DNA from: Weeksellaceae bacterium
GTDB taxonomy: Bacteria; Bacteroidota; Bacteroidia; Flavobacteriales; Weeksellaceae
DNA: 64,000 nt
Direction: 5' to 3'
Assembly: GCA_019459455.1 (NCBI GenBank)
Contig: JAIBEX010000009.1
Coordinates: 124,001 to 188,000 of the forward strand
Shown here: piece by piece, positions 1 to 64,000 of the stretch
Layout: every line of letters begins with the position of its first letter
Numbering within the stretch: position 1 is the stretch's first letter
Program-made: the position numbers and the translations under genes
Notes under the pieces: model-generated
Database searches by the model: none
What the model was told of the DNA's origin: nothing
Seen by the model: only the letters and a program-made list of their open reading frames with translations

Positions 1-228
1 AGCAGACAGAAGGCAGGAATCCGACTTATGTTCTGGAGCGGCGCGGACTTCGGAGAGGAAGCATTGAATGTTAGAGGGGAAAAGTTCCGGGATGCTTCTG
101 TTTTTTACAAGGAGGTTACTGAGATAGATGCGACTGACCTTAAACGCTGGCTGGAAAAATCGGTGGAGATCCAATGGGACTATAAAAACATCGTTAAAAG
201 AAAAGGGAAGTTGGAACGTTTAAAATAA
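1..228 (+). CDS. DUF1801 domain protein, C-terminal part (5' end outside window)
   Basis: The reading frame is open from the first base to a TAA at 226-228, so only the last 75 codons are present and the true start lies upstream. The visible end resembles the C-terminus of DUF1801 (frataxin-like fold, YdhG/YjbR-type) proteins, which typically finish with a helix like the 'LKRWLEKSVEIQWDYKNI' segment here followed by basic residues. Function is unproven for the family; some members are described as putative iron chaperones. It is followed 22 bp downstream by a DUF2200 gene on the same strand, so the two may be cotranscribed. Confidence 0.7.
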   Translation, partial: SRQKAGIRLMFWSGADFGEEALNVRGEKFRDASVFYKEVTEIDATDLKRWLEKSVEIQWDYKNIVKRKGKLERLK

Positions 229-250
229 TGGTAAGATTAAATAATAACTC

Positions 251-613
251 ATGAAAAGTACAGCGAGTCACGACGAACGTATTGAAAAAATGACTTTTGC
301 TTCCGTCTATCCGCACTACATTACGAAAGTGGAGAAAAAAGGGAGGACTATAAATGAACTGCAGGAGATCATCTGCTGGCTAACCGGTTTTGATGAAAAG
401 CACCTTCAGAAGCATATTGAGGAAAAATCCACTTTTAAGCAATTCTTCGCCGATTCGGAAATAAACCCTAAGGCGGCACTTATCACAGGAGTCATTTGCG
501 GCTACCGTGTGGAAGAAATCGAAAATCGCCTCACGCAACAGGTCCGGTATCTGGACAAACTGGTGGACGAACTGGCAAAAGGGCGGAAGATGGAGAAGAT
601 TTTGCGTAAATAA
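251..613 (+). CDS. DUF2200 family protein
   Basis: A 120-residue soluble protein with no signal peptide or membrane segment. The segments '[18 protein letters not shown]', 'IICWLTGF' and '[15 protein letters not shown]...[13 protein letters not shown]' match the pattern I associate with DUF2200, a small family often found near DUF1801 genes. Length is normal for that family. No biochemical role is established. The ATG at 251 is the first in frame and gives the expected N-terminus. The next small gene begins 7 bp after the stop, so this looks like one short operon. Confidence 0.8.
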
Positions 614-620
614 AGTGACA

Positions 621-806
621 ATGAAAAAGAAATACCATCCGGTTTTGTTTGTGGCTATTTTACTCACAGGATTAAGCACTGTGCTGTTTATTCTGAAAAG
701 CAATGACCACAAGGAATGTAAAACCGAAATCAGAAACTCCGTAAAATCAAAGGGGGAACTCCTAACAGTACGGTCTCATGTATGTATGGAACGATTCTCT
801 TTTTAA
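621..806 (+). CDS. Small single-pass membrane protein, unknown
   Basis: A 61-codon frame starting ATG at 621, 7 bp after the DUF2200 stop. The N-terminus is MKKK followed by about 18 hydrophobic residues (roughly 6-24), giving one membrane anchor or uncleaved signal. A short polar tail carries two cysteines ('HKECKTE' and 'HVCMERF'). I do not recognise a family. Reality is supported by tight spacing behind the preceding gene, a basic-then-hydrophobic N-terminus and a stop just before a terminator hairpin. A longer overlapping start at 507 would run through the DUF2200 gene and is unlikely. Confidence 0.5.
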   Translation: MKKKYHPVLFVAILLTGLSTVLFILKSNDHKECKTEIRNSVKSKGELLTVRSHVCMERFSF

Positions 807-810
807 CAAA

Positions 811-836
811 AAAGTCCCCCATTATTGGAGGACTTT
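811..836 (-). terminator. Rho-independent terminator of eno-gltA
   Basis: AAAGTCC at 811-817 pairs with GGACTTT at 830-836, extended by CCA/TGG around a TTAT loop with one mismatch. On the minus strand the stem runs into six T residues (complement of 809-814). It sits 17 bp beyond the gltA stop. There is no T-tract on the plus strand, so it mainly serves the minus-strand genes. Confidence 0.85.
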
Positions 837-853
837 GATGGTTTAAGCAATAC

Positions 854-2140
854 CTATCTTGCGTTCAAATCGATATAATCGCGCTTCTGTGCACCCTGAT
901 AAACCTGTCTCGGTCTTCCGATCGGATCGTTGTGCAGGCGCATTTCTTTCCACTGTGAAATCCAGCCCGGAAGTCTTCCCAATGCGAACATTACGGTAAA
1001 CATCTCTGTCGGGATTCCCAAAGCACGGTAGATGATACCGGAATAGAAATCCACATTTGGATATAGTTTTCTGCTTACGAAATATTCATCCTCCAGGGCC
1101 ACCCTTTCAAGCTGACGTGCAATATCCAGGGCTTTATCTTCAATACCGAGGGATTCCAGAATATCATCAGCCGCTTTTTTGATGATGGTCGCGCGCGGGT
1201 CAAAGTTTTTATACACACGGTGTCCGAAGCCCATCAAACGGAAGTTATCTTCTTTATTCTTGGCTTTTTCCACATATTTAGCAACGTCCCCACCGTCATT
1301 CTCAATCATTTCCAACATCTCGATTACCGCCTGATTGGCACCGCCATGAAGCGGACCCCAAAGAGCGGAGATACCAGCAGAAACGGAAGCAAATAATCCG
1401 GTATGTGCAGATCCAACCATTCTTACCGTAGAAGTGGAACAGTTTTGTTCATGGTCTGCGTGAAGGATAAGTAACTTATCTAGAGCGCCTACGACCACCG
1501 GATCCAGCTCAAAATGAGCATTTGGACGGCGGAAGCACATTTTATAGAAATTCTCTACATAATTCAGGCTGTCATCGCCATGGTTAATGGAAAGACCTAA
1601 TTTCTTACGGTAGGTCCATGCGCAGAGGTGGGAGAATTTAGCAATCAGCATTTCAGCTGCATGATCCAAATCTTCCTTAGAACTTACGTCCACGGCTTTT
1701 GGATTGAAAGCGGTAAGTGCGGAAGTCAGTGACGATAAAACACCCATTGGATGTGCGGAACGCGGGAACGCGTCGATAAGTCTCTTCATCTCATCGGCCA
1801 CGAAATTGTACTTCTTGATTCCTTTTTCAAACCCCTGAAACTGGTCTGCTGTAGGCAGATCACCATGGAGTAAAAGATACATCACTTCAGTGAAATTGGA
1901 TTTCTCGGCAATCTGCTCAATTGGATATCCTCTGTAATACAGTTCCCCTTTGTCACCATCCAGATAGGTGATATCACTTAGGGTCGCACCGGTATTCTTG
2001 TAGCCCAGGTCCAGCGTGATTAAACCCGTTTCGTCCCTGAGTTTTGAAATATCAATTCCCCTGTCACCTATAGTGCTCTCTATGATGGGATATTCGTATG
2101 ATTTTCCCTCATAGTTCAGTACAACTTTGTTATCTGACAT
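854..2140 (-). CDS. gltA: Citrate synthase
   Basis: Condenses oxaloacetate and acetyl-CoA to citrate in the TCA cycle (cytoplasm). From the ATG at 2140 (MSDNKVVLNYEG) the protein is 428 residues, matching the type II hexameric citrate synthase length. The catalytic set is visible as H265 ('GPLHGGANQ'), H307 ('MGFGHRVYK') and D364 ('NVDFYSG'), with 'HADHEQN' at 227-233. An in-frame start at 2206 would add 22 residues of AT-rich leader unlike the family, so I prefer 2140. It lies 78 bp downstream of eno on the same strand and ends at a terminator, so both are probably expressed together. Confidence 0.98.
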   Translation of the reverse strand: MSDNKVVLNYEGKSYEYPIIESTIGDRGIDISKLRDETGLITLDLGYKNTGATLSDITYLDGDKGELYYRGYPIEQIAEKSNFTEVMYLLLHGDLPTADQFQGFEKGIKKYNFVADEMKRLIDAFPRSAHPMGVLSSLTSALTAFNPKAVDVSSKEDLDHAAEMLIAKFSHLCAWTYRKKLGLSINHGDDSLNYVENFYKMCFRRPNAHFELDPVVVGALDKLLILHADHEQNCSTSTVRMVGSAHTGLFASVSAGISALWGPLHGGANQAVIEMLEMIENDGGDVAKYVEKAKNKEDNFRLMGFGHRVYKNFDPRATIIKKAADDILESLGIEDKALDIARQLERVALEDEYFVSRKLYPNVDFYSGIIYRALGIPTEMFTVMFALGRLPGWISQWKEMRLHNDPIGRPRQVYQGAQKRDYIDLNAR

Positions 2141-2218
2141 TATATTTAAATTTTTTACTAATTTATGAATATTGATAGAAATCGGCAAATGGTTTTGACC
2201 GTTCATAATAAATTTTGT

Positions 2219-3517
<1,299 letters not shown>

Positions 3518-3559
3518 TTATCTTTATTTAAGTTTTGTAACTGATTTTTTGTGGTCCCA

Positions 3560-3567
3560 CAAATTTA
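3560..3567 (-). promoter_or_regulatory. eno: Flavobacterial -7 box upstream of eno
   Basis: Minus strand reads TAAATTTG followed by TGGG, a match to the Bacteroidota -7 consensus TAnnTTTG, 46 bp upstream of the eno start. No clean TTG -33 box occurs at the usual spacing; TTC lies about 21 bp away. Probable but not certain promoter. Confidence 0.55.
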
Positions 3568-3643
3568 CAGAATATTTGGATGATTCGGGAACGATTATTT
3601 CTTAAAAAAATCCCAATTCTACGAGTAATGGCTCTAAAATTAT

Positions 3644-3651
3644 TAATTTTG
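3644..3651 (+). promoter_or_regulatory. -7 box upstream of small lipoprotein
   Basis: TAATTTTG matches TAnnTTTG and lies 36 bp before the ATG at 3687. No TTG is found at 19-20 bp upstream, so the promoter call rests on the -7 element and position only. Confidence 0.4.
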
Positions 3652-3686
3652 ATAACAGGATATTTCAATTCCTAAAAACATATTCT

Positions 3687-4091
3687 ATGAATAAGATTAT
3701 TTTTATCCTCGCCTTCAGCATGCTGATGGCCTGCAAAAAAGAAAGCGGCAACACAGGCGTCATCGTAAAAGACGGTTCATCCAGCGTTGCCACCACTGAC
3801 AGTTTACCTGCGGACACCTCTGGTGAGTCAAGTACTGCCGTGAGAGGAGAAACGTACCGTTATGTGGCTGATGACGGCTACAGTGCACATGTAACTTTCG
3901 GGACCTCAGATGAAGGTAAATACATCAGCATCCGGAGTAACAACAAGACAATCAACGTAAAACACAAAGAAACCACGGCTGTGGGCGATGTGTACGGAGA
4001 ACATGATATTATCGTAAATGCGGAGGGAGACAGCCTGACCATTACGCAGGCCGGTAATGTAATCGCACTTAAAAAAGCCAGGGGGCAGTAG
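3687..4091 (+). CDS. Small lipoprotein with MliC-like C-terminal domain
   Basis: 134 residues with a lipoprotein signal: a short hydrophobic stretch then LMAC with Cys16 as the probable lipidation site, followed by KK. Residues about 20-50 are Ser/Thr/Asp-rich and linker-like. The C-terminal 80 residues ('YRYVADDGYSAHVTFG...IRSNNKTINVKH...YGEHDIIVNAEGDSLTI') have the alternating pattern of a small beta-barrel. They resemble the MliC lysozyme-inhibitor family ('Y.CDDG..V.V.F' and a terminal 'G..L' strand), though the resemblance is loose. If so, it would protect periplasmic peptidoglycan from host C-type lysozyme. Monocistronic between a -7 box and a bidirectional terminator. Confidence 0.65.
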   Translation: MNKIIFILAFSMLMACKKESGNTGVIVKDGSSSVATTDSLPADTSGESSTAVRGETYRYVADDGYSAHVTFGTSDEGKYISIRSNNKTINVKHKETTAVGDVYGEHDIIVNAEGDSLTITQAGNVIALKKARGQ

Positions 4092-4143
4092 CTCTTCCTA
4101 ACAGTAATCTTACTATATCACTCAATAGTAAGCCAATAAAACC

Positions 4144-4179
4144 AAAAAAAGCCGTTCAGTTTCCTGAACGGCTTTTTTT
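4144..4179 (+). terminator. Bidirectional Rho-independent terminator
   Basis: A perfect stem: seven A plus GCCGTTCAG (4144-4159), loop TTTC, CTGAACGGC plus seven T (4164-4179). It lies between the convergent lipoprotein gene and rplQ, with A and T tracts on both sides, so it ends both the plus-strand gene and the long minus-strand ribosomal operon. Confidence 0.95.
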
Positions 4180-4195
4180 ATGATATAACTGAGGA

Positions 4196-4747
4196 TTAGT
4201 CAGTTTTATTCTGTGTTGATTCCACACCGTCGCCGGCTGAGTCATCATCAGATTTTACTTCTTCTTTAGCAGGAGCTTCAGTTGCTTCAGCAGCAGCAGG
4301 AATGGTTGCAACAGCTTCTTTTTTAACTGCTGTACCTCTTCTGCTTCTTCTGGTTGCTTTTTTCTCTTCTTCGTTCGGGTTGTACAGATCGTTGAAGTCT
4401 ACAAGTTCAATCATGGCCATATCAGCAGCATCGCCCTGACGGAATCCAGTTTTGATGATTCTAGTATAACCACCGTTTCTCTCAGCGATTTTTGGAGCTA
4501 CTGTTCTGAACAGTTCAGCTACCGCTTCCTTACTTTGCAGGTAAGAGAAAACAGTTCTTCTATTGTGTGTAGTATCTTCTTTAGCTTTAGTTAAAAGTGG
4601 TTCAACATATACCCTTAAAGCTTTCGCTTTAGCAACAGTAGTGTTGATTCTTTTATGCTCGATAAGAGAACAAGCCATATTAGAAAGCATTGCCTTTCTG
4701 TGTGGAGCGGTTCTTCCTAAGTGATTGAATTTTTTACCGTGTCTCAT
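4196..4747 (-). CDS. rplQ: 50S ribosomal protein L17 with long C-terminal tail
   Basis: Last gene of the ribosomal run. The N-terminal 115 residues carry the L17 signature ('[21 protein letters not shown]', '[21 protein letters not shown]', '[17 protein letters not shown]') near the peptide exit tunnel. The protein is 183 residues against about 127 in E. coli. The extra ~55 residues are first basic ('[10 protein letters not shown]'), then Ala/Glu-rich, then acidic, and look disordered. C-terminal extensions of L17 are common in Bacteroidota. It starts 6 bp after rpoA, as expected for the alpha operon, and ends at the strong terminator at 4144-4179. Confidence 0.97.
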
Positions 4748-4753
4748 TATTTA

Positions 4754-5749
4754 TTATTTATCAGCGTCTAACTTATATTTGGCAACGTCGAAACCGAAGT
4801 TCAGACCTTTTGCATGTACTAATTCTTCCAATTCAGTCAAAGATTTTTTTCCAAAATTCCTGAACTTCATCAGATCAGACTTACTGTAAGAAACCAGTTC
4901 ACCAAGTGTTTCCACTTCTGCAGCCTTCAAACAGTTCAATGCTCTTACGGACAAGTCCATATCGGCAAGTTTGGATTTCAAAAGCTGTCTTGTATGTAAA
5001 GTCTCTTCGTCGTATTGGATGGATGCTTTTACTGCTTCTGTTTCCAGGGTAATCCTTTCGTCAGAGAAAAGCATGAAGTGATAGATCAAAATCTTGGAAG
5101 CTTCTGTTAAAGCATTCTGCGGCGTAATTGATCCGTCGGTTTCAATATCCAATACCAGTTTTTCGTAGTCTGTTTTTTGCTCAACACGATAGTTTTCAAT
5201 TGCATACTTCACTTTCTTAATCGGGGTAAAGATGGAATCGATGGCAATTGTTCCAAGTGGAGCACTACCGGATTTGTTCTGTTCGGATGGAACATAACCT
5301 CTTCCCTTTTCAATATTAAAAGTAATTTCGAAGTTTACGTCTTTGTTCATGTTGCAGATTACAAGATCCGGGTTCAGCACTTCAAATCCTTTGATGGATT
5401 TGCCAAGGTCTGCACCTGTGATCACTGTCTGGCCGGAAATTTTTGCAAATACCTGCTCGGCAGTCTGATTTTCTGCAAGGGCTTTAAGTCGAAGCTGCTT
5501 TAGGTTCAGAATGATTTCTGTAACATCTTCAATAACGCCCGGAATTGTTGAAAACTCGTGCTCTACCCCTTCTATTTTGATAGAAGAAATAGCATATCCT
5601 TCCAGAGAAGAAAGCAAAACTCTTCTCAAAGCATTACCGATCGTAAGTCCGAAACCCGATTCAAGAGGTCTGAATTCAAACTGACCTTTGAAATCATCGG
5701 AGCTTAAAAGAATTACTTTATCGGGTTTTATGAATTGTAAAATTGCCAT
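4754..5749 (-). CDS. rpoA: DNA-directed RNA polymerase subunit alpha
   Basis: 331 residues. The N-terminal dimerisation/assembly domain (1-230) shows '[18 protein letters not shown]' and '[20 protein letters not shown]'. A linker leads to the C-terminal domain (about 255-320), with '[14 protein letters not shown]' and '[18 protein letters not shown]' of the helix-hairpin-helix module that binds DNA and activators. Normal length. It lies between rpsD and rplQ, the canonical alpha-operon position. Confidence 0.99.
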
Positions 5750-5783
5750 ATGTTTGGTTGAGCAAAGATTGGATTATTATTTA

Positions 5784-6392
5784 TTATTTGTTGTATAACT
5801 CGACGATAAGCTGCTCTTTGATGTCTTCAGGAATCTGAATTCTCTCAGGAGCTGAAAGGAAAGTACTTTCCTTTTTCTCATCGTTGAACTGCAACCATTC
5901 GTAGTTAGCCTTGGAAGCCAATGCATCGGCAATGATTTCCAAAGACTTGGATTTTTCTCTAATCGCAACAACATCTCCGGCCTTAAGCGTGTAAGAAGGT
6001 ATGTTTACCAACTCCCCGTTTACGGTGATGTGTCTGTGAGAAACCAACTGTCTTGCGCCAGCTCTGGTTTTGGAAAAACCGATTCTGTAAACTACATTAT
6101 CCAATCTTGATTCGCAAAGCTGCAAAAGCACTTCACCTGTTACGCCTTTAGCTCTGGTCGCTTTTACGTAAAGGTTGGCGAACTGTCTTTCCAGGATGCC
6201 GTAAGTGTACTTCGCTTTTTGCTTTTCAGTAAGCTGTACCGCGTATTCGGACTTTTTAGCATTTCTCCTTTTGTTCGGTCCGTGCTGTCCTGGCGGTTGG
6301 TTTTTTCTTCTCTCGAAGTTTTTGTCGTCTCCGTAGATTGCAGCACCGAATTTTCTTGCAATCTTCGTTTTTGGTCCAATATATCTAGCCAT
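5784..6392 (-). CDS. rpsD: 30S ribosomal protein S4
   Basis: 202 residues. The S4 RNA-binding domain is visible from about 95 ('[20 protein letters not shown]' then '[16 protein letters not shown]'). The N-terminal region ('[16 protein letters not shown]...NQPPGQHG') has no CxxC zinc motif, so this is the zinc-independent form. S4 nucleates 30S assembly and is often a translational autoregulator of its operon. It is followed 34 bp later by rpoA. The 79-bp spacer upstream toward rpsK is filled with short repeats. Confidence 0.99.
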
Positions 6393-6471
6393 ATTTCTTT
6401 AGGTTTAAAGATTCAATATTCAAGATTCAAAGTTTAATAATTCTGAATTTTAAATGTTGAATGTTGAATTA
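6393..6471 (-). repeat. Repeat-rich spacer between rpsK and rpsD
   Basis: A 79-bp spacer in a normally compact operon. It consists largely of degenerate ATTCAA units and their complements (for example 'gattcaatattcaagattc' on the plus strand, followed by 'ttgaatgttgaat'). It can fold on itself. No open frame and no T-tract terminator is present. Confidence 0.6.
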
Positions 6472-6861
6472 TTATACTCTTCTTCTTTTAGGTGGTCTAC
6501 AACCGTTGTGTGGCATTGGAGTCACATCTACGATTTCACTAACTTCAATTCCTGAATTGTGAATGGTTCTGATGGCAGATTCTCTACCTTGCCCAGGACC
6601 TTTTACAAACACCTTCACTCTTCTTAACCCAGCTTCGTGGGCAACAGCAGCGCAGTTTTCTGCAGCCATTTGAGCTGCGAATGGAGTATTCTTTTTTGAA
6701 CCTCTGAAACCCATTTTACCGGCAGATGCCCAAGAAATCACCTCTCCGGCTTTATTTGTCAAAGAAATAATAATATTGTTGAAAGATGCCTGGATGTGTG
6801 CTTCACCAATGGCCTCTACTTTTACTTTCCTTTTTTTAACTACTTTGGTTTGTTTTGCCAT
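6472..6861 (-). CDS. rpsK: 30S ribosomal protein S11
   Basis: 129 residues, usual length. Signature segments are '[44 protein letters not shown]' (seen in parts) and the C-terminal '[18 protein letters not shown]' that contacts 16S rRNA in the platform near the E site. It follows rpsM by 11 bp and precedes rpsD in the standard alpha-operon order. Confidence 0.99.
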
Positions 6862-6872
6862 AATTCTAACGA

Positions 6873-7250
6873 TTATTTACTTGCTTTTTTCTTGTTAGCA
6901 ACAGTTTTTCTTCTGCCTTTACGGGTTCTAGAATTGTTTTTCGTTCTTTGGCCTCTTAAAGGTAATCCAAGTCTGTGACGTATTCCTCGTTGGCACCCTA
7001 TGTCCATCAATCGCTTGATGTTCAATTGCACTTCAGAACGCAGTTCACCTTCAACTTTAATATTGTCGGTAATGTAGTTTCTGATTGCGGCCAATTCATC
7101 GTCATTCCATTCGTTGACTTTCTTGTCTTCGCTGATACCGGCATTCTTAAGGATCTCTGAAGAAGTACTTCTCCCGATTCCATAGATGTAAGTCAAACCG
7201 ATAACTCCTCTTTTGTTTTTTGGTAAATCAATACCGGAAATTCTCGCCAT
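6873..7250 (-). CDS. rpsM: 30S ribosomal protein S13
   Basis: 125 residues. Begins '[15 protein letters not shown]' with '[10 protein letters not shown]' of the helix-two-turn-helix region. It ends in the basic tail '[17 protein letters not shown]' plus '[13 protein letters not shown]' that reaches toward P-site tRNA. It starts 9 bp after rpmJ and is followed by rpsK, the standard order. Confidence 0.99.
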
Positions 7251-7259
7251 AATTTAATT

Positions 7260-7376
7260 TTAGCCTTGTCTTTGTTTAAATTTTGGGTTTTTCTTGTTGA
7301 TTACAAACAGGACGCCTTTACGACGGACAATTTTGCAATCAGCACTTCTTTTTTTAATAGATGCTCTAACTTTCAT
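7260..7376 (-). CDS. rpmJ: 50S ribosomal protein L36, zinc-ligand-poor form
   Basis: A 38-codon frame: ATG at 7376, stop at 7260. The protein begins [20 protein letters not shown] and ends [10 protein letters not shown], which is unmistakably L36. Aligned to the E. coli protein, the four zinc ligands C11, C14, C27 and H33 read S, C, N and F, so only one remains and the zinc ribbon cannot form. It lies between infA and rpsM as expected. Confidence 0.97.
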
Positions 7377-7456
7377 TTGATATTTGCTTTATGCTTATGG
7401 CAATTGGCTTTTGGCTAATTGCAATTGTTATAAAAAGTTACAATCGTCAGATACGG
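7377..7456 (-). repeat. Self-similar spacer between infA and rpmJ
   Basis: 80 bp with no frame. It holds an imperfect inverted repeat in which GCAATT (7400-7405) pairs with AATTGC (about 7417-7422), with a GC/GC inner pair around TTTT. There is no T-tract on the minus strand, so it is not a convincing terminator. The character resembles the other swollen spacers in this operon. Confidence 0.45.
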
Positions 7457-7672
7457 TTAGTATCTGAACGTGATCCTCCCCTTTGATAAATCATAGGGAG
7501 ACATTTCAAGTTTTACCTTATCACCGGGCAGAAGCTTGATGTAATGCATTCTCATTTTGCCGGAAATATGAGCGATAAGAATATGCCCATTTTCCAACTC
7601 GACACGGAACTGCGCGTTCGAAAGTGCTTCCGTAATAACGCCGTCCTGCTCAATATGTTTTTGTTTTGCCAT
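7457..7672 (-). CDS. infA: Translation initiation factor IF-1
   Basis: 71 residues, a single S1/OB-fold domain ('[20 protein letters not shown]', '[18 protein letters not shown]', '[20 protein letters not shown]'). It blocks the ribosomal A site during initiation. Starts 5 bp after the secY stop, so probably translationally coupled. infA directly after secY is the usual arrangement in Bacteroidota and Firmicutes. Confidence 0.99.
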
Positions 7673-7677
7673 TTACT

Positions 7678-9060
7678 CTATTGGATGTTTGATGATCTTG
7701 ATAATTTAGATTGCATCAAACCGTCATAATGGTGATTCAACAGATAGGTATTGATTTGCTGCACCGTATCCAGGATAACACCAACCATGATTAAAAGCGA
7801 TGTACCACCGAAAAATAAAGCAAAACCCTGTGTTTCTACCAACCATCCAAACACTAGTGCCGGAAGGATTGCAAAAATAGCCAAAAATATTGAACCCGGC
7901 AAGGTTAATTTCGACAAAATATCATCCAGATAATCAGCGGTTTCTTTCCCAGGTCTAACCTTTGGAATGAGCCCCCCATTTCTCTTCAGGTCATCGGCCA
8001 TCTGGTTCACCGGAATTGTAATTGCGGTGTAGAAGAAGGTGAAGATGATGATAAGCAATGCAAAAAGAACATTATACTGCCAGCTGAATACATTTTGGAA
8101 TCCTGCAAAAAAGGTATTGCTGTCGTCCAGATTAGTTAAAAGCCCGGGAACAAACATCAGTGCCTGAGCAAAGATAATCGGCATAACACCTGCAGCGTTC
8201 ACCTTCAGTGGAATCCACTGTCTTGCACCCTGCATAAGGTTTTTGTTAACACCACCTCTTGCCTGAGCCCTGCTCACATACTGAATCGGAATCTTACGGA
8301 CTGCGACGGAAAGTATGATTGCAAGTAATACCACCAACATCCAGAAGAGAACTTCAACGAGTATGATGATTGTACCTGAACCTCCTTTACCGTTTTGGGT
8401 TACATATTCCTGTACGAATGCCTGAGGCAGACCTGCAAGAATACCTACCATAATCAGGATGGAGATCCCGTTTCCGATACCCTTATCAGTAATTTTTTCT
8501 CCTAACCACATCGCAAACACCGATCCTGCGACCAGGATCACAATACTTGGAAGCCAAAACATTATGGAATTGGGCTCCACATAATATGCCTGTGCAAACT
8601 GGGAATACGGCAGGAACATCGTAGTGATCGAGGTAAGATAACTTGGCGCCTGTACCAAACATACAGCGATTGTAAGCCATCTCGTGATCTGATTCAATGT
8701 ATTTCTGCCTGATTCACCGTCCTTCTGGAGTTTCTGCAAATAAGGAATTGCCATCCCCATCAGCTGCACTATAATGGAAGCTGAGATGTAGGGCATGATT
8801 CCTAATGCCATAACAGATGCGTTTGCAAATGCACCCCCAGTAAAGGACGAAAGTAAACCAAGAAGACCAGCTCCTTGGTTATTTCCACCTTGACTTTTGT
8901 AATGATCGAGTAAATTTCCAACTTCGGAGAGGTTAATCGCCGGCAGGGAAATAAAGGTTGCGAATCTATACACAAGGACCATCCCTAAAGTAAATAAGAT
9001 TTTATCTCTAAGTTCCTTTAGACTCCAAATATTTTTTAGTGTTTGTATAAATCCTTTCAT
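7678..9060 (-). CDS. secY: Protein translocase subunit SecY
   Basis: 460 residues with ten predicted membrane segments; the first is around 20-37 ('ILFTLGMVLVYRFATFI') and the last near the C-terminus. Family motifs include 'GIMPYISASIIVQLM', 'ITDKGIGNGISILIM' and 'GGLIPKVRPGKETADYL' in the cytoplasmic loop that contacts SecA and the ribosome. It forms the inner-membrane protein channel with SecE and SecG. Gap of 8 bp after rplO, as in the spc operon of most bacteria. Confidence 0.99.
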   Translation of the reverse strand: MKGFIQTLKNIWSLKELRDKILFTLGMVLVYRFATFISLPAINLSEVGNLLDHYKSQGGNNQGAGLLGLLSSFTGGAFANASVMALGIMPYISASIIVQLMGMAIPYLQKLQKDGESGRNTLNQITRWLTIAVCLVQAPSYLTSITTMFLPYSQFAQAYYVEPNSIMFWLPSIVILVAGSVFAMWLGEKITDKGIGNGISILIMVGILAGLPQAFVQEYVTQNGKGGSGTIIILVEVLFWMLVVLLAIILSVAVRKIPIQYVSRAQARGGVNKNLMQGARQWIPLKVNAAGVMPIIFAQALMFVPGLLTNLDDSNTFFAGFQNVFSWQYNVLFALLIIIFTFFYTAITIPVNQMADDLKRNGGLIPKVRPGKETADYLDDILSKLTLPGSIFLAIFAILPALVFGWLVETQGFALFFGGTSLLIMVGVILDTVQQINTYLLNHHYDGLMQSKLSRSSNIQ

Positions 9061-9068
9061 TTCAATAA

Positions 9069-9518
9069 TTATAGAGTAATTGCTTTACCTCCTGCTTTAG
9101 CGATAAGATCTTCAGCAGATTTCGTGAATTTATCTGCAGAGATTGAAACACCTGATTTCAATTCCCCTCTACCCATAATTTTCACAAGGTCGTTTTTAGA
9201 TGCCAAACCGTTTTCAATAAAAACCTCTCTGGTGATGTCACCCTTGATGTCTTTGGTATCGATCAGGTTCTGAATGGTATCTAAATTGATTCCTCTAAAT
9301 TCTTTTCTGTTTACGTTATTGAAACCGAACTTAGGCAATCTTCTCTGTAAAGGCATCTGTCCACCTTCGAAACCGATTTTCTGAGAATATCCGGCTCTCG
9401 CTTTCTGACCTTTGTGCCCTTTTGTTGAAGTACCGCCTTTTCCAGTTCCCTGACCTCTACCAATCCTTTTAGAATTGAAGGTGGAACCTGAAGCCGGTTT
9501 TAAGTTATTTAAATTCAT
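9069..9518 (-). CDS. rplO: 50S ribosomal protein L15
   Basis: 149 residues. The glycine-rich N-terminus ('SKRIGRGQGTGKGGTSTKGHKGQKARAG') and 'GFEGGQMPLQRRLPKFGF' are the L15 hallmark, with a C-terminal globular part ending 'SAEDLIAKAGGKAITL'. It lies 16 bp after rpmD and immediately before secY. Confidence 0.99.
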   Translation of the reverse strand: MNLNNLKPASGSTFNSKRIGRGQGTGKGGTSTKGHKGQKARAGYSQKIGFEGGQMPLQRRLPKFGFNNVNRKEFRGINLDTIQNLIDTKDIKGDITREVFIENGLASKNDLVKIMGRGELKSGVSISADKFTKSAEDLIAKAGGKAITL

Positions 9519-9534
9519 TGTTTTAAAAATTTAA

Positions 9535-9714
9535 TTAGTTTTCCTGAACTTCTACTAAGTGTCTAACTGCAGCCACCATTCCAAGAACAGCGGGCGAAGC
9601 GTCATGAGTTACTACCTGGTGCAGTCTCTTTAAACCTAAAGCTTCAAGGGTCCTCTTTTGAGTCTTGGTCCTGCCAATAGCACTTCTTACCTGTTTTACT
9701 TTTATTGTTGCCAT
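9535..9714 (-). CDS. rpmD: 50S ribosomal protein L30
   Basis: 59 residues. ATG at 9714 and TAA at 9535-9537. The translation begins MATIKVKQVRSAIGRTKTQK and contains 'LEALGLKRLHQVVTHDASPA', the standard L30 pattern. It sits between rpsE (14 bp upstream) and rplO (16 bp downstream), the conserved spc-operon position. Confidence 0.98.
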   Translation of the reverse strand: MATIKVKQVRSAIGRTKTQKRTLEALGLKRLHQVVTHDASPAVLGMVAAVRHLVEVQEN

Positions 9715-9728
9715 TTGTCTTAAAACTA

Positions 9729-10253
9729 TTAGTGTTTAAATACCTTATCTAGTGATACACCTCTCATTCTTGCGATCTCTTCAGGAGTTCTGATGTCCAA
9801 TAATGCCTTAAAAGTTGCCTTTACAACATTGTGCGGGTTTGAAGATCCTTTGGATTTGGTAAGGATGTCTTTTACACCGGCAGACTCCAGTACAATACGT
9901 ACCGTGTTACCAGCAATAACTCCCGTACCATGAGAAGCAGGTCTCATAAATACATGACCACCACCGTACCTCGCTGAGGATTCATGATAGATGGTTCCGT
10001 CCTTAGTTAATGAAACTTTAACTAAATTTTTCTTTGCATCTTCTACCGCTTTAGAGATAGCCGTTGCAACTTCTTTAGATTTTCCCAAGCCGTAACCAAT
10101 AACTCCGGCCTCGTCTCCTACAACAACAATTGCAGAAAAACCGAATGCACGTCCACCTTTGGTTACTTTGGTTACTCTGTTTACAGATACGAGACGATCT
10201 TTCAGTTCTAATCCTCCCGGTTTTACTTTTTCAATATTATCTAGTCCTAACAT
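9729..10253 (-). CDS. rpsE: 30S ribosomal protein S5
   Basis: 174 residues. N-terminal double-stranded-RNA-binding-like domain ('[19 protein letters not shown]' with '[19 protein letters not shown]') and a C-terminal domain ('[19 protein letters not shown]', '[17 protein letters not shown]'). S5 takes part in decoding fidelity and mRNA unwinding at the entry channel. 19 bp downstream of rplR. Confidence 0.99.
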
Positions 10254-10272
10254 TATTTCCGAAATTTTGTGA

Positions 10273-10620
10273 TTAGAATTTTAGTCCGCCTTCTCTCGCA
10301 CCGTCAGCAAGAGCTTTCACTCTACCGTGGTATACGAATCCGTTTCTGTCGAACACTATATTTTCAATACCTGCAGCTTTGGCTTTTTCGGCGATTGCCT
10401 TACCAACTTCAGCAGAGATTTCTACTTTGCTACCTTTCGCATTCAGGGCTCTGGAAGAGGCTGATGCTAAAGTTTTACCGTCTTTATCGTCGATTAACTG
10501 AGCGTAAATTTCCTTATTACTTTTGTATACAGATAATCTTGGCAGTTCAGCAGAGCCGGAGATTTTCCCTCTAACTCTTCTTTTGATCCTGATCCTTTTT
10601 TGTACTTTATTTAGTGCCAT
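10273..10620 (-). CDS. rplR: 50S ribosomal protein L18
   Basis: 115 residues. Basic N-terminus ('[18 protein letters not shown]'), '[18 protein letters not shown]' and the C-terminal '[25 protein letters not shown]' are typical of L18, which binds 5S rRNA with L5. Located between rplF and rpsE. Confidence 0.99.
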
Positions 10621-10634
10621 TTTTCTTAAATTTA

Positions 10635-11180
10635 TTAAGCAGATTTACCAGCTTTACGTCTCACAATTTCTCCAACGAATCTTACCCCTTTTCCTTTGTA
10701 AGGCTCCGGCTTCCTGAATGATCTGATCTTTGCAGCAATCATCCCAATAAGTTGTTTGTCGTGTGATGTTAAAGTAATAACAGGGTTTTTACCCTTTTCA
10801 GTCAATGTATCGATTTTCACTTCCGTTGGAAGTTCAAGAACAATACTGTGAGAGAATCCAAGAGCAAGATCAAGTTTCTGACCTGTGTGTGAAGCTCTGT
10901 ATCCTACCCCTACCAATTCCAGTTTCTTTTCGAAACCTTCGGATGTACCCACAATCATGTTGTGGATAAGCGCCCTGTACAGTCCGTGCAGCGCTTTGTG
11001 CTGCTTAGACTCAGACGGACGGTTCACGGTAAGTTCGCCATCTTTCTGATCTAAAGTAATTCCATCTGTAAGCGTTTGTGAAAGTTCCCCTTTAGGTCCT
11101 TTTACAGTTACCACTCCATTGGTTTCGGAGACGGTAACGCCGGAAGGAATGGTTATAATTGATTTACCAATTCTTGACAT
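10635..11180 (-). CDS. rplF: 50S ribosomal protein L6
   Basis: 181 residues with the two tandem alpha-beta repeats of L6. Motifs are '[15 protein letters not shown]', 'VKGPKGELS' and, in the second repeat, '[25 protein letters not shown]' (given in part), which touches the sarcin-ricin loop region. Starts 18 bp after rpsH. Confidence 0.99.
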
Positions 11181-11198
11181 TTTCCTTTTTTTAAAAAA

Positions 11199-11597
11199 TT
11201 AATAAACATAGCAGATTACTTCTCCACCCACTTTTTCCTGTCTGGCTTGCTTACCTGTCATCACTCCTTTGGAGGTTGAGATAATAGCTACACCCAAACC
11301 GTTAAGAACTCTTGGAAGTTCTGCAGAACCGGCATAATATCTCAAACCAGGTCTTGATGCTCTCTGGATTGATTTAATTGCAGGTCTGTTGGTTTGCTTG
11401 TCATACTTTAAAGCGATTTTGATGTTTCCCTGAACAGCGTTATCTTCAAACTTAAAGTTTGTAATATAACCCTGGTCAAATAGAATCTTTGTAATCTCCT
11501 TCTTGATTTTCGATGCAGGAATGTCCACCACCTTGTGGCCTGCGCTTTGTGCGTTCCTTACTCTGGTTAGGAAATCTGAAATTGGATCTGTTACCAT
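11199..11597 (-). CDS. rpsH: 30S ribosomal protein S8
   Basis: 132 residues. 'MVTDPISDFLTRVRNAQ' and the C-terminal 'GVAIISTSKGVMTGKQARQ' followed by 'GGEVICYVY' are S8 signatures. S8 binds helix 21 of 16S rRNA and in E. coli represses the spc operon by binding near the rplE start. A 149-bp spacer separates it from rpsN, unusually long for this position. Confidence 0.99.
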   Translation of the reverse strand: MVTDPISDFLTRVRNAQSAGHKVVDIPASKIKKEITKILFDQGYITNFKFEDNAVQGNIKIALKYDKQTNRPAIKSIQRASRPGLRYYAGSAELPRVLNGLGVAIISTSKGVMTGKQARQEKVGGEVICYVY

Positions 11598-11746
11598 TTT
11601 TCTTGTTTGTTGTTATTGGTTTATAATAGTTAGTTTTGAGAGAGACATGAGATTTGAAGATTAGAGACAAGAGACTTAAAGTCTCTAATCCCGTCTATAG
11701 GTCTCCAGTCTACATTCAACTTTACTACCTCGATTGTTCTAAATTG
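11598..11746 (-). repeat. Repeat- and hairpin-rich spacer between rpsN and rpsH
   Basis: 149 bp without a convincing frame. It contains several copies of AGAGAC/GAGACA on the plus strand and their complement GTCTCT. AGAGACTT (11670-11677) pairs with AAGTCTCT (11679-11686), and TTAGAGAC (11661-11668) could pair alternatively with GTCTCTAA (11681-11688), giving two mutually exclusive stems. No T-tract follows on the minus strand, so it is not a terminator. Confidence 0.6.
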
Positions 11747-12016
11747 TTACCAACTTGCTTTTTTAACTCCGGGGATAAGACCTGCGTTTGCCATTTCACG
11801 GAACGTTACTCTGGAAAGCCCGAAGGTTCTCATATATCCTCTTGGTCTTCCCGTCAGTTTACATCTGTTGTGTAATCTAACCGGGGAAGCATTTTTAGGC
11901 AGTTTCTGTAATGCATCATAATCTCCGGCTTCTTTCAAAGCTTTTCTTTTTTCAGCATATTTTGCTACAGTAGCTTCTCTTTTGCGCTCACGCGCTTTCA
12001 TTGATTCTTTAGCCAT
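11747..12016 (-). CDS. rpsN: 30S ribosomal protein S14, long zinc-free form
   Basis: 89 residues. Begins '[20 protein letters not shown]' and ends '[11 protein letters not shown]'. The core '[20 protein letters not shown]' has a single cysteine and lacks the paired CxxC motifs of the short zinc form, so it is the C-minus type. Four bp separate it from rplE. A repeat-rich spacer follows. Confidence 0.98.
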
Positions 12017-12020
12017 CTTC

Positions 12021-12572
12021 TTAGTTCTTTTTAAATGGTAAACCGAAGTGAGTTAATAATGATTTCGCCTCTTTATCCGTTTGTGCGGTTGTTACGAAAG
12101 TGATGTCCATCCCCTGGATTTTCTTCACTTTGTCAATCACGATTTCCGGGAAAATAATCTGCTCGGTAATACCCAGGTTATAGTTTCCTCTTCCGTCGAA
12201 ACCGTCGGCCTTGATACCATTGAAATCCCTGATTCTTGGAAGGGCAGATGAAGTTAGCCTGTCCAGGAATTCATACATCTTGTTTGCTCTCAACGTTACC
12301 CTTGCTCCTACCGGCATTCCTTTTCTAAGTTTGAAAGCAGCTTCGTCTTTCTTGGATATTGTACCAACTGCCTTTTGTCCGGTGATTGCTGTTAATTCCT
12401 CAACTGCATAATCCACAATTTTTTTGTCAGCAGTCGCTGCACCCAAACCTTGCGAAATAACGATTTTCTGTAATCTGGGAACCTGCATAACAGATTTGTA
12501 CCCAAATTCTTCCATCATTGCAGGAACAATTTTTTCGTTATATATTGTTTTTGGTCTTGCTATAAATTCCAT
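12021..12572 (-). CDS. rplE: 50S ribosomal protein L5
   Basis: 183 residues from the ATG at 12572 ('[20 protein letters not shown]'). An upstream in-frame ATG at 12611 would add 13 residues and overlap rplX, so the shorter start is preferred. Signatures include '[19 protein letters not shown]', '[14 protein letters not shown]' and '[20 protein letters not shown]'. L5 binds 5S rRNA and forms the B1b bridge to S13. 10 bp after rplX. Confidence 0.98.
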
Positions 12573-12582
12573 TGTCTTTGTA

Positions 12583-12903
12583 TTATAAAGTTTCACCGGT
12601 TGTTTTAGCAACTCTTACTTTCTTATCACCTTCCATTTTGGATCCCAATTTGGTTGCTTTACCGTCTTTGTCCATCAAAGCAACGTTTGAGATGTTTATA
12701 GAAGCTTCCTTTTCTACGATATCGCCCTGAGGGTTTGATGCAGATGGCTTCACGTGCTTCTTCACGATATTGATTCCGGCTACAATAACTCTTGGGTCCT
12801 TACCTTCTTTTCTGATTACCTCCAGAACTTCACCTTTTCCACCTTTGTTCTTACCGGTAGTTACGATGACGTTGTCTCCTCTTTTTATTTTAACTTTTGT
12901 CAT
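12583..12903 (-). CDS. rplX: 50S ribosomal protein L24
   Basis: 106 residues with an N-terminal KOW motif ('[20 protein letters not shown]') and '[14 protein letters not shown]'. L24 initiates 50S assembly at the 5' end of 23S rRNA. It lies between rplN and rplE as usual. Confidence 0.98.
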
Positions 12904-12922
12904 TCTTGTAAATTTTTAAAAA

Positions 12923-13291
12923 TTAAAGTACTTCAGGAGCCAATGAAATTACTTTCATATATTCTTTATCTCTCAGTTCACGGGCAACGGGTCCGAAAAC
13001 ACGTGTTCCTCTCATTTCACCGGTTGCGTTAAGCAGTACACAGGCATTATCGTCGAATTTGATGTATGATCCATCTTTCCTTCTTACTGCTTTTTTGGTT
13101 CTTACCACAACAGCTTTAGATACCTGTCCTTTCTTTGCATTTCCTGATGGTGTGGAATCTTTGATCGTCACTACGATTTTATCACCAACTGAAGCATATC
13201 TTCTTCTGGTTCCTCCCAGAACTCTGATTACCAAAACTTCTTTTGCTCCGGTGTTATCAGCTACTTTTAATCTTGATTCTGTTTGTAACAT
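12923..13291 (-). CDS. rplN: 50S ribosomal protein L14
   Basis: 122 residues, canonical length. '[19 protein letters not shown]', '[15 protein letters not shown]' and '[20 protein letters not shown]' are diagnostic. Its ATG shares one base with the rpsQ stop (TAATG), indicating translational coupling. Confidence 0.99.
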
Positions 13292-13545
13292 TACTTAGCT
13301 TTTTCAATGATTCTTACTAGTCTCCATCTTTTACTCTTGCTCAAAGGTCTTGTTTCCTGTATAAGAACAGTATCGCCTTCGCTGCACTCGTTATTCTCGT
13401 CGTGTGCGGTATATTTTTTCGTTTTCAATACGAACTTACCGTACATTGGGTGCTTCATTCTCATCGTCTCGCTTACAACAATAGTTTTTTCCATCTTGTT
13501 GCTGGAAACCACCCCAATTCTTTCTTTTCTTAAATTTCTGTCCAT
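13291..13545 (-). CDS. rpsQ: 30S ribosomal protein S17
   Basis: 84 residues, an OB-fold protein: '[20 protein letters not shown]', '[20 protein letters not shown]' and '[20 protein letters not shown]'. Overlaps rplN by one base and follows rpmC by 11 bp. Confidence 0.99.
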
Positions 13546-13556
13546 TGTAAAATGAA

Positions 13557-13745
13557 TTATTGTTGTTTAGCGGTTAATTCTGTCTCTAATCTTGCGATCA
13601 TTCTTCTCAAATCTCTGATTTGAATCGGGTTTTCTACAGGACTGATTCTGTGAGCCAATTTCGTTTTACTGTATTGAGCTTTCAGTTCAGCAAGTTTATT
13701 CTGTAGATCACCTGCGCTTAAATTCTTGATGTCAGCATTTTTCAT
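13557..13745 (-). CDS. rpmC: 50S ribosomal protein L29
   Basis: 62 residues, two long helices. '[20 protein letters not shown]' and '[14 protein letters not shown]' match L29, which sits beside the exit tunnel and helps recruit SRP and trigger factor. 11 bp after rplP. Confidence 0.98.
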
Positions 13746-13756
13746 AATTCAAAGAT

Positions 13757-14182
13757 TTATTCAGGTTTAACAAAATCGTTAGCGACTATAAATTTGGTCA
13801 CCACCGGTAATTTCTGTGCAGCAAGTCTAAGGGCTTCCTTCGCAACTTCGTAAGGAACTCCGCCTACTTCAAACATAATCTTACCAGGCTTTACTACGGC
13901 TACCCAATATTCCACAGCACCTTTACCTTTACCCATACGTACTTCTGCAGGCTTTTTGGTAATTGGCTTATCCGGGAAAATCTTGATCCATAGCTGTCCT
14001 TCTCTCTTCATATATCTCGTAGCAGCGATACGTGCAGCTTCGATTTGTCTGGCTGTAACCCATGCGCCATCAATTGCCTTGATGCCGAAAGTTCCATACG
14101 CTAGGAGTGCTCCTCTTTGCGCATTTCCTTTCATCTTCATCTTGTGAACACGACGGAACTTGGTTCTTTTTGGTTGTAACAT
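13757..14182 (-). CDS. rplP: 50S ribosomal protein L16
   Basis: 141 residues. '[19 protein letters not shown]', '[20 protein letters not shown]' and '[19 protein letters not shown]' are characteristic of L16, which contacts A-site tRNA. It follows rpsC after a 93-bp repeat-filled spacer that is absent in compact S10 operons. Confidence 0.99.
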
Positions 14183-14275
14183 TGTCTTAAATTTTAGATT
14201 TTAGATTCTAGATTTTAGATTTCAGATTTTAAAAAAGTAACGGTGATTTAAAATTTAAAATTTATATCTAAAATT
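14183..14275 (-). repeat. Tandem AAATCTAA-type repeats between rpsC and rplP
   Basis: 93 bp. About five degenerate 8-nt units (minus strand roughly AAATCTAA) occupy 14188-14233. A second A/T block with the same core on both strands occupies 14250-14278. The plus strand reads 'ttttagattctagatttta' in the middle. No open frame. Confidence 0.65.
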
Positions 14276-15037
14276 TTAGTTGTTATTGTTTCTTTTTGGT
14301 CTTCTGTCTCCGCCTCTGTCGTTCCGGTCGTTTCTGTCATTCCTGTCATTTCTCTCTCTTCCTCCGGCAGATTTCTTCTGTTGCTGGCCTACAAGTGGCG
14401 TAAGGTCTCTTTTACCATATACTTCACCTTTCATAATCCAAACTTTTACACCAAGCTTACCATATTGCGTAAGGGCTTCACCAATGTGATAATCAATATC
14501 GGCTCTGAAAGTGGACAATGGGATTCTTCCGTCTTTGAAAGACTCGCTTCTTGCCATTTCCGCACCGTTCAACCGGCCTGAGATCTGTACTTTTATTCCT
14601 TCGGCACCCATTCTCATGGTTGAAGCGATTGACATTTTCACAGCTCTTCTGTATGAGATCCTGTTTTCAATCTGCTTTGCGATACTGTCTGCAACCAAAA
14701 CTGCATCAAGTTCAGGTCTTTTGATTTCGAAAATATTGATTTGAACATCCTTACCTGTAAGTTTCTTCAATTCTTCTTTCAGTTTATCAACTTCCTGTCC
14801 TCCTTTACCGATAATAAGTCCCGGTCTAGCAGTGGTGATGGTTACGGTTACTAATTTCAGAGTTCTTTCAATATAAATTCTTGAAACCCCACCTTTAGAT
14901 AATCTTGCTTCAAGGTATCTTCTGATTTTGTAGTCTTCTGCGATTCTGTCTCCATAATCTTTCCCACCATACCAGTTCGAATCCCATCCTCTGATGATAC
15001 CTAATCTGTTACCAATTGGATTTGTCTTCTGTCCCAT
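14276..15037 (-). CDS. rpsC: 30S ribosomal protein S3 with NDR-repeat tail
   Basis: 253 residues. Begins '[20 protein letters not shown]'. A type II KH domain contains '[19 protein letters not shown]'. The C-terminal S3 domain includes '[16 protein letters not shown]' and '[16 protein letters not shown]'. The last ~30 residues are a simple-sequence tail with four NDR units followed by Arg/Asn, longer than in E. coli. S3 lines the mRNA entry tunnel. Confidence 0.99.
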
Positions 15038-15044
15038 ACCTTGA

Positions 15045-15446
15045 TTATTTATTATCTTTAGTTCCTAAAATTAGAGTGATGTGGTTTGATCTTTTTCTGA
15101 TTCTATGACCTCTACCTTGTGGCGCCGGTCTTAGTCTCTTCAATTGTCTTGCACTGTCAACCATAATTTCTTTTACGATTAAGTTTGCTTCTTCAATATC
15201 AGCACCTTCGTTCTTTAATTGCCAATTAGCCATCGCAGAAAGAAGTACTTTCTCTAATTTGTTAGAAGCCTCTTTTTTGGAATATTTAAGGATATATAAT
15301 GCCTTATCTACTTCTACTCCTCTAATGATATCAGCTACTAATCTCATTTTTCTCGGCGAAGAAGGGCAGTCATTATGTAACGCTTTGGCTACATCTTGAT
15401 TTGCTATTTTACGTGCTAATGCACTTTCTCTTTTTCTTGATCCCAT
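15045..15446 (-). CDS. rplV: 50S ribosomal protein L22
   Basis: 133 residues. '[21 protein letters not shown]', '[20 protein letters not shown]' (in part) and '[16 protein letters not shown]' are L22 signatures; the beta-hairpin reaches into the exit tunnel, where macrolide-resistance mutations arise. Gaps are 2 bp after rpsS and 7 bp before rpsC. Confidence 0.99.
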
Positions 15447-15448
15447 GA

Positions 15449-15727
15449 TTATCTGCTACCTTTGTTTTTGTTACCACTATGACCTCTGAAAGATCTAGTT
15501 GGAGAAAATTCGCCTAACTTATGACCTACCATGTTTTCGGTTACATATACAGGGATAAAAGATTTTCCGTTGTGTACCGCGATGGTTTGTCCTACGAAGT
15601 CCGGAGAGATCATTGATGCTCTCGACCACGTTTTGATTACTGTCTTTTTACCAGACTCTACGTTTGCCTGGACCTTCTTATCTAAAGTGTGATGAATGAA
15701 AGGTCCTTTCTTAAGTGATCTTGACAT
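15449..15727 (-). CDS. rpsS: 30S ribosomal protein S19
   Basis: 92 residues. '[19 protein letters not shown]', '[20 protein letters not shown]' and '[16 protein letters not shown]' are diagnostic. S19 forms a head complex with S13. Gaps of 2 bp on both sides. Confidence 0.99.
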
Positions 15728-15729
15728 AA

Positions 15730-16551
15730 TTATTTTCTTTTAGAGACGATGAATCGGTTAGACGCTTTGTTTTTCTTTCTGGTTTTGTAACCTTTAGCAG
15801 GCATACCGTTTCTTGATCTTGGGTGACCTCCGGAAGATTTACCTTCACCACCACCCATTGGGTGATCTACAGGGTTCATTACTACCGCTCTTGTTCTAGG
15901 TCTTCTGCCTAACCATCTGCTTCTACCTGCCTTACCGGAAACGGTAAGCTGGTGATCGGAGTTGGAAACAGAACCAATCATTGCGAAACATTCCGTAAGA
16001 ATCATTCTGGATTCTCCTGAAGGAAGTTTTACGATTGCATATTTACCGTCTCTTGAAGTCAACTGTGCGGAAGAACCTGCACTTCTTGCCATGATGGCCC
16101 CTTGTCCGGGTCTCAATTCGATGCAGGAGATAACAGTACCCAATGGAATGTTTTTCAATTTCATTGCGTTCCCTACATTAGGTTCTGCGGTTTCCGAAGA
16201 AATCACTTTCTGGTCTACTTTAATACCGTTTGGAGCGATGATGTATCTCTTCTCTCCGTCCGCATATTCCAATAGAGCGATGAAAGCAGTTCTGTTTGGA
16301 TCGTACTCTACAGTTTTTACCGTTGCTTCAACATCAAACTTGTTTCTTTTGAAGTCGATAATCCTGTATTTTTGTTTGTGTCCACCTCCGGTGTAACGCA
16401 TGGTCATTTTACCTGTTTGGTTACGACCACCTGACTTTTTAATACCAACGGTTAGAGACTTCTCTGGTTTGTTGGTAGTAATTTCCTCAAAGTTGTTTAC
16501 AACTCTGAATCTCTGTCCCGGGGTGATAGGTTTTAATTTTCTAACAGACAT
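15730..16551 (-). CDS. rplB: 50S ribosomal protein L2
   Basis: 273 residues, standard size. RNA-binding OB and SH3-like domains; the C-terminal '[20 protein letters not shown]' loop contains the conserved histidine near the peptidyl transferase centre. 32 bp after rplW. Confidence 0.99.
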
Positions 16552-16583
16552 TACTATTGTTTATATTAATTTAATACTTTTAA

Positions 16584-16871
16584 CTATACTGCAAAAACGT
16601 CCAGCACTTCTCCTTCTGCAAGGGTAATTACTGCTTTTTTCAGTTTGTTGGTTTTCCCAACCTGAAGTCCTTTTTTGGTGTGCTTGGATGAAACCTTAGG
16701 CCCATAAATCATGGTTCTAACGTCTGCTACCTTTACACCATAAGCTACTTCTACTGCCTTCTTGATCTGGATCTTATTCGCCTTGGGATTTACCAAGAAA
16801 GAATAGTCACCTCTCAGTTCAGTAAGGTAGTTTGCTTTTTCTGAAATTACTGGTTTAATAATAATCGACAT
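16584..16871 (-). CDS. rplW: 50S ribosomal protein L23
   Basis: 95 residues. 'IIIKPVISEKANYLTEL', 'FLVNPKANKIQIKKAVE' and 'DVRTMIYGPKVSSK' match L23, the exit-tunnel docking site for trigger factor and SRP. 3 bp after rplD. Confidence 0.99.
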   Translation of the reverse strand: MSIIIKPVISEKANYLTELRGDYSFLVNPKANKIQIKKAVEVAYGVKVADVRTMIYGPKVSSKHTKKGLQVGKTNKLKKAVITLAEGEVLDVFAV

Positions 16872-16874
16872 GAT

Positions 16875-17504
16875 TTATTTCTTTAGGTTTTCCTGGAATT
16901 TTTCTACCGCACCTTCAAAGAAAATGATCTCACCTGCGTTCATAAGGTCATAAGAACTGATTTCGTTGAAGTTCAGAACCCTGGTCTTAGGTAAGTTTCT
17001 TGAAGATAAATATACATTCTTGTTCGCTTCAGGAAGGATGAACAGTGATTTTTTACCGTTCAGTTCCAAAGCGTCCAATACCGTGATGAAGTCTTTGGTT
17101 CTTGGAGCGTTAAGGCTCATGTCTTCCATTACTTTAATACTGTTGTCTTTCATTTTCTGTGAAAGGACAGATTTTTTTGCCAATCTCTTAAGGGCCTTGT
17201 TCAGTTTGAATCTGTAGTCTCTTGGTTTTGGACCAAAAACCCTACCTCCACCTCTGAAAGTCGGCGACTTGATATCACCATATCTCGCAGAACCTGAACC
17301 TTTCTGTTTCTTAAGTTTTCTTGTAGAAGCTGTAATTTCGCTTCTTTCCTTAGATTTATGTGTTCCCTGTCTCTGAGCGGCAAGATATTGCTTCACTTCA
17401 AGATAAACCGCATGTTTGTTTGGTTCAATCCCGAAAACCGACTCGTCAAAGGTTACTTTTCTTCCGGTTTCTTTTCCTGTGTTGTTTAATACTACTAGTT
17501 CCAT
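16875..17504 (-). CDS. rplD: 50S ribosomal protein L4
   Basis: 209 residues. The extended loop '[20 protein letters not shown]' lines the exit tunnel, followed by '[15 protein letters not shown]'. It overlaps the end of rplC by 10 bp, so translation is coupled. In E. coli L4 represses the S10 operon through its leader; whether that occurs here is unknown, but a leader of roughly 90 nt precedes rplC. Confidence 0.99.
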
Positions 17505-18118
17505 CTTCTTACAATTACATATGAATTTATAGCTCCCGGAATCGCGCCTTTTACAACTAAAAGATTTTGCTCATCATCTACTTTAAGCACCTGAAGGTTT
17601 TGTACAGTTACCTGCTTGCCTCCCATTCTTCCGGCCATTCTCATCCCTTTAAATACTCTGGAAGGGTCAGAACCCGCACCAATTGAACCCGGCGCTCTAA
17701 GTCTGTTGTGCTGACCATGAGTGGCCTGCATTACCCCTGCAAAGTTGTGTCTTTTCACAACACCCTGGAATCCTTTACCTTTTGAAGTTCCTGTTACGTC
17801 CACATACTCGCCTTCCGCGAATAGGTTTACTTTTACAACATCTCCTACATTTAAACTGTCGAATCCGTGGTGGAATTCTACCAATTTAGCTTTAGGAGCA
17901 GAACCAGCCTTTTTAAAATGGCCAGCTAACGCTTTACCAACGTTCTTCTCACTCTTGTCATCGAAACCCAACTGTATGCCTACATAGCCATCAGTCTCTA
18001 CGGTTCTGACCTGTAAAACCGAGCATGGACCTGCTTGAATAACGGTACAAGGAATGTTCTTTCCTTCTTCGTTAAACAGGGAAGTCATCCCGATTTTTTT
18101 TCCAATAATACCTGACAT
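17495..18118 (-). CDS. rplC: 50S ribosomal protein L3
   Basis: 207 residues. '[20 protein letters not shown]', '[18 protein letters not shown]' and '[20 protein letters not shown]' are L3 signatures. It is the first gene of this transcription unit, not the second as in E. coli, because rpsJ lies 1.35 kb away behind a terminator. A perfect flavobacterial promoter at 18214-18243 drives it. Confidence 0.99.
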
Positions 18119-18213
18119 TATTTAATATATATCTATTATAAAACTATTTTCATCCGGTTTCGAAGTAATTTCTATATTTCAATTAGGCATACTTCTCCCC
18201 TAAAATGAGAGTG

Positions 18214-18243
18214 CAAATTTATGGATATTATTTGAATTGACAA
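18214..18243 (-). promoter_or_regulatory. rplC: Promoter of the rplC-to-rplQ operon
   Basis: Minus strand: TTG (18243-18241), 19 bp, TAAATTTG (18221-18214), then CACTC. This matches the Bacteroidota primary sigma consensus TTG-N19-TAnnTTTG exactly. The leader to the rplC ATG is about 90 nt. Confidence 0.9.
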
Positions 18244-18402
18244 ACAGTGATTTAAAAATAATATAAAATAATGCGAAATTATTTCGGAAATCCATCGAAG
18301 GTCCGATTTTTAGAATTTTTTCGTAAAAAATTAAGGTCATGGCAAAGGATTATACAGCTGTACCTTCTTAAAAGTCAGTCCATGGATTGTGCCGGATGAT
18401 AT

Positions 18403-18891
18403 TCACGAATGATCTTCCTCCTGCCGAATGGCCTGTTCGATTTTTTGGTTGCGGATCTTCACTTCCTGATTGTCCTCGGCAGCATCAATTGAATGTGAAA
18501 GATGCAGATCATTGTCCTTTTCTGCAAGTTCGGAGAGTTTCTCATAGTATCGGTGCAGTTTATCGAGTTCCTTTTCGGTTAGGTCCTCAATATCCACAAT
18601 CCGGTTGCTGGCTTTCTCGTGCGCGGCAATGAGTTCGTTGAGTTTTATCTGAATGGCTTTCGAATCTTTATTCTGGGCTTTCTGGATCAGAAAGACCATC
18701 AGAAACGTAATAATGGTGGTGCCTGTGTTGATGATCATTTGCCAGGTTTCAGAAAACTTAAACATAGGTCCTGTGGCCGCCCAGACCAATACGAGCAATG
18801 CGGCGCCAAGAAATGCCCCTGCACTGCCCGTAAATGTGCTTGCCCAGTTTGCAAAATTGTCAAAAAAACTGTCTTTATTCTTCTTTTCCAT
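18403..18891 (-). CDS. Low-affinity iron permease family protein
   Basis: 162 residues from the ATG at 18891 (MEKKNKDSFFDNFANWAS). A longer frame to 19017 adds 42 residues of unlikely sequence ahead of the first membrane segment. Two membrane segments (about 22-44 and 52-70) are followed by 'NTGTTIITFLMVFLIQKAQN' (parts 56-73), the hallmark of the low-affinity iron permease/Fet4-like bacterial family, then a charged helical tail ending in an acidic/basic coiled region. Transport of iron is only inferred; bacterial members are uncharacterised and too short to be full transporters. It sits between rpsJ and rplC, where no gene normally lies. Confidence 0.8.
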   Translation of the reverse strand: MEKKNKDSFFDNFANWASTFTGSAGAFLGAALLVLVWAATGPMFKFSETWQMIINTGTTIITFLMVFLIQKAQNKDSKAIQIKLNELIAAHEKASNRIVDIEDLTEKELDKLHRYYEKLSELAEKDNDLHLSHSIDAAEDNQEVKIRNQKIEQAIRQEEDHS

Positions 18892-19333
18892 TATTTCTAT
18901 ACTTTTCAGGTGAACGAAAGTCAATGTGTTATCGTCTGGAATGATAACCAACATTGTTTGACTTAATGTACGTTCAGCAGTAAAAACTGTACCATAAGAA
19001 TTAAGAGATAATAGCATGCTAATGCAGTTTTATGAAAATTGCAGCGACAGATTTGGATTAGTAAAGGAAGTTATTGATTCGGCGGTGAAGATTTATAATT
19101 CTTTCCCGGTCTTTCGCCGCCGTCCTGAATTTCGTCTGACTTTCAAAAATTCCTACCGGATCCTCCAAAAAGTTACGTCTGACCTTTGCAAATTTAACAT
19201 GTAGTTTCAATTGCTGAAGCCTGAATAATTGGTTTTGACGTTTTTTTAAGTCCTGCTAATCTGAAAGTGTAGTAACTGTTACTGTCAGAAACTTGCAGGA
19301 TGAGACCCGGCAGGTCTTTGAATACATAAGGAC
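18892..19333 (-). other. Non-coding stretch upstream of the iron-permease gene
   Basis: About 440 bp without a convincing gene on either strand. It holds a promoter-like element at 19189-19218 pointing toward the iron-permease gene, hence a possible leader of about 290 nt, and a small perfect palindrome AGTAACTGTTACT near 19270. The 62-codon plus-strand frame at 19016-19204 shows no recognisable protein features. Confidence 0.5.
19189..19218 (-). promoter_or_regulatory. Promoter-like element upstream of iron-permease gene
   Basis: Minus strand: TTC (19218-19216), 19 bp, TAAATTTG (19196-19189), then CAAAGG. Same spacing as the ribosomal promoters but with TTC in place of TTG. It would give a leader of about 290 nt before the ATG at 18891. 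Confidence 0.55.
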
Positions 19334-19380
19334 CAAAAAAATCCGCTCTCTTCCGATATATATCGGAATGAGAACGGATT
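19334..19380 (-). terminator. Long-stem terminator after rpsJ
   Basis: AATCCG (19340-19345) pairs with CGGATT (19375-19380) and encloses the perfect 18-bp palindrome TTCCGATATATATCGGAA (19351-19368) with CTC/GAG between. On the minus strand the stem is followed by seven T. It ends the rpsL-rpsG-fusA-rpsJ transcript about 90 bp after the rpsJ stop. Confidence 0.85.
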
Positions 19381-19395
19381 CGTTATCATAGCACG

Positions 19396-19456
19396 CTTCG
19401 ACTTCGCTCAGCGAACGGAGTTCTATCTTTTTTTTCGGCTCTTCGACTTCGCTCAG
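19396..19456. repeat. Two REP-like copies of CTTCGACTTCGCTCAG
   Basis: Identical 16-mers CTTCGACTTCGCTCAG at 19396-19411 and 19441-19456, 45 bp apart, each in a local inverted repeat. The second lies in a stem closed by TTTTCGG/CCGAAAA. This 16-mer resembles a short repeat dispersed in many flavobacterial genomes. It lies between rpsJ and its terminator. Confidence 0.7.
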
Positions 19457-19469
19457 AGACCGAAAATCA

Positions 19470-19775
19470 TCACACTTTAATTTCTACGTCAACTCCTGAA
19501 GGAAGCTCTAATTTCATTAGCGCATCTACAGTTTTGGAAGAAGAGGAGTAGATGTCCATCAGCCTTTTGTGGGCTGAAAGCTGGAACTGCTCTCTTGCTT
19601 TCTTGTTTACGTGCGGAGACCTCAATACCGTGAAGATTCTCTTGTTCGTAGGCAAAGGAATTGGACCGTTTACAATGGCGCCAGTTGCTTTTACCGTTTT
19701 TACGATCTTCTCAGCAGACTTATCTACCAAATTATAATCGTAAGATTTTAATTTTATTCTGATTCTTTGTGACAT
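19470..19775 (-). CDS. rpsJ: 30S ribosomal protein S10 (NusE)
   Basis: 101 residues. '[18 protein letters not shown]', '[20 protein letters not shown]' and '[20 protein letters not shown]' are S10 signatures. Besides its 30S role, S10 is NusE, the NusB/NusG partner in antitermination. It follows fusA by 18 bp and is the last gene of the str-type operon, cut off from rplC by a terminator. Confidence 0.99.
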
Positions 19776-19793
19776 TTTAATCTAATTTTAAAA

Positions 19794-21911
19794 TTAACCT
19801 TTTGCTTTGGTAATGATGGCCTCAGCAACGTTGGTAGGAGCCGCCTCGTATTTTTCAAATTCCATGGAAGAGGTAGCCCTACCCGAGGAAAGTGTTCTAA
19901 GCGTTGTAACATAACCAAACATTTCAGAAAGTGGAACGAATCCTTTGATTACTTTCGCATTGTTTCTGTCGTCCATACCGTTTACGGTACCGCGTCTCTT
20001 ATTAAGGTCGCCTACGATATCTCCCATGTACTCCTCAGGAGTTACCACTTCGATTTTCATGATAGGTTCCATAATTACAGGCTTCGCTTTTTTACCGGCT
20101 TCCTTGAAGCCCATTTTGGCAGCAAGTTCAAAAGACAGTTGGTCAGAATCCACCGCGTGGAAAGATCCGTCCTTAAGGGTTACCTTAATACCTTCTACTT
20201 CGAAACCAGCCAGTGGACCGTTCTTCATTGCTTCTTTGAAACCTTTTTCAACAGACGGTACAAATTCCTTCGGAATGTTACCCCCTTTGATCTCATTGAT
20301 GAATTCCAGACCCGGTTTGTTGTCATCGGCCGGAGCCAGTTCAAATACGATATCTGCGAATTTACCTCTACCACCGGATTGCTTCTTGTAAACTTCCCTG
20401 TGGTTTGCAGCAACAGTAAGGTTCTCCTTGTATTCAACCTGTGGTTGACCCTGGTTAACCTCCACTTTGAATTCTCTTCTCATACGGTCAACGATGATAT
20501 CCAGGTGAAGTTCACCCATTCCGGAAATAATCGTCTGTCCTGAAGCTTCGTCGGTCTTAACCTGGAAGGTAGGATCCTCTTCAGCAAGTTTAGCCAAAGC
20601 GTTACCCATTTTATCCTGGTCAGCCTTCGTCTTAGGTTCTACCGCGATACCGATAACGGGATCAGGGAAGATCATCGATTCCAAAACGATAGGGTGCTTC
20701 TCATCACAAAGGGTATCCCCTGTTTTGATGGATTTAAATCCTACGGCCGCACCAATATCTCCTGCTTCAATATATTCTACAGGATTCTGCTTGTTGGCGT
20801 GCATCTGATAGATTCTGGAAATTCTTTCCTTGCTTCCAGACCTTGTGTTCAGAACATAAGAACCTGCATCAAGTCTTCCGGAATATGCCCTGAAGAATGC
20901 CAGTCTTCCTACGAATGGATCGGTGGCAATCTTGAATGCAAGTGCAGAGAAAGGTTCAGTTACAGATGGCTGTCTTTCAATTTCAGCATCCGTTCTCGGA
21001 TCAGTTCCTTTGATGTTATCTTTGTCCATTGGAGACGGAAGATACTTACAAACGGCATCCAGCATGAACTGTACTCCTTTGTTCTTAAATGAAGAACCAC
21101 AAGTCATAGGAATAATGGAAAGATCAATAGTAGCTGCTCTCAGTGCAGCATTGATCTCATCTTCTGTAATTGAATCCGGATCTTCGAAGAATTTCTCCAT
21201 CAAAGTTTCATCATATTCAGAAACAGCCTCAACTAATTTCTCTCTGTATTCCAGAACGTCCGCTTTCATGTCTTCAGGAATTGGAACTACTTCGAAAGTC
21301 GCACCCTGTCCTGCTTCGTCCCAAACGATCGCACGGTTTTTAATTAAGTCTACAACACCTTTAAAATCCTCCTCGGCACCGATTGGCAATACAATAGGAA
21401 CTGCATTGGAACCCAACATTTCCTTTACCTGTTTTACAACATTAAGGAAGTCGGCACCCTGGCGGTCCATTTTGTTCACGAATCCCATACGGGCAACTTT
21501 ATAGTTGTCAGCAAGTCTCCAGTTGGTTTCAGACTGAGGCTCCACCCCGTCTACTGCGGAGAAAAGGAACACCAATCCGTCCAATACTCTTAAAGAACGG
21601 TTAACTTCAACAGTGAAGTCAACGTGTCCCGGTGTATCGATGATGTTGAAGTGATACTCTTTGGTATCTGGCAAAACAGTACCCTGGTTGGTTGGGAAAT
21701 TCCATTTACAGGTTGTTGCTGCCGAGGTAATGGTAATACCTCTTTCCGCCTCCTGCTCCATCCAGTCCATTGTAGAAGCACCTTCGTGAACCTCTCCAAT
21801 TTTGTGCGTCTTACCGGTGTAAAATAAAATTCTTTCTGTAGTGGTGGTCTTCCCTGCATCAATATGTGCAGCGATACCGATATTTCTTGTAAATTTAAGA
21901 TCTCTTGCCAT
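19794..21911 (-). CDS. fusA: Elongation factor G
   Basis: 705 residues. GTPase G1 'AHIDAGKTT' begins at residue 15. 'DTPGHVDF' and '[10 protein letters not shown]' follow, then domains II to V with the C-terminal '[20 protein letters not shown]' and '[20 protein letters not shown]'. It translocates tRNA-mRNA on the ribosome and recycles ribosomes with RRF; it is the target of fusidic acid. 6 bp after rpsG. Confidence 0.99.
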
Positions 21912-21917
21912 TTCAGA

Positions 21918-22394
21918 TTAGAATTTAAAGTGTGAGAAAGCCTTGTTGGCCTCTGCCATTTTGTGGGTATCTGATTTCTTCTTGAAAGCAGCACCTTCTT
22001 CTCTGGAAGCGGCGATAACTTCTGCAGCCAATTTCTGAGCCATAGATTTATCGTTTCTTGCCTTTGAATATTTGATTAACCACTTCATTGCCATAGAAAT
22101 CTTTCTGTCGGCTCTGATGGGCATAGGGATCTGAAAGTTTGCACCTCCAATTCTTCTTGAACGCACCTCTACGTGAGGCATTACGTTGGTAAGGGCATCT
22201 TTCCAGATTTCCAGGGAAGTTTTTTCAGTTTCACCTTTCTTCGCCTCTACAAGCTCTAAAGCATCATAGAAAATTTTGAATGCGATTGACTTTTTACCGT
22301 CAAGCATTAAGTTATTTACAAATCTTGTTACCAGCTGATCATTAAATTTTGGATCCGGTAACAACGGTCTTTTTTTTGCTTTCGTTTTTCTCAT
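21918..22394 (-). CDS. rpsG: 30S ribosomal protein S7
   Basis: 158 residues. '[20 protein letters not shown]', '[20 protein letters not shown]' and '[20 protein letters not shown]' are diagnostic. S7 organises the 3' major domain of 16S rRNA at the E site. 25 bp after rpsL. Confidence 0.99.
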
Positions 22395-22419
22395 TGTTTT
22401 GTACCTTAAAAATTAATGA

Positions 22420-22833
22420 TTACTTTTTCTTGCCTTTAGCTGGTGCAGCAGCAGCCTGACCTGGTTTTGGTCTCTTCGCTCCGTACTTGGATCTTCTCTG
22501 TGTTCTTCCACTCACACCTGCAGTGTCTAAAGCACCTCTTACAATGTGATAACGTACTCCCGGTAGGTCTTTCACCCTTCCGCCTCTTACCAATACTATC
22601 GAGTGCTCCTGAAGATTATGTCCTTCGCCCGGGATGTAGGCGTTGATCTCCTTCCCGTTGGAAAGTCTTACCCTTGCAACTTTTCTAAGTGCAGAGTTAG
22701 GTTTCTTCGGGGTAGTGGTGTATACTCTCGTACATACACCGCGTCTTTGTGGACAAGAATCAAGGGCAGCCGATTTGCTCTTCTTGGCAAGCGTGGCTCT
22801 TCCTTTTCTTACTAATTGTTGAATAGTAGGCAT
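22420..22833 (-). CDS. rpsL: 30S ribosomal protein S12
   Basis: 137 residues. Begins '[20 protein letters not shown]'. The decoding-centre loops carry K43 ('[13 protein letters not shown]') and K88 ('[13 protein letters not shown]'), the wild-type residues whose mutation gives streptomycin resistance, so this allele looks sensitive. An Ala/Pro/Lys tail extends past E. coli S12. It heads the operon, 25 bp from a perfect promoter. Confidence 0.99.
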
Positions 22834-22857
22834 TTAATTGCTTTTTATTTTAGGGTG

Positions 22858-22887
22858 CAAAAGTAAGAATAAATTTTTAACCCGCAA
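22858..22887 (-). promoter_or_regulatory. rpsL: Promoter of rpsL-rpsG-fusA-rpsJ
   Basis: Minus strand: TTG (22887-22885), 19 bp, TACTTTTG (22865-22858), then CACCC. Exact match to TTG-N19-TAnnTTTG. The leader to the rpsL ATG is only about 20 nt. Confidence 0.92.
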
Positions 22888-22911
22888 ACACTGATTTATA
22901 ATTATTTACAT

Positions 22912-24537
22912 TTAATTGGTAAACTTATCTTGCTTCAGCCTGTAGAGGGTCTGTTTTACATTGGGATTAAGATTGAATGATTTCAGGTTATTTATTAAGG
23001 TCGTAATTTCTTTCTTATTTAACGCATAAAAATCAACCCGTTCTCTGGCCGCAACCCGGTTATCCTGAATGGTCCAGGAACACACCAGTGTCCATTCGGC
23101 AGGGATTCCCCCAGGAAACCAGTCCGTATAAATCACTGCAATCTTATACTTATTCACCGCGCAATAGTCGGTGATGAATTTCCCGTTCAGCCTGTTATAC
23201 TCTTCAGGTTCAAGGTTTCGTGTTTCCATATGCATGGATGCAACCTCGGTGGAACCCAGCCCTACGATATCCAGAAGCTGAATATTACTGAAATAACAGA
23301 TCGCTCCAATATCATTGGCGACAATCTTTTGATGGCCGTAAAACTCCTTCAGGAAACGTGACATTTCTATTTGCTGTTCCGAAATGTTCTTTGGAGCCAC
23401 CTTAAGAACGGGGTGATGATAGATAACACGGTATGCCGATATTGCAACAAAACCACAAATCCCTACAAACTCGGCTAGCTTATAAAAACTGCTCTTAACC
23501 TTACGAAAATTAAAACCCTCCAAATATGAACTCGCGATTGGAATAATTAAGAGGAAAACCGAAATCAGGACATAATTCTCATATCTCATATTGAGAACCG
23601 CAAACAGGCTTTGCAGCAGACCTACCGAAACCACAGTAATAATTAAAGTTTCATTTCGTAACATCTCGCCAATGGTCTTCCCCTTGTACTTTTTCAGAAG
23701 ATGAAAGAGTAAAATAATGAAAGGGAAAAAAAGATATTTATAAAATTGCTTGTTTAGCAGGAGTCCTTTTTCAAAAATATGCCAGGCGCTTCCAAGAATC
23801 CCGTTTTCAGACGGATAAGATCCCTTTATCAGTACTGAATTGGGGAAAAAGAAGCCTCCGTTCTGTATGGAAATTATCCCAAAAACAATAACAGGAACAA
23901 AACCGGCAATAAGAATTAAAACCGACTGCTGAAATTTGTGCCGAAGCAACACCCCAAATGCTAAACTAACAGTGAAAAACATACTTTCAAACCTCACCAT
24001 AGAAATAAAAAAGGTAATAGCTAAAAGTCCTGTAAAAGTTTTTCCTTTAAAGTCCTCAAAGGTATTTTTATGGATGAAGTACACCGCAATCACCATCAGA
24101 CACAGATGCAGGGTATGCTCCATTCCTATTAGTACTGAAACATGCAGCAATGTGAAGGGTAAAAGCAAAATAAGGCTCCACTGAAGAGTTGCGGAACCAA
24201 AAAATGTTCTGAAATACCGGTGAACCGCATATACTGTTAAATACCCGAAAATAATATTCAGTACCAGAGGATAGTATTCCCAATCCCCCAGAATCTTTAT
24301 GAGGCCTGAAAGTATGAGCGTGTAGAGAATGGACGAGGAAGAACTGTCAAAACCTGAACCGTTCACACTCCAGACCCCATTCTCAGCAAAATTTCTTGCC
24401 AATGCCAGATGGATGTAAACATCATCCAGCGAATAGATATATTTTTGTCCCTGTGGTAACTGGGACCATCCTAAAAAAAAATAAAACCCGGTAACAGCCG
24501 TATAAACGATTAATAACAGATATAGATATCTCTTCAT
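22912..24537 (-). CDS. Multi-pass GT-C-like glycosyltransferase
   Basis: 541 residues from the ATG at 24537 (MKRYLYLLLIVYTAV); the longer frame to 24573 adds 12 unlikely residues. Eleven or so hydrophobic segments form an N-terminal membrane domain. The first periplasmic loop, residues 30-65, has 'YSLDDVYIHLALARNFAENG', the DD-type acidic motif of polyprenyl-phosphate-dependent GT-C enzymes (ArnT/PMT-like). A soluble C-terminal region follows ('VANDIGAICYFSNIQLLDIVG'). It probably transfers a sugar from a lipid carrier to an envelope target, but donor and acceptor are unknown. It lies alone behind the rpsL promoter, divergent from dps. Confidence 0.65.
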   Translation of the reverse strand: MKRYLYLLLIVYTAVTGFYFFLGWSQLPQGQKYIYSLDDVYIHLALARNFAENGVWSVNGSGFDSSSSSILYTLILSGLIKILGDWEYYPLVLNIIFGYLTVYAVHRYFRTFFGSATLQWSLILLLPFTLLHVSVLIGMEHTLHLCLMVIAVYFIHKNTFEDFKGKTFTGLLAITFFISMVRFESMFFTVSLAFGVLLRHKFQQSVLILIAGFVPVIVFGIISIQNGGFFFPNSVLIKGSYPSENGILGSAWHIFEKGLLLNKQFYKYLFFPFIILLFHLLKKYKGKTIGEMLRNETLIITVVSVGLLQSLFAVLNMRYENYVLISVFLLIIPIASSYLEGFNFRKVKSSFYKLAEFVGICGFVAISAYRVIYHHPVLKVAPKNISEQQIEMSRFLKEFYGHQKIVANDIGAICYFSNIQLLDIVGLGSTEVASMHMETRNLEPEEYNRLNGKFITDYCAVNKYKIAVIYTDWFPGGIPAEWTLVCSWTIQDNRVAARERVDFYALNKKEITTLINNLKSFNLNPNVKQTLYRLKQDKFTN

Positions 24538-24650
24538 CACGCAAATATCCGCTTTTTTTATGCTTACTTCCAATCTTATTAAGACGCCGGAAAAAATCGC
24601 TCATAACTTATCATACTCTTCATCATAGTTTTTCTCAATCATCCATTCAT

Positions 24651-24679
24651 CCCGATTCAAGTCGGGTTCCGTAACTTTG
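24651..24679 (+). promoter_or_regulatory. dps: dps promoter with overlapping palindrome
   Basis: TAACTTTG (24672-24679) matches the -7 consensus 13 bp before the ATG. Immediately upstream CCCGA (24651-24655) and TCGGG (24662-24666) form an inverted repeat spaced by six bases, covering the -33/spacer region, where no TTG is present. This could be an operator, but a REP-like origin is also possible. Confidence 0.5.
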
Positions 24680-24692
24680 TTTAAAAGAAATT

Positions 24693-25169
24693 ATGAAGAA
24701 TTCCAGTATTATCGGGTTGAAAGAAACTGATCTCACCCCCATTTCCAAAAAGTTGAACGAACTTTTGGCGAACTATTCCATTTTCTACCAAAATACAAGA
24801 GGTGCCCATTGGAACATTAAGGGCAGCGAGTTTTTTACCCTTCACCCTAAGTTTGAAGAACTCTACAACAACCTCGTACTCAAAATTGACGAAATTGCAG
24901 AACGTATCCTGACCCTGGGTGCCACTCCCAATCATAACTACTCGGACTATCTTACCCTTTCAACAATTAAAGAAAGCAAGGAAGTTTCCGACGGAACGAA
25001 ATGTGTGGAAAACATTCTTGCCTCCTTTAAAATAGTGATCGACCTGCAGAGAGAACTTTTGGAGATAACTGAAGCCGCCGGCGACGAGGGAACCAACTCC
25101 CAGATGAGTGATTATATTACCGAGCAGGAAAAAGAAGTCTGGATGTACAACTCCTATCTTGGCAAATAA
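24693..25169 (+). CDS. dps: Dps-family DNA-binding ferritin-like protein
   Basis: 158 residues, a four-helix ferritin-like protein of normal Dps length. The inter-subunit ferroxidase ligands are visible as H39 ('GAHWNIKG'), H51 and the acidic pair D66/E70 ('KIDEIAERILTLG'). It oxidises ferrous iron with hydrogen peroxide, storing it in a dodecamer and limiting Fenton damage. The N-terminal tail is short and only weakly basic, so DNA binding may be poor. The CCCGA-N6-TCGGG palindrome sits in the promoter and a terminator follows 22 bp after the stop, so the gene is monocistronic. Confidence 0.95.
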   Translation: MKNSSIIGLKETDLTPISKKLNELLANYSIFYQNTRGAHWNIKGSEFFTLHPKFEELYNNLVLKIDEIAERILTLGATPNHNYSDYLTLSTIKESKEVSDGTKCVENILASFKIVIDLQRELLEITEAAGDEGTNSQMSDYITEQEKEVWMYNSYLGK

Positions 25170-25191
25170 ATCGGATATATCATATATAATT

Positions 25192-25217
25192 ATCGTCTTT
25201 CCGGAGGCGATTTTTTT
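25192..25217 (+). terminator. Terminator of dps
   Basis: ATCGTC (25192-25197) pairs with GGCGAT (25206-25211), with one G-U pair, over loop TTTCCGGA and followed by six T. It lies 22 bp after the dps stop. Confidence 0.8.
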
Positions 25218-25229
25218 GTTTTGAATCTT

Positions 25230-25237
25230 TACATTTG
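25230..25237 (+). promoter_or_regulatory. pncB: -7 box upstream of pncB
   Basis: TACATTTG matches TAnnTTTG 19 bp before the ATG. The upstream T-tract of the dps terminator lies about where a -33 element would be; no TTG is found at 19 bp. Confidence 0.45.
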
Positions 25238-25256
25238 TTAAAGATAATTTCCTGTA

Positions 25257-26435
25257 ATGTACGAAGTCCGTTTAAAATCCATCCTCGACAACGATTTTTA
25301 TAAGATCACCATGCAGAACGCAGTGGTGAAACTTTTTCCGAACGAAAGGGTGAAATACGGTTTCATCAACCGCGGGAGCCATCACTTCCCAGCCGGTTTC
25401 GATGCGGAACTGCGGAAATCGGTAAATGCTATGGCCGAACTGAAGCTGAGCAGGGAGGAAAAGCAATATCTGCGGACCACCTGCCCATACCTGGACCTAC
25501 CTTACCTTGATTTCTTAGCCGGTTATCATTACGACCCCACTGAAGTTCAGATTGTACAGCATGGAAATGATCTGGAAGTCAACGTTGAGGGCGAATGGTA
25601 CCGTACCATTTTATGGGAAGTTCCACTGCTGGCACTCATATCTGAACTTCATTACAGGATGAACCATCTGGAAAGGGATTCCGATGAAACTGTGGTCAAA
25701 CGCACGCTTGAAAAAGCAGAACAACTCAATGCGCTTGGTGTTACCTATGCAGAATTCGGTACACGCAGGAGACACTCGTATAAAGTTCATGATTTGGTAT
25801 TAGACGCCCTGCTCAGGAATAAGACATCAAAGTTCACCGGGTCATCCAATGTTCATTTCGCAATGAAATACGGTGTAAAACCTATCGGTACACATGCGCA
25901 CGAATGGTTTATGTTTCACGCTGCCGAGTATGGTTTTAAGATGGCTAATGCGCTTTCACTTGAACATTGGGTCGATGTGTACCGCGGAGATCTCGGCGTT
26001 GCGCTTTCCGATACCTACACAACAGAGGTCTTCTTCCAACAGTTTGATAAAAAGTTCGCGAAACTCTTCGACGGTGTCCGCCACGACAGTGGAGATCCTG
26101 TGGAATTTGCTGAAAAGACGGTTGCGCATTACATCGCAAACGGCATTAATCCCCTTTTCAAATACATCATCTTTTCAGACGGACTTGATTTGAAAAAGGT
26201 TGAGGAAATCACCAAAGCCTGCAGAGGTAAAATCGGGATTTCTTTTGGCATAGGAACCAACCTCACCAACGATGTAGGACTTAAACCGATGAATATCGTT
26301 ATAAAACTCATCGCAGCAAAATCTACCAGCGGCGACTGGGTTCCCACCGTGAAACTGTCCGATGAACGAGGGAAATATACCGGTGACCCCGAAATGATTG
26401 AACTGGCAAAGAAATTCCTGGGGATTAAGGATTAA
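25257..26435 (+). CDS. pncB: Nicotinate phosphoribosyltransferase
   Basis: 392 residues. Converts nicotinate and PRPP to nicotinate mononucleotide in NAD salvage. The N-terminus 'LKSILDNDFYKITMQNAVV' and 'YGFINRG' are family hallmarks. 'EFGTRRRHS' (166-174) and the phosphorylatable H213 in 'PIGTHAHEWFMFHA' mark the active site, and 'FSDGLDLKKVEEI' with 'ISFGIGTNLTND' form the phosphate-binding barrel end. Normal length. It is followed 23 bp later by a YciI-like lipoprotein on the same strand, with no obvious functional link. Confidence 0.97.
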   Translation: MYEVRLKSILDNDFYKITMQNAVVKLFPNERVKYGFINRGSHHFPAGFDAELRKSVNAMAELKLSREEKQYLRTTCPYLDLPYLDFLAGYHYDPTEVQIVQHGNDLEVNVEGEWYRTILWEVPLLALISELHYRMNHLERDSDETVVKRTLEKAEQLNALGVTYAEFGTRRRHSYKVHDLVLDALLRNKTSKFTGSSNVHFAMKYGVKPIGTHAHEWFMFHAAEYGFKMANALSLEHWVDVYRGDLGVALSDTYTTEVFFQQFDKKFAKLFDGVRHDSGDPVEFAEKTVAHYIANGINPLFKYIIFSDGLDLKKVEEITKACRGKIGISFGIGTNLTNDVGLKPMNIVIKLIAAKSTSGDWVPTVKLSDERGKYTGDPEMIELAKKFLGIKD

Positions 26436-26458
26436 AAAAACCAAAAACCATATTATCC

Positions 26459-26980
26459 ATGAAAAATTCAATCCTTCTCACACTCACTTTACTTGTGTTA
26501 ATGTCCTGCGCCGTTTCGCCTAAAGGTCAGGATGGGAAGCCGGGGGCTGCCGGCAAATCAGGGTCAGAAATTGCCGCCGGCAATCCCTTTAATCAGAAAC
26601 TGGCAGATTCGCTGGGTGCTGATAAGATGGGAATGAAGCCCTACATGCTTGTCATTTTGAAAACCGGACCGAAGGACGCAGAAATCACGGATAAAGTCCA
26701 GCGGCAGGAACTGTTTAAAGGTCATTTTTCTAATATGAGTGAAATGGAAAAGTCCGGAAAACTTAAACTGGCAGGTCCATTTTCCACCAAGAACAGCCTT
26801 GGTTACCGAGGGATTTTCCTACTGGATGTAAAAACAGAAGCCGAAGCCCAGGCCCTTTTACAGAACGACCCGACCATCAAGAATGGCATCTTTGAAGTGG
26901 AAATCCTTCCCTGGTATGGTTCCGCCGCCATTCCGATGCATTTGAAATACCATAAAAAGATCTCGAAAGAAAATCCTTAG
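26459..26980 (+). CDS. Lipid-anchored YciI-like protein
   Basis: 173 residues. A lipoprotein signal ends LMSC with Cys17 as the lipidation site. A short Gly/Ala-rich stretch with a collagen-like 'GQDGKPGAAGKSG' follows. From about 60 the protein resembles the YciI/YCII ferredoxin-fold family: 'YMLVILKTGPKDAEI', 'QRQELFKGHFSNMSEMEKSG', 'LAGPF', 'GIFLLDVKTEAEAQALLQND' and 'EVEILPWYGSAAI'. YciI proteins are normally cytoplasmic, so outward export as a lipoprotein is unusual. Possibly cotranscribed with pncB. Function unknown. Confidence 0.75.
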   Translation: MKNSILLTLTLLVLMSCAVSPKGQDGKPGAAGKSGSEIAAGNPFNQKLADSLGADKMGMKPYMLVILKTGPKDAEITDKVQRQELFKGHFSNMSEMEKSGKLKLAGPFSTKNSLGYRGIFLLDVKTEAEAQALLQNDPTIKNGIFEVEILPWYGSAAIPMHLKYHKKISKENP

Positions 26981-27074
26981 CCGTGTGCAAAAAACAGGTC
27001 CCATCAGTCCGACCTTGCTGAACAACTTTTCCACAACCGGGACAAATCATTATTTTTCTTCCTATTTTTGAAAT

Positions 27075-28553
27075 ATGGAAATCACCAGTTTATTTTTCGG
27101 TATTTTTCTCGGTGCGGTCCTCGGCGCGGTTATTCTGTATTTCATTTTAAAATCAGCTCATGTGCCGAGAAAAGATTTTGATGAACTCAATAATAAATTT
27201 ATCCGCACGAACTCCAATCTGGAAAATTTCAACCAAAAAATCAGTGAACTGGATGGCTTTTATAAAAAGGAAAAGGAAAGCAACCTGCAGCAGACAGAAG
27301 TCTTAAATCAACTCAAAAATGAGAGGGCCACAATCTTGGCTGAAAATAACGCACAAAATCTAAGAATCGTAGAGCAGGCAGAGATCAACAAGAAACAAAG
27401 CACGGAAATCCGCGACCTTCAGGCAGAAAAAAACAGTCTTATCGCGGTGAAGTCACACCTTTCCTCACAAAATGAGAAACTGCAGGAGTTGCTGGATACC
27501 CAAAAAGCGGAAATCCTGAAAATGCAGGAGACAGCTAAAAATGAATTTAAAATTCTGGCCAATGAAATCCTGGAAGAAAAATCCAGGAAATTCACTGATA
27601 CGAACAGGGAAAATCTCGATGTGCTGCTGAAACCGTTGGGAGAAAACCTTGAAACATTCAAGAAACGGGTCAATGAAGTGTATGAAAACGAAGCCCGGGA
27701 GCGGTTTTCCCTAAACAGTACCATAAAACTCATGATGGAGCAGACCACCAAAGTGAGCCAGGAAGCAAACAACCTCGCTGCTGCCCTCAAGGGTCAAAGT
27801 AAAACGCAGGGAGATTGGGGCGAGATGATTCTGGAGAGGATCCTGGAAGATTCCGGCCTGGCAAAGGACCGGGAGTATTTCTCACAGTATACTATCAAGA
27901 ATGAAAGTGGTGAGAACCAACGACCCGACTTTGTATTGAAACTACCGGGGAACCAATTGGTGATTATTGACTCAAAGGTCTCGCTGAACGCTTATGAAAG
28001 GATGATTTCGGCAGAGAATGAAGAGGAAAGGAAACAAAATCTGATGCTTCATATCGCGGCGGTTAAAAAACACATCGACACCCTTTCTCAAAAAAAATAT
28101 GATGACTTAAAGGAGTCGCTGGATTTCACCATTATGTTCATTCCGGTAGAGCCAGCATTCCTTACAGCGGTGCAGTATGATTCGCAACTTTGGAATTATG
28201 CTTATCACAAACACATTATTTTATTAAGTCCAACCAATCTTATTGCTTATCTGAAACTGATCTCCGATGTATGGAAACGGGCCGACCAAAATGCAAATGC
28301 ACTTGAAATCGCAGACCGGGGCGGCAAACTGTACGACAAATTTGTAAGTTTTGTTGAGAACCTGGAGAAGGTTGGGAAAAATATAGATCAGGCAAAGAGT
28401 TCGTACAGCGACGCCTTCAAACAGCTTGCTACAGGAAACGACAACCTGGTCACCCAAACGCAGAAACTAAAACTTCTGGGCGCAAAAAACAGAAAAAACC
28501 TACCTTCGACCTTGATTGAAAATGCCGATAACCAAATAGATTTCAGCGAATAG
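27075..28553 (+). CDS. rmuC: DNA recombination protein RmuC family
   Basis: 492 residues. An N-terminal membrane anchor (about 3-25) leads to a long coiled coil (about 35-190, rich in Glu/Lys/Gln heptads), then the RmuC domain (200-470) with 'QGDWGEMILERILEDSGL', 'RPDFVLKLPGNQLVIIDSKV' and 'LDFTIMFIPVEPAFLTA'. RmuC proteins limit recombination between inverted repeats in E. coli and carry a predicted PD-(D/E)XK-like nuclease core (E, D...DSK visible). 20 bp before the RNA methyltransferase gene, so probably cotranscribed. Confidence 0.95.
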   Translation: MEITSLFFGIFLGAVLGAVILYFILKSAHVPRKDFDELNNKFIRTNSNLENFNQKISELDGFYKKEKESNLQQTEVLNQLKNERATILAENNAQNLRIVEQAEINKKQSTEIRDLQAEKNSLIAVKSHLSSQNEKLQELLDTQKAEILKMQETAKNEFKILANEILEEKSRKFTDTNRENLDVLLKPLGENLETFKKRVNEVYENEARERFSLNSTIKLMMEQTTKVSQEANNLAAALKGQSKTQGDWGEMILERILEDSGLAKDREYFSQYTIKNESGENQRPDFVLKLPGNQLVIIDSKVSLNAYERMISAENEEERKQNLMLHIAAVKKHIDTLSQKKYDDLKESLDFTIMFIPVEPAFLTAVQYDSQLWNYAYHKHIILLSPTNLIAYLKLISDVWKRADQNANALEIADRGGKLYDKFVSFVENLEKVGKNIDQAKSSYSDAFKQLATGNDNLVTQTQKLKLLGAKNRKNLPSTLIENADNQIDFSE

Positions 28554-28573
28554 AAATCTACTAATCTTATAAT

Positions 28574-29350
28574 ATGCTGATTGAAAGCCTTCACAACGAA
28601 AAAATAAAAAACCTGACCCGACTGATCTCCGACAACCGCTTCCGGAAAAAATCCGGGATTTTTGCGGTGGAAGGCAAACAGGAAAATGAAAGAGCGGCGA
28701 AATTCGGTTTTCAACCTCAGGATTTTTTCATCTGCGAAAGTATTTTCGATGAGGATTTTCCAAAGGGGAAAATAAACCTTGTCTCGGAGAAGATTTATGA
28801 AAAACTGGCCTATCGGGGCACTTCCGAAGGAATAATTGGGGTTTACAAAACCAGGAATCAGGATTTGAATGGGTTTGTTCCAAAGGAAAACTCATCGCTC
28901 ATCGTCGTGGAGAGTGTAGAGAAGCCGGGAAATTTGGGCGCTATCCTCAGGAGCTGCGAGGCTTTCGGCATTGATGCCCTCGTAATCACTGATGCGAGAG
29001 CGGATTTTTATAATCCTAATGTAATCCGTTCCAGCGTGGGCTGCCTGTTTGGGATGAATCTATTCCAGTCGGACAATGTGGAGCTCGCTGAATTCTTAGA
29101 GAAGAACCGTTTCAATATCTTCACCACCCTGATGGATGAAAGTTCGGAAGACCTTTATAAAAAAGACCTTACGGGGAAAAGTGCACTCCTATTCGGCACC
29201 GAACACTCGGGACTAAGCGACTTCTGGACCGGCAAAGGAAAAAACACCCTCATTCCTATGGCCGGCAGCATAGATTCCCTCAACCTCAGTAATGCAGTAG
29301 CGATATCCTGCTACGAAATATTGAGACAAAAGCTTCAGAAAAAGACATAA
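28574..29350 (+). CDS. TrmH/SpoU-family RNA 2'-O-methyltransferase
   Basis: 258 residues. An N-terminal substrate-binding domain ('SLHNEKIKNLTRLI', 'GIFAVEGKQENERAAKF') precedes a SPOUT knot domain with the three family motifs: 'VEKPGNLGAILRSCEAFG', 'LLFGTEHSGLSD' and 'IPMAGSIDSLNLSNAVAI'. It uses AdoMet to methylate ribose 2'-OH in tRNA or rRNA; the exact target cannot be read from the sequence. Follows rmuC and ends at a bidirectional terminator. Confidence 0.93.
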   Translation: MLIESLHNEKIKNLTRLISDNRFRKKSGIFAVEGKQENERAAKFGFQPQDFFICESIFDEDFPKGKINLVSEKIYEKLAYRGTSEGIIGVYKTRNQDLNGFVPKENSSLIVVESVEKPGNLGAILRSCEAFGIDALVITDARADFYNPNVIRSSVGCLFGMNLFQSDNVELAEFLEKNRFNIFTTLMDESSEDLYKKDLTGKSALLFGTEHSGLSDFWTGKGKNTLIPMAGSIDSLNLSNAVAISCYEILRQKLQKKT

Positions 29351-29387
29351 AAAAAACCGCTTCGCGAAGCGAAACGGCCTTTTTTAC
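29350..29387 (-). terminator. Bidirectional terminator with perfect CGCTTCGCGAAGCG core
   Basis: The 14-bp palindrome CGCTTCGCGAAGCG lies between the methyltransferase stop and the convergent lipoprotein stop. On the minus strand it runs into eight T, on the plus strand into CGGCC and six T. It ends both converging transcripts. Confidence 0.85.
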
Positions 29388-29400
29388 TTGTGTTTACTAA

Positions 29401-29601
29401 TTACTTAGTATTAAGTGTGTCTACTGTAGTTACAGTTTCTGTTACTACATCTACTGTATCCTCAGTTACTACCTGTACGGTATCCTCAGTTACTACCTGT
29501 ACGGTATCAGTTGTTTCAGAAGCGTTGTCAACAGTTTCAGTTTTCTTACAAGCTACAAGAGCTAAAGCAGCAAATGCAGCTACAAATAATGACTTTTTCA
29601 T
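29401..29601 (-). CDS. Small Thr/Val-rich lipoprotein (paralogue A)
   Basis: 66 residues. A lipoprotein signal with LVAC and Cys18, followed by KKTETVD. The mature part is a Thr/Val/Asp repeat in which DTVQVVTE occurs twice in tandem, encoded by a perfect 24-bp duplication (29460-29507). The first 25 residues are almost identical to the neighbour at 29714-30052, so the two are paralogues with divergent tails. No family recognised. It has its own perfect promoter at 29647-29676 and ends at the bidirectional terminator. Confidence 0.8.
   Translation of the reverse strand: MKKSLFVAAFAALALVACKKTETVDNASETTDTVQVVTEDTVQVVTEDTVDVVTETVTTVDTLNTK
29460..29507. repeat. Perfect 24-bp tandem duplication inside lipoprotein gene
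   Basis: Unit 1 at 29460-29483 and unit 2 at 29484-29507 are identical. The unit length is a multiple of three, so the frame is preserved and eight residues (DTVQVVTE) are duplicated. This could vary in copy number. Confidence 0.9.
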
Positions 29602-29646
29602 AATGTTTATATTTAATTTAATTAATTATTCTTTTTTTAACGCGTG

Positions 29647-29676
29647 CAAAAGTACGCTTTTAATTTAAACCCACAA
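29647..29676 (-). promoter_or_regulatory. Promoter of small lipoprotein A
   Basis: Minus strand: TTG (29676-29674), 19 bp, TACTTTTG (29654-29647), then CACGC. Exact TTG-N19-TAnnTTTG with the same GCAC continuation as the ribosomal promoters, suggesting strong expression. Confidence 0.9.
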
Positions 29677-29713
29677 ATATTTTAATTAATATTGCGGAAG
29701 TTTTTGGTGATGA

Positions 29714-30052
29714 TTACTTAGTCGCTTCTTTAACGGCATTCTTTGCATCCTTTGCAGCACCGGCAGCGGCATCAGCAGCACCTTTGGCAGCATCGGCAGC
29801 TCCAACAGCAGCATCTTTAGCAACTTCAGCACCAGCAGCAGTTGTTGCAGAGGCAGCATCAGAAGCAGCATCTACAGTAGCAGTAGCAGCAGAATCGATT
29901 ACCATAGCAGCAGAATCAGCAACAGTAGAAGCAGAATCTGAAGCAGCTAAAGCAGCAGAATCAGCAGCGTTAGTTGTGTCAACGGTTTCAGTTTTCTTAC
30001 AAGCTACAAGAGCCAATGCAGCGATACCAGCTACGAACAATGATTTTTTCAT
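29714..30052 (-). CDS. Small alanine-rich lipoprotein (paralogue B)
   Basis: 112 residues. The signal MKKSLFVAGIAALALVAC has Cys18, followed by KKTETVD, nearly identical to paralogue A downstream. The mature part is a run of Ala/Asp/Ser/Lys with an 11-residue-like periodicity ('GAADAAKGAADAAAGAAKDA'), predicted to form amphipathic helix similar to LEA or Lpp-type proteins. Possible roles are an outer-membrane spacer or stress protectant, but this is inference. A -7 match TACCTTTG lies at 30120-30127. Being outward-facing and repetitive, it should be abundant but variable between strains. Confidence 0.8.
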   Translation of the reverse strand: MKKSLFVAGIAALALVACKKTETVDTTNAADSAALAASDSASTVADSAAMVIDSAATATVDAASDAASATTAAGAEVAKDAAVGAADAAKGAADAAAGAAKDAKNAVKEATK

Positions 30053-30119
30053 AATAAATTGTGATTAATTTGTTTTGGTTGTTTTATAATTTTACACTCC
30101 TTCATCATTTTGAACAGGA

Positions 30120-30127
30120 CAAAGGTA
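30120..30127 (-). promoter_or_regulatory. -7 box upstream of alanine-rich lipoprotein
   Basis: TACCTTTG on the minus strand matches TAnnTTTG, 68 bp upstream of the ATG. The -33 region is A-rich without TTG. It is divergent from the plus-strand promoter at 30143-30173, the two elements almost touching. Confidence 0.45.
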
Positions 30128-30142
30128 TAGTGTGAAAAAAAT

Positions 30143-30173
30143 TTGTTTCGGAAAATTAATTGTAATATCTTTG
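30143..30173 (+). promoter_or_regulatory. Promoter of unknown membrane protein gene
   Basis: TTG (30143-30145), 20 bp, TATCTTTG (30166-30173). Near-consensus with one extra spacer base, 61 bp before the TTG start at 30234. Confidence 0.65.
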
Positions 30174-30233
30174 TAAACGAGTTTTACAAAATAACAATTC
30201 TGAATATCAGCCTCTTAAATACTTTCAACAAAT

Positions 30234-31403
30234 TTGTCAAATTTAGAATTATTACATTTTGAGCAGCTGAAAGACAAGGTTCAGGCTCAGTATTTAAAAA
30301 GTCACACTCCCTCCCATGATGAAATTTCAAAATGGAAGGGCATTGACATTATTTATTTTCAAGAAGATCTGAGGAAAATCGCCAAAGGCAACATCAGCGA
30401 AAAGACCTTCTATACCTATTTCAAAACATCACCGGTAACCAAGATCCCGCGTATCGATATGCTAAACATCCTCAGCATTTATGCAGGTTACGTGTCGTGG
30501 TACGATTTCAAAAAACAGAATCTTTTTGAAAACGAGACCCTGAATGACGGGGATTTAAACAGCAATACGTCCGAACCTCTAATCGGCAATTCTTCTGCAA
30601 AGCAAAACAGTATGCTTCCTGAAGAAAAAATTGATGAGATTCCGCATTTTCCACAAAATGATGCTGATTTACAAAAAACAGCTATTGAAAATCAGACAGT
30701 TGTTCAAAATGAGCATGTTTTTGAAACTTATGATACGACGGAACAGCGGTCGGTAAAAAAGTCCTTCAAAAAGTATATTCTGGGCTTTTCGACCGTTGTG
30801 CTCGGACTGCTTGCCGGATTCCTGGGATTTGGCGACCGGCTGTTCGATAAGACCTACACTTATTGCTTTTCGGATGCTGACCGTAATACTTCCATTCAGA
30901 ACACCCTGGAGATAAAGGTGATCAAGGAAAATGAATCTCCCATCCTGTACAGAATAAAACCGGGTGAATGTTTCAATTATCCCACCAAGGATAAGGTGCT
31001 GAGAATGGAAATCACCTCTCCCTTTTATGAAAACCTGCAGATTAACCGTAATCTCGAAGCAGCTCCCAGAGACGAGAATATTGAACTGAAACCCGACGAC
31101 TATAAAATGGCAGTTTATTATTTCTCTAAGAAAGATATCTCGGGCAATCCGGATGAAGCACTGAACCTCATCAAGCAGAAAAGAAGGGAACTACAGAGCA
31201 GAATAAGTGATAATGCTTTGATTTATCAGGTATACGACAGCGATTTATATGGGATTGAAACCCTGGATAAACAAAAATACATAACTTTGGTAACCACCCC
31301 TACGACTTCACTTAGAAATCTCTCGGTTATTGAGATGAAAAGGGAAAAGGGGAAAATAGTTTCCATCAAATTTAAAATAAAAGAAGATGATGAAAATCAA
31401 TAG
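30234..31403 (+). CDS. Unrecognised single-pass membrane protein, TTG start
   Basis: 389 residues. The only plausible start is TTG at 30234: an in-frame stop lies 16 bp upstream and the next Met is deep inside a conserved-looking domain. The N-terminal ~100 residues form a compact helical domain ('DEISKWKGIDIIYFQEDLRK', 'ISEKTFYTYFKTS', 'PRIDMLNILSIYAGYVSWYD'), probably cytoplasmic and HTH-like in character. An acidic linker follows. One membrane helix (about 183-202) leads to a periplasmic C-terminal half containing 'YRIKPGECFNYPT' and 'PDDYKMAVYYFSK'. This layout suggests a sensor or anchoring protein. It overlaps the following lipoprotein gene by 17 bp. I do not recognise a named family. 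Confidence 0.8.
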   Translation: MSNLELLHFEQLKDKVQAQYLKSHTPSHDEISKWKGIDIIYFQEDLRKIAKGNISEKTFYTYFKTSPVTKIPRIDMLNILSIYAGYVSWYDFKKQNLFENETLNDGDLNSNTSEPLIGNSSAKQNSMLPEEKIDEIPHFPQNDADLQKTAIENQTVVQNEHVFETYDTTEQRSVKKSFKKYILGFSTVVLGLLAGFLGFGDRLFDKTYTYCFSDADRNTSIQNTLEIKVIKENESPILYRIKPGECFNYPTKDKVLRMEITSPFYENLQINRNLEAAPRDENIELKPDDYKMAVYYFSKKDISGNPDEALNLIKQKRRELQSRISDNALIYQVYDSDLYGIETLDKQKYITLVTTPTTSLRNLSVIEMKREKGKIVSIKFKIKEDDENQ

Positions 31404-31965
31404 GTTAGGTTTATTATGGATTCTTGTGATGTTATTTTTTTCCTGCAAAGAGAAGCAGGACAATCTTTCACTCGAACAGGTTAAGTACAACAGCAATAAA
31501 ACCAGTTATCCATCTGCTAAAATGGACAGCATACAGGCCATCAACAAGATTACCAAGCAGAAAGTCCGGGAAGTTCTGGAGCTTTCAATATTATATAATG
31601 CGGGAAACCAGGATACAGACATCGATTCGGCCCTCTATAACCAGATTCTGGGATATTTTTATAAGCCTGATTCCACAACGGTCGGTAAGCTGCTGACGGA
31701 ACTGGACAGTCTGAAGGTGGGAAATACAAAGATCAACACCTTTGAAGTCACAGAACGCTATTTTAAAAAAGACACACTGAATTTCGCTAAATTCAGTGTC
31801 CAGTATCTTGATAAAAACAACAAACCGATTGGAAATTTTGACCGCGAAGCCCAATACATCCTGGTTCCTGCGGAAATCCAGTTTAAAAAGGAATTTAAAT
31901 TCTATTTCCTGAATTTCTATCAAAAACCTCTGAAAGACAGCATTTCAGTCGGGGTCACCAAATAG
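31387..31965 (+). CDS. Unrecognised lipoprotein coupled to the membrane protein
   Basis: 192 residues. The signal ends LFFSC with Cys20, then KEKQDN. The mature part is mixed helix/strand without a motif I can name ('QAINKITKQKVREVLELSIL', 'SALYNQILGYFYKPDSTTVG', 'TFEVTERYFKKDTLNFAKFS'). The ATG lies inside the last codons of the upstream gene, so the two are translationally coupled and probably act together at the envelope. The 3' end overlaps the convergent 5-formyl-THF cyclo-ligase gene by 46 bp. Start at 31387 or the adjacent ATG at 31390. Confidence 0.8.
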   Translation: MMKINRLGLLWILVMLFFSCKEKQDNLSLEQVKYNSNKTSYPSAKMDSIQAINKITKQKVREVLELSILYNAGNQDTDIDSALYNQILGYFYKPDSTTVGKLLTELDSLKVGNTKINTFEVTERYFKKDTLNFAKFSVQYLDKNNKPIGNFDREAQYILVPAEIQFKKEFKFYFLNFYQKPLKDSISVGVTK

Positions 31966-32489
31966 TCAAGTCTGACATCCGATCCGGTTAGGTCATCTAT
32001 TGTTTCCTGCGGCGAAAAAAAACTTACCCCAACCTTCACACAACGGTCATCTATTGTTTTGAAGAAGCCGTCATAATAACCTTTACCATACCCTACCCGT
32101 TCACCGCTGGGGTCGCAGTAAACCAATGGAGTAATCACATAATCGAAATCGGTCACTCCACTGTCTCTACTGCTTACCGGTTCAGCGATTCCCCAGCTAT
32201 TTTGAGCCATTTCGGTGTGTTTTGTAAACTCCACTGCGATAATTTTATCTCCGACCATTTTTGGCAGAAATATCCGTACCCCATTATTCAGGAAATGTCT
32301 GAAGAAAAAACCGGTATTAACTTCATTGAATTTTGAAATGGACATAAAAACATGAATCTTCTGTTCTTCTTTAACTTCAAATTGAGATATGAAATTTCTG
32401 AAAATCATATCCGAAAGTTTCAGAACCTCCTCATTAGAGAGATTTTTCCTTTTATCAAGATATTTTTTTCGAAGTTCACTTTTGGTCAT
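31920..32489 (-). CDS. 5-formyltetrahydrofolate cyclo-ligase
   Basis: 189 residues. Converts 5-formyl-THF to 5,10-methenyl-THF with ATP, returning stored folate to one-carbon metabolism. The N-terminal 'MTKSELRKKYLDKRKNLS' and the C-terminal 'SGERVGYGKGYYDGFF' (folate/ATP loop) are family signatures, with 'DYVITPLVYCDPSG' before it. Starts 1 bp after the ferredoxin stop. Its last 46 bp overlap the convergent lipoprotein gene. Confidence 0.94.
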   Translation of the reverse strand: MTKSELRKKYLDKRKNLSNEEVLKLSDMIFRNFISQFEVKEEQKIHVFMSISKFNEVNTGFFFRHFLNNGVRIFLPKMVGDKIIAVEFTKHTEMAQNSWGIAEPVSSRDSGVTDFDYVITPLVYCDPSGERVGYGKGYYDGFFKTIDDRCVKVGVSFFSPQETIDDLTGSDVRLDYLVTPTEMLSFRGF

Positions 32490-32490
32490 T

Positions 32491-32721
32491 TTACGTCTCT
32501 TTTACAGAAATGATTTTCACAGGGCAGGCCTTTGCTGCTTTCTCGCATGGTTCGAAGGCCTCCTCCACCGGGGTTTTTAAAGTGAAAAAACCTTTTTTGT
32601 CCGTTGACTTCAGCAAAACAGACTTGCCGTCCTTCCTGGACATCCGGAAATATTCGGGCGCAAATTCTGCACAATAATTGCAGCCTATGCATTTGTCGCG
32701 CTGGAGCGTTATTATTACCAT
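32491..32721 (-). CDS. 4Fe-4S ferredoxin
   Basis: 76 residues. 'CIGCNYCAEFAPEYF' supplies C11, C14 and C17, and C66 in 'KACPVKI' completes a single 4Fe-4S cluster; C59 is an extra cysteine. Low-potential electron carrier. It sits between a U32 peptidase gene (25 bp upstream) and the folate cyclo-ligase, all on the minus strand with minimal spacing. Confidence 0.92.
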   Translation of the reverse strand: MVIITLQRDKCIGCNYCAEFAPEYFRMSRKDGKSVLLKSTDKKGFFTLKTPVEEAFEPCEKAAKACPVKIISVKET

Positions 32722-32746
32722 CTGCTTAGAAGTGCCTTACCTTTAG

Positions 32747-33991
32747 TTACGCCTGAACAATTTTATACAGCTTATCGCTCGGCCTCACCCGGAAATCAGT
32801 CTTGAAGGTAATAACATCAGATTTTGAAGCTTTTTCGGCGGTAGGCTTCGCGTCCACCTGCATGGCTTCAAGGACCATTTCCTGGGAACCTGTTGTAGGA
32901 CCCTGGATGAGCACCGTATCGCCGACAGTTATATCATAGGCTTCAATTAAAAACTCCGCAATGTTGGATTTTGGGTAAAAATGTCTTCCTTTTCCCACAT
33001 ATACCTTTTTCTGAGTCGCGCTGGACCCTGAATTTGCTGACCATTCCCCAAGTTCCTGTCCCAGATAATATCCGGACCAAAAACCTCTGTTGTACACTGT
33101 TTCGAGCTGCTTCATCCATCCTTCCACTTTTTCCGAACTGAAGGTTCCGTCTGCAATAGAATCAATTGCTTCCCTGTAACATTTGGTAACTGTAGCTACA
33201 TATTCCGGAGCTCTGCCACGGCCTTCAACCTTCAGAACCTTAACCCCCGCATCTACAATCTCATCCAGAAAACCGATTGTACAAAGGTCTTTTGGCGACA
33301 TCATATATTCATTGTCGAGTTCAATCTCAAATCCGGTTTCCTGATCCGTAACCGTATATTTTTTGCGGCAGTTTTGCTTGCACGCACCCCGGTTGGCGGA
33401 CGAATTTGCAGAATGAAGACTTAAGTAACATTTTCCGGACACCGCCATACATAACGCGCCATGACCAAATATTTCCACTTCAACAAGATTGCCTGATGGG
33501 CCTTTTACCTCCTCTTTCACGATTTGGTCGCATATCTTTTTGATCTGTGTGATACTCAACTCCCTGCTCATAACCATTGTATCAGCAAAAAGAGCATAGA
33601 ATTTTACGGTCTCAATATTGGTAATGTTGATTTGGGTTGAAATATGCACCTCGAATCCAATCTGTCTCGCATATGAAATCACGGCCTGGTCCATCGCAAT
33701 CACGGCTGTAAGCCCAGCAGCTTTGGCCTTGTCCAGCAGCGTCTTTATAATGGTTAAATCATGGTCATAGATGATTGTATTCAGGGTCAGATAGGTACGC
33801 ACCCCCTTTTCGCCGCATCTTTTAGCTATTTCAGGCAGGTCATCCAGTGTAAAGTTAAGGGAGGCTCTGGCACGCATATTCAACTGTTCTACCCCAAAGT
33901 ACACAGAGTCTGCACCATTATCTATAGCTGCCTGAAGTGACGTAAAATCACCTGCAGGAGACATGAGTTCTATTTTTCCGCTTTTTGTCAT
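32747..33991 (-). CDS. U32 family peptidase / tRNA-hydroxylation TrhP-like protein
   Basis: 414 residues. 'IELMSPAGDFTSLQAAIDNG' and 'ADSVYFGVEQLNMRARA' are the U32 N-terminal signature. The cysteine cluster C181, C188, C204, C208 ('GALCMAVSGKCYLSLHSANS', 'NRGACKQNCRKKY') matches the positions that bind a 4Fe-4S cluster in characterised relatives (UbiU/UbiV). In E. coli the paralogue TrhP is needed for 5-hydroxyuridine at the tRNA wobble base, so peptidase activity is doubtful. The tight downstream ferredoxin suggests an electron donor. A -7 box TATCTTTG lies 25 bp upstream. Confidence 0.9.
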   Translation of the reverse strand: MTKSGKIELMSPAGDFTSLQAAIDNGADSVYFGVEQLNMRARASLNFTLDDLPEIAKRCGEKGVRTYLTLNTIIYDHDLTIIKTLLDKAKAAGLTAVIAMDQAVISYARQIGFEVHISTQINITNIETVKFYALFADTMVMSRELSITQIKKICDQIVKEEVKGPSGNLVEVEIFGHGALCMAVSGKCYLSLHSANSSANRGACKQNCRKKYTVTDQETGFEIELDNEYMMSPKDLCTIGFLDEIVDAGVKVLKVEGRGRAPEYVATVTKCYREAIDSIADGTFSSEKVEGWMKQLETVYNRGFWSGYYLGQELGEWSANSGSSATQKKVYVGKGRHFYPKSNIAEFLIEAYDITVGDTVLIQGPTTGSQEMVLEAMQVDAKPTAEKASKSDVITFKTDFRVRPSDKLYKIVQA

Positions 33992-34015
33992 TTTCTATTG
34001 ATGCTAAAATTTTTG

Positions 34016-34023
34016 CAAAGATA
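34016..34023 (-). promoter_or_regulatory. -7 box upstream of the U32-ferredoxin-cyclo-ligase operon
   Basis: Minus strand TATCTTTG followed by CAAA, 25 bp before the ATG. Consensus -7 sequence but no TTG at 19-20 bp upstream. Confidence 0.5.
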
Positions 34024-34198
34024 AGATATAAAATTTTGCCTATGTAGTGCCAAAATGACAGTCAATTTCCGATAGATATTCACAATTGTTTAGCACAAAA
34101 ATGGTTTTAACAGTCTATAAACATTAAAATGTACCAATTCCTGTTAAATTTTAGTTAAATCTGAAACAAAACCCGTTTTTAACGGACTGATCTAGCAT

Positions 34199-34206
34199 CA
34201 TATTTG
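34199..34206 (+). promoter_or_regulatory. Variant -7 box upstream of the Do-type protease
   Basis: CATATTTG, one mismatch from TAnnTTTG, with TTT 19 bp upstream, 31 bp before the ATG. The same CATATTTG variant occurs upstream of the SusC gene. Tentative. Confidence 0.35.
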
Positions 34207-34237
34207 TTTAAACAAAGACGAAAAGAACAATTATACT

Positions 34238-35758
34238 ATGAAGAATATTTTTAAAGGATTACTACCGTATGCGGTAGTAGGAGTAATTTCCGGCGCAACG
34301 ACCTTTGGAGCGATTAATTATTTTGACCAAGGCAGCAATAATGATGATTCTTCCTATTTTACAAGTGCGAAAAGCGATGTCACCTTTGCAGGCTTCAATC
34401 AGGCAGCGATGGGGGAAGATTTTATCAAAGCCGCAAAAACTACTGTACCAGCGGTAGTAACAATCAAAAACTATTCAAACAAAACTTCAGGGAGAAGCAG
34501 TGAGCAGGATATATTTGAATGGTTTTTTGGCGAACCAAATAACAGAAATCAGAGAAACCAGCAGAGACCGGACAATATCCCATCAGGCATGGGCTCGGGT
34601 GTAATCATATCTCCTGACGGTTACATCATATCTAACAATCACGTGGTTGCCGGCGCGAATAAACTGGAAGTAGTCCTCAGCAACAAGAAAAGCTATATCG
34701 CTACACTCGTCGGCACTGATCCAAATACAGACATCTCCCTTCTGAAAGTTGAGGAGAAAGGACTGCCCTATCTGAATTTTGCAAATTCAGACAATGTGGA
34801 AGTCGGTCAGTGGGTTCTGGCAGTAGGAAATCCGCTTGGCTTAAATTCCACCGTTACGGCAGGTATTATCTCAGCAAAAGGACGTGGAATAGGAATTTTG
34901 GGAAGCCAGGGTAAAGCGAGCAACCCTATTGAAAGTTTCATACAGACCGATGCGGCGATTAATCCGGGGAATTCAGGTGGTGCACTTGTAAATCCGAACG
35001 GAGACCTTATTGGGATCAATTCTGCGATTTCATCAACGAACGGGTACTACCAGGGGTACGGTTTTGCAGTTCCCGCTAACCTGGCAAGAAAGATAGTGGA
35101 AGATATCAAAAAATTCGGTCTTGTACAGAGGGGTTTCCTTGGAGTTAATTCTCTGGACCTTTCAAATGATCAGCAAGTGGCTCAATACAACCGACAGTAC
35201 AAGACCACCCTCAAAACTGGCGACGGAATCTACGTTACAGACATCACTGAAAACAGCGGTGCGGAAGATGCCGGTTTGAGGAAGGGAGATGTTATAACCA
35301 AAATCGACAACACGCCGATTTCCGATTTCGCAGACCTGTCCCTGGCAGTTGGAAGCAAAAGGCCGGGTGATGCAGTGCTCGTTACCTTTATCCGGAATGG
35401 CAAGGAATCCGTTTCCCGCGTTACACTGAAGGACCAGAAGGGAAATACCTCAGCCAGAACTCGTGCTGACCTTTCGGTGTCTGAGAAAATTGGAGCTGAC
35501 TTTACACCATTGAATGATAAATTCAAGACCGATTACGGACTCAACAGTGGGGTCGTAACTCAAAATGTACAGGAAGGAGGCGAAATGGCCAAAATCGGGA
35601 TCGTTGACAATTATATTGTTATTGAAGTGAACGGTAAACCGGTAAATTCCCAGAAAGATGTAGAGAACATCCTTAAAACGCACAGGGGAAATGTACAGAT
35701 TAAATTTGTAGATGAATACGGCAGAATTTATACCAAAGGGTTTGTAATGCCGAACTAA
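34238..35758 (+). CDS. Do/DegP-type periplasmic serine protease
   Basis: 506 residues. An N-terminal signal anchor (about 8-28) precedes a trypsin-like domain with catalytic H135 ('IISNNHVV'), D165 ('PNTDISLLKV') and S246 ('INPGNSGGALVN'). Two PDZ domains follow (about 285-380 and 410-505). HtrA/Deg enzymes degrade or refold misfolded envelope proteins. The LA loop carries an Asn/Gln/Arg-rich stretch (100-112). Monocistronic, with a variant -7 box upstream and a terminator 18 bp downstream. Confidence 0.95.
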   Translation: MKNIFKGLLPYAVVGVISGATTFGAINYFDQGSNNDDSSYFTSAKSDVTFAGFNQAAMGEDFIKAAKTTVPAVVTIKNYSNKTSGRSSEQDIFEWFFGEPNNRNQRNQQRPDNIPSGMGSGVIISPDGYIISNNHVVAGANKLEVVLSNKKSYIATLVGTDPNTDISLLKVEEKGLPYLNFANSDNVEVGQWVLAVGNPLGLNSTVTAGIISAKGRGIGILGSQGKASNPIESFIQTDAAINPGNSGGALVNPNGDLIGINSAISSTNGYYQGYGFAVPANLARKIVEDIKKFGLVQRGFLGVNSLDLSNDQQVAQYNRQYKTTLKTGDGIYVTDITENSGAEDAGLRKGDVITKIDNTPISDFADLSLAVGSKRPGDAVLVTFIRNGKESVSRVTLKDQKGNTSARTRADLSVSEKIGADFTPLNDKFKTDYGLNSGVVTQNVQEGGEMAKIGIVDNYIVIEVNGKPVNSQKDVENILKTHRGNVQIKFVDEYGRIYTKGFVMPN

Positions 35759-35776
35759 TGAATACGTTTTAAATTA

Positions 35777-35808
35777 AAAAACGCTTCAGTGATGCTGAGG
35801 CGTTTTTT
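35777..35808 (+). terminator. Bidirectional terminator after the Do-type protease
   Basis: AAAACGC-TCAG pairs with CTGA-GCGTTTT around TGATG with one mismatch; six T follow on the plus strand and six on the minus. It separates the protease gene from the convergent ridA unit. Confidence 0.85.
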
Positions 35809-35842
35809 ATGCTTAATTTTTATTTAATACTGCGAATATTTC

Positions 35843-36307
35843 TTATTTGCTGGTATGGTTGCGGTTCATTTTATCGGAGAGGAGCCTTTTCTTTTTCCTT
35901 TCATAAATAACCTCTACGATTTTTCCCCCGATCCAGGAAAAGGGGAAGAAGGTCAAAAAGATGCAGATCTTATAAAAAGTAGGGTGGTAAGGAAAGATGA
36001 TGATATCCAGCATTGCCAGGAAAAGAAGTACAAAACCGATAAGGATAGCATAGGCCACCTTTCCGTACTTAACGATGATTGCAGTAGCCACACCGCCCAC
36101 AACGGAACCAATACCCGTAAAGAGAAGCAGGAAGCCGAAGAAGCCTTCATCATGTTCAACTGACTTGAGGAAACTTTCCCAGCGCTCAAAAGGTGCGAAA
36201 TCCTCAAATGTAACCCACCTCGGGTTAGCCCGGATTCCCAGGGTGATTAGGAGCAGGGCTACTGCAAGCCCTACCAGAACCGCAAAAGTATTTCGCAGAA
36301 AATTCAT
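35843..36307 (-). CDS. Hypothetical four-helix membrane protein
   Basis: 154 residues with four hydrophobic segments at roughly 7-25, 57-79, 84-103 and 112-130. A basic cytoplasmic tail follows ('YERKKKRLLSDKMNRNH'). No domain recognised. The ATG shares one base with the ridA stop (TAATG), so it is translationally coupled to ridA; the functional link is unclear. Confidence 0.75.
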   Translation of the reverse strand: MNFLRNTFAVLVGLAVALLLITLGIRANPRWVTFEDFAPFERWESFLKSVEHDEGFFGFLLLFTGIGSVVGGVATAIIVKYGKVAYAILIGFVLLFLAMLDIIIFPYHPTFYKICIFLTFFPFSWIGGKIVEVIYERKKKRLLSDKMNRNHTSK

Positions 36308-36687
36308 TAATCCTGATGTGCAATCATGGAAATTTCAATATCCACATTTTTAGGAAGACAGGAAACCTGTACGGTTTCGCGGGCCGGATAATGCTCCGCA
36401 TCCAGATACGATGCATAGATATCGTTCATTACGGCAAAATCATCCATATTCTTAAGAAAAATAGAGGCTTTAACCACATTGTTGAAGGTCATCCCAGCCT
36501 CGGTAAGGATGGCCTGCAGGTTACGCATTACCTGATGGGTTTCCTTTTCAATGCCCTCCACCAGGTTACCGGTTGCCGGGTCTACCGGTATCTGACCGGA
36601 AATATAAAGCACACCGCCAGCCATGTTGGCCTGGGCATAAGGTCCGATAGCAGCCGGAGCATGGGTGGTAGAGATTACTTTTTTCAT
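36307..36687 (-). CDS. ridA: RidA family reactive intermediate deaminase
   Basis: 126 residues. 'KVISTTHAPAAIGPYAQAN', 'LYISGQIPVDPATGNL' and the C-terminal 'PARETVQVSCLPKNVDIEI' with the conserved Arg that binds substrate carboxylate are RidA hallmarks. It hydrolyses reactive enamine/imine intermediates such as 2-aminoacrylate made by PLP enzymes. Promoter TTG-N20-TATATTTG at 36704-36734. Overlaps the next gene by one base. Confidence 0.95.
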   Translation of the reverse strand: MKKVISTTHAPAAIGPYAQANMAGGVLYISGQIPVDPATGNLVEGIEKETHQVMRNLQAILTEAGMTFNNVVKASIFLKNMDDFAVMNDIYASYLDAEHYPARETVQVSCLPKNVDIEISMIAHQD

Positions 36688-36703
36688 AGATTTTTTATTT
36701 GTG

Positions 36704-36734
36704 CAAATATAAAATTTATATTAACAATCGTCAA
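36704..36734 (-). promoter_or_regulatory. ridA: Promoter of ridA
   Basis: Minus strand: TTG (36734-36732), 20 bp, TATATTTG (36711-36704), then CAC. One base longer spacer than the ribosomal promoters. 16 bp before the ATG, so the leader is very short. Confidence 0.75.
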
Positions 36735-36831
36735 CAGGGTATTGTGAAAAGCGGATGAGATTTCGCAGTTGTAGCCATTTCCTGAAGATTCCGGGTGATT
36801 CCAGTTGAAGTGCAAAACGGAACAGGAACAT

Positions 36832-39447
36832 CTAGAAAGGTGCATTGGGCTGGGTGAAACTTCTGTCCTTATACTTTAGGGCATCCCGTAAAATATTCGC
36901 CTTTATGCCAATAAAGAAATCATATACTTTGTACTGACCAAAGGGCACCCAATTGAAGTTAATGGTAAAGCTGCGCTGGTCACGGGAAAAACCGATCCTC
37001 GTATACGTCAGTTCCTGGGTTATAAAGTCGTAATGCGTGCTCCCGTTAATATTCCAGTAGGGAGTGAGCTGCACGCTGCCATCAAGCCCCACAGAAGCAA
37101 CCGTATTGCCAAATTTGCTGCCACCGCGGTTGTAACCGTAATTTGCATTTACATTTAGAGTCCAGGGCTGATGGAAATGCGCATAATGATCGTCATCGAA
37201 ATAATAGTTCTCATTACGGATGTCACCCTTCATGTTGTACTTCTTTTCAAGATCTTCCTTCTCCCCAAAAATGGCTTCACTTAAAGGGTAAGAAAAGGTT
37301 AACCCAAATTGTTGAACACTAAAATGGCCAAAATTTTCAGTTCTGATCCCCCTTTCCTCACCTATATTATAAATGGTTTCGTAGGGATCAATGATGAGGG
37401 TCGTGTTGACATTTAATTTACTGTCAAAAAATGAAGACTGACCGTTTAAGTTGAAAACAGACCAAGGATGAGATTTGGCGGCAAAATTATATCCCCCGGT
37501 AATGTTGAGGGCTTCAAAGATTTTCAGCTTCTTAACACCGGTAGAATCTTTTTTGGATTTCACCTTCATCTCAATATTATTTCCTATGCTGAAATTTACT
37601 GCACCTTCCATACCTGTAGTAGGTGAACCTACGATTCCTCCGTCAAAGATGGAATAAGGCACCAATACTCCGGTGGCATCATAGTAATTGTTGAAGTATC
37701 CGAAGCCTGGAGTTCCAAAATCCGGACGGTAGCTGAAGCCTATGCTGGGCATCATCATATGGCGGATTCCCTGTATGGTGGATCCTGCTTTGAATATCTT
37801 TGTCCCGTAAAGGGTGGTCTGCAGACTTGCATTGGTACTAAACACCGAATACCCCCCAATTTTCTTGTTGAAGTTATCCTCTACATCATTGGTAATTGGG
37901 TTGTAGCTTTTGGTGAGGGTTTTTGTGGTTAATGCATTGTCTATGTTGGCACCCACCGAAAATGTGAAGTATTTCGCAACTGTGGTATTGGTTCCGAGCA
38001 AGATATTGTTCTTCAGTCCGGTCTGCATCTTTTCCCACATGGCTCCACTGAACATTTCCCCTTCGTCTGTATTTGCAAAATTTGTGAAGTTAAGTCCTGT
38101 ATTCACCGTTAGGTTGTCTAAAAGACCTTCCCGCACTCCTGTTTTCGGTTTGAAAAGGTAAAACTGGTTTACCGCCACATTCAGCTGGGGAAGCCGCAGA
38201 TCTCCGCGGCCGGTGGAGAAATTCTGGGAATAGGAAGTGGTTCCGGTAATGGTGATGGGCAGGGTAAGAAATCTTTTCGTTACACTCACCGTTGAATTCT
38301 GCTGCGTATTGAGCACGTTCTGGTTGAAAATGTAGTTATTGTTGATGGTGTTGTTGTAAAATTTAGAACTCACCAAGTCCACCGATGCACTGAAATTAAG
38401 AAGCGGGTTGGCTTTCGAATCCTGAGAATGCCGCCAGGAAATCCGGTAGGTATTTACCTTGCTGTAGGAGTCAAGTCCCTTTATCCCCCGTACCGTGGAC
38501 CCAATGTCGGCCGCAAAATTTCCGCTATAACGGTATTTTTTTATATAGTTAGTTTCGGGGCGGATATTCCAGCTTCCTTTGGTATAAAAGTCAACCATCA
38601 CCTTAGCGTCAAAATGTTCACCTATGGGCTGGTAATAACCGAAACTGTTAAAGAAAAAGCCCACATCCTGTCTCTCGCCAAAACTCGGAATCAGGATTCC
38701 TGCGGACCGCTTGTCGGAAAAGGGAAGGATGGCAAACGGCATGATTAGCGGCGTAGGAACCTGCTCAATGTACATCTGAACCGGACCGGTAACTACCTGT
38801 GACTTGTTCTTGCCTTTGATGAGCTTAATATTTGGAGCTAAAAGATGATAATCTGCAAGGGAGTCCTTTTTCTTCAGAAAATATTCATCAGTAGTAAAAA
38901 GTCCCCTGCGCATGAAAAAGACAGAATCGTTGTATTTCTTGGTTTTTTCAGCAACGATGACCCCCTCGCTTTCCTCGGTCCTTGCGTTGTATGCAATGGC
39001 CTGTCTGGTTTTGTAGTTGTACTGAAAGTCATTATACTCATACGTCTTACCGGCCTGTGTAGCCAGGGCAGGTTTGGTTATCCTGCCTGTGGAATCCACT
39101 TCACCCCTTGCATAAATTTCATTTTTTCGCCAGTCAATCCGGATGTAATCCGCATCGATCTGCATGTCCTGATATTTTACCTGTGCATTTTTATTGAGGT
39201 AAGTCATCTTATGCTGAAAATCATTGCGCTCGCTGTCCGCCTTAGTCCTCACAATATCAGAGAGTTGCTCGGCAGGAACCCTGATGGTATCAGTTTTGCG
39301 AACAGTATCATTAACTATCCTATTTTCAGCAGTATTCTGAGCACTGAGCTGTGCTAAAAAACTGTTAAAAATTAGGATAATTAGAATATGTAGTATATTT
39401 TTGGAGGCGCTTTTGATACTGGTGCAGTTAATGATTTCAGAAGCCAA
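36832..39447 (-). CDS. lptD: LPS-assembly protein LptD-like outer-membrane barrel
   Basis: 871 residues. A signal-peptide-like stretch ends 'LAQLSAQN'. An OstA/LptA-like jellyroll (about 75-210) has 'QDMQIDADYIRIDWRKNEIY' and 'ATQAGKTYEYNDFQYNYKTR'. A large beta-barrel with alternating aromatic strands follows and ends in an aromatic residue (PNAPF). It inserts lipopolysaccharide into the outer leaflet with LptE. The only in-frame initiator is TTG at 39447, 22-24 bp from the divergent amidase start, so the start needs care; the mature protein is unaffected. Confidence 0.88.
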   Translation of the reverse strand: MASEIINCTSIKSASKNILHILIILIFNSFLAQLSAQNTAENRIVNDTVRKTDTIRVPAEQLSDIVRTKADSERNDFQHKMTYLNKNAQVKYQDMQIDADYIRIDWRKNEIYARGEVDSTGRITKPALATQAGKTYEYNDFQYNYKTRQAIAYNARTEESEGVIVAEKTKKYNDSVFFMRRGLFTTDEYFLKKKDSLADYHLLAPNIKLIKGKNKSQVVTGPVQMYIEQVPTPLIMPFAILPFSDKRSAGILIPSFGERQDVGFFFNSFGYYQPIGEHFDAKVMVDFYTKGSWNIRPETNYIKKYRYSGNFAADIGSTVRGIKGLDSYSKVNTYRISWRHSQDSKANPLLNFSASVDLVSSKFYNNTINNNYIFNQNVLNTQQNSTVSVTKRFLTLPITITGTTSYSQNFSTGRGDLRLPQLNVAVNQFYLFKPKTGVREGLLDNLTVNTGLNFTNFANTDEGEMFSGAMWEKMQTGLKNNILLGTNTTVAKYFTFSVGANIDNALTTKTLTKSYNPITNDVEDNFNKKIGGYSVFSTNASLQTTLYGTKIFKAGSTIQGIRHMMMPSIGFSYRPDFGTPGFGYFNNYYDATGVLVPYSIFDGGIVGSPTTGMEGAVNFSIGNNIEMKVKSKKDSTGVKKLKIFEALNITGGYNFAAKSHPWSVFNLNGQSSFFDSKLNVNTTLIIDPYETIYNIGEERGIRTENFGHFSVQQFGLTFSYPLSEAIFGEKEDLEKKYNMKGDIRNENYYFDDDHYAHFHQPWTLNVNANYGYNRGGSKFGNTVASVGLDGSVQLTPYWNINGSTHYDFITQELTYTRIGFSRDQRSFTINFNWVPFGQYKVYDFFIGIKANILRDALKYKDRSFTQPNAPF

Positions 39448-39471
39448 AATTAAAATAATTTTTAAGAATTG

Positions 39472-40752
39472 ATGATGATAACGAACTTTTGTTTCAAAAA
39501 ATATTTTTTAGTTCTTTTTGTATTTCTTTTCTCGCTGGGAAGCGCTCAAAAGAAGTTTACCATCGTTCTGGACGCCGGACACGGTGATCATGATGTGGGG
39601 GCAACGCGGTCCTATGATTTTGGCACCCCCATGGAGAAAGACATCACACTTGGAATTGTCTTGAAACTGGGGAAAATGCTTGAAGAAAACAAGGCATTCC
39701 GCGTAATTTACACCAGAAAAACCGATACGTACCCTTCTCTTACGGAACGGACCAATTTAGCCAACAGAAGCAAGGCAGATCTGTTCGTTTCGGTACATGT
39801 CAACTCCTCGCCAAGCAAAAGTGCAACCGCAAGAGGAACGGAAACATTCGTCCAGGGTCCCAACCAGAACCGTGAAAATCTGGAAGTGGCCAAAAAAGAG
39901 AATGACGTAATCTATCTTGATGCGAAAGACCGTGAAGTGTTTGCAACGTATGACCCAACTTCACCCGAGTCATTGATCGCGCTGAAGATCCAGCAAAGTA
40001 AATATCTCGAAAGAAGCCTGTTCATCGGCAGCTTTGTGGAGGAAAATTTTGAAAAAGGAGGGCGATTTTCCCGGGGAGTAAAACAAGCGAACCTCCACAT
40101 TTTAAGGATGAGTGCGATGCCTTCTGTACTTATTGAAACCGGGTTTGTAAACAATTATGAGGACGCCTATTTCCTGAACAGTGAAGATGGACAGAGAAAA
40201 ACCGCCGCACAGATTTATGAAGCAATTATCAGATATTCGCGAAAAGCAAATATAGGAGCAACAGAGAACCCAAAGAAAGAGGAAAAGAAGGAGGTTCCAC
40301 TTAAGAATGATTTCCGTATCCTGTTGATGAGCACTCCAATTAAGTACAATTATGGCGATCCAGCGTTCAAAGGATTGAATTATATCTTACCTGTTAAGGA
40401 AAATGGTCTTTACAAGTACTACTACAGCGTTTCAAATCTTGCAAGCGTTAGGGATGCGAACCTGAGAACTGCGAAGGATGCGGGCTTCAGGAATGCGGTT
40501 TCGGTAGGTTTTGTTCCTAACCAGTCCTTAAGTTCCGGATATTATACGCTGGAAGTATTTGTAGGTAAAGACAAACTTTCATCGGATTCCTATATCCTCA
40601 AGAATTTAAAGGACGTTAAACGCGAGAAAGCAAACGGCATGTTCTACTATACCTACGGCACCGCCAAAACCCTGGAAGAAGCGGTTAAACTCCAGAAAGG
40701 TCTGGAAGAAAAAGGAATGAAGAATTCTGTGATACAGAAAGTGGCAAAATAG
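39472..40752 (+). CDS. N-acetylmuramoyl-L-alanine amidase (Amidase_3)
   Basis: 426 residues from the ATG at 39472; a TTG at 39469 is one codon upstream. The signal peptide ends 'FSLGSAQ'. The amidase domain (about 29-245) has 'IVLDAGHGDHDVGA' with zinc ligand H37, 'LTERTNLANRSKADLFVSVH' and the catalytic Glu in 'PSVLIETGFVNN'. The C-terminal ~150 residues form a separate domain ending in a SPOR-like alpha-beta repeat ('YTYGTAKTLEEAVKLQKGLE'). It cleaves the peptide from the glycan for daughter-cell separation. Divergent from lptD with almost no spacer. Confidence 0.94.
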   Translation: MMITNFCFKKYFLVLFVFLFSLGSAQKKFTIVLDAGHGDHDVGATRSYDFGTPMEKDITLGIVLKLGKMLEENKAFRVIYTRKTDTYPSLTERTNLANRSKADLFVSVHVNSSPSKSATARGTETFVQGPNQNRENLEVAKKENDVIYLDAKDREVFATYDPTSPESLIALKIQQSKYLERSLFIGSFVEENFEKGGRFSRGVKQANLHILRMSAMPSVLIETGFVNNYEDAYFLNSEDGQRKTAAQIYEAIIRYSRKANIGATENPKKEEKKEVPLKNDFRILLMSTPIKYNYGDPAFKGLNYILPVKENGLYKYYYSVSNLASVRDANLRTAKDAGFRNAVSVGFVPNQSLSSGYYTLEVFVGKDKLSSDSYILKNLKDVKREKANGMFYYTYGTAKTLEEAVKLQKGLEEKGMKNSVIQKVAK

Positions 40753-40765
40753 GCTGTGAAATAAT

Positions 40766-40795
40766 TTCGGACATCAGAATAAATCTCTATTTTTG
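40766..40795 (+). promoter_or_regulatory. Promoter of the first tRNA-Glu
   Basis: TTC (40766-40768), 19 bp, TATTTTTG (40788-40795), then CATTCC. Same spacing and GCA continuation as the ribosomal promoters with TTC as -33. 16 bp before the tRNA. Confidence 0.75.
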
Positions 40796-40811
40796 CATTC
40801 CGAAATTTACC

Positions 40812-40883
40812 GGCCTATTCGTCTAGTGGTAAGGACTCAAGATTTTCATTCTTGCAACAGGGGTTCGATTCCCCTATAGGCTA
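40812..40883 (+). tRNA. tRNA-Glu (anticodon TTC)
   Basis: 72 nt, complete cloverleaf. Acceptor GGCCTAT pairs with ATAGGCT (G-U at the first pair). D-arm GTCT/GGAC; anticodon stem CAAGA/TCTTG with loop TTTTCAT giving anticodon TTC. T-arm AGGGG-TTCGATT-CCCCT. Discriminator A; the 3' CCA is not encoded (next bases CAA). It reads GAA/GAG. Confidence 0.96.
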
Positions 40884-40923
40884 CAAGTTTGATAATTTTA
40901 ATTAATTTTTTTTTAAAATATTT

Positions 40924-40953
40924 TTGCAGGATTAAAATTATATTATATCTTTG
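40924..40953 (+). promoter_or_regulatory. rpsT: Promoter of rpsT and the second tRNA-Glu
   Basis: TTG (40924-40926), 19 bp, TATCTTTG (40946-40953), then CACCC. Exact consensus, 22 bp before the rpsT ATG. The bases after the box (TTTGCACCC) are identical to those of the rpsL promoter. Confidence 0.92.
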
Positions 40954-40975
40954 CACCCACAATTGAGAAACAATT

Positions 40976-41230
40976 ATGGCAAATCATAAATCAGCTTTAA
41001 AGAGAATCAGACAAAACGTTGCGAAGAGGCTGCGCAACAAGTATTATCACAAAACTGCAAGAACGGCTTTAAAGGTTTTAAGGAGCGAAGAAGACAAAAC
41101 TGCAGCTGCTGAACAACTTCCTAAAGTTATCGCTTTACTGGACAAACTGGCTAAGAAAAACATTATCCACAAGAACAAAGCGGCTAACCTAAAGAGCAAA
41201 CTTACAAAACACGTTAATAAGTTAGCGTAA
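40976..41230 (+). CDS. rpsT: 30S ribosomal protein S20
   Basis: 84 residues, three-helix basic protein. 'MANHKSALKRIRQNVAKRLR' and the C-terminal 'IIHKNKAANLKSKLTKHVNK' are diagnostic. S20 binds the 5' domain and helix 44 of 16S rRNA. Flanked by two tRNA-Glu genes; the second starts 11 bp after its stop and shares its transcript. Confidence 0.98.
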   Translation: MANHKSALKRIRQNVAKRLRNKYYHKTARTALKVLRSEEDKTAAAEQLPKVIALLDKLAKKNIIHKNKAANLKSKLTKHVNKLA

Positions 41231-41241
41231 TTATAAAGGCC

Positions 41242-41316
41242 GGCCCGTTCGTCTATCGGTTAGGACCTCAGATTTTCATTCTGGTAAGAGGGGTTCGACT
41301 CCCCTACGGGCTACCA
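41242..41316 (+). tRNA. tRNA-Glu (anticodon TTC), with encoded CCA
   Basis: Body 41242-41313 (72 nt) plus CCA at 41314-41316. Acceptor GGCCCGT/ACGGGCT with G-U first pair; anticodon stem TCAGA/TCTGG with loop TTTTCAT giving TTC; T-arm AGGGG-TTCGACT-CCCCT. Same anticodon as the copy at 40812 but clearly diverged in acceptor, D-loop and variable region. It follows rpsT and precedes a terminator. Confidence 0.96.
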
Positions 41317-41319
41317 AGC

Positions 41320-41350
41320 AACTTCCGAAAAGTTTTTCGGAAGTTTTTTT
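41320..41350 (+). terminator. Terminator of rpsT-tRNA-Glu
   Basis: AACTTCCGAAAA (41320-41331) pairs with TTTTCGGAAGTT (41334-41345), then five more T. The T-tract merges into the promoter region of aroQ. Confidence 0.92.
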
Positions 41351-41355
41351 ATGCT

Positions 41356-41363
41356 TACTTTTG
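41356..41363 (+). promoter_or_regulatory. aroQ: -7 box upstream of aroQ
   Basis: TACTTTTG, 19 bp before the ATG. The base triplet 19 bp upstream is TTT inside the preceding terminator stem, so the terminator and promoter overlap. Confidence 0.55.
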
Positions 41364-41382
41364 GTTAAATGATTCAGGTGTT

Positions 41383-41793
41383 ATGAATATTCTTATTGTC
41401 AATGGACCCAATCTTAATTTATTGGGATCGCGGGAACCCGATATTTATGGTATGTCGACCATGGAAGAGGAACTTGAAAGATTAAAGTTTGCTTTTTCAG
41501 ACTACGAATTGCTCTATTTCCAGTCTAACGCAGAAGGTGAGCTGATTAACCGGCTGCAGGAGGATGATTTTGATGCCCTGATTATAAATCCGGGTGCTTT
41601 TACACATTATTCCTATGCCATCGCAGACTGCCTGAAAAACATCTCAAAACCGACAGTTGAAGTCCACATCAGTAATCTTTATAAAAGAGAAGAATTCCGT
41701 CAGAAATCGGTTACCGCTGCACATACAGATGGGGTAATTACGGGTTTCGGCCTGAAGGGCTACCGGTTGGCCATTATGGGCCTGACAGACTAA
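41383..41793 (+). CDS. aroQ: 3-dehydroquinate dehydratase, type II
   Basis: 136 residues. Dehydrates 3-dehydroquinate to 3-dehydroshikimate in the shikimate pathway; forms a dodecamer. 'MNILIVNGPNLNLLGSREPD' contains the active-site loop, catalytic Y22 follows ('IYGMST'), then 'NPGAFTHYSYAIADCL' with H75 and 'VEVHISNLYKREEFR' with H95. Complete and of normal size. Monocistronic. Confidence 0.97.
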   Translation: MNILIVNGPNLNLLGSREPDIYGMSTMEEELERLKFAFSDYELLYFQSNAEGELINRLQEDDFDALIINPGAFTHYSYAIADCLKNISKPTVEVHISNLYKREEFRQKSVTAAHTDGVITGFGLKGYRLAIMGLTD

Positions 41794-41794
41794 C

Positions 41795-41826
41795 AAAAAA
41801 AATCCCCAGATCAATCTGAGGAATTT
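41795..41826 (-). terminator. Terminator of pckA (bidirectional with aroQ)
   Basis: CCCCAGAT and ATCTGAGG form a stem with one mismatch around CA. On the minus strand eight T follow, so it mainly ends pckA; the plus-strand side is followed by AATTTAC and five T after a gap. Confidence 0.75.
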
Positions 41827-41848
41827 ACTTTTTATTGCTGACGGAAAA

Positions 41849-43453
41849 TTATAGCTGAGGACCTGCCCCTACTAATCTTTTTCCTTCGTCGGTGTCACAA
41901 TACTGTTCAAAGTTCTTAATGTACCGTGCCGCCAGATCTCTCGCTTTAACTTCCCAGTCAAGTGGATCTCCGTAAGTGTCTCTTGGATCTAAAATCCCTT
42001 CCGACACGTTAGGCAAAGCAACAGGGATTTCCAGATTCATTACCGGGATTATCGCCTTACGCGCACCGTCAATTGAACCGTCAATAATTGCATCGATGAT
42101 GGCTCTGGTATCTTTCAGCGAAATTCGCTTTCCTGTACCATTCCAACCTGTATTTACCAGAAAGGCTTTTGCACCGTGCTCCTTCATCTTTCCAATGAGC
42201 GTTTTGGAATACATCGTTGGATGTAAAGTTAGAAACGCCTCACCGAATGCAGGAGAAAAGGACGGCTGCGGTTCCGTAATCCCTCTTTCAGTTCCGGCCA
42301 GTTTTGAGGTATAGCCGCAAAGGAAGTGATATTGGGCTTGGTCGTCACTAAGGATGGAAACCGGAGGCAAAACCCCAAACGCATCAGCAGAAAGATACAC
42401 GATTTTTTTCGCGTGTCCCGCCTTTGATGGCAGTACGATTTTGTTGATATGGTAAATCGGATAGGAAACCCGCGTGTTTTCCGTAATGGATCCATCTTTA
42501 TAATCAATCTCACCATATTCGTTTACCACCACATTTTCAAGCAGCGCATCTCTTTTAATGGCATTAAAAATATCAGGTTCCTTCTCTTCGGACAGATCAA
42601 TTACTTTTGCGTAGCAGCCTCCTTCAAAATTGAAAACGCCGTGATTATCCCAACCGTGTTCATCATCCCCAATTAAATAGCGTTTTGGATCTGCCGAAAG
42701 GGTGGTTTTTCCTGTTCCGGAGAGTCCGAAGAACAAAGCCACATCTCCCGCTTCCCCAACATTCGCTGAACAGTGCATGGACGCCATTCCCTTCAGTGGA
42801 AGGTAATAGTTCATCATCGCAAACATACCTTTCTTCATTTCACCGCCATACCACGTTCCACCAATGATCTGCATTTTTTCTGTAAGATTGAACATCACAA
42901 AATTCTCGGAATTCAAGCCTTGATCTTTCCAGTTCGGATTTGTTGTCTTGGAACCGTTCATCACGATGAAATCCGGAGTCCCAAAGGTTTCCAGTTCATA
43001 ATTGGATGGGCGGATAAACATGTTGGTCACAAAATGAGCCTGCCATGCAACTTCCATGATGAATCTAACCTTCAGTCTGGTGTCAGGATTTGTTCCGCAA
43101 AACGCATCCACAACATATATTTTCTTTGATTTCGACAGCTGCTTTAATACCAATTCCTTACAACTGGCGAAAACATCCGATGTGGTAGGGAAGTTAACTT
43201 TTCCATCCCAGCAGATCGTATCTTCAGTTACTTCGTCCTTTACAATATACCTGTCCTTTGGAGAACGGCCAGTGAAAATACCTGTTTTAACGGCCATTGC
43301 ACCGGATTCGGTGAGGGCACCCTTTTCAAAACCAACATTTTTTGTTGAGTTTTCAGCTTTAAAGAGCTGCTCGTAAGAGGGATTGTAAACCACTTCTTCA
43401 TATCCTGTGATGCCAAGATCGTGCAGTTGCTGAATAATTTTGATGTTTTTCAT
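41849..43453 (-). CDS. pckA: Phosphoenolpyruvate carboxykinase (ATP)
   Basis: 534 residues. Decarboxylates and phosphorylates oxaloacetate to PEP for gluconeogenesis (or the reverse anaplerotic reaction). '[11 protein letters not shown]' (61-71) binds oxaloacetate, '[14 protein letters not shown]' (243-256) is the kinase-1a P-loop and 'IGDDEHGW' (261-268) the Mg/Mn site. '[11 protein letters not shown]' is also typical. Standard length. A -7 box TAAATTTG lies 35 bp upstream and a terminator follows the stop. Confidence 0.98.
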
Positions 43454-43487
43454 ACCAGAAATAGATTATTTTTCGAATTGAATTTCT

Positions 43488-43495
43488 CAAATTTA
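43488..43495 (-). promoter_or_regulatory. pckA: -7 box upstream of pckA
   Basis: Minus strand TAAATTTG followed by AGAAATT, 35 bp before the ATG. No TTG at 19-20 bp, so a weak or activator-dependent promoter would fit. Confidence 0.5.
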
Positions 43496-43571
43496 AGGAA
43501 ATTTGTTAATCTGGAAGTGAAAAACCTGATGATATTGGTCAGTACATACTTTTTATTCAAAAAACTGAATA

Positions 43572-44474
43572 TCAAAGTACTAACTCCTTCCATTCGAAAA
43601 TTCTGTTAAAATTCCGATCTGAAAAGTAGGTTTTGTAATCCCCAAATTTTGATGCCATCACGAAATCTCCGCCCCATGCTCCCAAACTTTTTACAAATCC
43701 ACCGTAATCACTAAAGTATTCCGCCTTTACCGTTTTCAATCCCAAAAAACCAGAGACCAGCTCCTCATGTTCTTCCATAAGTCCGGTAAACTCCTCCAGT
43801 GTTGTGGCTTGTACCACTTTCTTCGTAATTTGAGAGAATTTAAGGATCAGACTGTCTGATTTTTCCATTGAATGGTATAAAGAGATGCCTTCTCTGCTGT
43901 CCTGCTTACGGTTCAGATGAATGAAGACAAGCTCATCCAGGAATGCTGGTTTGAAATTAACGCTGGTAATCTGCCGGACGGGTTTATTCTGATATAAAAC
44001 TGCAGACCTCTCTTTAGCTACTGCAATGTCGTAACCGCTTCCCCCCAAACATGCCTCATTCAGCTCATAAGGGTCAATTTCTGCCCACTGCGCCAGGTTG
44101 TTCATGAGTGTTGAGCTGCTGCCGAGCCCAAAATCCGGAGGAAACTGCAGGTTGGTCTGTAAATGATAGGAGGTGCTATGCTGAAGTTTCTTCCGGGATC
44201 TGCTCCGGACGTTCTTCAGAACCTTTAGGATGAATGCGGAGGCTTCCTCATTATTACTTTCCAAGACTTTCCAATGGTTATAATCAATCCTCGCGGCAAG
44301 CCACGGCTCATCCTGATGACGGGCCTCCCAGATAATCTCTGATTTGCCGTCCTCTGTTTCCTCAAAAAAAAGCTCCTGACCGGGCTTTGTGGGAACAGCC
44401 AGAGCAAGAGCACCGTCCAGGACGAAATATTCTGAAGTGAGCAATAATTTTCCAGGTGAAAAAATGCTACCCAT
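43572..44474 (-). CDS. GYDIA family GHMP kinase
   Basis: 300 residues. GHMP-kinase features are 'FSPGKLLLTSEYFVLDGALA' (5-24, the mevalonate-kinase-like N-terminus), 'PPDFGLGSSSTLMNN' with the ATP-binding GLGSSS at 116-121, and 'GGSGYDIA' at 144-151, which names this Bacteroidota subgroup. Members resemble mevalonate/phosphomevalonate kinase and may act in isoprenoid synthesis, but the substrate is unproven. 9 bp after fabD, so in the same operon. Confidence 0.88.
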   Translation of the reverse strand: MGSIFSPGKLLLTSEYFVLDGALALAVPTKPGQELFFEETEDGKSEIIWEARHQDEPWLAARIDYNHWKVLESNNEEASAFILKVLKNVRSRSRKKLQHSTSYHLQTNLQFPPDFGLGSSSTLMNNLAQWAEIDPYELNEACLGGSGYDIAVAKERSAVLYQNKPVRQITSVNFKPAFLDELVFIHLNRKQDSREGISLYHSMEKSDSLILKFSQITKKVVQATTLEEFTGLMEEHEELVSGFLGLKTVKAEYFSDYGGFVKSLGAWGGDFVMASKFGDYKTYFSDRNFNRIFEWKELVL

Positions 44475-44483
44475 AATCCTGTC

Positions 44484-45350
44484 TTAAGAGAACACGACCT
44501 CTGCGTTTATTTTTTTGATGAGTCCCTGAAGTGTTTTTCCCGGACCCACCTCTACAAATTTGGTAGCACCGTCCTTAATCATGTTCTGAACGCTTTGCGT
44601 CCACCTCACAGGACCGGTAAGCTGAGCTATCAGGTTCTTTTTGATCTCCTCGGGATCTGAAACGGAAGTCGTCGTGATGTTCTGATATACAGGGATGGTT
44701 GAGTTTCTGAATTTTGTATTTTCTATTGCAGCGGCAAGTCTGTCCTGAGCGGGCTGCATAAGCGGCGAATGAAAAGCGCCGTTTACCGGAAGCATCAATG
44801 CCCTTTTTGCTCCGGCTTCCTTCATCTTTTCGCAAGCCTCCTCTACAGCACGAGTTTCGCCTGATATCACGAGCTGACCGGGGCAGTTGTAATTCGCCGG
44901 AACAACAATTCCGGGAATACCTGCACAGACCTGCTCCACCACGCTGTCCTCAAGTCCTAAAATTGCGGCCATAGAACTTGGATTGGCGTCACAGGCGTCC
45001 TGCATGGCTCTCGCCCGCTCATAAACGAGTTTAAGCCCATCCTGAAAGGATAAGACCCCATTTGCAACAAGGGCGGAAAACTCTCCTAAAGAATGGCCTG
45101 CAACCATTTCAGCCCCCAACGCATTGGTCGCTTTCAGTGCAGCAAGAGAGTGTATGAATATAGCGGGTTGTGTTATTTCGGTTTTTTTAAGATCCTCGTC
45201 AGCACCGCTGAACATTAACGACAGAATGTCGAATCCGAGAACCTCATTGGCAGATTCCATCAGGTCTTTTATGTCTTTGCGGGAATCGTAAAGTTCTTTT
45301 CCCATCCCAACAAACTGTGAACCCTGCCCAGGAAATACAAGTGCTTTCAT
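44484..45350 (-). CDS. fabD: ACP S-malonyltransferase
   Basis: 288 residues. Transfers malonyl from CoA to acyl carrier protein to feed fatty-acid elongation. 'VFPGQGSQFVGMGKELY' at the N-terminus, nucleophile S87 in 'VAGHSLGEFSALVA' and the catalytic His in 'NGAFHSPLMQPA' are clear. Normal length. A -7 box lies 26 bp upstream, but it may also be read from the upstream LysM gene. Confidence 0.97.
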   Translation of the reverse strand: MKALVFPGQGSQFVGMGKELYDSRKDIKDLMESANEVLGFDILSLMFSGADEDLKKTEITQPAIFIHSLAALKATNALGAEMVAGHSLGEFSALVANGVLSFQDGLKLVYERARAMQDACDANPSSMAAILGLEDSVVEQVCAGIPGIVVPANYNCPGQLVISGETRAVEEACEKMKEAGAKRALMLPVNGAFHSPLMQPAQDRLAAAIENTKFRNSTIPVYQNITTTSVSDPEEIKKNLIAQLTGPVRWTQSVQNMIKDGATKFVEVGPGKTLQGLIKKINAEVVFS

Positions 45351-45375
45351 CTAAATTTTTTACGAATTAATCCCA

Positions 45376-45383
45376 CAAATTTA
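45376..45383 (-). promoter_or_regulatory. fabD: -7 box upstream of fabD
   Basis: Minus strand TAAATTTG followed by TGGG, the same octamer and extension as at eno. TTT lies 19 bp upstream. Suggests an internal promoter for fabD and the GYDIA kinase gene. Confidence 0.5.
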
Positions 45384-45393
45384 AGCAAAATAA

Positions 45394-45424
45394 ACGGCAA
45401 CTAAATGTTAAATTAAATTGCCGT
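45394..45424 (-). terminator. Weak terminator-like hairpin between LysM gene and fabD
   Basis: ACGGCAA (45394-45400) pairs with TTGCCGT (45418-45424) over a 17-nt AT-rich loop. On the minus strand it is followed by TTTATTTTG, an interrupted T-tract. It may give partial termination before the fabD promoter. Confidence 0.45.
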
Positions 45425-45446
45425 CTGCGCTTAGATCCTGGTTGAA

Positions 45447-47129
45447 TTATGGTGCCAGTCTTACCACACGGTATCCCGTGTTAACGTATGCTCCGTTTCT
45501 CTGAATCCTTTCAAATTCGAATTTGGTAGCAAGTTGGGTTTGGGTCTTGCCCATCTGACTGAAGATCTCTCCCCTGCTGTTTTCCCTGCTCAGCATATCG
45601 TTGAGTACATCAAATCCGATGACTGCATATTTGGATGGAGTTTTACAGTATTTTGCTTTAAAATCGCGAAGAATTTCTTTTTCAAAGTCACCTTCTGTAT
45701 TGATTGTCCTGTCCATTATATAGACCAGGTTCGCCTGGCTCAGTTCATCCACCTTTTTCTCGAACGAAGGCACATAATACATACTGAAAGCCTTGATTCC
45801 CTGCACATCTTTAGACATCGCAATCATCCTGTTCGCAAAACCTTCCCCGATATTATCATTGTTACTGGCTAACACCGCAATCACAGGAGCATTCTGTCCG
45901 GTCATCATGTTGGTATCGGTCTGGATATCGGAGGCTGAATTTACCACAACAATGTTGGGATTCCTAAGATTCTTCTGCAGACCGATCAGAATTTGGTTTG
46001 TATAAGTCCTGTCGCTGTCGGCTACGATATAGATTTTCTGGTCAGAGTATACACCTTTCACTTCCTGAACTATGCGGTCGGCATAGGTCTGTTCATTTGT
46101 TTCTACAATAATGAGATTGCTGAAGCCGTACAGGTCTTCCGAATTGGCAAAAGGCGCCACTATTGGAATCTTGCTGTCCTTCACATATTCCAGCACTTCC
46201 AATACACTGGATTTAAAAAGGGGCCCAACAATGAGGTCAGTATTGTCCCTGTTAATTTGAATAAGTGAATTCTTGAAGGTCGCTTCGTTACCAGCATCCA
46301 CCACTTTTACGTTCAGCTTCTGTCCCATTTTTGCGTTTCTTTCAATCGCGAGTTTGGCACCAGAAAGGAAGTCAAGGGACATGGAGCGATATTTACTGTC
46401 TCCGTTGTCATATCCGAAAGGCAGCATAAGGACGACATTTAAGACGTCGCCGGATTTTTTAACGTACGCCTGATCCGCTTTCTTTATTTTAAGCACCATT
46501 CCGGGCTGCAGTCCGCGGGAGAGTTCAGGATTCAGCCGGATCAGTTCGTCGAGGCTAATACCAAACTTATTTACGATACCAAAGGTAGTATCGCCCTGCT
46601 GTACCGTATAGGTTACATAGTCATCAGTCGAAATTCCTGAAGAAGTATAGGTGTTTACTGAAACCGGAACCCCAGTCGGGTTATTCGCTCCTGGATTTTC
46701 CACTACTGCTACAGCATCACCATCACTATATTTTTTAATATTCGATACAGGAAGAACTATGCGGGATCCTATTTTCATGCTCGAATCCAAATCAGGATTC
46801 AGTTTTCTTAAATCAGATTCAGATATATGATACTGTTTTACGATGCCGTAAACCGTTTGCTTCGGCTTCACCACGATGTATCCAATTGGAGTGTTACCCA
46901 CCGTGCTTTTTGAACTGCCTGCAATACCCCTCACCACCACAACTTCACCAAGATTCAGTTTACCGTCCTTAGCATTGGGATTAAGTTTCACAAACTCATC
47001 CAGGGTCATTCCGTATTTTTTTGAAATGTTATACGGGTTATCCCCTTTGGAAACCGTATGTGTTGTCTGTTGTGCATAAACTCCAGAATACAACAGCATA
47101 ACGGACAATATGAAAATTTTCTTTATCAT
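45447..47129 (-). CDS. LysM-repeat protein with PBP1-like ligand-binding domain
   Basis: 560 residues. The signal peptide ends 'YSGVYAQ'. Three LysM peptidoglycan-binding modules (about 23-66, 84-127 and 172-215) are followed by a type-1 periplasmic-binding-protein-like domain (230-560) with 'VVLMLPFGYDNGDSKYRSMS', 'DLIVGPLFKSSVLEVLEYV' and 'VIAVLASNNDN'. The arrangement resembles envelope proteins that bind cell wall and an unknown ligand; LpoA-like cell-wall-synthase regulation is an attractive but unproven analogy. 38 bp after bshC on the same strand. Confidence 0.9.
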   Translation of the reverse strand: MIKKIFILSVMLLYSGVYAQQTTHTVSKGDNPYNISKKYGMTLDEFVKLNPNAKDGKLNLGEVVVVRGIAGSSKSTVGNTPIGYIVVKPKQTVYGIVKQYHISESDLRKLNPDLDSSMKIGSRIVLPVSNIKKYSDGDAVAVVENPGANNPTGVPVSVNTYTSSGISTDDYVTYTVQQGDTTFGIVNKFGISLDELIRLNPELSRGLQPGMVLKIKKADQAYVKKSGDVLNVVLMLPFGYDNGDSKYRSMSLDFLSGAKLAIERNAKMGQKLNVKVVDAGNEATFKNSLIQINRDNTDLIVGPLFKSSVLEVLEYVKDSKIPIVAPFANSEDLYGFSNLIIVETNEQTYADRIVQEVKGVYSDQKIYIVADSDRTYTNQILIGLQKNLRNPNIVVVNSASDIQTDTNMMTGQNAPVIAVLASNNDNIGEGFANRMIAMSKDVQGIKAFSMYYVPSFEKKVDELSQANLVYIMDRTINTEGDFEKEILRDFKAKYCKTPSKYAVIGFDVLNDMLSRENSRGEIFSQMGKTQTQLATKFEFERIQRNGAYVNTGYRVVRLAP

Positions 47130-47167
47130 CTTATTAATAAATTCATTACAAAATTACTGCTTTCCGA

Positions 47168-48754
47168 TTAATGTACCATCACAATTAATTCCGACTGCGT
47201 AACATCCATTTCCTCTAAACAAGTTTCAAGCCAAGCGTGGCCCTCAACGGCATAAAAGACACTGAAATTACACACCCTTTCCTGCCAGTTTTTAGACGGA
47301 TGAATCTGCAGGTAAAGACGCTGTAAAGTTTCCACTAGCTCATACTGTTTAATTTTCTCGGCGCGCAAGAGCCTTTTCCTCATCCGCTCATAGGCTTTTA
47401 GCTGTCGCGTCTGCTCAGCCGAAACCAAATTTCCAAACGTTATGTCGGTTTTTTTAGCCACGTCCCGCAGTTCATTGAATGCGGTCGCAATTTCACTTTC
47501 CTTTGCATTCAAAAGATTCAGAATTTCACTGTCAGCAAGCAGTTTCAATTTGATTATATCAGAGAAATCCTTAAAAAAATCTTCAGCAGTCAGTTCCAGT
47601 CTGTTGATTTTCTGAAGGGTCTTCTCCTTCAGGAAAAGCATGGAATTCCTCGGAACCAGAATAGGGAATGGAAGATTTATACTTGTAAAGTACCCGGTTA
47701 GTTCCAGCCAATACATGATTTCTGCATTTCCCCCGATGTAGGCAACGTTGGGCAACACGGATTCCTGGTATACGGGCCGCATCAGAGCATTCGGACTGAA
47801 TTTCTGTGGATGGCTCTCCAACTCTTCAATAATTTGATCCGACGTGAACTTAACCTCAGTGTCCACCACGATATAGTTTTCGCCATCAAAATCAATTCTG
47901 TTGCGGGTATCCGAAAGATAAAAAAGGTTGATTTCGCGCGGATTGACCTGTACTTTGCCATATTTCTCTGTAAGAAACTCCACCTGTTTTTGGGAATGAT
48001 TGTAGAGGGAACGGTTCAAAAGTTCATCCTTAAAGGCTGGAATCATCAATTGCTTAAGTTCGGAATCATCGCCGTCAATGACCAGGAGACCATAATCCGA
48101 GAACATCCTGTTTACAAAAATCCTGGTCGCTTCTGCCAGCGTATATCCTTTGGTGTAGGCTTCCTTAAGCATCAAAATGAGTTCAGTTCCAAACACGGAA
48201 TCCCGGAATTCTTCCTCAAAAGCAGAAATAAACGATATATCTTTAATGCTGATCCTTCCTACTGCCCCACCGGCTTCGCCTCGGATTTGATAGGAACGAT
48301 CTTCGGTCCTGAAGAAGTTAATTTCCTCAAAATCATGGTCTTCCGTTGCCATCCAGAAAACCGGCACGAAATCACAGTCGGCAAAATGCTCCTTCAGATA
48401 CTTTGCAGTTTTTATAGTCTGCAATATTTTGTAAATAAAGAAAACAGGGCCGGAAAAGAGATTCAGCTGATGACCGGTGGTCACCGTAAAGGTATTTCTC
48501 TGCCGGAGTAAACGCAGATTCTCCTGCTGGGAGAGAGAAGTTGCATGGCCACCTATCTGCTTCTCCATCACCGTACAAAGAACCTCCCGCGTTTCAGAAT
48601 GATAAGAGTCCTGCTTCTCAGAAATCCTGCTCCTGAAATTGTCCAGGCTGAACTGCAGACCCTCGGCATCAGTCAGATTTGCGCACAGGAAATCTTTGAT
48701 GAGTTCAGGAATGCTGTCAATTTCCGTAAAAGGTATTTTTTTATGTAGCCGCAA
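47168..48754 (-). CDS. bshC: Bacillithiol biosynthesis cysteine-adding enzyme BshC
   Basis: 528 residues. Adds cysteine to glucosaminyl-malate in the last step of bacillithiol synthesis, so the organism probably uses this thiol for redox buffering. 'TVTTGHQLNLFSGPVFFIYK' and 'DFVPVFWMATEDHDFEEINF' are strong BshC signatures, and a C-terminal coiled-coil (about 385-470) supports dimerisation. 9 bp after the porin gene and 38 bp before the LysM gene. Confidence 0.96.
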   Translation of the reverse strand: MRLHKKIPFTEIDSIPELIKDFLCANLTDAEGLQFSLDNFRSRISEKQDSYHSETREVLCTVMEKQIGGHATSLSQQENLRLLRQRNTFTVTTGHQLNLFSGPVFFIYKILQTIKTAKYLKEHFADCDFVPVFWMATEDHDFEEINFFRTEDRSYQIRGEAGGAVGRISIKDISFISAFEEEFRDSVFGTELILMLKEAYTKGYTLAEATRIFVNRMFSDYGLLVIDGDDSELKQLMIPAFKDELLNRSLYNHSQKQVEFLTEKYGKVQVNPREINLFYLSDTRNRIDFDGENYIVVDTEVKFTSDQIIEELESHPQKFSPNALMRPVYQESVLPNVAYIGGNAEIMYWLELTGYFTSINLPFPILVPRNSMLFLKEKTLQKINRLELTAEDFFKDFSDIIKLKLLADSEILNLLNAKESEIATAFNELRDVAKKTDITFGNLVSAEQTRQLKAYERMRKRLLRAEKIKQYELVETLQRLYLQIHPSKNWQERVCNFSVFYAVEGHAWLETCLEEMDVTQSELIVMVH

Positions 48755-48763
48755 AGTAAAAAT

Positions 48764-50698
48764 TTAACTGATGATATACCAAACAATCCCGATATTGAGA
48801 CGGAAATCATAAAAAGGGTAATGAGGTGCAGTGTACACCGTATTGTTTTTGATGAGGGTGTTTAGATGCTGTCCCTCGATAAAGAAGAACATTCTTTTTA
48901 CCTTCAAATTGAAATAGGCATCCACGACAGGTTTTCCTCCTATGGAAAAAGCTTCCGCATTTGGAAGCATGAACTCATTCAGGATGGGGGAATAGTCCCT
49001 GGAACCGAATTTGGTGAAAAAATAGGTCTTTATCCCGGTTTGGATTTCGGCTGCATTCTTAAAAGCTTTTGACTGATAGTAAAGGTTCGCACGACCCACA
49101 AAGTTTGGCGCCCGGAACAGTTCTTTGTTTGTAAGGGTATCTTGAAAAAGGAGCCTGGTGCCCAGGTGGAATTTTCCGTAATCAAATGTAGCTTCGCCAC
49201 CGATTTGAGAAATATTGACCGACGTTTCGCTTTGGCGGGGTTTTGCACCGGAATCGAAATAAGTAAAATTGTCGATTCTGAAATAGTTGGCAAACAGCTG
49301 GCTTTTAAACCATTTTAAATTCACATTTCCGCCGACTTCAAGTATATTCTGGTTTTTAAAGTCATCTATAAAATAATTATAGTCTCTATACGGCGAACTG
49401 TTGATGTGATAATTGAAACTGGGCGTTGCAGACTGGAAATTGACTTTAGCATTTACAAAATAACCTGCGAATGGTTCAAAACGTAGCAGATTTTCGGACC
49501 TCAGATAATTGCCGAACTTTTCACCGCGCGAAACCTCAAGCGCAGACCTAAGTGCAATACGGTCCCACAAATCCACTGACAAATTTCCCACTGCTCCAAT
49601 CCTGCTCTCGTTAATTTCTCCAGGAACCGACATGTTACCTAAGGTCACCGGAACCGTAACGCCGGTCTTCAGCATCTGGTACCTCACCCCTGCATCCAGT
49701 TTAAACTTTTCATTATCGAACACGGCACTGAGGGTATTGCTGAGGTTTTTTGAATATTTGCCGGTAGTCAGTGAAAAATTAGGGATTACATCATTTACCT
49801 CATCGAAAAAGAATGACTGCAGGCTCGCCTGACCGTAGCGGTATTTATTTCCCTGATGGAAAATGGTATGGCGGATCTTAAAAGGAAATTTAACAGGATC
49901 AAAAGGTGAAAACTGATGACTGAAGTAATATCTGCGTGCCGAGAACTGCGAGTTGGATTCCTCCAGATTAACCTCTGCATTGGCCCGGTTGTCATACGCG
50001 TCGTCCCCGGTAATGAACAGTTCGTCATTCACAAGTCCTCCATTTTCCTGATTGTTTACGTTCTGATGAAGGTAATGCGCAAAAGCTTCGTATTTAAGAT
50101 TTTCCGAAATGTAGTGTCCCGAGAAAAGGGTATTGTTGTTAGACGCTAGAGAGTTGCTGTATAAACCCTGCGAACGAAGACCCATATACTCCAGCGCAAA
50201 ATTAAAATTCTTACCAATGTTTTGCGTATGGGTAGAAGTGAGTGCCGCGCCATTGCGCATCGCGTTGTGATAGATAAAGGTCGTGGTTGGTGTTTTTACG
50301 TCGTAGTACTTAACGTCCCTGATGCCAAATATTCCAAAGGACTTATTTTCCGGAAGCAGGGCAAGGTTCTGTTCCGTTTTCACTTCATAAACCAAAGCGT
50401 TAAACCCTGAGCCGATATTCGCAAACTGCATACGTCCGAAGTTGTCCCTGTTGTTCCATTGGGTAAAAACATAGGTCTTCTCGGAGGAAAGTACGGTATC
50501 GATGATCACTTTTTCGGAAAATTGGGTAAAGGATTTATAATCCTGAATAGTGGGTCTGAATATTTTCAGGGAATCCTTTACGCCGCTGTCGATGACCAGC
50601 GAGTCCAGGGCCTTCACCCTGTTGGAATCTGTCTTGTTAACGACCTGCGCCTGCCATGCGGCACTGATGAAGACAGCGATAATAATGATATACTTCAT
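48764..50698 (-). CDS. Putative outer-membrane porin (Porin_10-like)
   Basis: 644 residues from the ATG at 50698, which starts a clear signal peptide (MKYIIIIAVFISAAWQAQ); the longer frame to 50779 begins inside the terminator. The rest is beta-rich with many alternating aromatic strands and ends 'RLNIGIVWYIIS', typical of outer-membrane barrels. The N-terminal 'DSLKIFRPTIQDYKSFTQFS' and 'FTQWNNRDNFGRMQFANIG' match the Bacteroidota 'putative porin' family. Substrate unknown. It heads a run with bshC, the LysM gene, fabD and the GYDIA kinase. Confidence 0.85.
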   Translation of the reverse strand: MKYIIIIAVFISAAWQAQVVNKTDSNRVKALDSLVIDSGVKDSLKIFRPTIQDYKSFTQFSEKVIIDTVLSSEKTYVFTQWNNRDNFGRMQFANIGSGFNALVYEVKTEQNLALLPENKSFGIFGIRDVKYYDVKTPTTTFIYHNAMRNGAALTSTHTQNIGKNFNFALEYMGLRSQGLYSNSLASNNNTLFSGHYISENLKYEAFAHYLHQNVNNQENGGLVNDELFITGDDAYDNRANAEVNLEESNSQFSARRYYFSHQFSPFDPVKFPFKIRHTIFHQGNKYRYGQASLQSFFFDEVNDVIPNFSLTTGKYSKNLSNTLSAVFDNEKFKLDAGVRYQMLKTGVTVPVTLGNMSVPGEINESRIGAVGNLSVDLWDRIALRSALEVSRGEKFGNYLRSENLLRFEPFAGYFVNAKVNFQSATPSFNYHINSSPYRDYNYFIDDFKNQNILEVGGNVNLKWFKSQLFANYFRIDNFTYFDSGAKPRQSETSVNISQIGGEATFDYGKFHLGTRLLFQDTLTNKELFRAPNFVGRANLYYQSKAFKNAAEIQTGIKTYFFTKFGSRDYSPILNEFMLPNAEAFSIGGKPVVDAYFNLKVKRMFFFIEGQHLNTLIKNNTVYTAPHYPFYDFRLNIGIVWYIIS

Positions 50699-50714
50699 TT
50701 GTATTAATGTAGGA

Positions 50715-50722
50715 CAAAAATA
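50715..50722 (-). promoter_or_regulatory. -7 box upstream of the porin-bshC run
   Basis: Minus strand TATTTTTG, 16 bp before the porin ATG, with TTT 19 bp upstream within the T-tract side of the preceding terminator. The same terminator-into-promoter layout is seen at aroQ. Confidence 0.5.
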
Positions 50723-50735
50723 AGAAAATAAAGGA

Positions 50736-50766
50736 AATAAAAAACCCCGCATAAATGCGGGGTTTC
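50736..50766 (-). terminator. Terminator of the SusC/SusD cassette
   Basis: AAACCCCGCAT and ATGCGGGGTTT (50742-50765) form an uninterrupted stem; on the minus strand six T follow. It lies 20 bp after the stop of the accessory lipoprotein gene. Confidence 0.93.
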
Positions 50767-50785
50767 TATAGAATGTCAAATGAAT

Positions 50786-51601
50786 TTAAAATCCGGTGAA
50801 TTTTTCAACTCTGTTCGGCCAACCAACATTGGCTGGGGTAAGAATAAAGCTTGCGTTCAGGGTCAGTATTCTGCTGCACATATCTATAGTAGATGGCAGT
50901 GTAGCCGGTCTGATCTGCACCACCTGCCCTGCATAAGGCGCACTTGGATAAATATATCCTGTGTTCTGAGTCTCAAAAGTAACCACGCCTTCATCATTAT
51001 ACGAGAATTGGAAATTGGTTCCGATCTCCGGATAATCAATGATTCTTAACATGTTCGGTACGTTTGGAACCGGTTCAATTAAATACTGTCCGGTACCGTT
51101 CCAGAAACCTGCATAGTTAAAGGTTCCGTTAGCTCCTAAGAAATCACCAACAAGACACTGCAGTTTCCAGGATAAGGTGTATTCGGTATCAAAAACAGCA
51201 TTTTTGATGGTTGCTGATTCTAATTTAAATACCACAACCTTGGTTACCTGCGAATTCGACGGTTCCATCATTCTTACGTTGAAGGTACCTCCGGTTTCAC
51301 CGTTGGTCAATTCATCAGTAGGGTTTAGGATTTGAAAATCCACCCCTTCAACAGCGGTTGATTTGGTCTGATCCACCACCAGTTTCACCTGATGTGTTCC
51401 GGTTACGGGCTTAATCGTACCGTAAGTAATCTGTACATCTTTCGATGCGGTTCCTATTTTAACAAATTCATTACGAGATTTATCGAAATTGAAATGCAGA
51501 TAGGAATCTCCGTTATATACCGGATCCGTGTGGTCTTCTCTACAGGAGAAAACCAGGAAACCTATGGCAAAAAACGTTAATAATAATTTAATATTCTTCA
51601 T
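50786..51601 (-). CDS. Accessory lipoprotein of SusC/SusD cassette
   Basis: 271 residues. The lipoprotein signal ends LVFSC with Cys20, then REDHTDP. The N-terminal half has an immunoglobulin/Calx-beta-like character ('VDFQILNPTDELTNGETG', 'FKLESATIKNAVFDTEY'), as in lipoproteins (for example DUF4843-like) encoded after SusD. The C-terminal half ('NYAGFWNGTGQYLIEPVPN') is a separate beta domain. It probably sits on the cell surface and helps bind the ligand of the SusC/SusD pair. 22 bp after susD and last in the unit. Confidence 0.8.
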   Translation of the reverse strand: MKNIKLLLTFFAIGFLVFSCREDHTDPVYNGDSYLHFNFDKSRNEFVKIGTASKDVQITYGTIKPVTGTHQVKLVVDQTKSTAVEGVDFQILNPTDELTNGETGGTFNVRMMEPSNSQVTKVVVFKLESATIKNAVFDTEYTLSWKLQCLVGDFLGANGTFNYAGFWNGTGQYLIEPVPNVPNMLRIIDYPEIGTNFQFSYNDEGVVTFETQNTGYIYPSAPYAGQVVQIRPATLPSTIDMCSRILTLNASFILTPANVGWPNRVEKFTGF

Positions 51602-51623
51602 TTTTCAGTTTAATTTATAATTG

Positions 51624-53087
51624 TTAATATCCAGGGTTTTGCACGATGGATGGATTTCCTAACTTTTCAGCTGAAGGAATTGGGAAGGTCCATCTGTAAT
51701 CTGTAATCGATAATGTAAGTGGAGCATTAAGTCCTGCACCTCCGTCATCAAGCGGGCTTCTGTCGATACTTACACCGGCAGCAGCACCCAATCTTCTTAA
51801 ATCCACATAACGGTGACCTTCGAAGCTCAGTTCTAGTCTTCTTTCCTTAAGAATATCTCTTAACGCATCTGTAGCAGTAGCGTAAGTAGGAACCGGAACG
51901 GCTATGGCAGTGCTTGTTCTTCTGGCCGTTCTTACTGCAGTTACTAAAGTTGCTGCCGTGGCTAAATCATTTTCCGCAACTGCAGCCTCAGCCAGTATAA
52001 AGTACATCTCAGAAGTTCTAAATACTTTGATGTCATTCCTAAGGGGTGTATTTCCTTTGCCGGGGTACTTGTTGATAATAACAGTCGAAGCCGTTGATGT
52101 TGCATCAGCAAAAACCGATTTTCTTATATCTCCCCAGTTCGGAATTGGTGTGTACAGATTATAAAGATTCATACCCATCTTTAAAAGAGGTGAACCATTG
52201 ATATCTGTTTGGTTTGTAGTCCAGAAAGATGCAATGTTACCCCAAGCTCCAGCTGACGGACGGCTTAGTGCGAAAATGATTTCACCCTGCGAAGTATCTG
52301 CCCACATTCCGGCGTAACCTGATGACGGCGTCAAAGCAGGAGCATTCGCCACTACCAGTTGAGCGTACTGTTTTGCAAGTGCATACTTCTTTCTGTACGT
52401 GTACATTCTTGCACGTGCAGAATTGATCATGTTCTTGGTAACGAATTTGTACGTTCTGATATTAGCAGCGTCATTTTCCCAAAGGTTTGCATCAGCAAAG
52501 TTCAAGTCAGCTTCCATCTGAGCATAAATCTCACCGTTGGTCACTCTTGGCATTTGTGCATCAATCGCAGGCACATCGGTTAACAAAATTACACCTAAAG
52601 CAGCGTCATTAGCCATATCTGTAGTGAAATATGACTGAAGCTGCAGATAAGCAAATGCCCGTGCTGCTCTCGCTTCAGCCAGTATCGAGTTATATCTTTG
52701 CGTTTCAACACCTGCCGGAGGGGTGATTCTTTCAGCGGCTTTCAGCAATCTGTTTACTCTGTTGATAGCGCGGTAGTGGTTACCCCACATGGTGGTTACA
52801 TAGGTGTTATCACTTGCAAGGATATACCTGTGTTCCGCAAAATACCAACCTGAATTCGACGGTGCGATGCCGGTTTCATCTGTAAAAACGGAAGTAAGCC
52901 AGATTTCATTGGACGTATCCAACGATCCGTAAATATTCCCGTTCAGAAATCCTCTTAAATCTTCAACACTTTGCAGTGCTACCTCTTCGGTAAGTTCACC
53001 ATCCTGAACTATATCTATAGCCTCTCTGCACGACAGCATGGAAAAAGAAGCCATAAGTGCATATGCTAGTAATCTGATTTTTTTCAT
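51624..53087 (-). CDS. RagB/SusD family nutrient-uptake lipoprotein
   Basis: 487 residues from the ATG at 53087, which begins a lipoprotein signal ending MLSC (Cys20); the longer frame to 53111 overlaps SusC and is unlikely. TPR-like helices are seen with 'YRAINRVNRLLKAAERI', 'ARAARAFAYLQLQSYF' and the C-terminal RagB/SusD signature 'ILKERRLELSFEGHRYVDLR'. It is the surface lid that captures a ligand and hands it to SusC. The ligand (glycan or peptide) cannot be told. 13 bp after susC. Confidence 0.95.
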   Translation of the reverse strand: MKKIRLLAYALMASFSMLSCREAIDIVQDGELTEEVALQSVEDLRGFLNGNIYGSLDTSNEIWLTSVFTDETGIAPSNSGWYFAEHRYILASDNTYVTTMWGNHYRAINRVNRLLKAAERITPPAGVETQRYNSILAEARAARAFAYLQLQSYFTTDMANDAALGVILLTDVPAIDAQMPRVTNGEIYAQMEADLNFADANLWENDAANIRTYKFVTKNMINSARARMYTYRKKYALAKQYAQLVVANAPALTPSSGYAGMWADTSQGEIIFALSRPSAGAWGNIASFWTTNQTDINGSPLLKMGMNLYNLYTPIPNWGDIRKSVFADATSTASTVIINKYPGKGNTPLRNDIKVFRTSEMYFILAEAAVAENDLATAATLVTAVRTARRTSTAIAVPVPTYATATDALRDILKERRLELSFEGHRYVDLRRLGAAAGVSIDRSPLDDGGAGLNAPLTLSITDYRWTFPIPSAEKLGNPSIVQNPGY

Positions 53088-53100
53088 ATTTTTTATAAAT

Positions 53101-56013
53101 TTAAAATTCAATATTAGTACCTAAACTCACAGATTTCATATTAGGATAAACTGACAAGGAATAGGCGAAGTTAGGTTCAGGATCGTATCCTGGCCACTTA
53201 GTCCACGTATAAAGATTTTCACCCTGCACAAACACTTTCATGCTTTTTACAAAAGTTCCGTCTAAAACCCTCTTTGGAATGTTATATCCTATAGAAACGT
53301 TTTTCAGTCTTATAAATGACGCGTCCTTCAGGAACCTGTCGGAGTATCCGTCATAAGTAAGGTTGGTTGCACTTAATGACGGCTGTGATCCATCTGTGTT
53401 GGTTGGCGACCACGCATCAAGCATGTCTGAAGCCTGATTCCATTCTCCAATGGATACCGGATCGTATAACCATGCCATGGCATTTTCATATTTCCAGGCT
53501 CCCTGTTGAAAGGAAAAGTGTGCATCGGCATATAAACCTTTATACTCGGAATTCAAACCAAAACCACCGCTCCACAAAGGATACATATTCTTTCCGGTTG
53601 CTCTCTGATCCGTATCGACTGCCGGTGTTTCTGTTGGATTTCCGTTAATGTCAAGGAACAACGCATTACCATTGGATGGATTTACCCCTATATAAGGTGC
53701 ATAATGCCATTGGAATGCTGGTCCGCCCACTACATTTCTAATATCTCCAGCTGTTTGTTCAACCTGCAACGCGATAATCTTGTTTTTATTGTAACCACCG
53801 TTGGCGTATAAAGTCAGTTTACTGTCCTGAGTTCTGATTGGGGTGTACTTTAAGAGCGCCTCAACACCACGGTTCTGAAGCTTACCATTGTTACCGTCGA
53901 TTGCATAACTTCCTGTTACTGCTGAAAGGTTGATGTCGTTATACAGTTGGTCGGTTAACTTTTCGTACACATCGACATTTCCTTCAAATCTCCTGTTGGC
54001 AGTTCTGAAATCCAGACCAATATTGGCCTGCTTGATTATTTCCCACTGCACGCGAGGGTTGGCAAGACCGCCAAATCCTATAGATGAAGGCAATTGGTCA
54101 TATCCGGTTCCAGTTACGTACACTTCTCTAACGAGGTTTGTACCCGCAAGCATTGGATTGTTTCCGGACGCTACCGCGATGATGTTCTGATTACCTTGTA
54201 TACCATAGGAAACCCTAAGTTTAAGCATATCAAATAGACTGCCGCTCATGAAGCTTTCTTTGTCAATATTCCATCTACCTGCGACAGACCAGAACGTAGC
54301 CCATTTGTTCTCATCGACAAAACGGTAAGATCCATCTCTTCTGATCAATCCACTGAAACCGTAACGGTCATCGTAATCGTAATCAAGGGTAGCAAAATAT
54401 GCCAACGCTCCTGCTTTTATTTTGCCTGCACTTGCGGTCGGTACATAATAAACAATAGGTGCGCCTCCTGCTGGGTTATCATAGTAAAGCGGTGCGGAGT
54501 ATCCTGTTCCTGCTCCGAATACCCACGTTCTTGGATCCAATCCCTGTCTTCTTTGGGAAGTGGAGTTAAAATGAACTTTAAGATAATCGATATAAGCACC
54601 GGCACTTACCGTATGCACATCACCAAATACTTTACTGTAGAGTAAGCTGGTTACATTATTGATGTTGAATTCGGTAGATTTCGCCATGTCCTCAAATCCA
54701 GGAATAACAGAGCTTGCAGGTAAAACTGCAGAACCCTGTCCATTGGAAACTGCCAGAGCTAGATAATTCCATGGTGCTCTTGCAAAAATGGTTTCGGAAT
54801 ATTTGTAGTCAATCCCCGCTTTGTTTCCTAACGTTAACTCATCAGTAAGTTTATAACTTAGAGTCACGTTGGTCAGCATACCGGTTTCAGTTCTTCTGTT
54901 AGGTATCGTTCCTTTTAGGATGTCTTCCAGAACATAGATGTTGTTGCCACCATCAAAATTGGTCCCTATTACATTATAAAGTGACTGACCATTACTGAAC
55001 ATTCCCTGTGGAATGTAAGGCAGACCTGCGTTTGCTCCGTGTAATGGGTTTTGGATTGAATTGTTTCTGATTCCTGTGTTCGTCTCTTCATCTAACTGAT
55101 GTCTTTTGGAATACGAAAGCGCTACCTGTGCACCATAATTGAAACGGTCGTTCTCGCTTCTTCCCATAAGGTTGTTTCTGAATGTAAACCTTTTAAAGTC
55201 AGAAGTTGCGGGAACAATACCCGTTTGTTCCATATAACCTAAAGAGGAATAAAGGTTTACCTTTTCTCCACCTACCGTCATTCCTAAATCGTGTCTCTGC
55301 GTAAAACCGGGATTGAAAAATACTTTTCTCCAGTCGGTATTCGCACCGGCAAAATTAGCAATCTCAGCATCAGTCATGGTAGAACCAACGCCCTGCCCTG
55401 CCATCTGCTCAAGACGGAGTGCCTGTTTAGAGTCATTTAACTCGTATTTGTTCTGCGGAAGTATGTTAATACCGGTAGATGCGTTGTATGAAAACTTCAT
55501 CGGAGCATTGTACCTTCCGGATTTTGTCTTGATTACAATTACACCATTTGCAGCACGGTTACCGTAAATGGATGTTGCAGCAGCATCACGTAAAATAGAT
55601 GCCGATTCAATATCATTGTCATTCAAATTCCTGAACTGCGTAGCATTTGAAATAATTCCGTCGATTACATATAAAGGTTCGGAGCCTGCACTCAGGGAAC
55701 CTATACCTCTAATAATCACGTCAATCTTTCCTGATCCTGGCTGACCGGATGATGCGTTAACAGTAAGACCGGGAGATTCTCCCTGCAGTGAATTCAAAAA
55801 AGACGTCGTTGGACGGTTTTCGAATTTTTCCGCTGTTACCGTAGTTGATGCGGTTACATCTTTTGGTTTGGTTGCAGTTCTGCTGTACCCTAAAACCACT
55901 ACCTCTTCAATTTCAGCAGTTTTAGTAGTGTCAACTTTTTGCTGCTGAGCTGAAACAGTGTGTCCTATAAAAAACAGAACGCCTGCACTTAATACTCGTA
56001 ATTTAACATTCAT
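53101..56013 (-). CDS. SusC/RagA family TonB-dependent transporter
   Basis: 970 residues. The signal peptide MNVKLRVLSAGVLFF...SAQ is one recognised from many Chryseobacterium TonB proteins. It is followed almost at once by a TonB-box-like 'IEEVVVLGYS' (35-44), the plug (about 50-160) with the SusC signature 'SEPLYVIDGI' (111-120) and 'GVIVIKTKSG', and a large beta-barrel ending in phenylalanine. The usual ~80-residue carboxypeptidase-regulatory-like N-terminal domain is absent. It imports a ligand across the outer membrane with SusD. No glycoside hydrolase or peptidase gene is adjacent. Confidence 0.95.
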   Translation of the reverse strand: MNVKLRVLSAGVLFFIGHTVSAQQQKVDTTKTAEIEEVVVLGYSRTATKPKDVTASTTVTAEKFENRPTTSFLNSLQGESPGLTVNASSGQPGSGKIDVIIRGIGSLSAGSEPLYVIDGIISNATQFRNLNDNDIESASILRDAAATSIYGNRAANGVIVIKTKSGRYNAPMKFSYNASTGINILPQNKYELNDSKQALRLEQMAGQGVGSTMTDAEIANFAGANTDWRKVFFNPGFTQRHDLGMTVGGEKVNLYSSLGYMEQTGIVPATSDFKRFTFRNNLMGRSENDRFNYGAQVALSYSKRHQLDEETNTGIRNNSIQNPLHGANAGLPYIPQGMFSNGQSLYNVIGTNFDGGNNIYVLEDILKGTIPNRRTETGMLTNVTLSYKLTDELTLGNKAGIDYKYSETIFARAPWNYLALAVSNGQGSAVLPASSVIPGFEDMAKSTEFNINNVTSLLYSKVFGDVHTVSAGAYIDYLKVHFNSTSQRRQGLDPRTWVFGAGTGYSAPLYYDNPAGGAPIVYYVPTASAGKIKAGALAYFATLDYDYDDRYGFSGLIRRDGSYRFVDENKWATFWSVAGRWNIDKESFMSGSLFDMLKLRVSYGIQGNQNIIAVASGNNPMLAGTNLVREVYVTGTGYDQLPSSIGFGGLANPRVQWEIIKQANIGLDFRTANRRFEGNVDVYEKLTDQLYNDINLSAVTGSYAIDGNNGKLQNRGVEALLKYTPIRTQDSKLTLYANGGYNKNKIIALQVEQTAGDIRNVVGGPAFQWHYAPYIGVNPSNGNALFLDINGNPTETPAVDTDQRATGKNMYPLWSGGFGLNSEYKGLYADAHFSFQQGAWKYENAMAWLYDPVSIGEWNQASDMLDAWSPTNTDGSQPSLSATNLTYDGYSDRFLKDASFIRLKNVSIGYNIPKRVLDGTFVKSMKVFVQGENLYTWTKWPGYDPEPNFAYSLSVYPNMKSVSLGTNIEF

Positions 56014-56043
56014 ATTAACAAAATTTTAATATATTTTAGTACG

Positions 56044-56074
56044 CAAATATGTTAAAAATATTTAAATCTCACAA
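56044..56074 (-). promoter_or_regulatory. Promoter candidate of the SusC/SusD cassette
   Basis: Minus strand: TTG (56074-56072), 20 bp, CATATTTG (56051-56044), then CGTAC. One mismatch in the -7 box. About 30 bp before the ATG. Confidence 0.5.
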
Positions 56075-56269
56075 ATTTCATTCCGCATATAATTAATTAA
56101 GGAAATAATTTACTGGAGAAAACGAAGTAAAACGTCTTACTTTTTAAATATTAAACAACCAATCACGATATGACTGTTAGGATATCGCAATCTGACACAG
56201 AATTAACAAATAATTAATATAAGTGTATATTTTATTTAGAATAATTACAAACTATACCAGAGCTCAAAT

Positions 56270-56295
56270 AAAAACCTGCTGATTTGCAGGTTTTT
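56270..56295 (-). terminator. Terminator of rimP-nusA-infB
   Basis: AAAAACCTGC (56270-56279) pairs with GCAGGTTTTT (56286-56295) around TGATTT; five T follow on the minus strand. It is 21 bp after the infB stop. Confidence 0.88.
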
Positions 56296-56316
56296 ATGGT
56301 CATATAATATGTAAGT

Positions 56317-59163
56317 TTATTTCAACTTTTTCTTCACAGCAACTTCTTCATAAACTTCCAGAATGTCGCCAACCTCGATATCATTGTATCCTTTAAGGTT
56401 CAATCCGCATTCGTAGCCCTTCGTCACTTCCTTCACATCGTCCTTGAAGCGTTTTAAACTTTCCAGTTCACCGTCGAATTTCACGATACCGTCGCGCAGC
56501 AATCTGATTTTCGAGTTTCGGGTCACTTTCCCTGTCAGAACCATACAGCCTGCGATGGTGCCGACTTTGGTAATTTTAAAGGTTTCACGGATCTCAACAT
56601 TTCCTATCACCTGCTCTTTGATTTCAGGAGAAAGCATTCCTTCCATCGCTTCTTTCACCTCCTCAATGGCTGCATAGATTACGGAGTAAGTCCTGATTTC
56701 AATTTCTTCCCTGTCTGCAAGTTCTTTTGCATTTACACCGGCCCTTACATTAAATCCAATGATGATTGCATCCGACGCGGTGGCCAGATTCACATCTGAT
56801 TCTGTAATAGGACCTACACCCTGATGAAGTATGTTTATACTGATCTCTTCTGTAGAAAGTCTCTGTAACTGATCCGAAAGTGCCTCCACGGAACCGTCCA
56901 CATCCCCTTTCAGGATAATGTTAAGTTCTTTGAACTCTCCAAGGGCAATCCTTCTTCCGAGTTCTTCCAGTGTGGTATGTTTCTTCGTACGGATTGACAG
57001 TTCTCTTTGTAGTTGCTCCCTTTTTGTAGCAATTAACTTCGCTTCTCCTTCATCCTCAAATACCCTGAACTTATCACCGGCACCAGGAGCTCCATCCAAA
57101 CCAAGAATCGTTACCGGTATAGATGGTCCTGCAGTTTCCATTGGTTTCCCTCTTTCATCAAGCATTGCCTTTACTTTACCGTGGTTTTTTCCGGCCAGGA
57201 CATAATCTCCAACCTTCAATGTTCCACTCTGTACGAGGATGGTTGCCACATAGCCCCTACCTTTATCAAGAGAAGCTTCAATGACTACCCCCTGGGCATT
57301 CTTATCAGGATTTGCCTTCAGTTCCAGAATTTCGGCCTGTAGCAATACTTTTTCAAGAAGTGCATCCATGTTGTTACCGAACTTTGCCGATACCTCCTGA
57401 GATTGTACGTTACCGCCCCACTCCTCAACGAGGATGTTCATCCCTGAAAGTTGCTGACGAACGTTGTCTGGGTTTGAACTGGGCTTATCCACCTTATTCA
57501 AGGCAATAATCATCGGCACACCTGCCGCCTGCGCATGGGAAATTGCTTCCTTCGTTTGCGGCATCACATCATCATCCGCTGCAATCACAATAATTGCTAT
57601 ATCGGTAATCTGTGCACCTCTCGCTCTCATTGCGGTAAAGGCTTCGTGACCCGGAGTATCCAGGAACGTAATGCGCTGTCCGTTTTCAAGTTTTACGTTG
57701 TACGCACCGATGTGCTGTGTAATTCCTCCGGATTCCCCTGCGATTACGTTGGTTTTTCTGATGTAATCCAGCAACGAGGTCTTACCGTGATCCACGTGAC
57801 CCATTACCGTTACAATAGGAGCTCTAGAAATTAAATCCTCTTCATTATCAACTTCTTCATCCATCGCTGATTCCTCGAGATCTGCATCAGAGAATTCAAT
57901 CTTGAATCCAAACTCATCAGCTACAAGCAGCAACGTATCTGCTTCCAAACGCTGATTCATGGTCACCATAACTCCTAAAGAGAAGCAAGCTGAAATCACT
58001 TCCGTAGGACTAACATTCATCAAACTCGCAAGTTCCCCTACGGTAATGAATTCTGTGACCTTCAACGTGCGGTCTGCCGCGTCGATTTGCTCCTGAAGCT
58101 CGTCCTGCTCTCTTCTGTACGTTCTTTTCTCTTTTCTGTATTTCGAACCTTTGGATTTACCTCCCTTATTGGTGAGTTTTTCCAGGGTTTCTCTTATCTG
58201 ATTCTTAACCTGTTCGTCGGTAAGTTCTACAGGCATTACCCGGTCTGTACCTCTGCGCGATCCCCCAGGCTTGTTGCCCGTTTGATGTGGAGGTCTGTTG
58301 CCCGGCGGACGGGTGCCCTGACCCTGACCCGGCGGACGGGTGCCCTGCGTACCGGTTCCGGCTCCAGGCTGGGTTGCTCCAGGTGCGTTCGGTTTCTCAA
58401 TACGCTTCCTTTTCTTCTTGGCCGCGTTGTTTCCGCCCTGAGGTTTTGGCTTGTTAAACTGTGATAAATCTACGGTTTGTTTAAGGATTTTTGGCCCGTC
58501 CAGCTTTTGATAAACAGTTGCGTGTTTGTCTGAACCAAGGTTTTCCGATTCCTGAATTGCATGGACACCCGAAACCGGAGTTTCAGTTTCCGGAGTCTGA
58601 GGTTCCTGCACTGGTGCAGGAACCTCTTCTGCTTTCGGAGTTTCCTTCACTTCAGGAAGTGGTTTTTCCTCTTCTTTTTTTGGCTGTTCCTTTTTAGAGG
58701 ACCTGGGTTTATTGCTTTCGATTTGGGATAAATCAATTTTATCCAAAATCTTAAATTCCTGTTTTTCCTGAACGGGAGTGACTGGTTCGGCCTTTACCTC
58801 TTCCTTCACTTCCACCTCCGGCACTTTTTCTTCCTGGATTTCCGGCTTTTTAGGATTTAGGTCTATTTTACCTAAAATTCTGGTTTCCGGCCTTAAGGAT
58901 GCCTTGGCCTTAACTACTTCGGGCGCCTTTTCCTCAATCACCAGTTTTTCCTCCGGCACCTTGGACATCACCACTTCGTGTGACGCCTTGCGCTGTTCGC
59001 TATCCTTTGCAAACTCCGCTCTCAATGCACCGTATGCCGCTTCGTCCAGTTGAGCGTTAGGATTTTCATCAACTGCAAAGCCTTTCACCTGCAGAAACTC
59101 TACAAGTCTCGACATTGAAATATTGAATTCCTTTAACGCTTTATTTAATCTAATTTTTGGCAT
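56317..59163 (-). CDS. infB: Translation initiation factor IF-2
   Basis: 948 residues. IF2-N motifs occur at the start and around 370-420; a long low-complexity Pro/Glu/Lys and Gly/Pro/Arg linker occupies 60-345. The GTPase domain has G1 'GHVDHGKT' at 455-462, 'DTPGHEAF' and 'NKVDKP'; domains II-IV follow. The linker contains three similar segments ('[13 protein letters not shown]', '[15 protein letters not shown]', '[14 protein letters not shown]'). IF-2 brings initiator tRNA to the 30S subunit. 66 bp after nusA. Confidence 0.98.
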
Positions 59164-59229
59164 GCAAATATTTACTATTATAAAATTTATTTTTCCTGTT
59201 TACTGATGCAGAGCATGTTTAAAGTCCTG

Positions 59230-60465
59230 CTAAGCTTCAAGCTCGTCTTTCAGGATTTGTTTTACCTCATCGATTTGCTCCTCTTCCAGGTCAACAAGAT
59301 TTACCAGCGCCTCTGTGTCTTTATCCAGTACACTTCTCGCCGTGTTAAGTCCAACTTTCTTGAACTCCTTAATAATCCATTCGCTGATTTCATCGCTGAA
59401 CTCGTCCAGTTCAACATCATCATCTTCGCTGGTTTCGCGGTAAACATCAATTTCGTAGCCGCTTAACCAGGAGGCGAGCTTAATGTTCTGCCCCTGTTTT
59501 CCGATTACTTTCGAAATTTCTTCCACCGGTGTATATACCATCGCATAACCCTGTTCAGGATTGATCTCTATCTTATTTACGGTTACATTCCCCAAGGCCC
59601 TTTTCACCATAATCTCAGGATTTTTGGACCATTGGATCACATCTATGTTTTCATTCTTCAGTTCACGTACAACGCCATGAATCCTGGATCCCTTCACCCC
59701 TACACATGCTCCTACCGGATCTATTCTGTCGTCGTAGGCATCAACCGCAATCTTCGCTTTCTCGCCCGGAATCCTTACCACCTTTTTAAGGATGATGGTT
59801 CCGTCCTGAATTTCAGGAATTTCAAGTTCCAGAAGTTTTTCCAGAAATCTTGGTGAGGTCCGAGAAACAATGATCTGAGGCTTGGAACCTTTAAAATCCA
59901 CACTGTCCACAATTGCACGGATGCTTTCGCCCTTCTTGAAGAAATCGGAAGGGATCTGATTTTCTTTCGGCAGGATGAATTCATTGTCATCATCATCCAA
60001 AAGAATGGCGTGCTGCTTTCTTACGTGATGTACCTCGCCAGTTACAATTTCCCCGATCCTGTCGTGGAACTGCTCATACAAGAGTCCGTTGTTGTGCTCC
60101 TGAAGTTTGGTAGCCAGAATCTGCTTCAAGGTCAGGATATTTCTGCGGCCAAGCTGTGCAATAGGTATTTCCACGGTATATTCCTCACCTATTTCAAATG
60201 TGGAATCTATCTTCTTTGCTTCTGTAATTTCAATTTCAAGATCATCGTCTTCGGACATGCCGTCCTCTACGATGGTCTTATTCAAAAAAATCTGAAAGTC
60301 ACCTTTATCTGGGTTTACGATCACATCAAAATGATCGTCCGAGTCAAATCTTTTTCTAAGAAGCGTTTTCAGTGAATCCTCAATAATCGCCATCAAGTCA
60401 ATCTTACTGATGCTTTTCTCGTCTTTAAAATCGCCAAACGCTTCAATTAACGCTAAACTGTCCAT
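59230..60465 (-). CDS. nusA: Transcription termination/antitermination factor NusA
   Basis: 411 residues. N-terminal RNA-polymerase-binding domain (1-125), S1 domain ('GEIVTGEVHHVRKQHAILLD') and two KH domains with 'DPVGACVGVKGSRIHGVVRE' and 'VIGKQGQNIKLASWLSGYEI'. It lacks the C-terminal acidic repeats of E. coli NusA, as is usual outside Proteobacteria. It modulates pausing and intrinsic termination. Located between rimP and infB; an attenuator-like terminator precedes the operon. Confidence 0.98.
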   Translation of the reverse strand: MDSLALIEAFGDFKDEKSISKIDLMAIIEDSLKTLLRKRFDSDDHFDVIVNPDKGDFQIFLNKTIVEDGMSEDDDLEIEITEAKKIDSTFEIGEEYTVEIPIAQLGRRNILTLKQILATKLQEHNNGLLYEQFHDRIGEIVTGEVHHVRKQHAILLDDDDNEFILPKENQIPSDFFKKGESIRAIVDSVDFKGSKPQIIVSRTSPRFLEKLLELEIPEIQDGTIILKKVVRIPGEKAKIAVDAYDDRIDPVGACVGVKGSRIHGVVRELKNENIDVIQWSKNPEIMVKRALGNVTVNKIEINPEQGYAMVYTPVEEISKVIGKQGQNIKLASWLSGYEIDVYRETSEDDDVELDEFSDEISEWIIKEFKKVGLNTARSVLDKDTEALVNLVDLEEEQIDEVKQILKDELEA

Positions 60466-60528
60466 AATCTATATATAATGATAAGTGATGAAAATGCGGG
60501 CTGTTATTCCCTGACTTTCATCCTGTTA

Positions 60529-60996
60529 TTAAAATTTTACTGCTACCAGAGCTTTTTTTATGTCGGTGTACGGAATCTCTCTTTCTTCCACTACATCCAC
60601 TTTTCCTTTCCCCACTTCTTTAGGTTTTCTGTACCGAAGGACCAAGGTAATACTATTTTCATCCATCTTGGCCAGTTCACCCTCAACTTTCGTATTGTCA
60701 TTCAACAGAATATCAAGCTCTCGACCCATGTTTTTCCTGAACTGCCGCTCTGAATTCAAGGGCTCGCTTAAACCGGCACTCATGACCTGGAGTGAGAAAT
60801 CGTGCTCCTCGCGGTCCATGTTGAATTCCACCGCACGGCTGGCATCCAGACAATCCTGCAGGGAAACCCCGTTATCGCCGTCCAGAATCACGGTGATATC
60901 ATCCGCTGCCGAAAATTTGAGATCTATAAGAAAAAGATCTTCCCGTTCCTGCAAGAACTCGCCTAGTAAGCCTGCTATCCTGTCTCTGAATTCCAT
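60529..60996 (-). CDS. rimP: Ribosome maturation factor RimP
   Basis: 155 residues. 'ADDITVILDGDNGVSLQDCL' and 'FSLQVMSAGLSEPLNSERQF' are RimP signatures, followed by a small SH3-like C-terminal domain ending 'YTDIKKALVAVKF'. It assists 30S assembly. First gene of the rimP-nusA-infB operon; the ATG lies about 26 bp after the leader terminator. Confidence 0.97.
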   Translation of the reverse strand: MEFRDRIAGLLGEFLQEREDLFLIDLKFSAADDITVILDGDNGVSLQDCLDASRAVEFNMDREEHDFSLQVMSAGLSEPLNSERQFRKNMGRELDILLNDNTKVEGELAKMDENSITLVLRYRKPKEVGKGKVDVVEEREIPYTDIKKALVAVKF

Positions 60997-61021
60997 AATT
61001 TCTCCGAACGATTAGTGGTAC

Positions 61022-61049
61022 AAAAAAAGGCTTTCTTTCGAAGCCTTTT
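61022..61049 (-). terminator. Leader terminator (putative attenuator) before rimP
   Basis: AAAAGGCTT (61025-61033) pairs with AAGCCTTTT (61041-61049), extended by a T-G pair around a five-base loop. On the minus strand a run of seven T (complement of 61022-61028) follows. It lies downstream of the promoter at 61071-61100 and 26 bp upstream of the rimP ATG, so it would end transcripts before the operon. Confidence 0.85.
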
Positions 61050-61070
61050 CATTTTTCCGTAATTCCTGTG

Positions 61071-61100
61071 CAAATATATATAATATTTTTGACAATGCAA
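61071..61100 (-). promoter_or_regulatory. rimP: Promoter of rimP-nusA-infB
   Basis: Minus strand: TTG (61100-61098), 19 bp, TATATTTG (61078-61071), then CACAGG. Exact consensus. The leader to the rimP ATG is about 70 nt and contains the terminator hairpin. Confidence 0.92.
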
Positions 61101-61256
61101 AACTGCACGATTCCCCAAATTAATTACCAATCCTGTATAAAAGGTTAGGAGTGTGGTATACTTAATAGGCACTGAGTTACTTATCATCATTATCTCCGCA
61201 AACAGAGACCTGGTCAGACTTTCCAAATAGTTTACTATAATACCCTAAATTTTCAG

Positions 61257-61264
61257 TAATTTTG
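61257..61264 (+). promoter_or_regulatory. -7 box upstream of UDP-sugar dehydrogenase
   Basis: TAATTTTG followed by GCGC, 22 bp before the TTG start. No TTG at 19-20 bp upstream. Confidence 0.45.
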
Positions 61265-61286
61265 GCGCAATCAAAAACGACAGATC

Positions 61287-62603
61287 TTGAACATTACAAT
61301 TGTAGGAACCGGCTACGTAGGCTTAGTAACGGGAACAACTTTGGCAGAACTCGGAAATTCGGTATACTGTGTAGACATTGACGAGCAAAAAGTGGAAGGG
61401 ATGAAAAACGGAAACATCCCCATTTACGAACCCAATCTGGAAGAGATGTTTCTGCGCAACATTCAGGCGCAGCGTTTATTTTTCACTACCAATTTAAAAG
61501 AAGCCCTGGACAAGAGTGAAGTAATTTACCTCGCCCTCCCTACTCCACCCGGAGAGGACGGAAGTGCAGACCTGTCCTATGTCCTGGGTGTTGCCGAACA
61601 GATTGGCACCCTACTGAAAGATTATAAAGTGGTGGTGAATAAGTCTACGGTCCCTGTCGGAACTGCAGATAAAGTCCGTGAAACCATTTCTGCAAGGACG
61701 CAGATTCCGTTTGATGTGGTTTCCAATCCGGAATTTTTAAGGGAAGGTTTCGCTGTTGAAGATTCCATGAATCCCTCCAGGGTTGTCGTTGGCTGCAGTT
61801 CCGACAGAGCCAGCGACATCATGACCAAAATCTATCAACCCTTCACCAACACCGGCATTCCCATCATCTTTATGGACGAAAAGTCCTCCGAACTCACGAA
61901 ATATGCCTCGAACTCCTTTTTGGCGGTGAAAATCACCTTCATGAATGAAATTGCGAATTACTGTGAAAAGGTCGGCGCAGACGTTGATAAAGTGCGGCTC
62001 GGTATGGGGTCGGATGACCGAATAGGACACCGGTTTCTGTTCCCGGGCATCGGTTATGGCGGAAGCTGCTTCCCCAAAGATGTGAAAGCGCTTATAAAAT
62101 CCGGAAAGAAAGAGGATTTCGATTTTAGGCTGCTGGAAGCTACAGAACAGGTAAATATTTCCCAAAAAATCATCCTTATTTCAGAAATAGAAAAGTACTT
62201 TGGGGGCAACCTTCAGGGGAAAAGGATCGCATTATGGGGGCTTGCATTTAAGGCAAACACCGATGACATCCGCGAGGCTTCGTCTCTGGACAACATCCGG
62301 ATCCTGCTTGAAAAAGGCGCGGAAATCGTTGCTTACGATGCCATTGCCGAAGAAAATGTGAAAAAACTCCTGGGCGACCGGATTACTTATGCAAAGGACA
62401 TGTACTCCGCATTGGAGGGAGCCGACTGTCTTCTTATAGCAACGGAGTGGCCGGAATTCAAGAATCCCAATTTCAAACTGATGAGCGACCGCCTGAAAAA
62501 CAAGGCCATTTTTGACGGAAGAAACATGTATGCTTTGGAAACCCTGGAGCAAAACGATTTTTACTACAAGAGCATCGGCCGCAGGACCATCTCAAACAAA
62601 TAA
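61287..62603 (+). CDS. ugd: UDP-glucose/GDP-mannose-type nucleotide-sugar 6-dehydrogenase
   Basis: 438 residues starting at TTG (61287), which gives the family N-terminus 'MNITIVGTGYVGLVTG' with the NAD motif GTGYVG at 7-12. The catalytic C261 sits in 'FPGIGYGGSCFPKDV', and the C-terminal UDP-binding domain has 'GLAFKANTDDIREASS'. It oxidises a UDP-hexose to the uronic acid in two steps; UDP-glucose is the most likely substrate but family members differ. First gene of a nucleotide-sugar cluster; rfbB starts 16 bp later. Confidence 0.94.
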   Translation: MNITIVGTGYVGLVTGTTLAELGNSVYCVDIDEQKVEGMKNGNIPIYEPNLEEMFLRNIQAQRLFFTTNLKEALDKSEVIYLALPTPPGEDGSADLSYVLGVAEQIGTLLKDYKVVVNKSTVPVGTADKVRETISARTQIPFDVVSNPEFLREGFAVEDSMNPSRVVVGCSSDRASDIMTKIYQPFTNTGIPIIFMDEKSSELTKYASNSFLAVKITFMNEIANYCEKVGADVDKVRLGMGSDDRIGHRFLFPGIGYGGSCFPKDVKALIKSGKKEDFDFRLLEATEQVNISQKIILISEIEKYFGGNLQGKRIALWGLAFKANTDDIREASSLDNIRILLEKGAEIVAYDAIAEENVKKLLGDRITYAKDMYSALEGADCLLIATEWPEFKNPNFKLMSDRLKNKAIFDGRNMYALETLEQNDFYYKSIGRRTISNK

Positions 62604-62619
62604 AAAATATTTTCATTAT

Positions 62620-63702
62620 ATGAAGAACATCATCATCACCGGCGGGGCCGGATTCATAGGATCCCATGTGGTACGCGAATTCGTGAAGAACCACCCGGAA
62701 ATCAGGATCATCAACCTGGATGCCCTTACCTACGCCGGAAACCTTGAGAACCTGAAGGATATAGAGAACGAACCAAACTATGTTTTCGAAAAAGCCGATA
62801 TCACCAAACTTGAAGAATTAAGAAAAGTCTTTGAGAAATACAATCCTGATGCTATAATTCATTTGGCGGCAGAAAGCCACGTAGACCGCAGCATCACCGA
62901 TCCGAATGCCTTCATCAACACCAACGTAAACGGTACGGCTAACCTATTGAATTTATGCAGGGAGTTTTGGATCCTCAACCCCGAGCACACCCACGGAAAT
63001 TTTCCGGATGAGACCAGAAAAAACCTTTTCTACCATGTTTCAACGGACGAAGTGTATGGCAGTCTCGGCGAAACGGGTTTCTTCCTGGAAACCACGGCAT
63101 ACGACCCACAGTCACCCTATTCCGCGAGTAAAGCGGCTTCTGACCACCTGGTGAGAGCGTATGGTAACACTTACGGAATGCCGTTTATCCTCTCCAACTG
63201 TTCCAACAACTACGGACCGAACCATTTCCCTGAGAAACTCATCCCGCTCTGCATCTCCAATATCCTGAATGAAAAACCCCTCCCAATTTACGGCGACGGG
63301 AAATATACACGGGATTGGCTGTTCGTTATCGATCATGCAAAAGCCATCCATCAGATTTTCTTTGAGGCAAAAACAGGCGATACTTATAACATCGGAGGCT
63401 TCAACGAATGGCAGAATATTGACCTCGTGAAGGAGCTCATTAAACAGATGGACGAAAAACTGGGCAAACCGGCAGGGTATTCCGAAAAACTCATCACCTA
63501 TGTGAAGGACAGACCGGGTCATGATAAACGTTATGCAATTGATGCCACGAAACTAAGCAATGATTTAGGCTGGAAACCAAGTGTCACTTTTGAGCAGGGA
63601 CTTTCAAAGACCATCGACTGGTTCCTGGAGAATAAGGAATGGCTGGAGCATGTTACCAGTGGTGATTACCAGAAGTACTATGACAAGCAATATATGCAGT
63701 AG
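62620..63702 (+). CDS. rfbB: dTDP-glucose 4,6-dehydratase
   Basis: 360 residues from the ATG at 62620; an upstream frame to 62512 overlaps the previous gene and is a shadow. Short-chain dehydrogenase fold: 'TGGAGFIGSHV' (NAD site at 8-14), D143/E144 in 'STDEVYG', and Y167/K171 in 'YSASKAASDHL'. It makes dTDP-4-keto-6-deoxyglucose, the second step to dTDP-rhamnose and related sugars. It is followed by the start of rfbA, the first enzyme of the pathway. Confidence 0.97.
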   Translation: MKNIIITGGAGFIGSHVVREFVKNHPEIRIINLDALTYAGNLENLKDIENEPNYVFEKADITKLEELRKVFEKYNPDAIIHLAAESHVDRSITDPNAFINTNVNGTANLLNLCREFWILNPEHTHGNFPDETRKNLFYHVSTDEVYGSLGETGFFLETTAYDPQSPYSASKAASDHLVRAYGNTYGMPFILSNCSNNYGPNHFPEKLIPLCISNILNEKPLPIYGDGKYTRDWLFVIDHAKAIHQIFFEAKTGDTYNIGGFNEWQNIDLVKELIKQMDEKLGKPAGYSEKLITYVKDRPGHDKRYAIDATKLSNDLGWKPSVTFEQGLSKTIDWFLENKEWLEHVTSGDYQKYYDKQYMQ

Positions 63703-63829
63703 GCTTTAGGCTGTACGCGATAAGCTTCCTGTTCAGGAACATTTTGAACAGCCGAGCATATAAGTCAACTAAAATTAATAAAATATAAACAGCCCACAGC
63801 ATATCGCATAAAGCTTAAAGCATAAAAGA
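63703..63829. repeat. Self-similar spacer between rfbB and rfbA
   Basis: 127 bp without a frame. It contains degenerate GCTTTA/TAAAGC and CAGC units on both strands ('aagcttaaagcataaaag' near the end). It resembles the repeat-rich spacers of the ribosomal region. No terminator with a T-tract is seen. Confidence 0.45.
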
Positions 63830-64000
63830 ATGAAGGGAATTATACTCGCCGGCGGCTCCGGCACACGACTCTATCCATTAACGATCGCGGTAAGCAAGCA
63901 GCTGATGCCGGTTTACGACAAGCCTATGATCTATTATCCGCTTTCTACGCTGCTTTTGGCTGGAATAAAGGATATCCTTATCATCACCACACCACATGAC
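63830..64000 (+). CDS. rfbA: Glucose-1-phosphate thymidylyltransferase, 5' part
   Basis: ATG at 63830; 57 codons are present before the window ends. '[20 protein letters not shown]' carries the nucleotidyltransferase signature GGSGTRL, and '[20 protein letters not shown]' is specific to RfbA/RmlA. It makes dTDP-glucose from glucose-1-phosphate and dTTP, the substrate of the RfbB encoded just upstream. The remainder lies outside the window. Confidence 0.97.

Follow-up and report, generated by a model that had tools for sequence, protein, structure and literature searches.

The window, that is the whole stretch of 64,000 nucleotides analysed here, carries the genes rimP, nusA and infB on its minus strand, preceded by a short leader with a promoter and a hairpin, and a divergent neighbouring gene on the plus strand. 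In order of position, the features are:

56317–59163, minus strand: infB (IF-2), TIGR00487, 822 bits (cut-off 424)
59230–60465, minus strand: nusA, TIGR01953, 348 bits (cut-off 253)
60529–60996, minus strand: rimP, NF002531, 191 bits (cut-off 123)
60975–61052, minus strand: 25-codon frame from the ATG at 61052, passing through the hairpin and ending inside rimP (ORF list)
61022–61028, minus strand: T7 tract, the putative terminator U-tract, next base G (sequence inspection)
61025–61049, minus strand: putative terminator hairpin AAAAGGCTT-CGAAAGA-AAGCCTTTT (sequence, folding, comparison)
61050–61052, minus strand: start codon ATG at the hairpin base (positional conservation across genera)
61057–61062, minus strand: conserved TTACGG box ahead of the hairpin, with partial complementarity to TGTA at 61022–61019
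61071–61100, minus strand: promoter with TTG at 61100–61098, a 19-nt spacer and TATATTTG at 61078–61071 (sequence inspection)
61287–62603, plus strand: divergent nucleotide-sugar dehydrogenase of the UDP-glucose dehydrogenase type (ORF list, profile match)

The identities of RimP, NusA and IF-2 were assigned with NCBIfam cut-offs, all of which were passed. Elsewhere in the window, two tRNA genes (40812–40883 and 41242–41313, plus strand) were the sole Rfam matches at the gathering threshold, and a plus-strand scan revealed an inverted repeat of 12 perfect pairs around a 4-nt loop (GAGGTTCCTGCACTGGTGCAGGAACCTC, 58599–58626) within the part of the infB coding sequence that encodes the N-terminal part of IF2.

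The initial annotation had described a TTG-N19-TATATTTG promoter at 61071–61100 ahead of rimP and, before the rimP ATG at 60996, a nine-pair stem followed by seven T's; the sequence bears out both. Read along the minus strand, the TATATTTG box is followed after 21 nt by the hairpin, composed of the 5′ arm AAAAGGCTT (61049–61041), the loop CGAAAGA (61040–61034) and the 3′ arm AAGCCTTTT (61033–61025), and a further 25 nt separate the T7 tract (61028–61022) from the ATG of rimP. All nine pairs of the stem are perfect, three of them G-C, and four of the seven T's lie inside the stem. The TGTA after the T-tract (61022–61019) is CGTA in most relatives. Transcription presumably starts at 61063–61067 on the minus strand, about 5–7 nt past the −7 box, judging by the usual spacing. 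The annotation was also right that no gene lies between promoter and terminator, yet the ATG at 61052 opens the 25-codon frame, and that first reading overlooked the start codon conserved at the base of the hairpin.

A simple terminator scanner called the hairpin on the plus strand alone (10 pairs, 61025–61049), the minus-strand call being absent because four T's are consumed by the stem. Being near-palindromic, the hairpin reads as a terminator on the plus strand as well, and a dehydrogenase-type neighbour is found inside the fetched flank at 111 of 126 Weeksellaceae loci, as would suit a terminator of the neighbouring gene or of an antisense RNA. However, the neighbour in the window is divergent with its start at 61287, and therefore there is no read-in and no upstream gene that needs a terminator here. 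Furthermore, eight of the loci L001–L027 (L007, L009, L011, L015, L018, L021, L023, L024) keep the leader without a dehydrogenase-type neighbour in the fetched flank, and we regard this origin of the hairpin as extremely improbable.

Folding of the rimP leader as a single sequence is weak evidence, modestly above chance, and it is comparison that decides: 6 of 200 shuffles equal or better the −11.1 kcal/mol of the 41-nt core, and the fold of the 79-nt leader is not unusual, with 62 of 200 shuffles as good. As a control within the same genome we used 464 kb, made up of the window and 400 kb of the same contig, and kept 385 ORFs of at least 120 aa, 20 of which have a promoter of the form TTG-N17-21-TAnnTTTG at most 160 nt upstream of the first ATG. 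Among the corresponding 20 leaders, whose starts were assigned mechanically and some of which are perhaps wrongly bounded, a terminator-like hairpin was present in only one, that of rimP. Likewise, a model (R1) built from 42 aligned rimP leaders scored 79.6 bits at the rimP leader as the sole strong match in this genome, the next best match reaching 25.4 bits. The element is thus unique to rimP in the parts of the genome searched.

For comparison between genomes, homologous leaders were located via RimP in 52 of 59 relatives, 144 of 148 genomes phylum-wide and 100 of 128 in the order, and were read for all 52 relatives, for 70 of the 144 in the phylum set and for 94 of the 100 in the order set; a further set comprised the best 80 of 579 named loci, nearly all of Chryseobacterium or Kaistella. 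The resulting 258 upstream regions (L001–L196 and L199–L260) include some that do not stem from distinct genomes (e.g. L006 and L085), which is why counts are given per non-redundant leader or per genus. The family denoted f3 is taken to be Flavobacteriaceae. Requiring a hairpin with a T-rich tract whose stem core lies at most 60 nt from a TAnn(n)TTTG box, we found such a promoter-linked leader hairpin in 232 of the 258 rimP upstream regions, namely in all 133 of Weeksellaceae, all 23 of family f3, 44 of 49 in the rest of the order and 32 of 53 in the rest of the phylum, where the 21 failing loci often have no TTTG box. An alignment of the leaders across Weeksellaceae had been proposed by the initial annotation; besides the hairpin and T-tract present throughout the family, it revealed five T columns of the T-tract that are invariant in 42 aligned leaders. 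Together with the divergent neighbour, this conservation strongly supports the earlier reading of an attenuator-like terminator in the rimP-nusA-infB leader.

A folding-based search that imposed no promoter condition detected a hairpin in 191 of 196 loci, compared with 53 of 392 dinucleotide shuffles, and 169 of the 191 hairpin-bearing loci have TAnn(n)TTTG at most 70 nt upstream of the hairpin. This finder was substituted for a first one (strict stem, loop of at most 9, no bulge; 142 of 196 loci versus 19 of 588 shuffles) that missed GGCC stems, and it at times picks the wrong hairpin, as in L031, where the terminator of the upstream gene was chosen and hence no promoter lies upstream. By eye, the five missed loci also hold a hairpin, with a T-tract that is broken or preceded by C in L140, L147, L154 and L160 and a four-pair stem in L192. 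Inspection by eye of five distant phylum members (L175, L178, L189, L193, L196) further suggested apparent tandem terminator-like hairpins in the rimP leader, as in E. coli.

Searched against 148 family genomes, R1 gave 124 matches in total, with a match at E ≤ 0.01 in 120 genomes. In 118 of the 148 the match lies directly upstream of rimP, from an overlap of 8 nt to a distance of 56 nt, and the six matches away from rimP all have E ≥ 0.0018. No R1 match adjoining rimP was obtained in 30 of the 148 genomes (genera g9, g16, g18, g21, g28 and g29); six leaders read from R1-negative genera (L030, L032, L033, L036, L038, L042) carry a terminator hairpin with a different stem.

The stems are clade-specific: most of Weeksellaceae have AAGGC(C)TT/AAGCCTT and many loci of the order GAGGGGAC/GTCCCCTC; AAGTGGG/CCCACTT and TCGCCC/GGGCGA are among the stems of more distant loci. 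Pairing is maintained although the stem letters differ between clades. Inside Weeksellaceae, no covariation was detected (13 pairs compared in 42 sequences gave no two-sided change and did not exceed shuffles), and the case for pairing therefore rests on complementarity and on the changes between clades, which came from hairpin searches and are partly circular. A flanking helix formed by TACG and CGTA has 91% of its cells paired in the 42 leaders and no two-sided change; flanking helix and stem together reach 92.9%, compared with 43–65% when the partners are slid, again with no excess over shuffles. As a proven pairing, the flanking helix was dropped, the variants ACAGG and AACGG breaking a pair, and the TTACGG/CGTA pattern is sequence conservation, not proven pairing. 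Many Chryseobacterium leaders (L051–L130) show GATTTAC … GTAAATC around the hairpin.

This conservation beyond the stem, with TTACGG before it and CGTA after the T-tract, could also reflect a hairpin of the mature mRNA that binds a protein, e.g. RimP, IF2 or a ribosomal protein, or confers stability, the T-tract being incidental. That RimP and IF2 both function at the 30S subunit speaks for such a role. Against it, a T-rich tract follows directly after the stem in most loci despite the changing stems, as termination or pausing needs, and we consider an mRNA hairpin of this kind unlikely.

The median stem energy in Weeksellaceae is −9.7 kcal/mol (133 loci) versus −15.4, −16.5 and −15.8 kcal/mol elsewhere. 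Set against the traits of NusA-dependent terminators, for which no threshold was preset, the stem in the window has three G-C among nine pairs and a T7 tract followed by G, and at −9.7 kcal/mol the family stem is weaker than those of other clades. As judged from the sequence, the rimP leader element is probably a NusA-stimulated transcription attenuator of rimP-nusA-infB. RNA polymerase would start just downstream of the TATATTTG box, transcribe about 40–45 nt and then meet an intrinsic terminator whose stem is weak and rich in A-U pairs, where a fraction of the polymerases would be released and the remainder would enter rimP-nusA-infB. NusA bound to the polymerase would aid formation of the weak hairpin, such that abundant NusA would lower its own operon, and in Weeksellaceae and family f3 ribosomes may provide a further input through the start codon at the base of the hairpin. 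We infer that termination takes place at the leader hairpin, that it is partial and that NusA sets its extent. Because there is scant room for an antiterminator before the hairpin, control would most likely be exerted on termination efficiency itself.

Of the possible effectors, NusA is the strongest candidate: according to PMC12288461, NusA of B. subtilis regulates its own expression by stimulating termination in the 5′ leader of its gene, and its effect is greatest where hairpins are weak or U-tracts are interrupted. In the same species, NusG-dependent terminators are described as marked by weak terminal A-U pairs (PMC8060035), and with such pairs in the window stem NusG could share this role or be the main factor. 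No NusA binding site was identified in the leader, and feedback by NusA is plausible by analogy. If the NusA step is true, a leader terminator would govern nusA in Bacteroidota as well, in support of an old and general loop.

The same architecture might instead set the level of the operon without regulation, as a partial terminator or pause of fixed strength. The hairpin is bare, no switch partner is visible, and a median of 27 nt between promoter box and stem core in Weeksellaceae leaves little room for an antiterminator. However, the element is kept at rimP in most phylum loci examined, and in other phyla too according to PMC2965389; it is missing from the 19 other consensus-promoter leaders examined, and the promoter alone could fix the level. 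With the regulated precedent in B. subtilis (PMC12288461) also standing against it, we regard a fixed element as possible but doubtful.

Of 92 non-redundant Weeksellaceae leaders, 84 have an ATG at most 12 nt ahead of the stem core (shuffle mean 20.6), as do 21 of 23 leaders of family f3 (shuffle mean 4.2); these counts are not independent, as the leaders share descent. With one leader per genus, the ATG was found in 24 of 32 for Weeksellaceae, where 5000 shuffles gave a mean of 7.1 and a maximum of 16, and in 9 of 10 for family f3 (shuffle mean 1.9, maximum 7). Elsewhere the ATG was not in excess, with 9 of 44 against an expected 7.9 in the rest of the order and 5 of 32 against 6.0 outside it. 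The columns flanking the conserved ATG are variable when one leader per genus is compared, and the ATG is retained despite a shifted distance to the stem in L015, L021, L024 and L083. Some of the exceptions have GTG or TTG (L019, L027, L041, L139, L140), and 5 of the 92 Weeksellaceae leaders have neither ATG, GTG nor TTG at the hairpin base. A set of 58 leaders used for the ATG was restricted to the GGC...GCCTTTTT pattern and left out L030, L032, L033, L036, L038, L041 and L042, which are included in the family-wide and per-genus counts; the alignment comprises 42 of these 58, with L027 and 15 others left out.

Bacteroidota have their own promoter type and little Shine-Dalgarno pairing. Control by Shine-Dalgarno sequences in Flavobacteriales has been suggested to be limited to rpsU (PMC9976891), and A at upstream positions −3 and −6 favours initiation in Flavobacterium (PMC6847099). 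Among 113 distinct ATG leaders, A is found at −3 in 84% and at −6 in 44%. Sampling per genus yields 10 of 24 at −3 and 12 of 24 at −6; with only 10 of 24 at −3, the favourable context is therefore mostly that of near relatives and gives weak support for initiation.

The frame opened by the ATG ends before rimP in 67 of the 113 distinct leaders, overlaps the rimP start in 24, is in frame in 11 and is open as far as examined in 11. GGC and GGCC stems place the same RNA in different reading frames. Attenuation by a leader peptide, of the trp or erm type, would be suggested by the 25-codon frame traversing the hairpin, but the mixed fate of the frame, its shift between GGC and GGCC stems and the scant room for an alternative hairpin make it very improbable. 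A conserved leader peptide or a frame with control codons was rejected, as frame fate and length vary, and the 25-codon frame is probably not a functional peptide. With the ATG conserved and the frame not, what is selected would be initiation or the letters as such, and not a peptide.

An attenuator that senses initiation is a further reading, in which a 30S subunit or ribosome at the AUG at 61052 would cover the 5′ arm and block the terminator, such that the operon for IF2, RimP and NusA would read the state of initiation. For Weeksellaceae and family f3, we tentatively consider a nusA-infB attenuator gated by 30S initiation at the hairpin-base start codon, with no leader peptide being read. 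This reading, which we hold to be rather unlikely, is compatible with the NusA attenuator, as pausing by NusA would set the time window. It would account for an ATG frequency far above the shuffle means in both families, its variable neighbours and its retention when the spacing shifts, as well as for the GTG or TTG in some exceptions and the A at −3 in most of the 113 leaders. Moreover, a 30S initiation complex can adjoin a promoter-proximally paused polymerase, as reported in PMC12820379. On the other hand, the rest of the order and phylum show no ATG excess, and the switch thus does not need the ATG; some family leaders have no start codon of any of the three kinds, and the A at −3 drops with per-genus sampling. 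The 24–30 nt from the AUG to the T-tract leave little time for a ribosome, the ATG letters could be an RNA-binding motif, and shared descent inflates the counts. If functional, the gate would be a simple route by which translation initiation feeds back on genes that serve initiation itself and the assembly of 30S subunits.

Returning to the attenuator with NusA as candidate effector, we compared it with systems already described. In PMC2965389, the rimP-leader (Naville and Gautheret 2010) has a GGGc...gCCC stem and is ranked as the most widespread of the transcription attenuators, NusA being named as the foremost candidate effector. Like it, the element described here is an intrinsic terminator, a hairpin with a T stretch, in the 5′ UTR of rimP-nusA-infB, with no visible antiterminator and a variable distance to the gene; NusA was proposed there as well (PMC2965389). 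The stems differ: in place of GGGc...gCCC, AAGGCTT/AAGCCTT is found here and GAGGGGAC/GTCCCCTC in many relatives, the GGGc(...)gCCC motif being absent from the window stem AAAAGGCTT/AAGCCTTTT and from those of relatives, with GGGGAC/GTCCCC or others. The corresponding Rfam model RF01770 (cut-off 47 bits) does not match at the leader; a sub-threshold match of 34.6 bits was obtained in this genome away from rimP and outside the window (C17:6064–6165, L197), and over 14 control genomes E. coli alone matches. At gathering and permissive thresholds, Rfam gave nothing credible at the leader, with sraA, STnc130, Phe_leader and STnc220 far below their cut-offs.

A literature search found no published account of termination or NusA control at this leader in Bacteroidota. 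The main text of PMC2965389 has no word beginning with "Bacteroid" or "Flavobacter", and neither rimP nor nusA appears in the main text of PMC7366714, a B. thetaiotaomicron map. For Flavobacterium psychrophilum, a transcriptome study (PMC9723704) includes in a list a structured element 5′ of rimP, which has no Rfam hit and is said to recur in other genera of Flavobacteriaceae. Similar to the leader described here, it is a transcribed structured rimP 5′ region; it differs in being named in a list, the main text of PMC9723704 having rimP once, nusA never and no discussion of a NusA mechanism. This listing speaks for transcription of the leader in a relative and lowers the novelty of the element. 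In line with this, the attenuator idea is less new than first supposed, as the rimP-leader and the NusA hypothesis date from 2010 (PMC2965389).

The attenuator of B. subtilis nusA (Mondal et al. 2016, via PMC12288461) likewise has a leader terminator before an operon that holds nusA. NusA dependence was reported there (PMC12288461), whereas here we infer a role for NusA, and its leader measures about 180 nt (PMC2965389) as compared with about 70 nt here. In the E. coli metY-rimP-nusA-infB operon (L198; RF01770), a hairpin with T7 lies just upstream of rimP, as in the window, its stem in E. coli being GGGC...GCCC, and NusA is said in PMC2965389 to repress the operon; unlike the window, E. coli has a tRNA gene, RNase III sites and a total of two terminators ahead of rimP (PMC6511841). 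With the stem motif absent and RF01770 not matching, we class the Weeksellaceae element as a variant that would act in the same manner as the rimP-leader, and not as a member in the strict sense. The rimP-leader section of PMC2965389 describes no start codon at the base of the hairpin, and the conserved codon found here is, as far as the leader sequences indicate, the new element.
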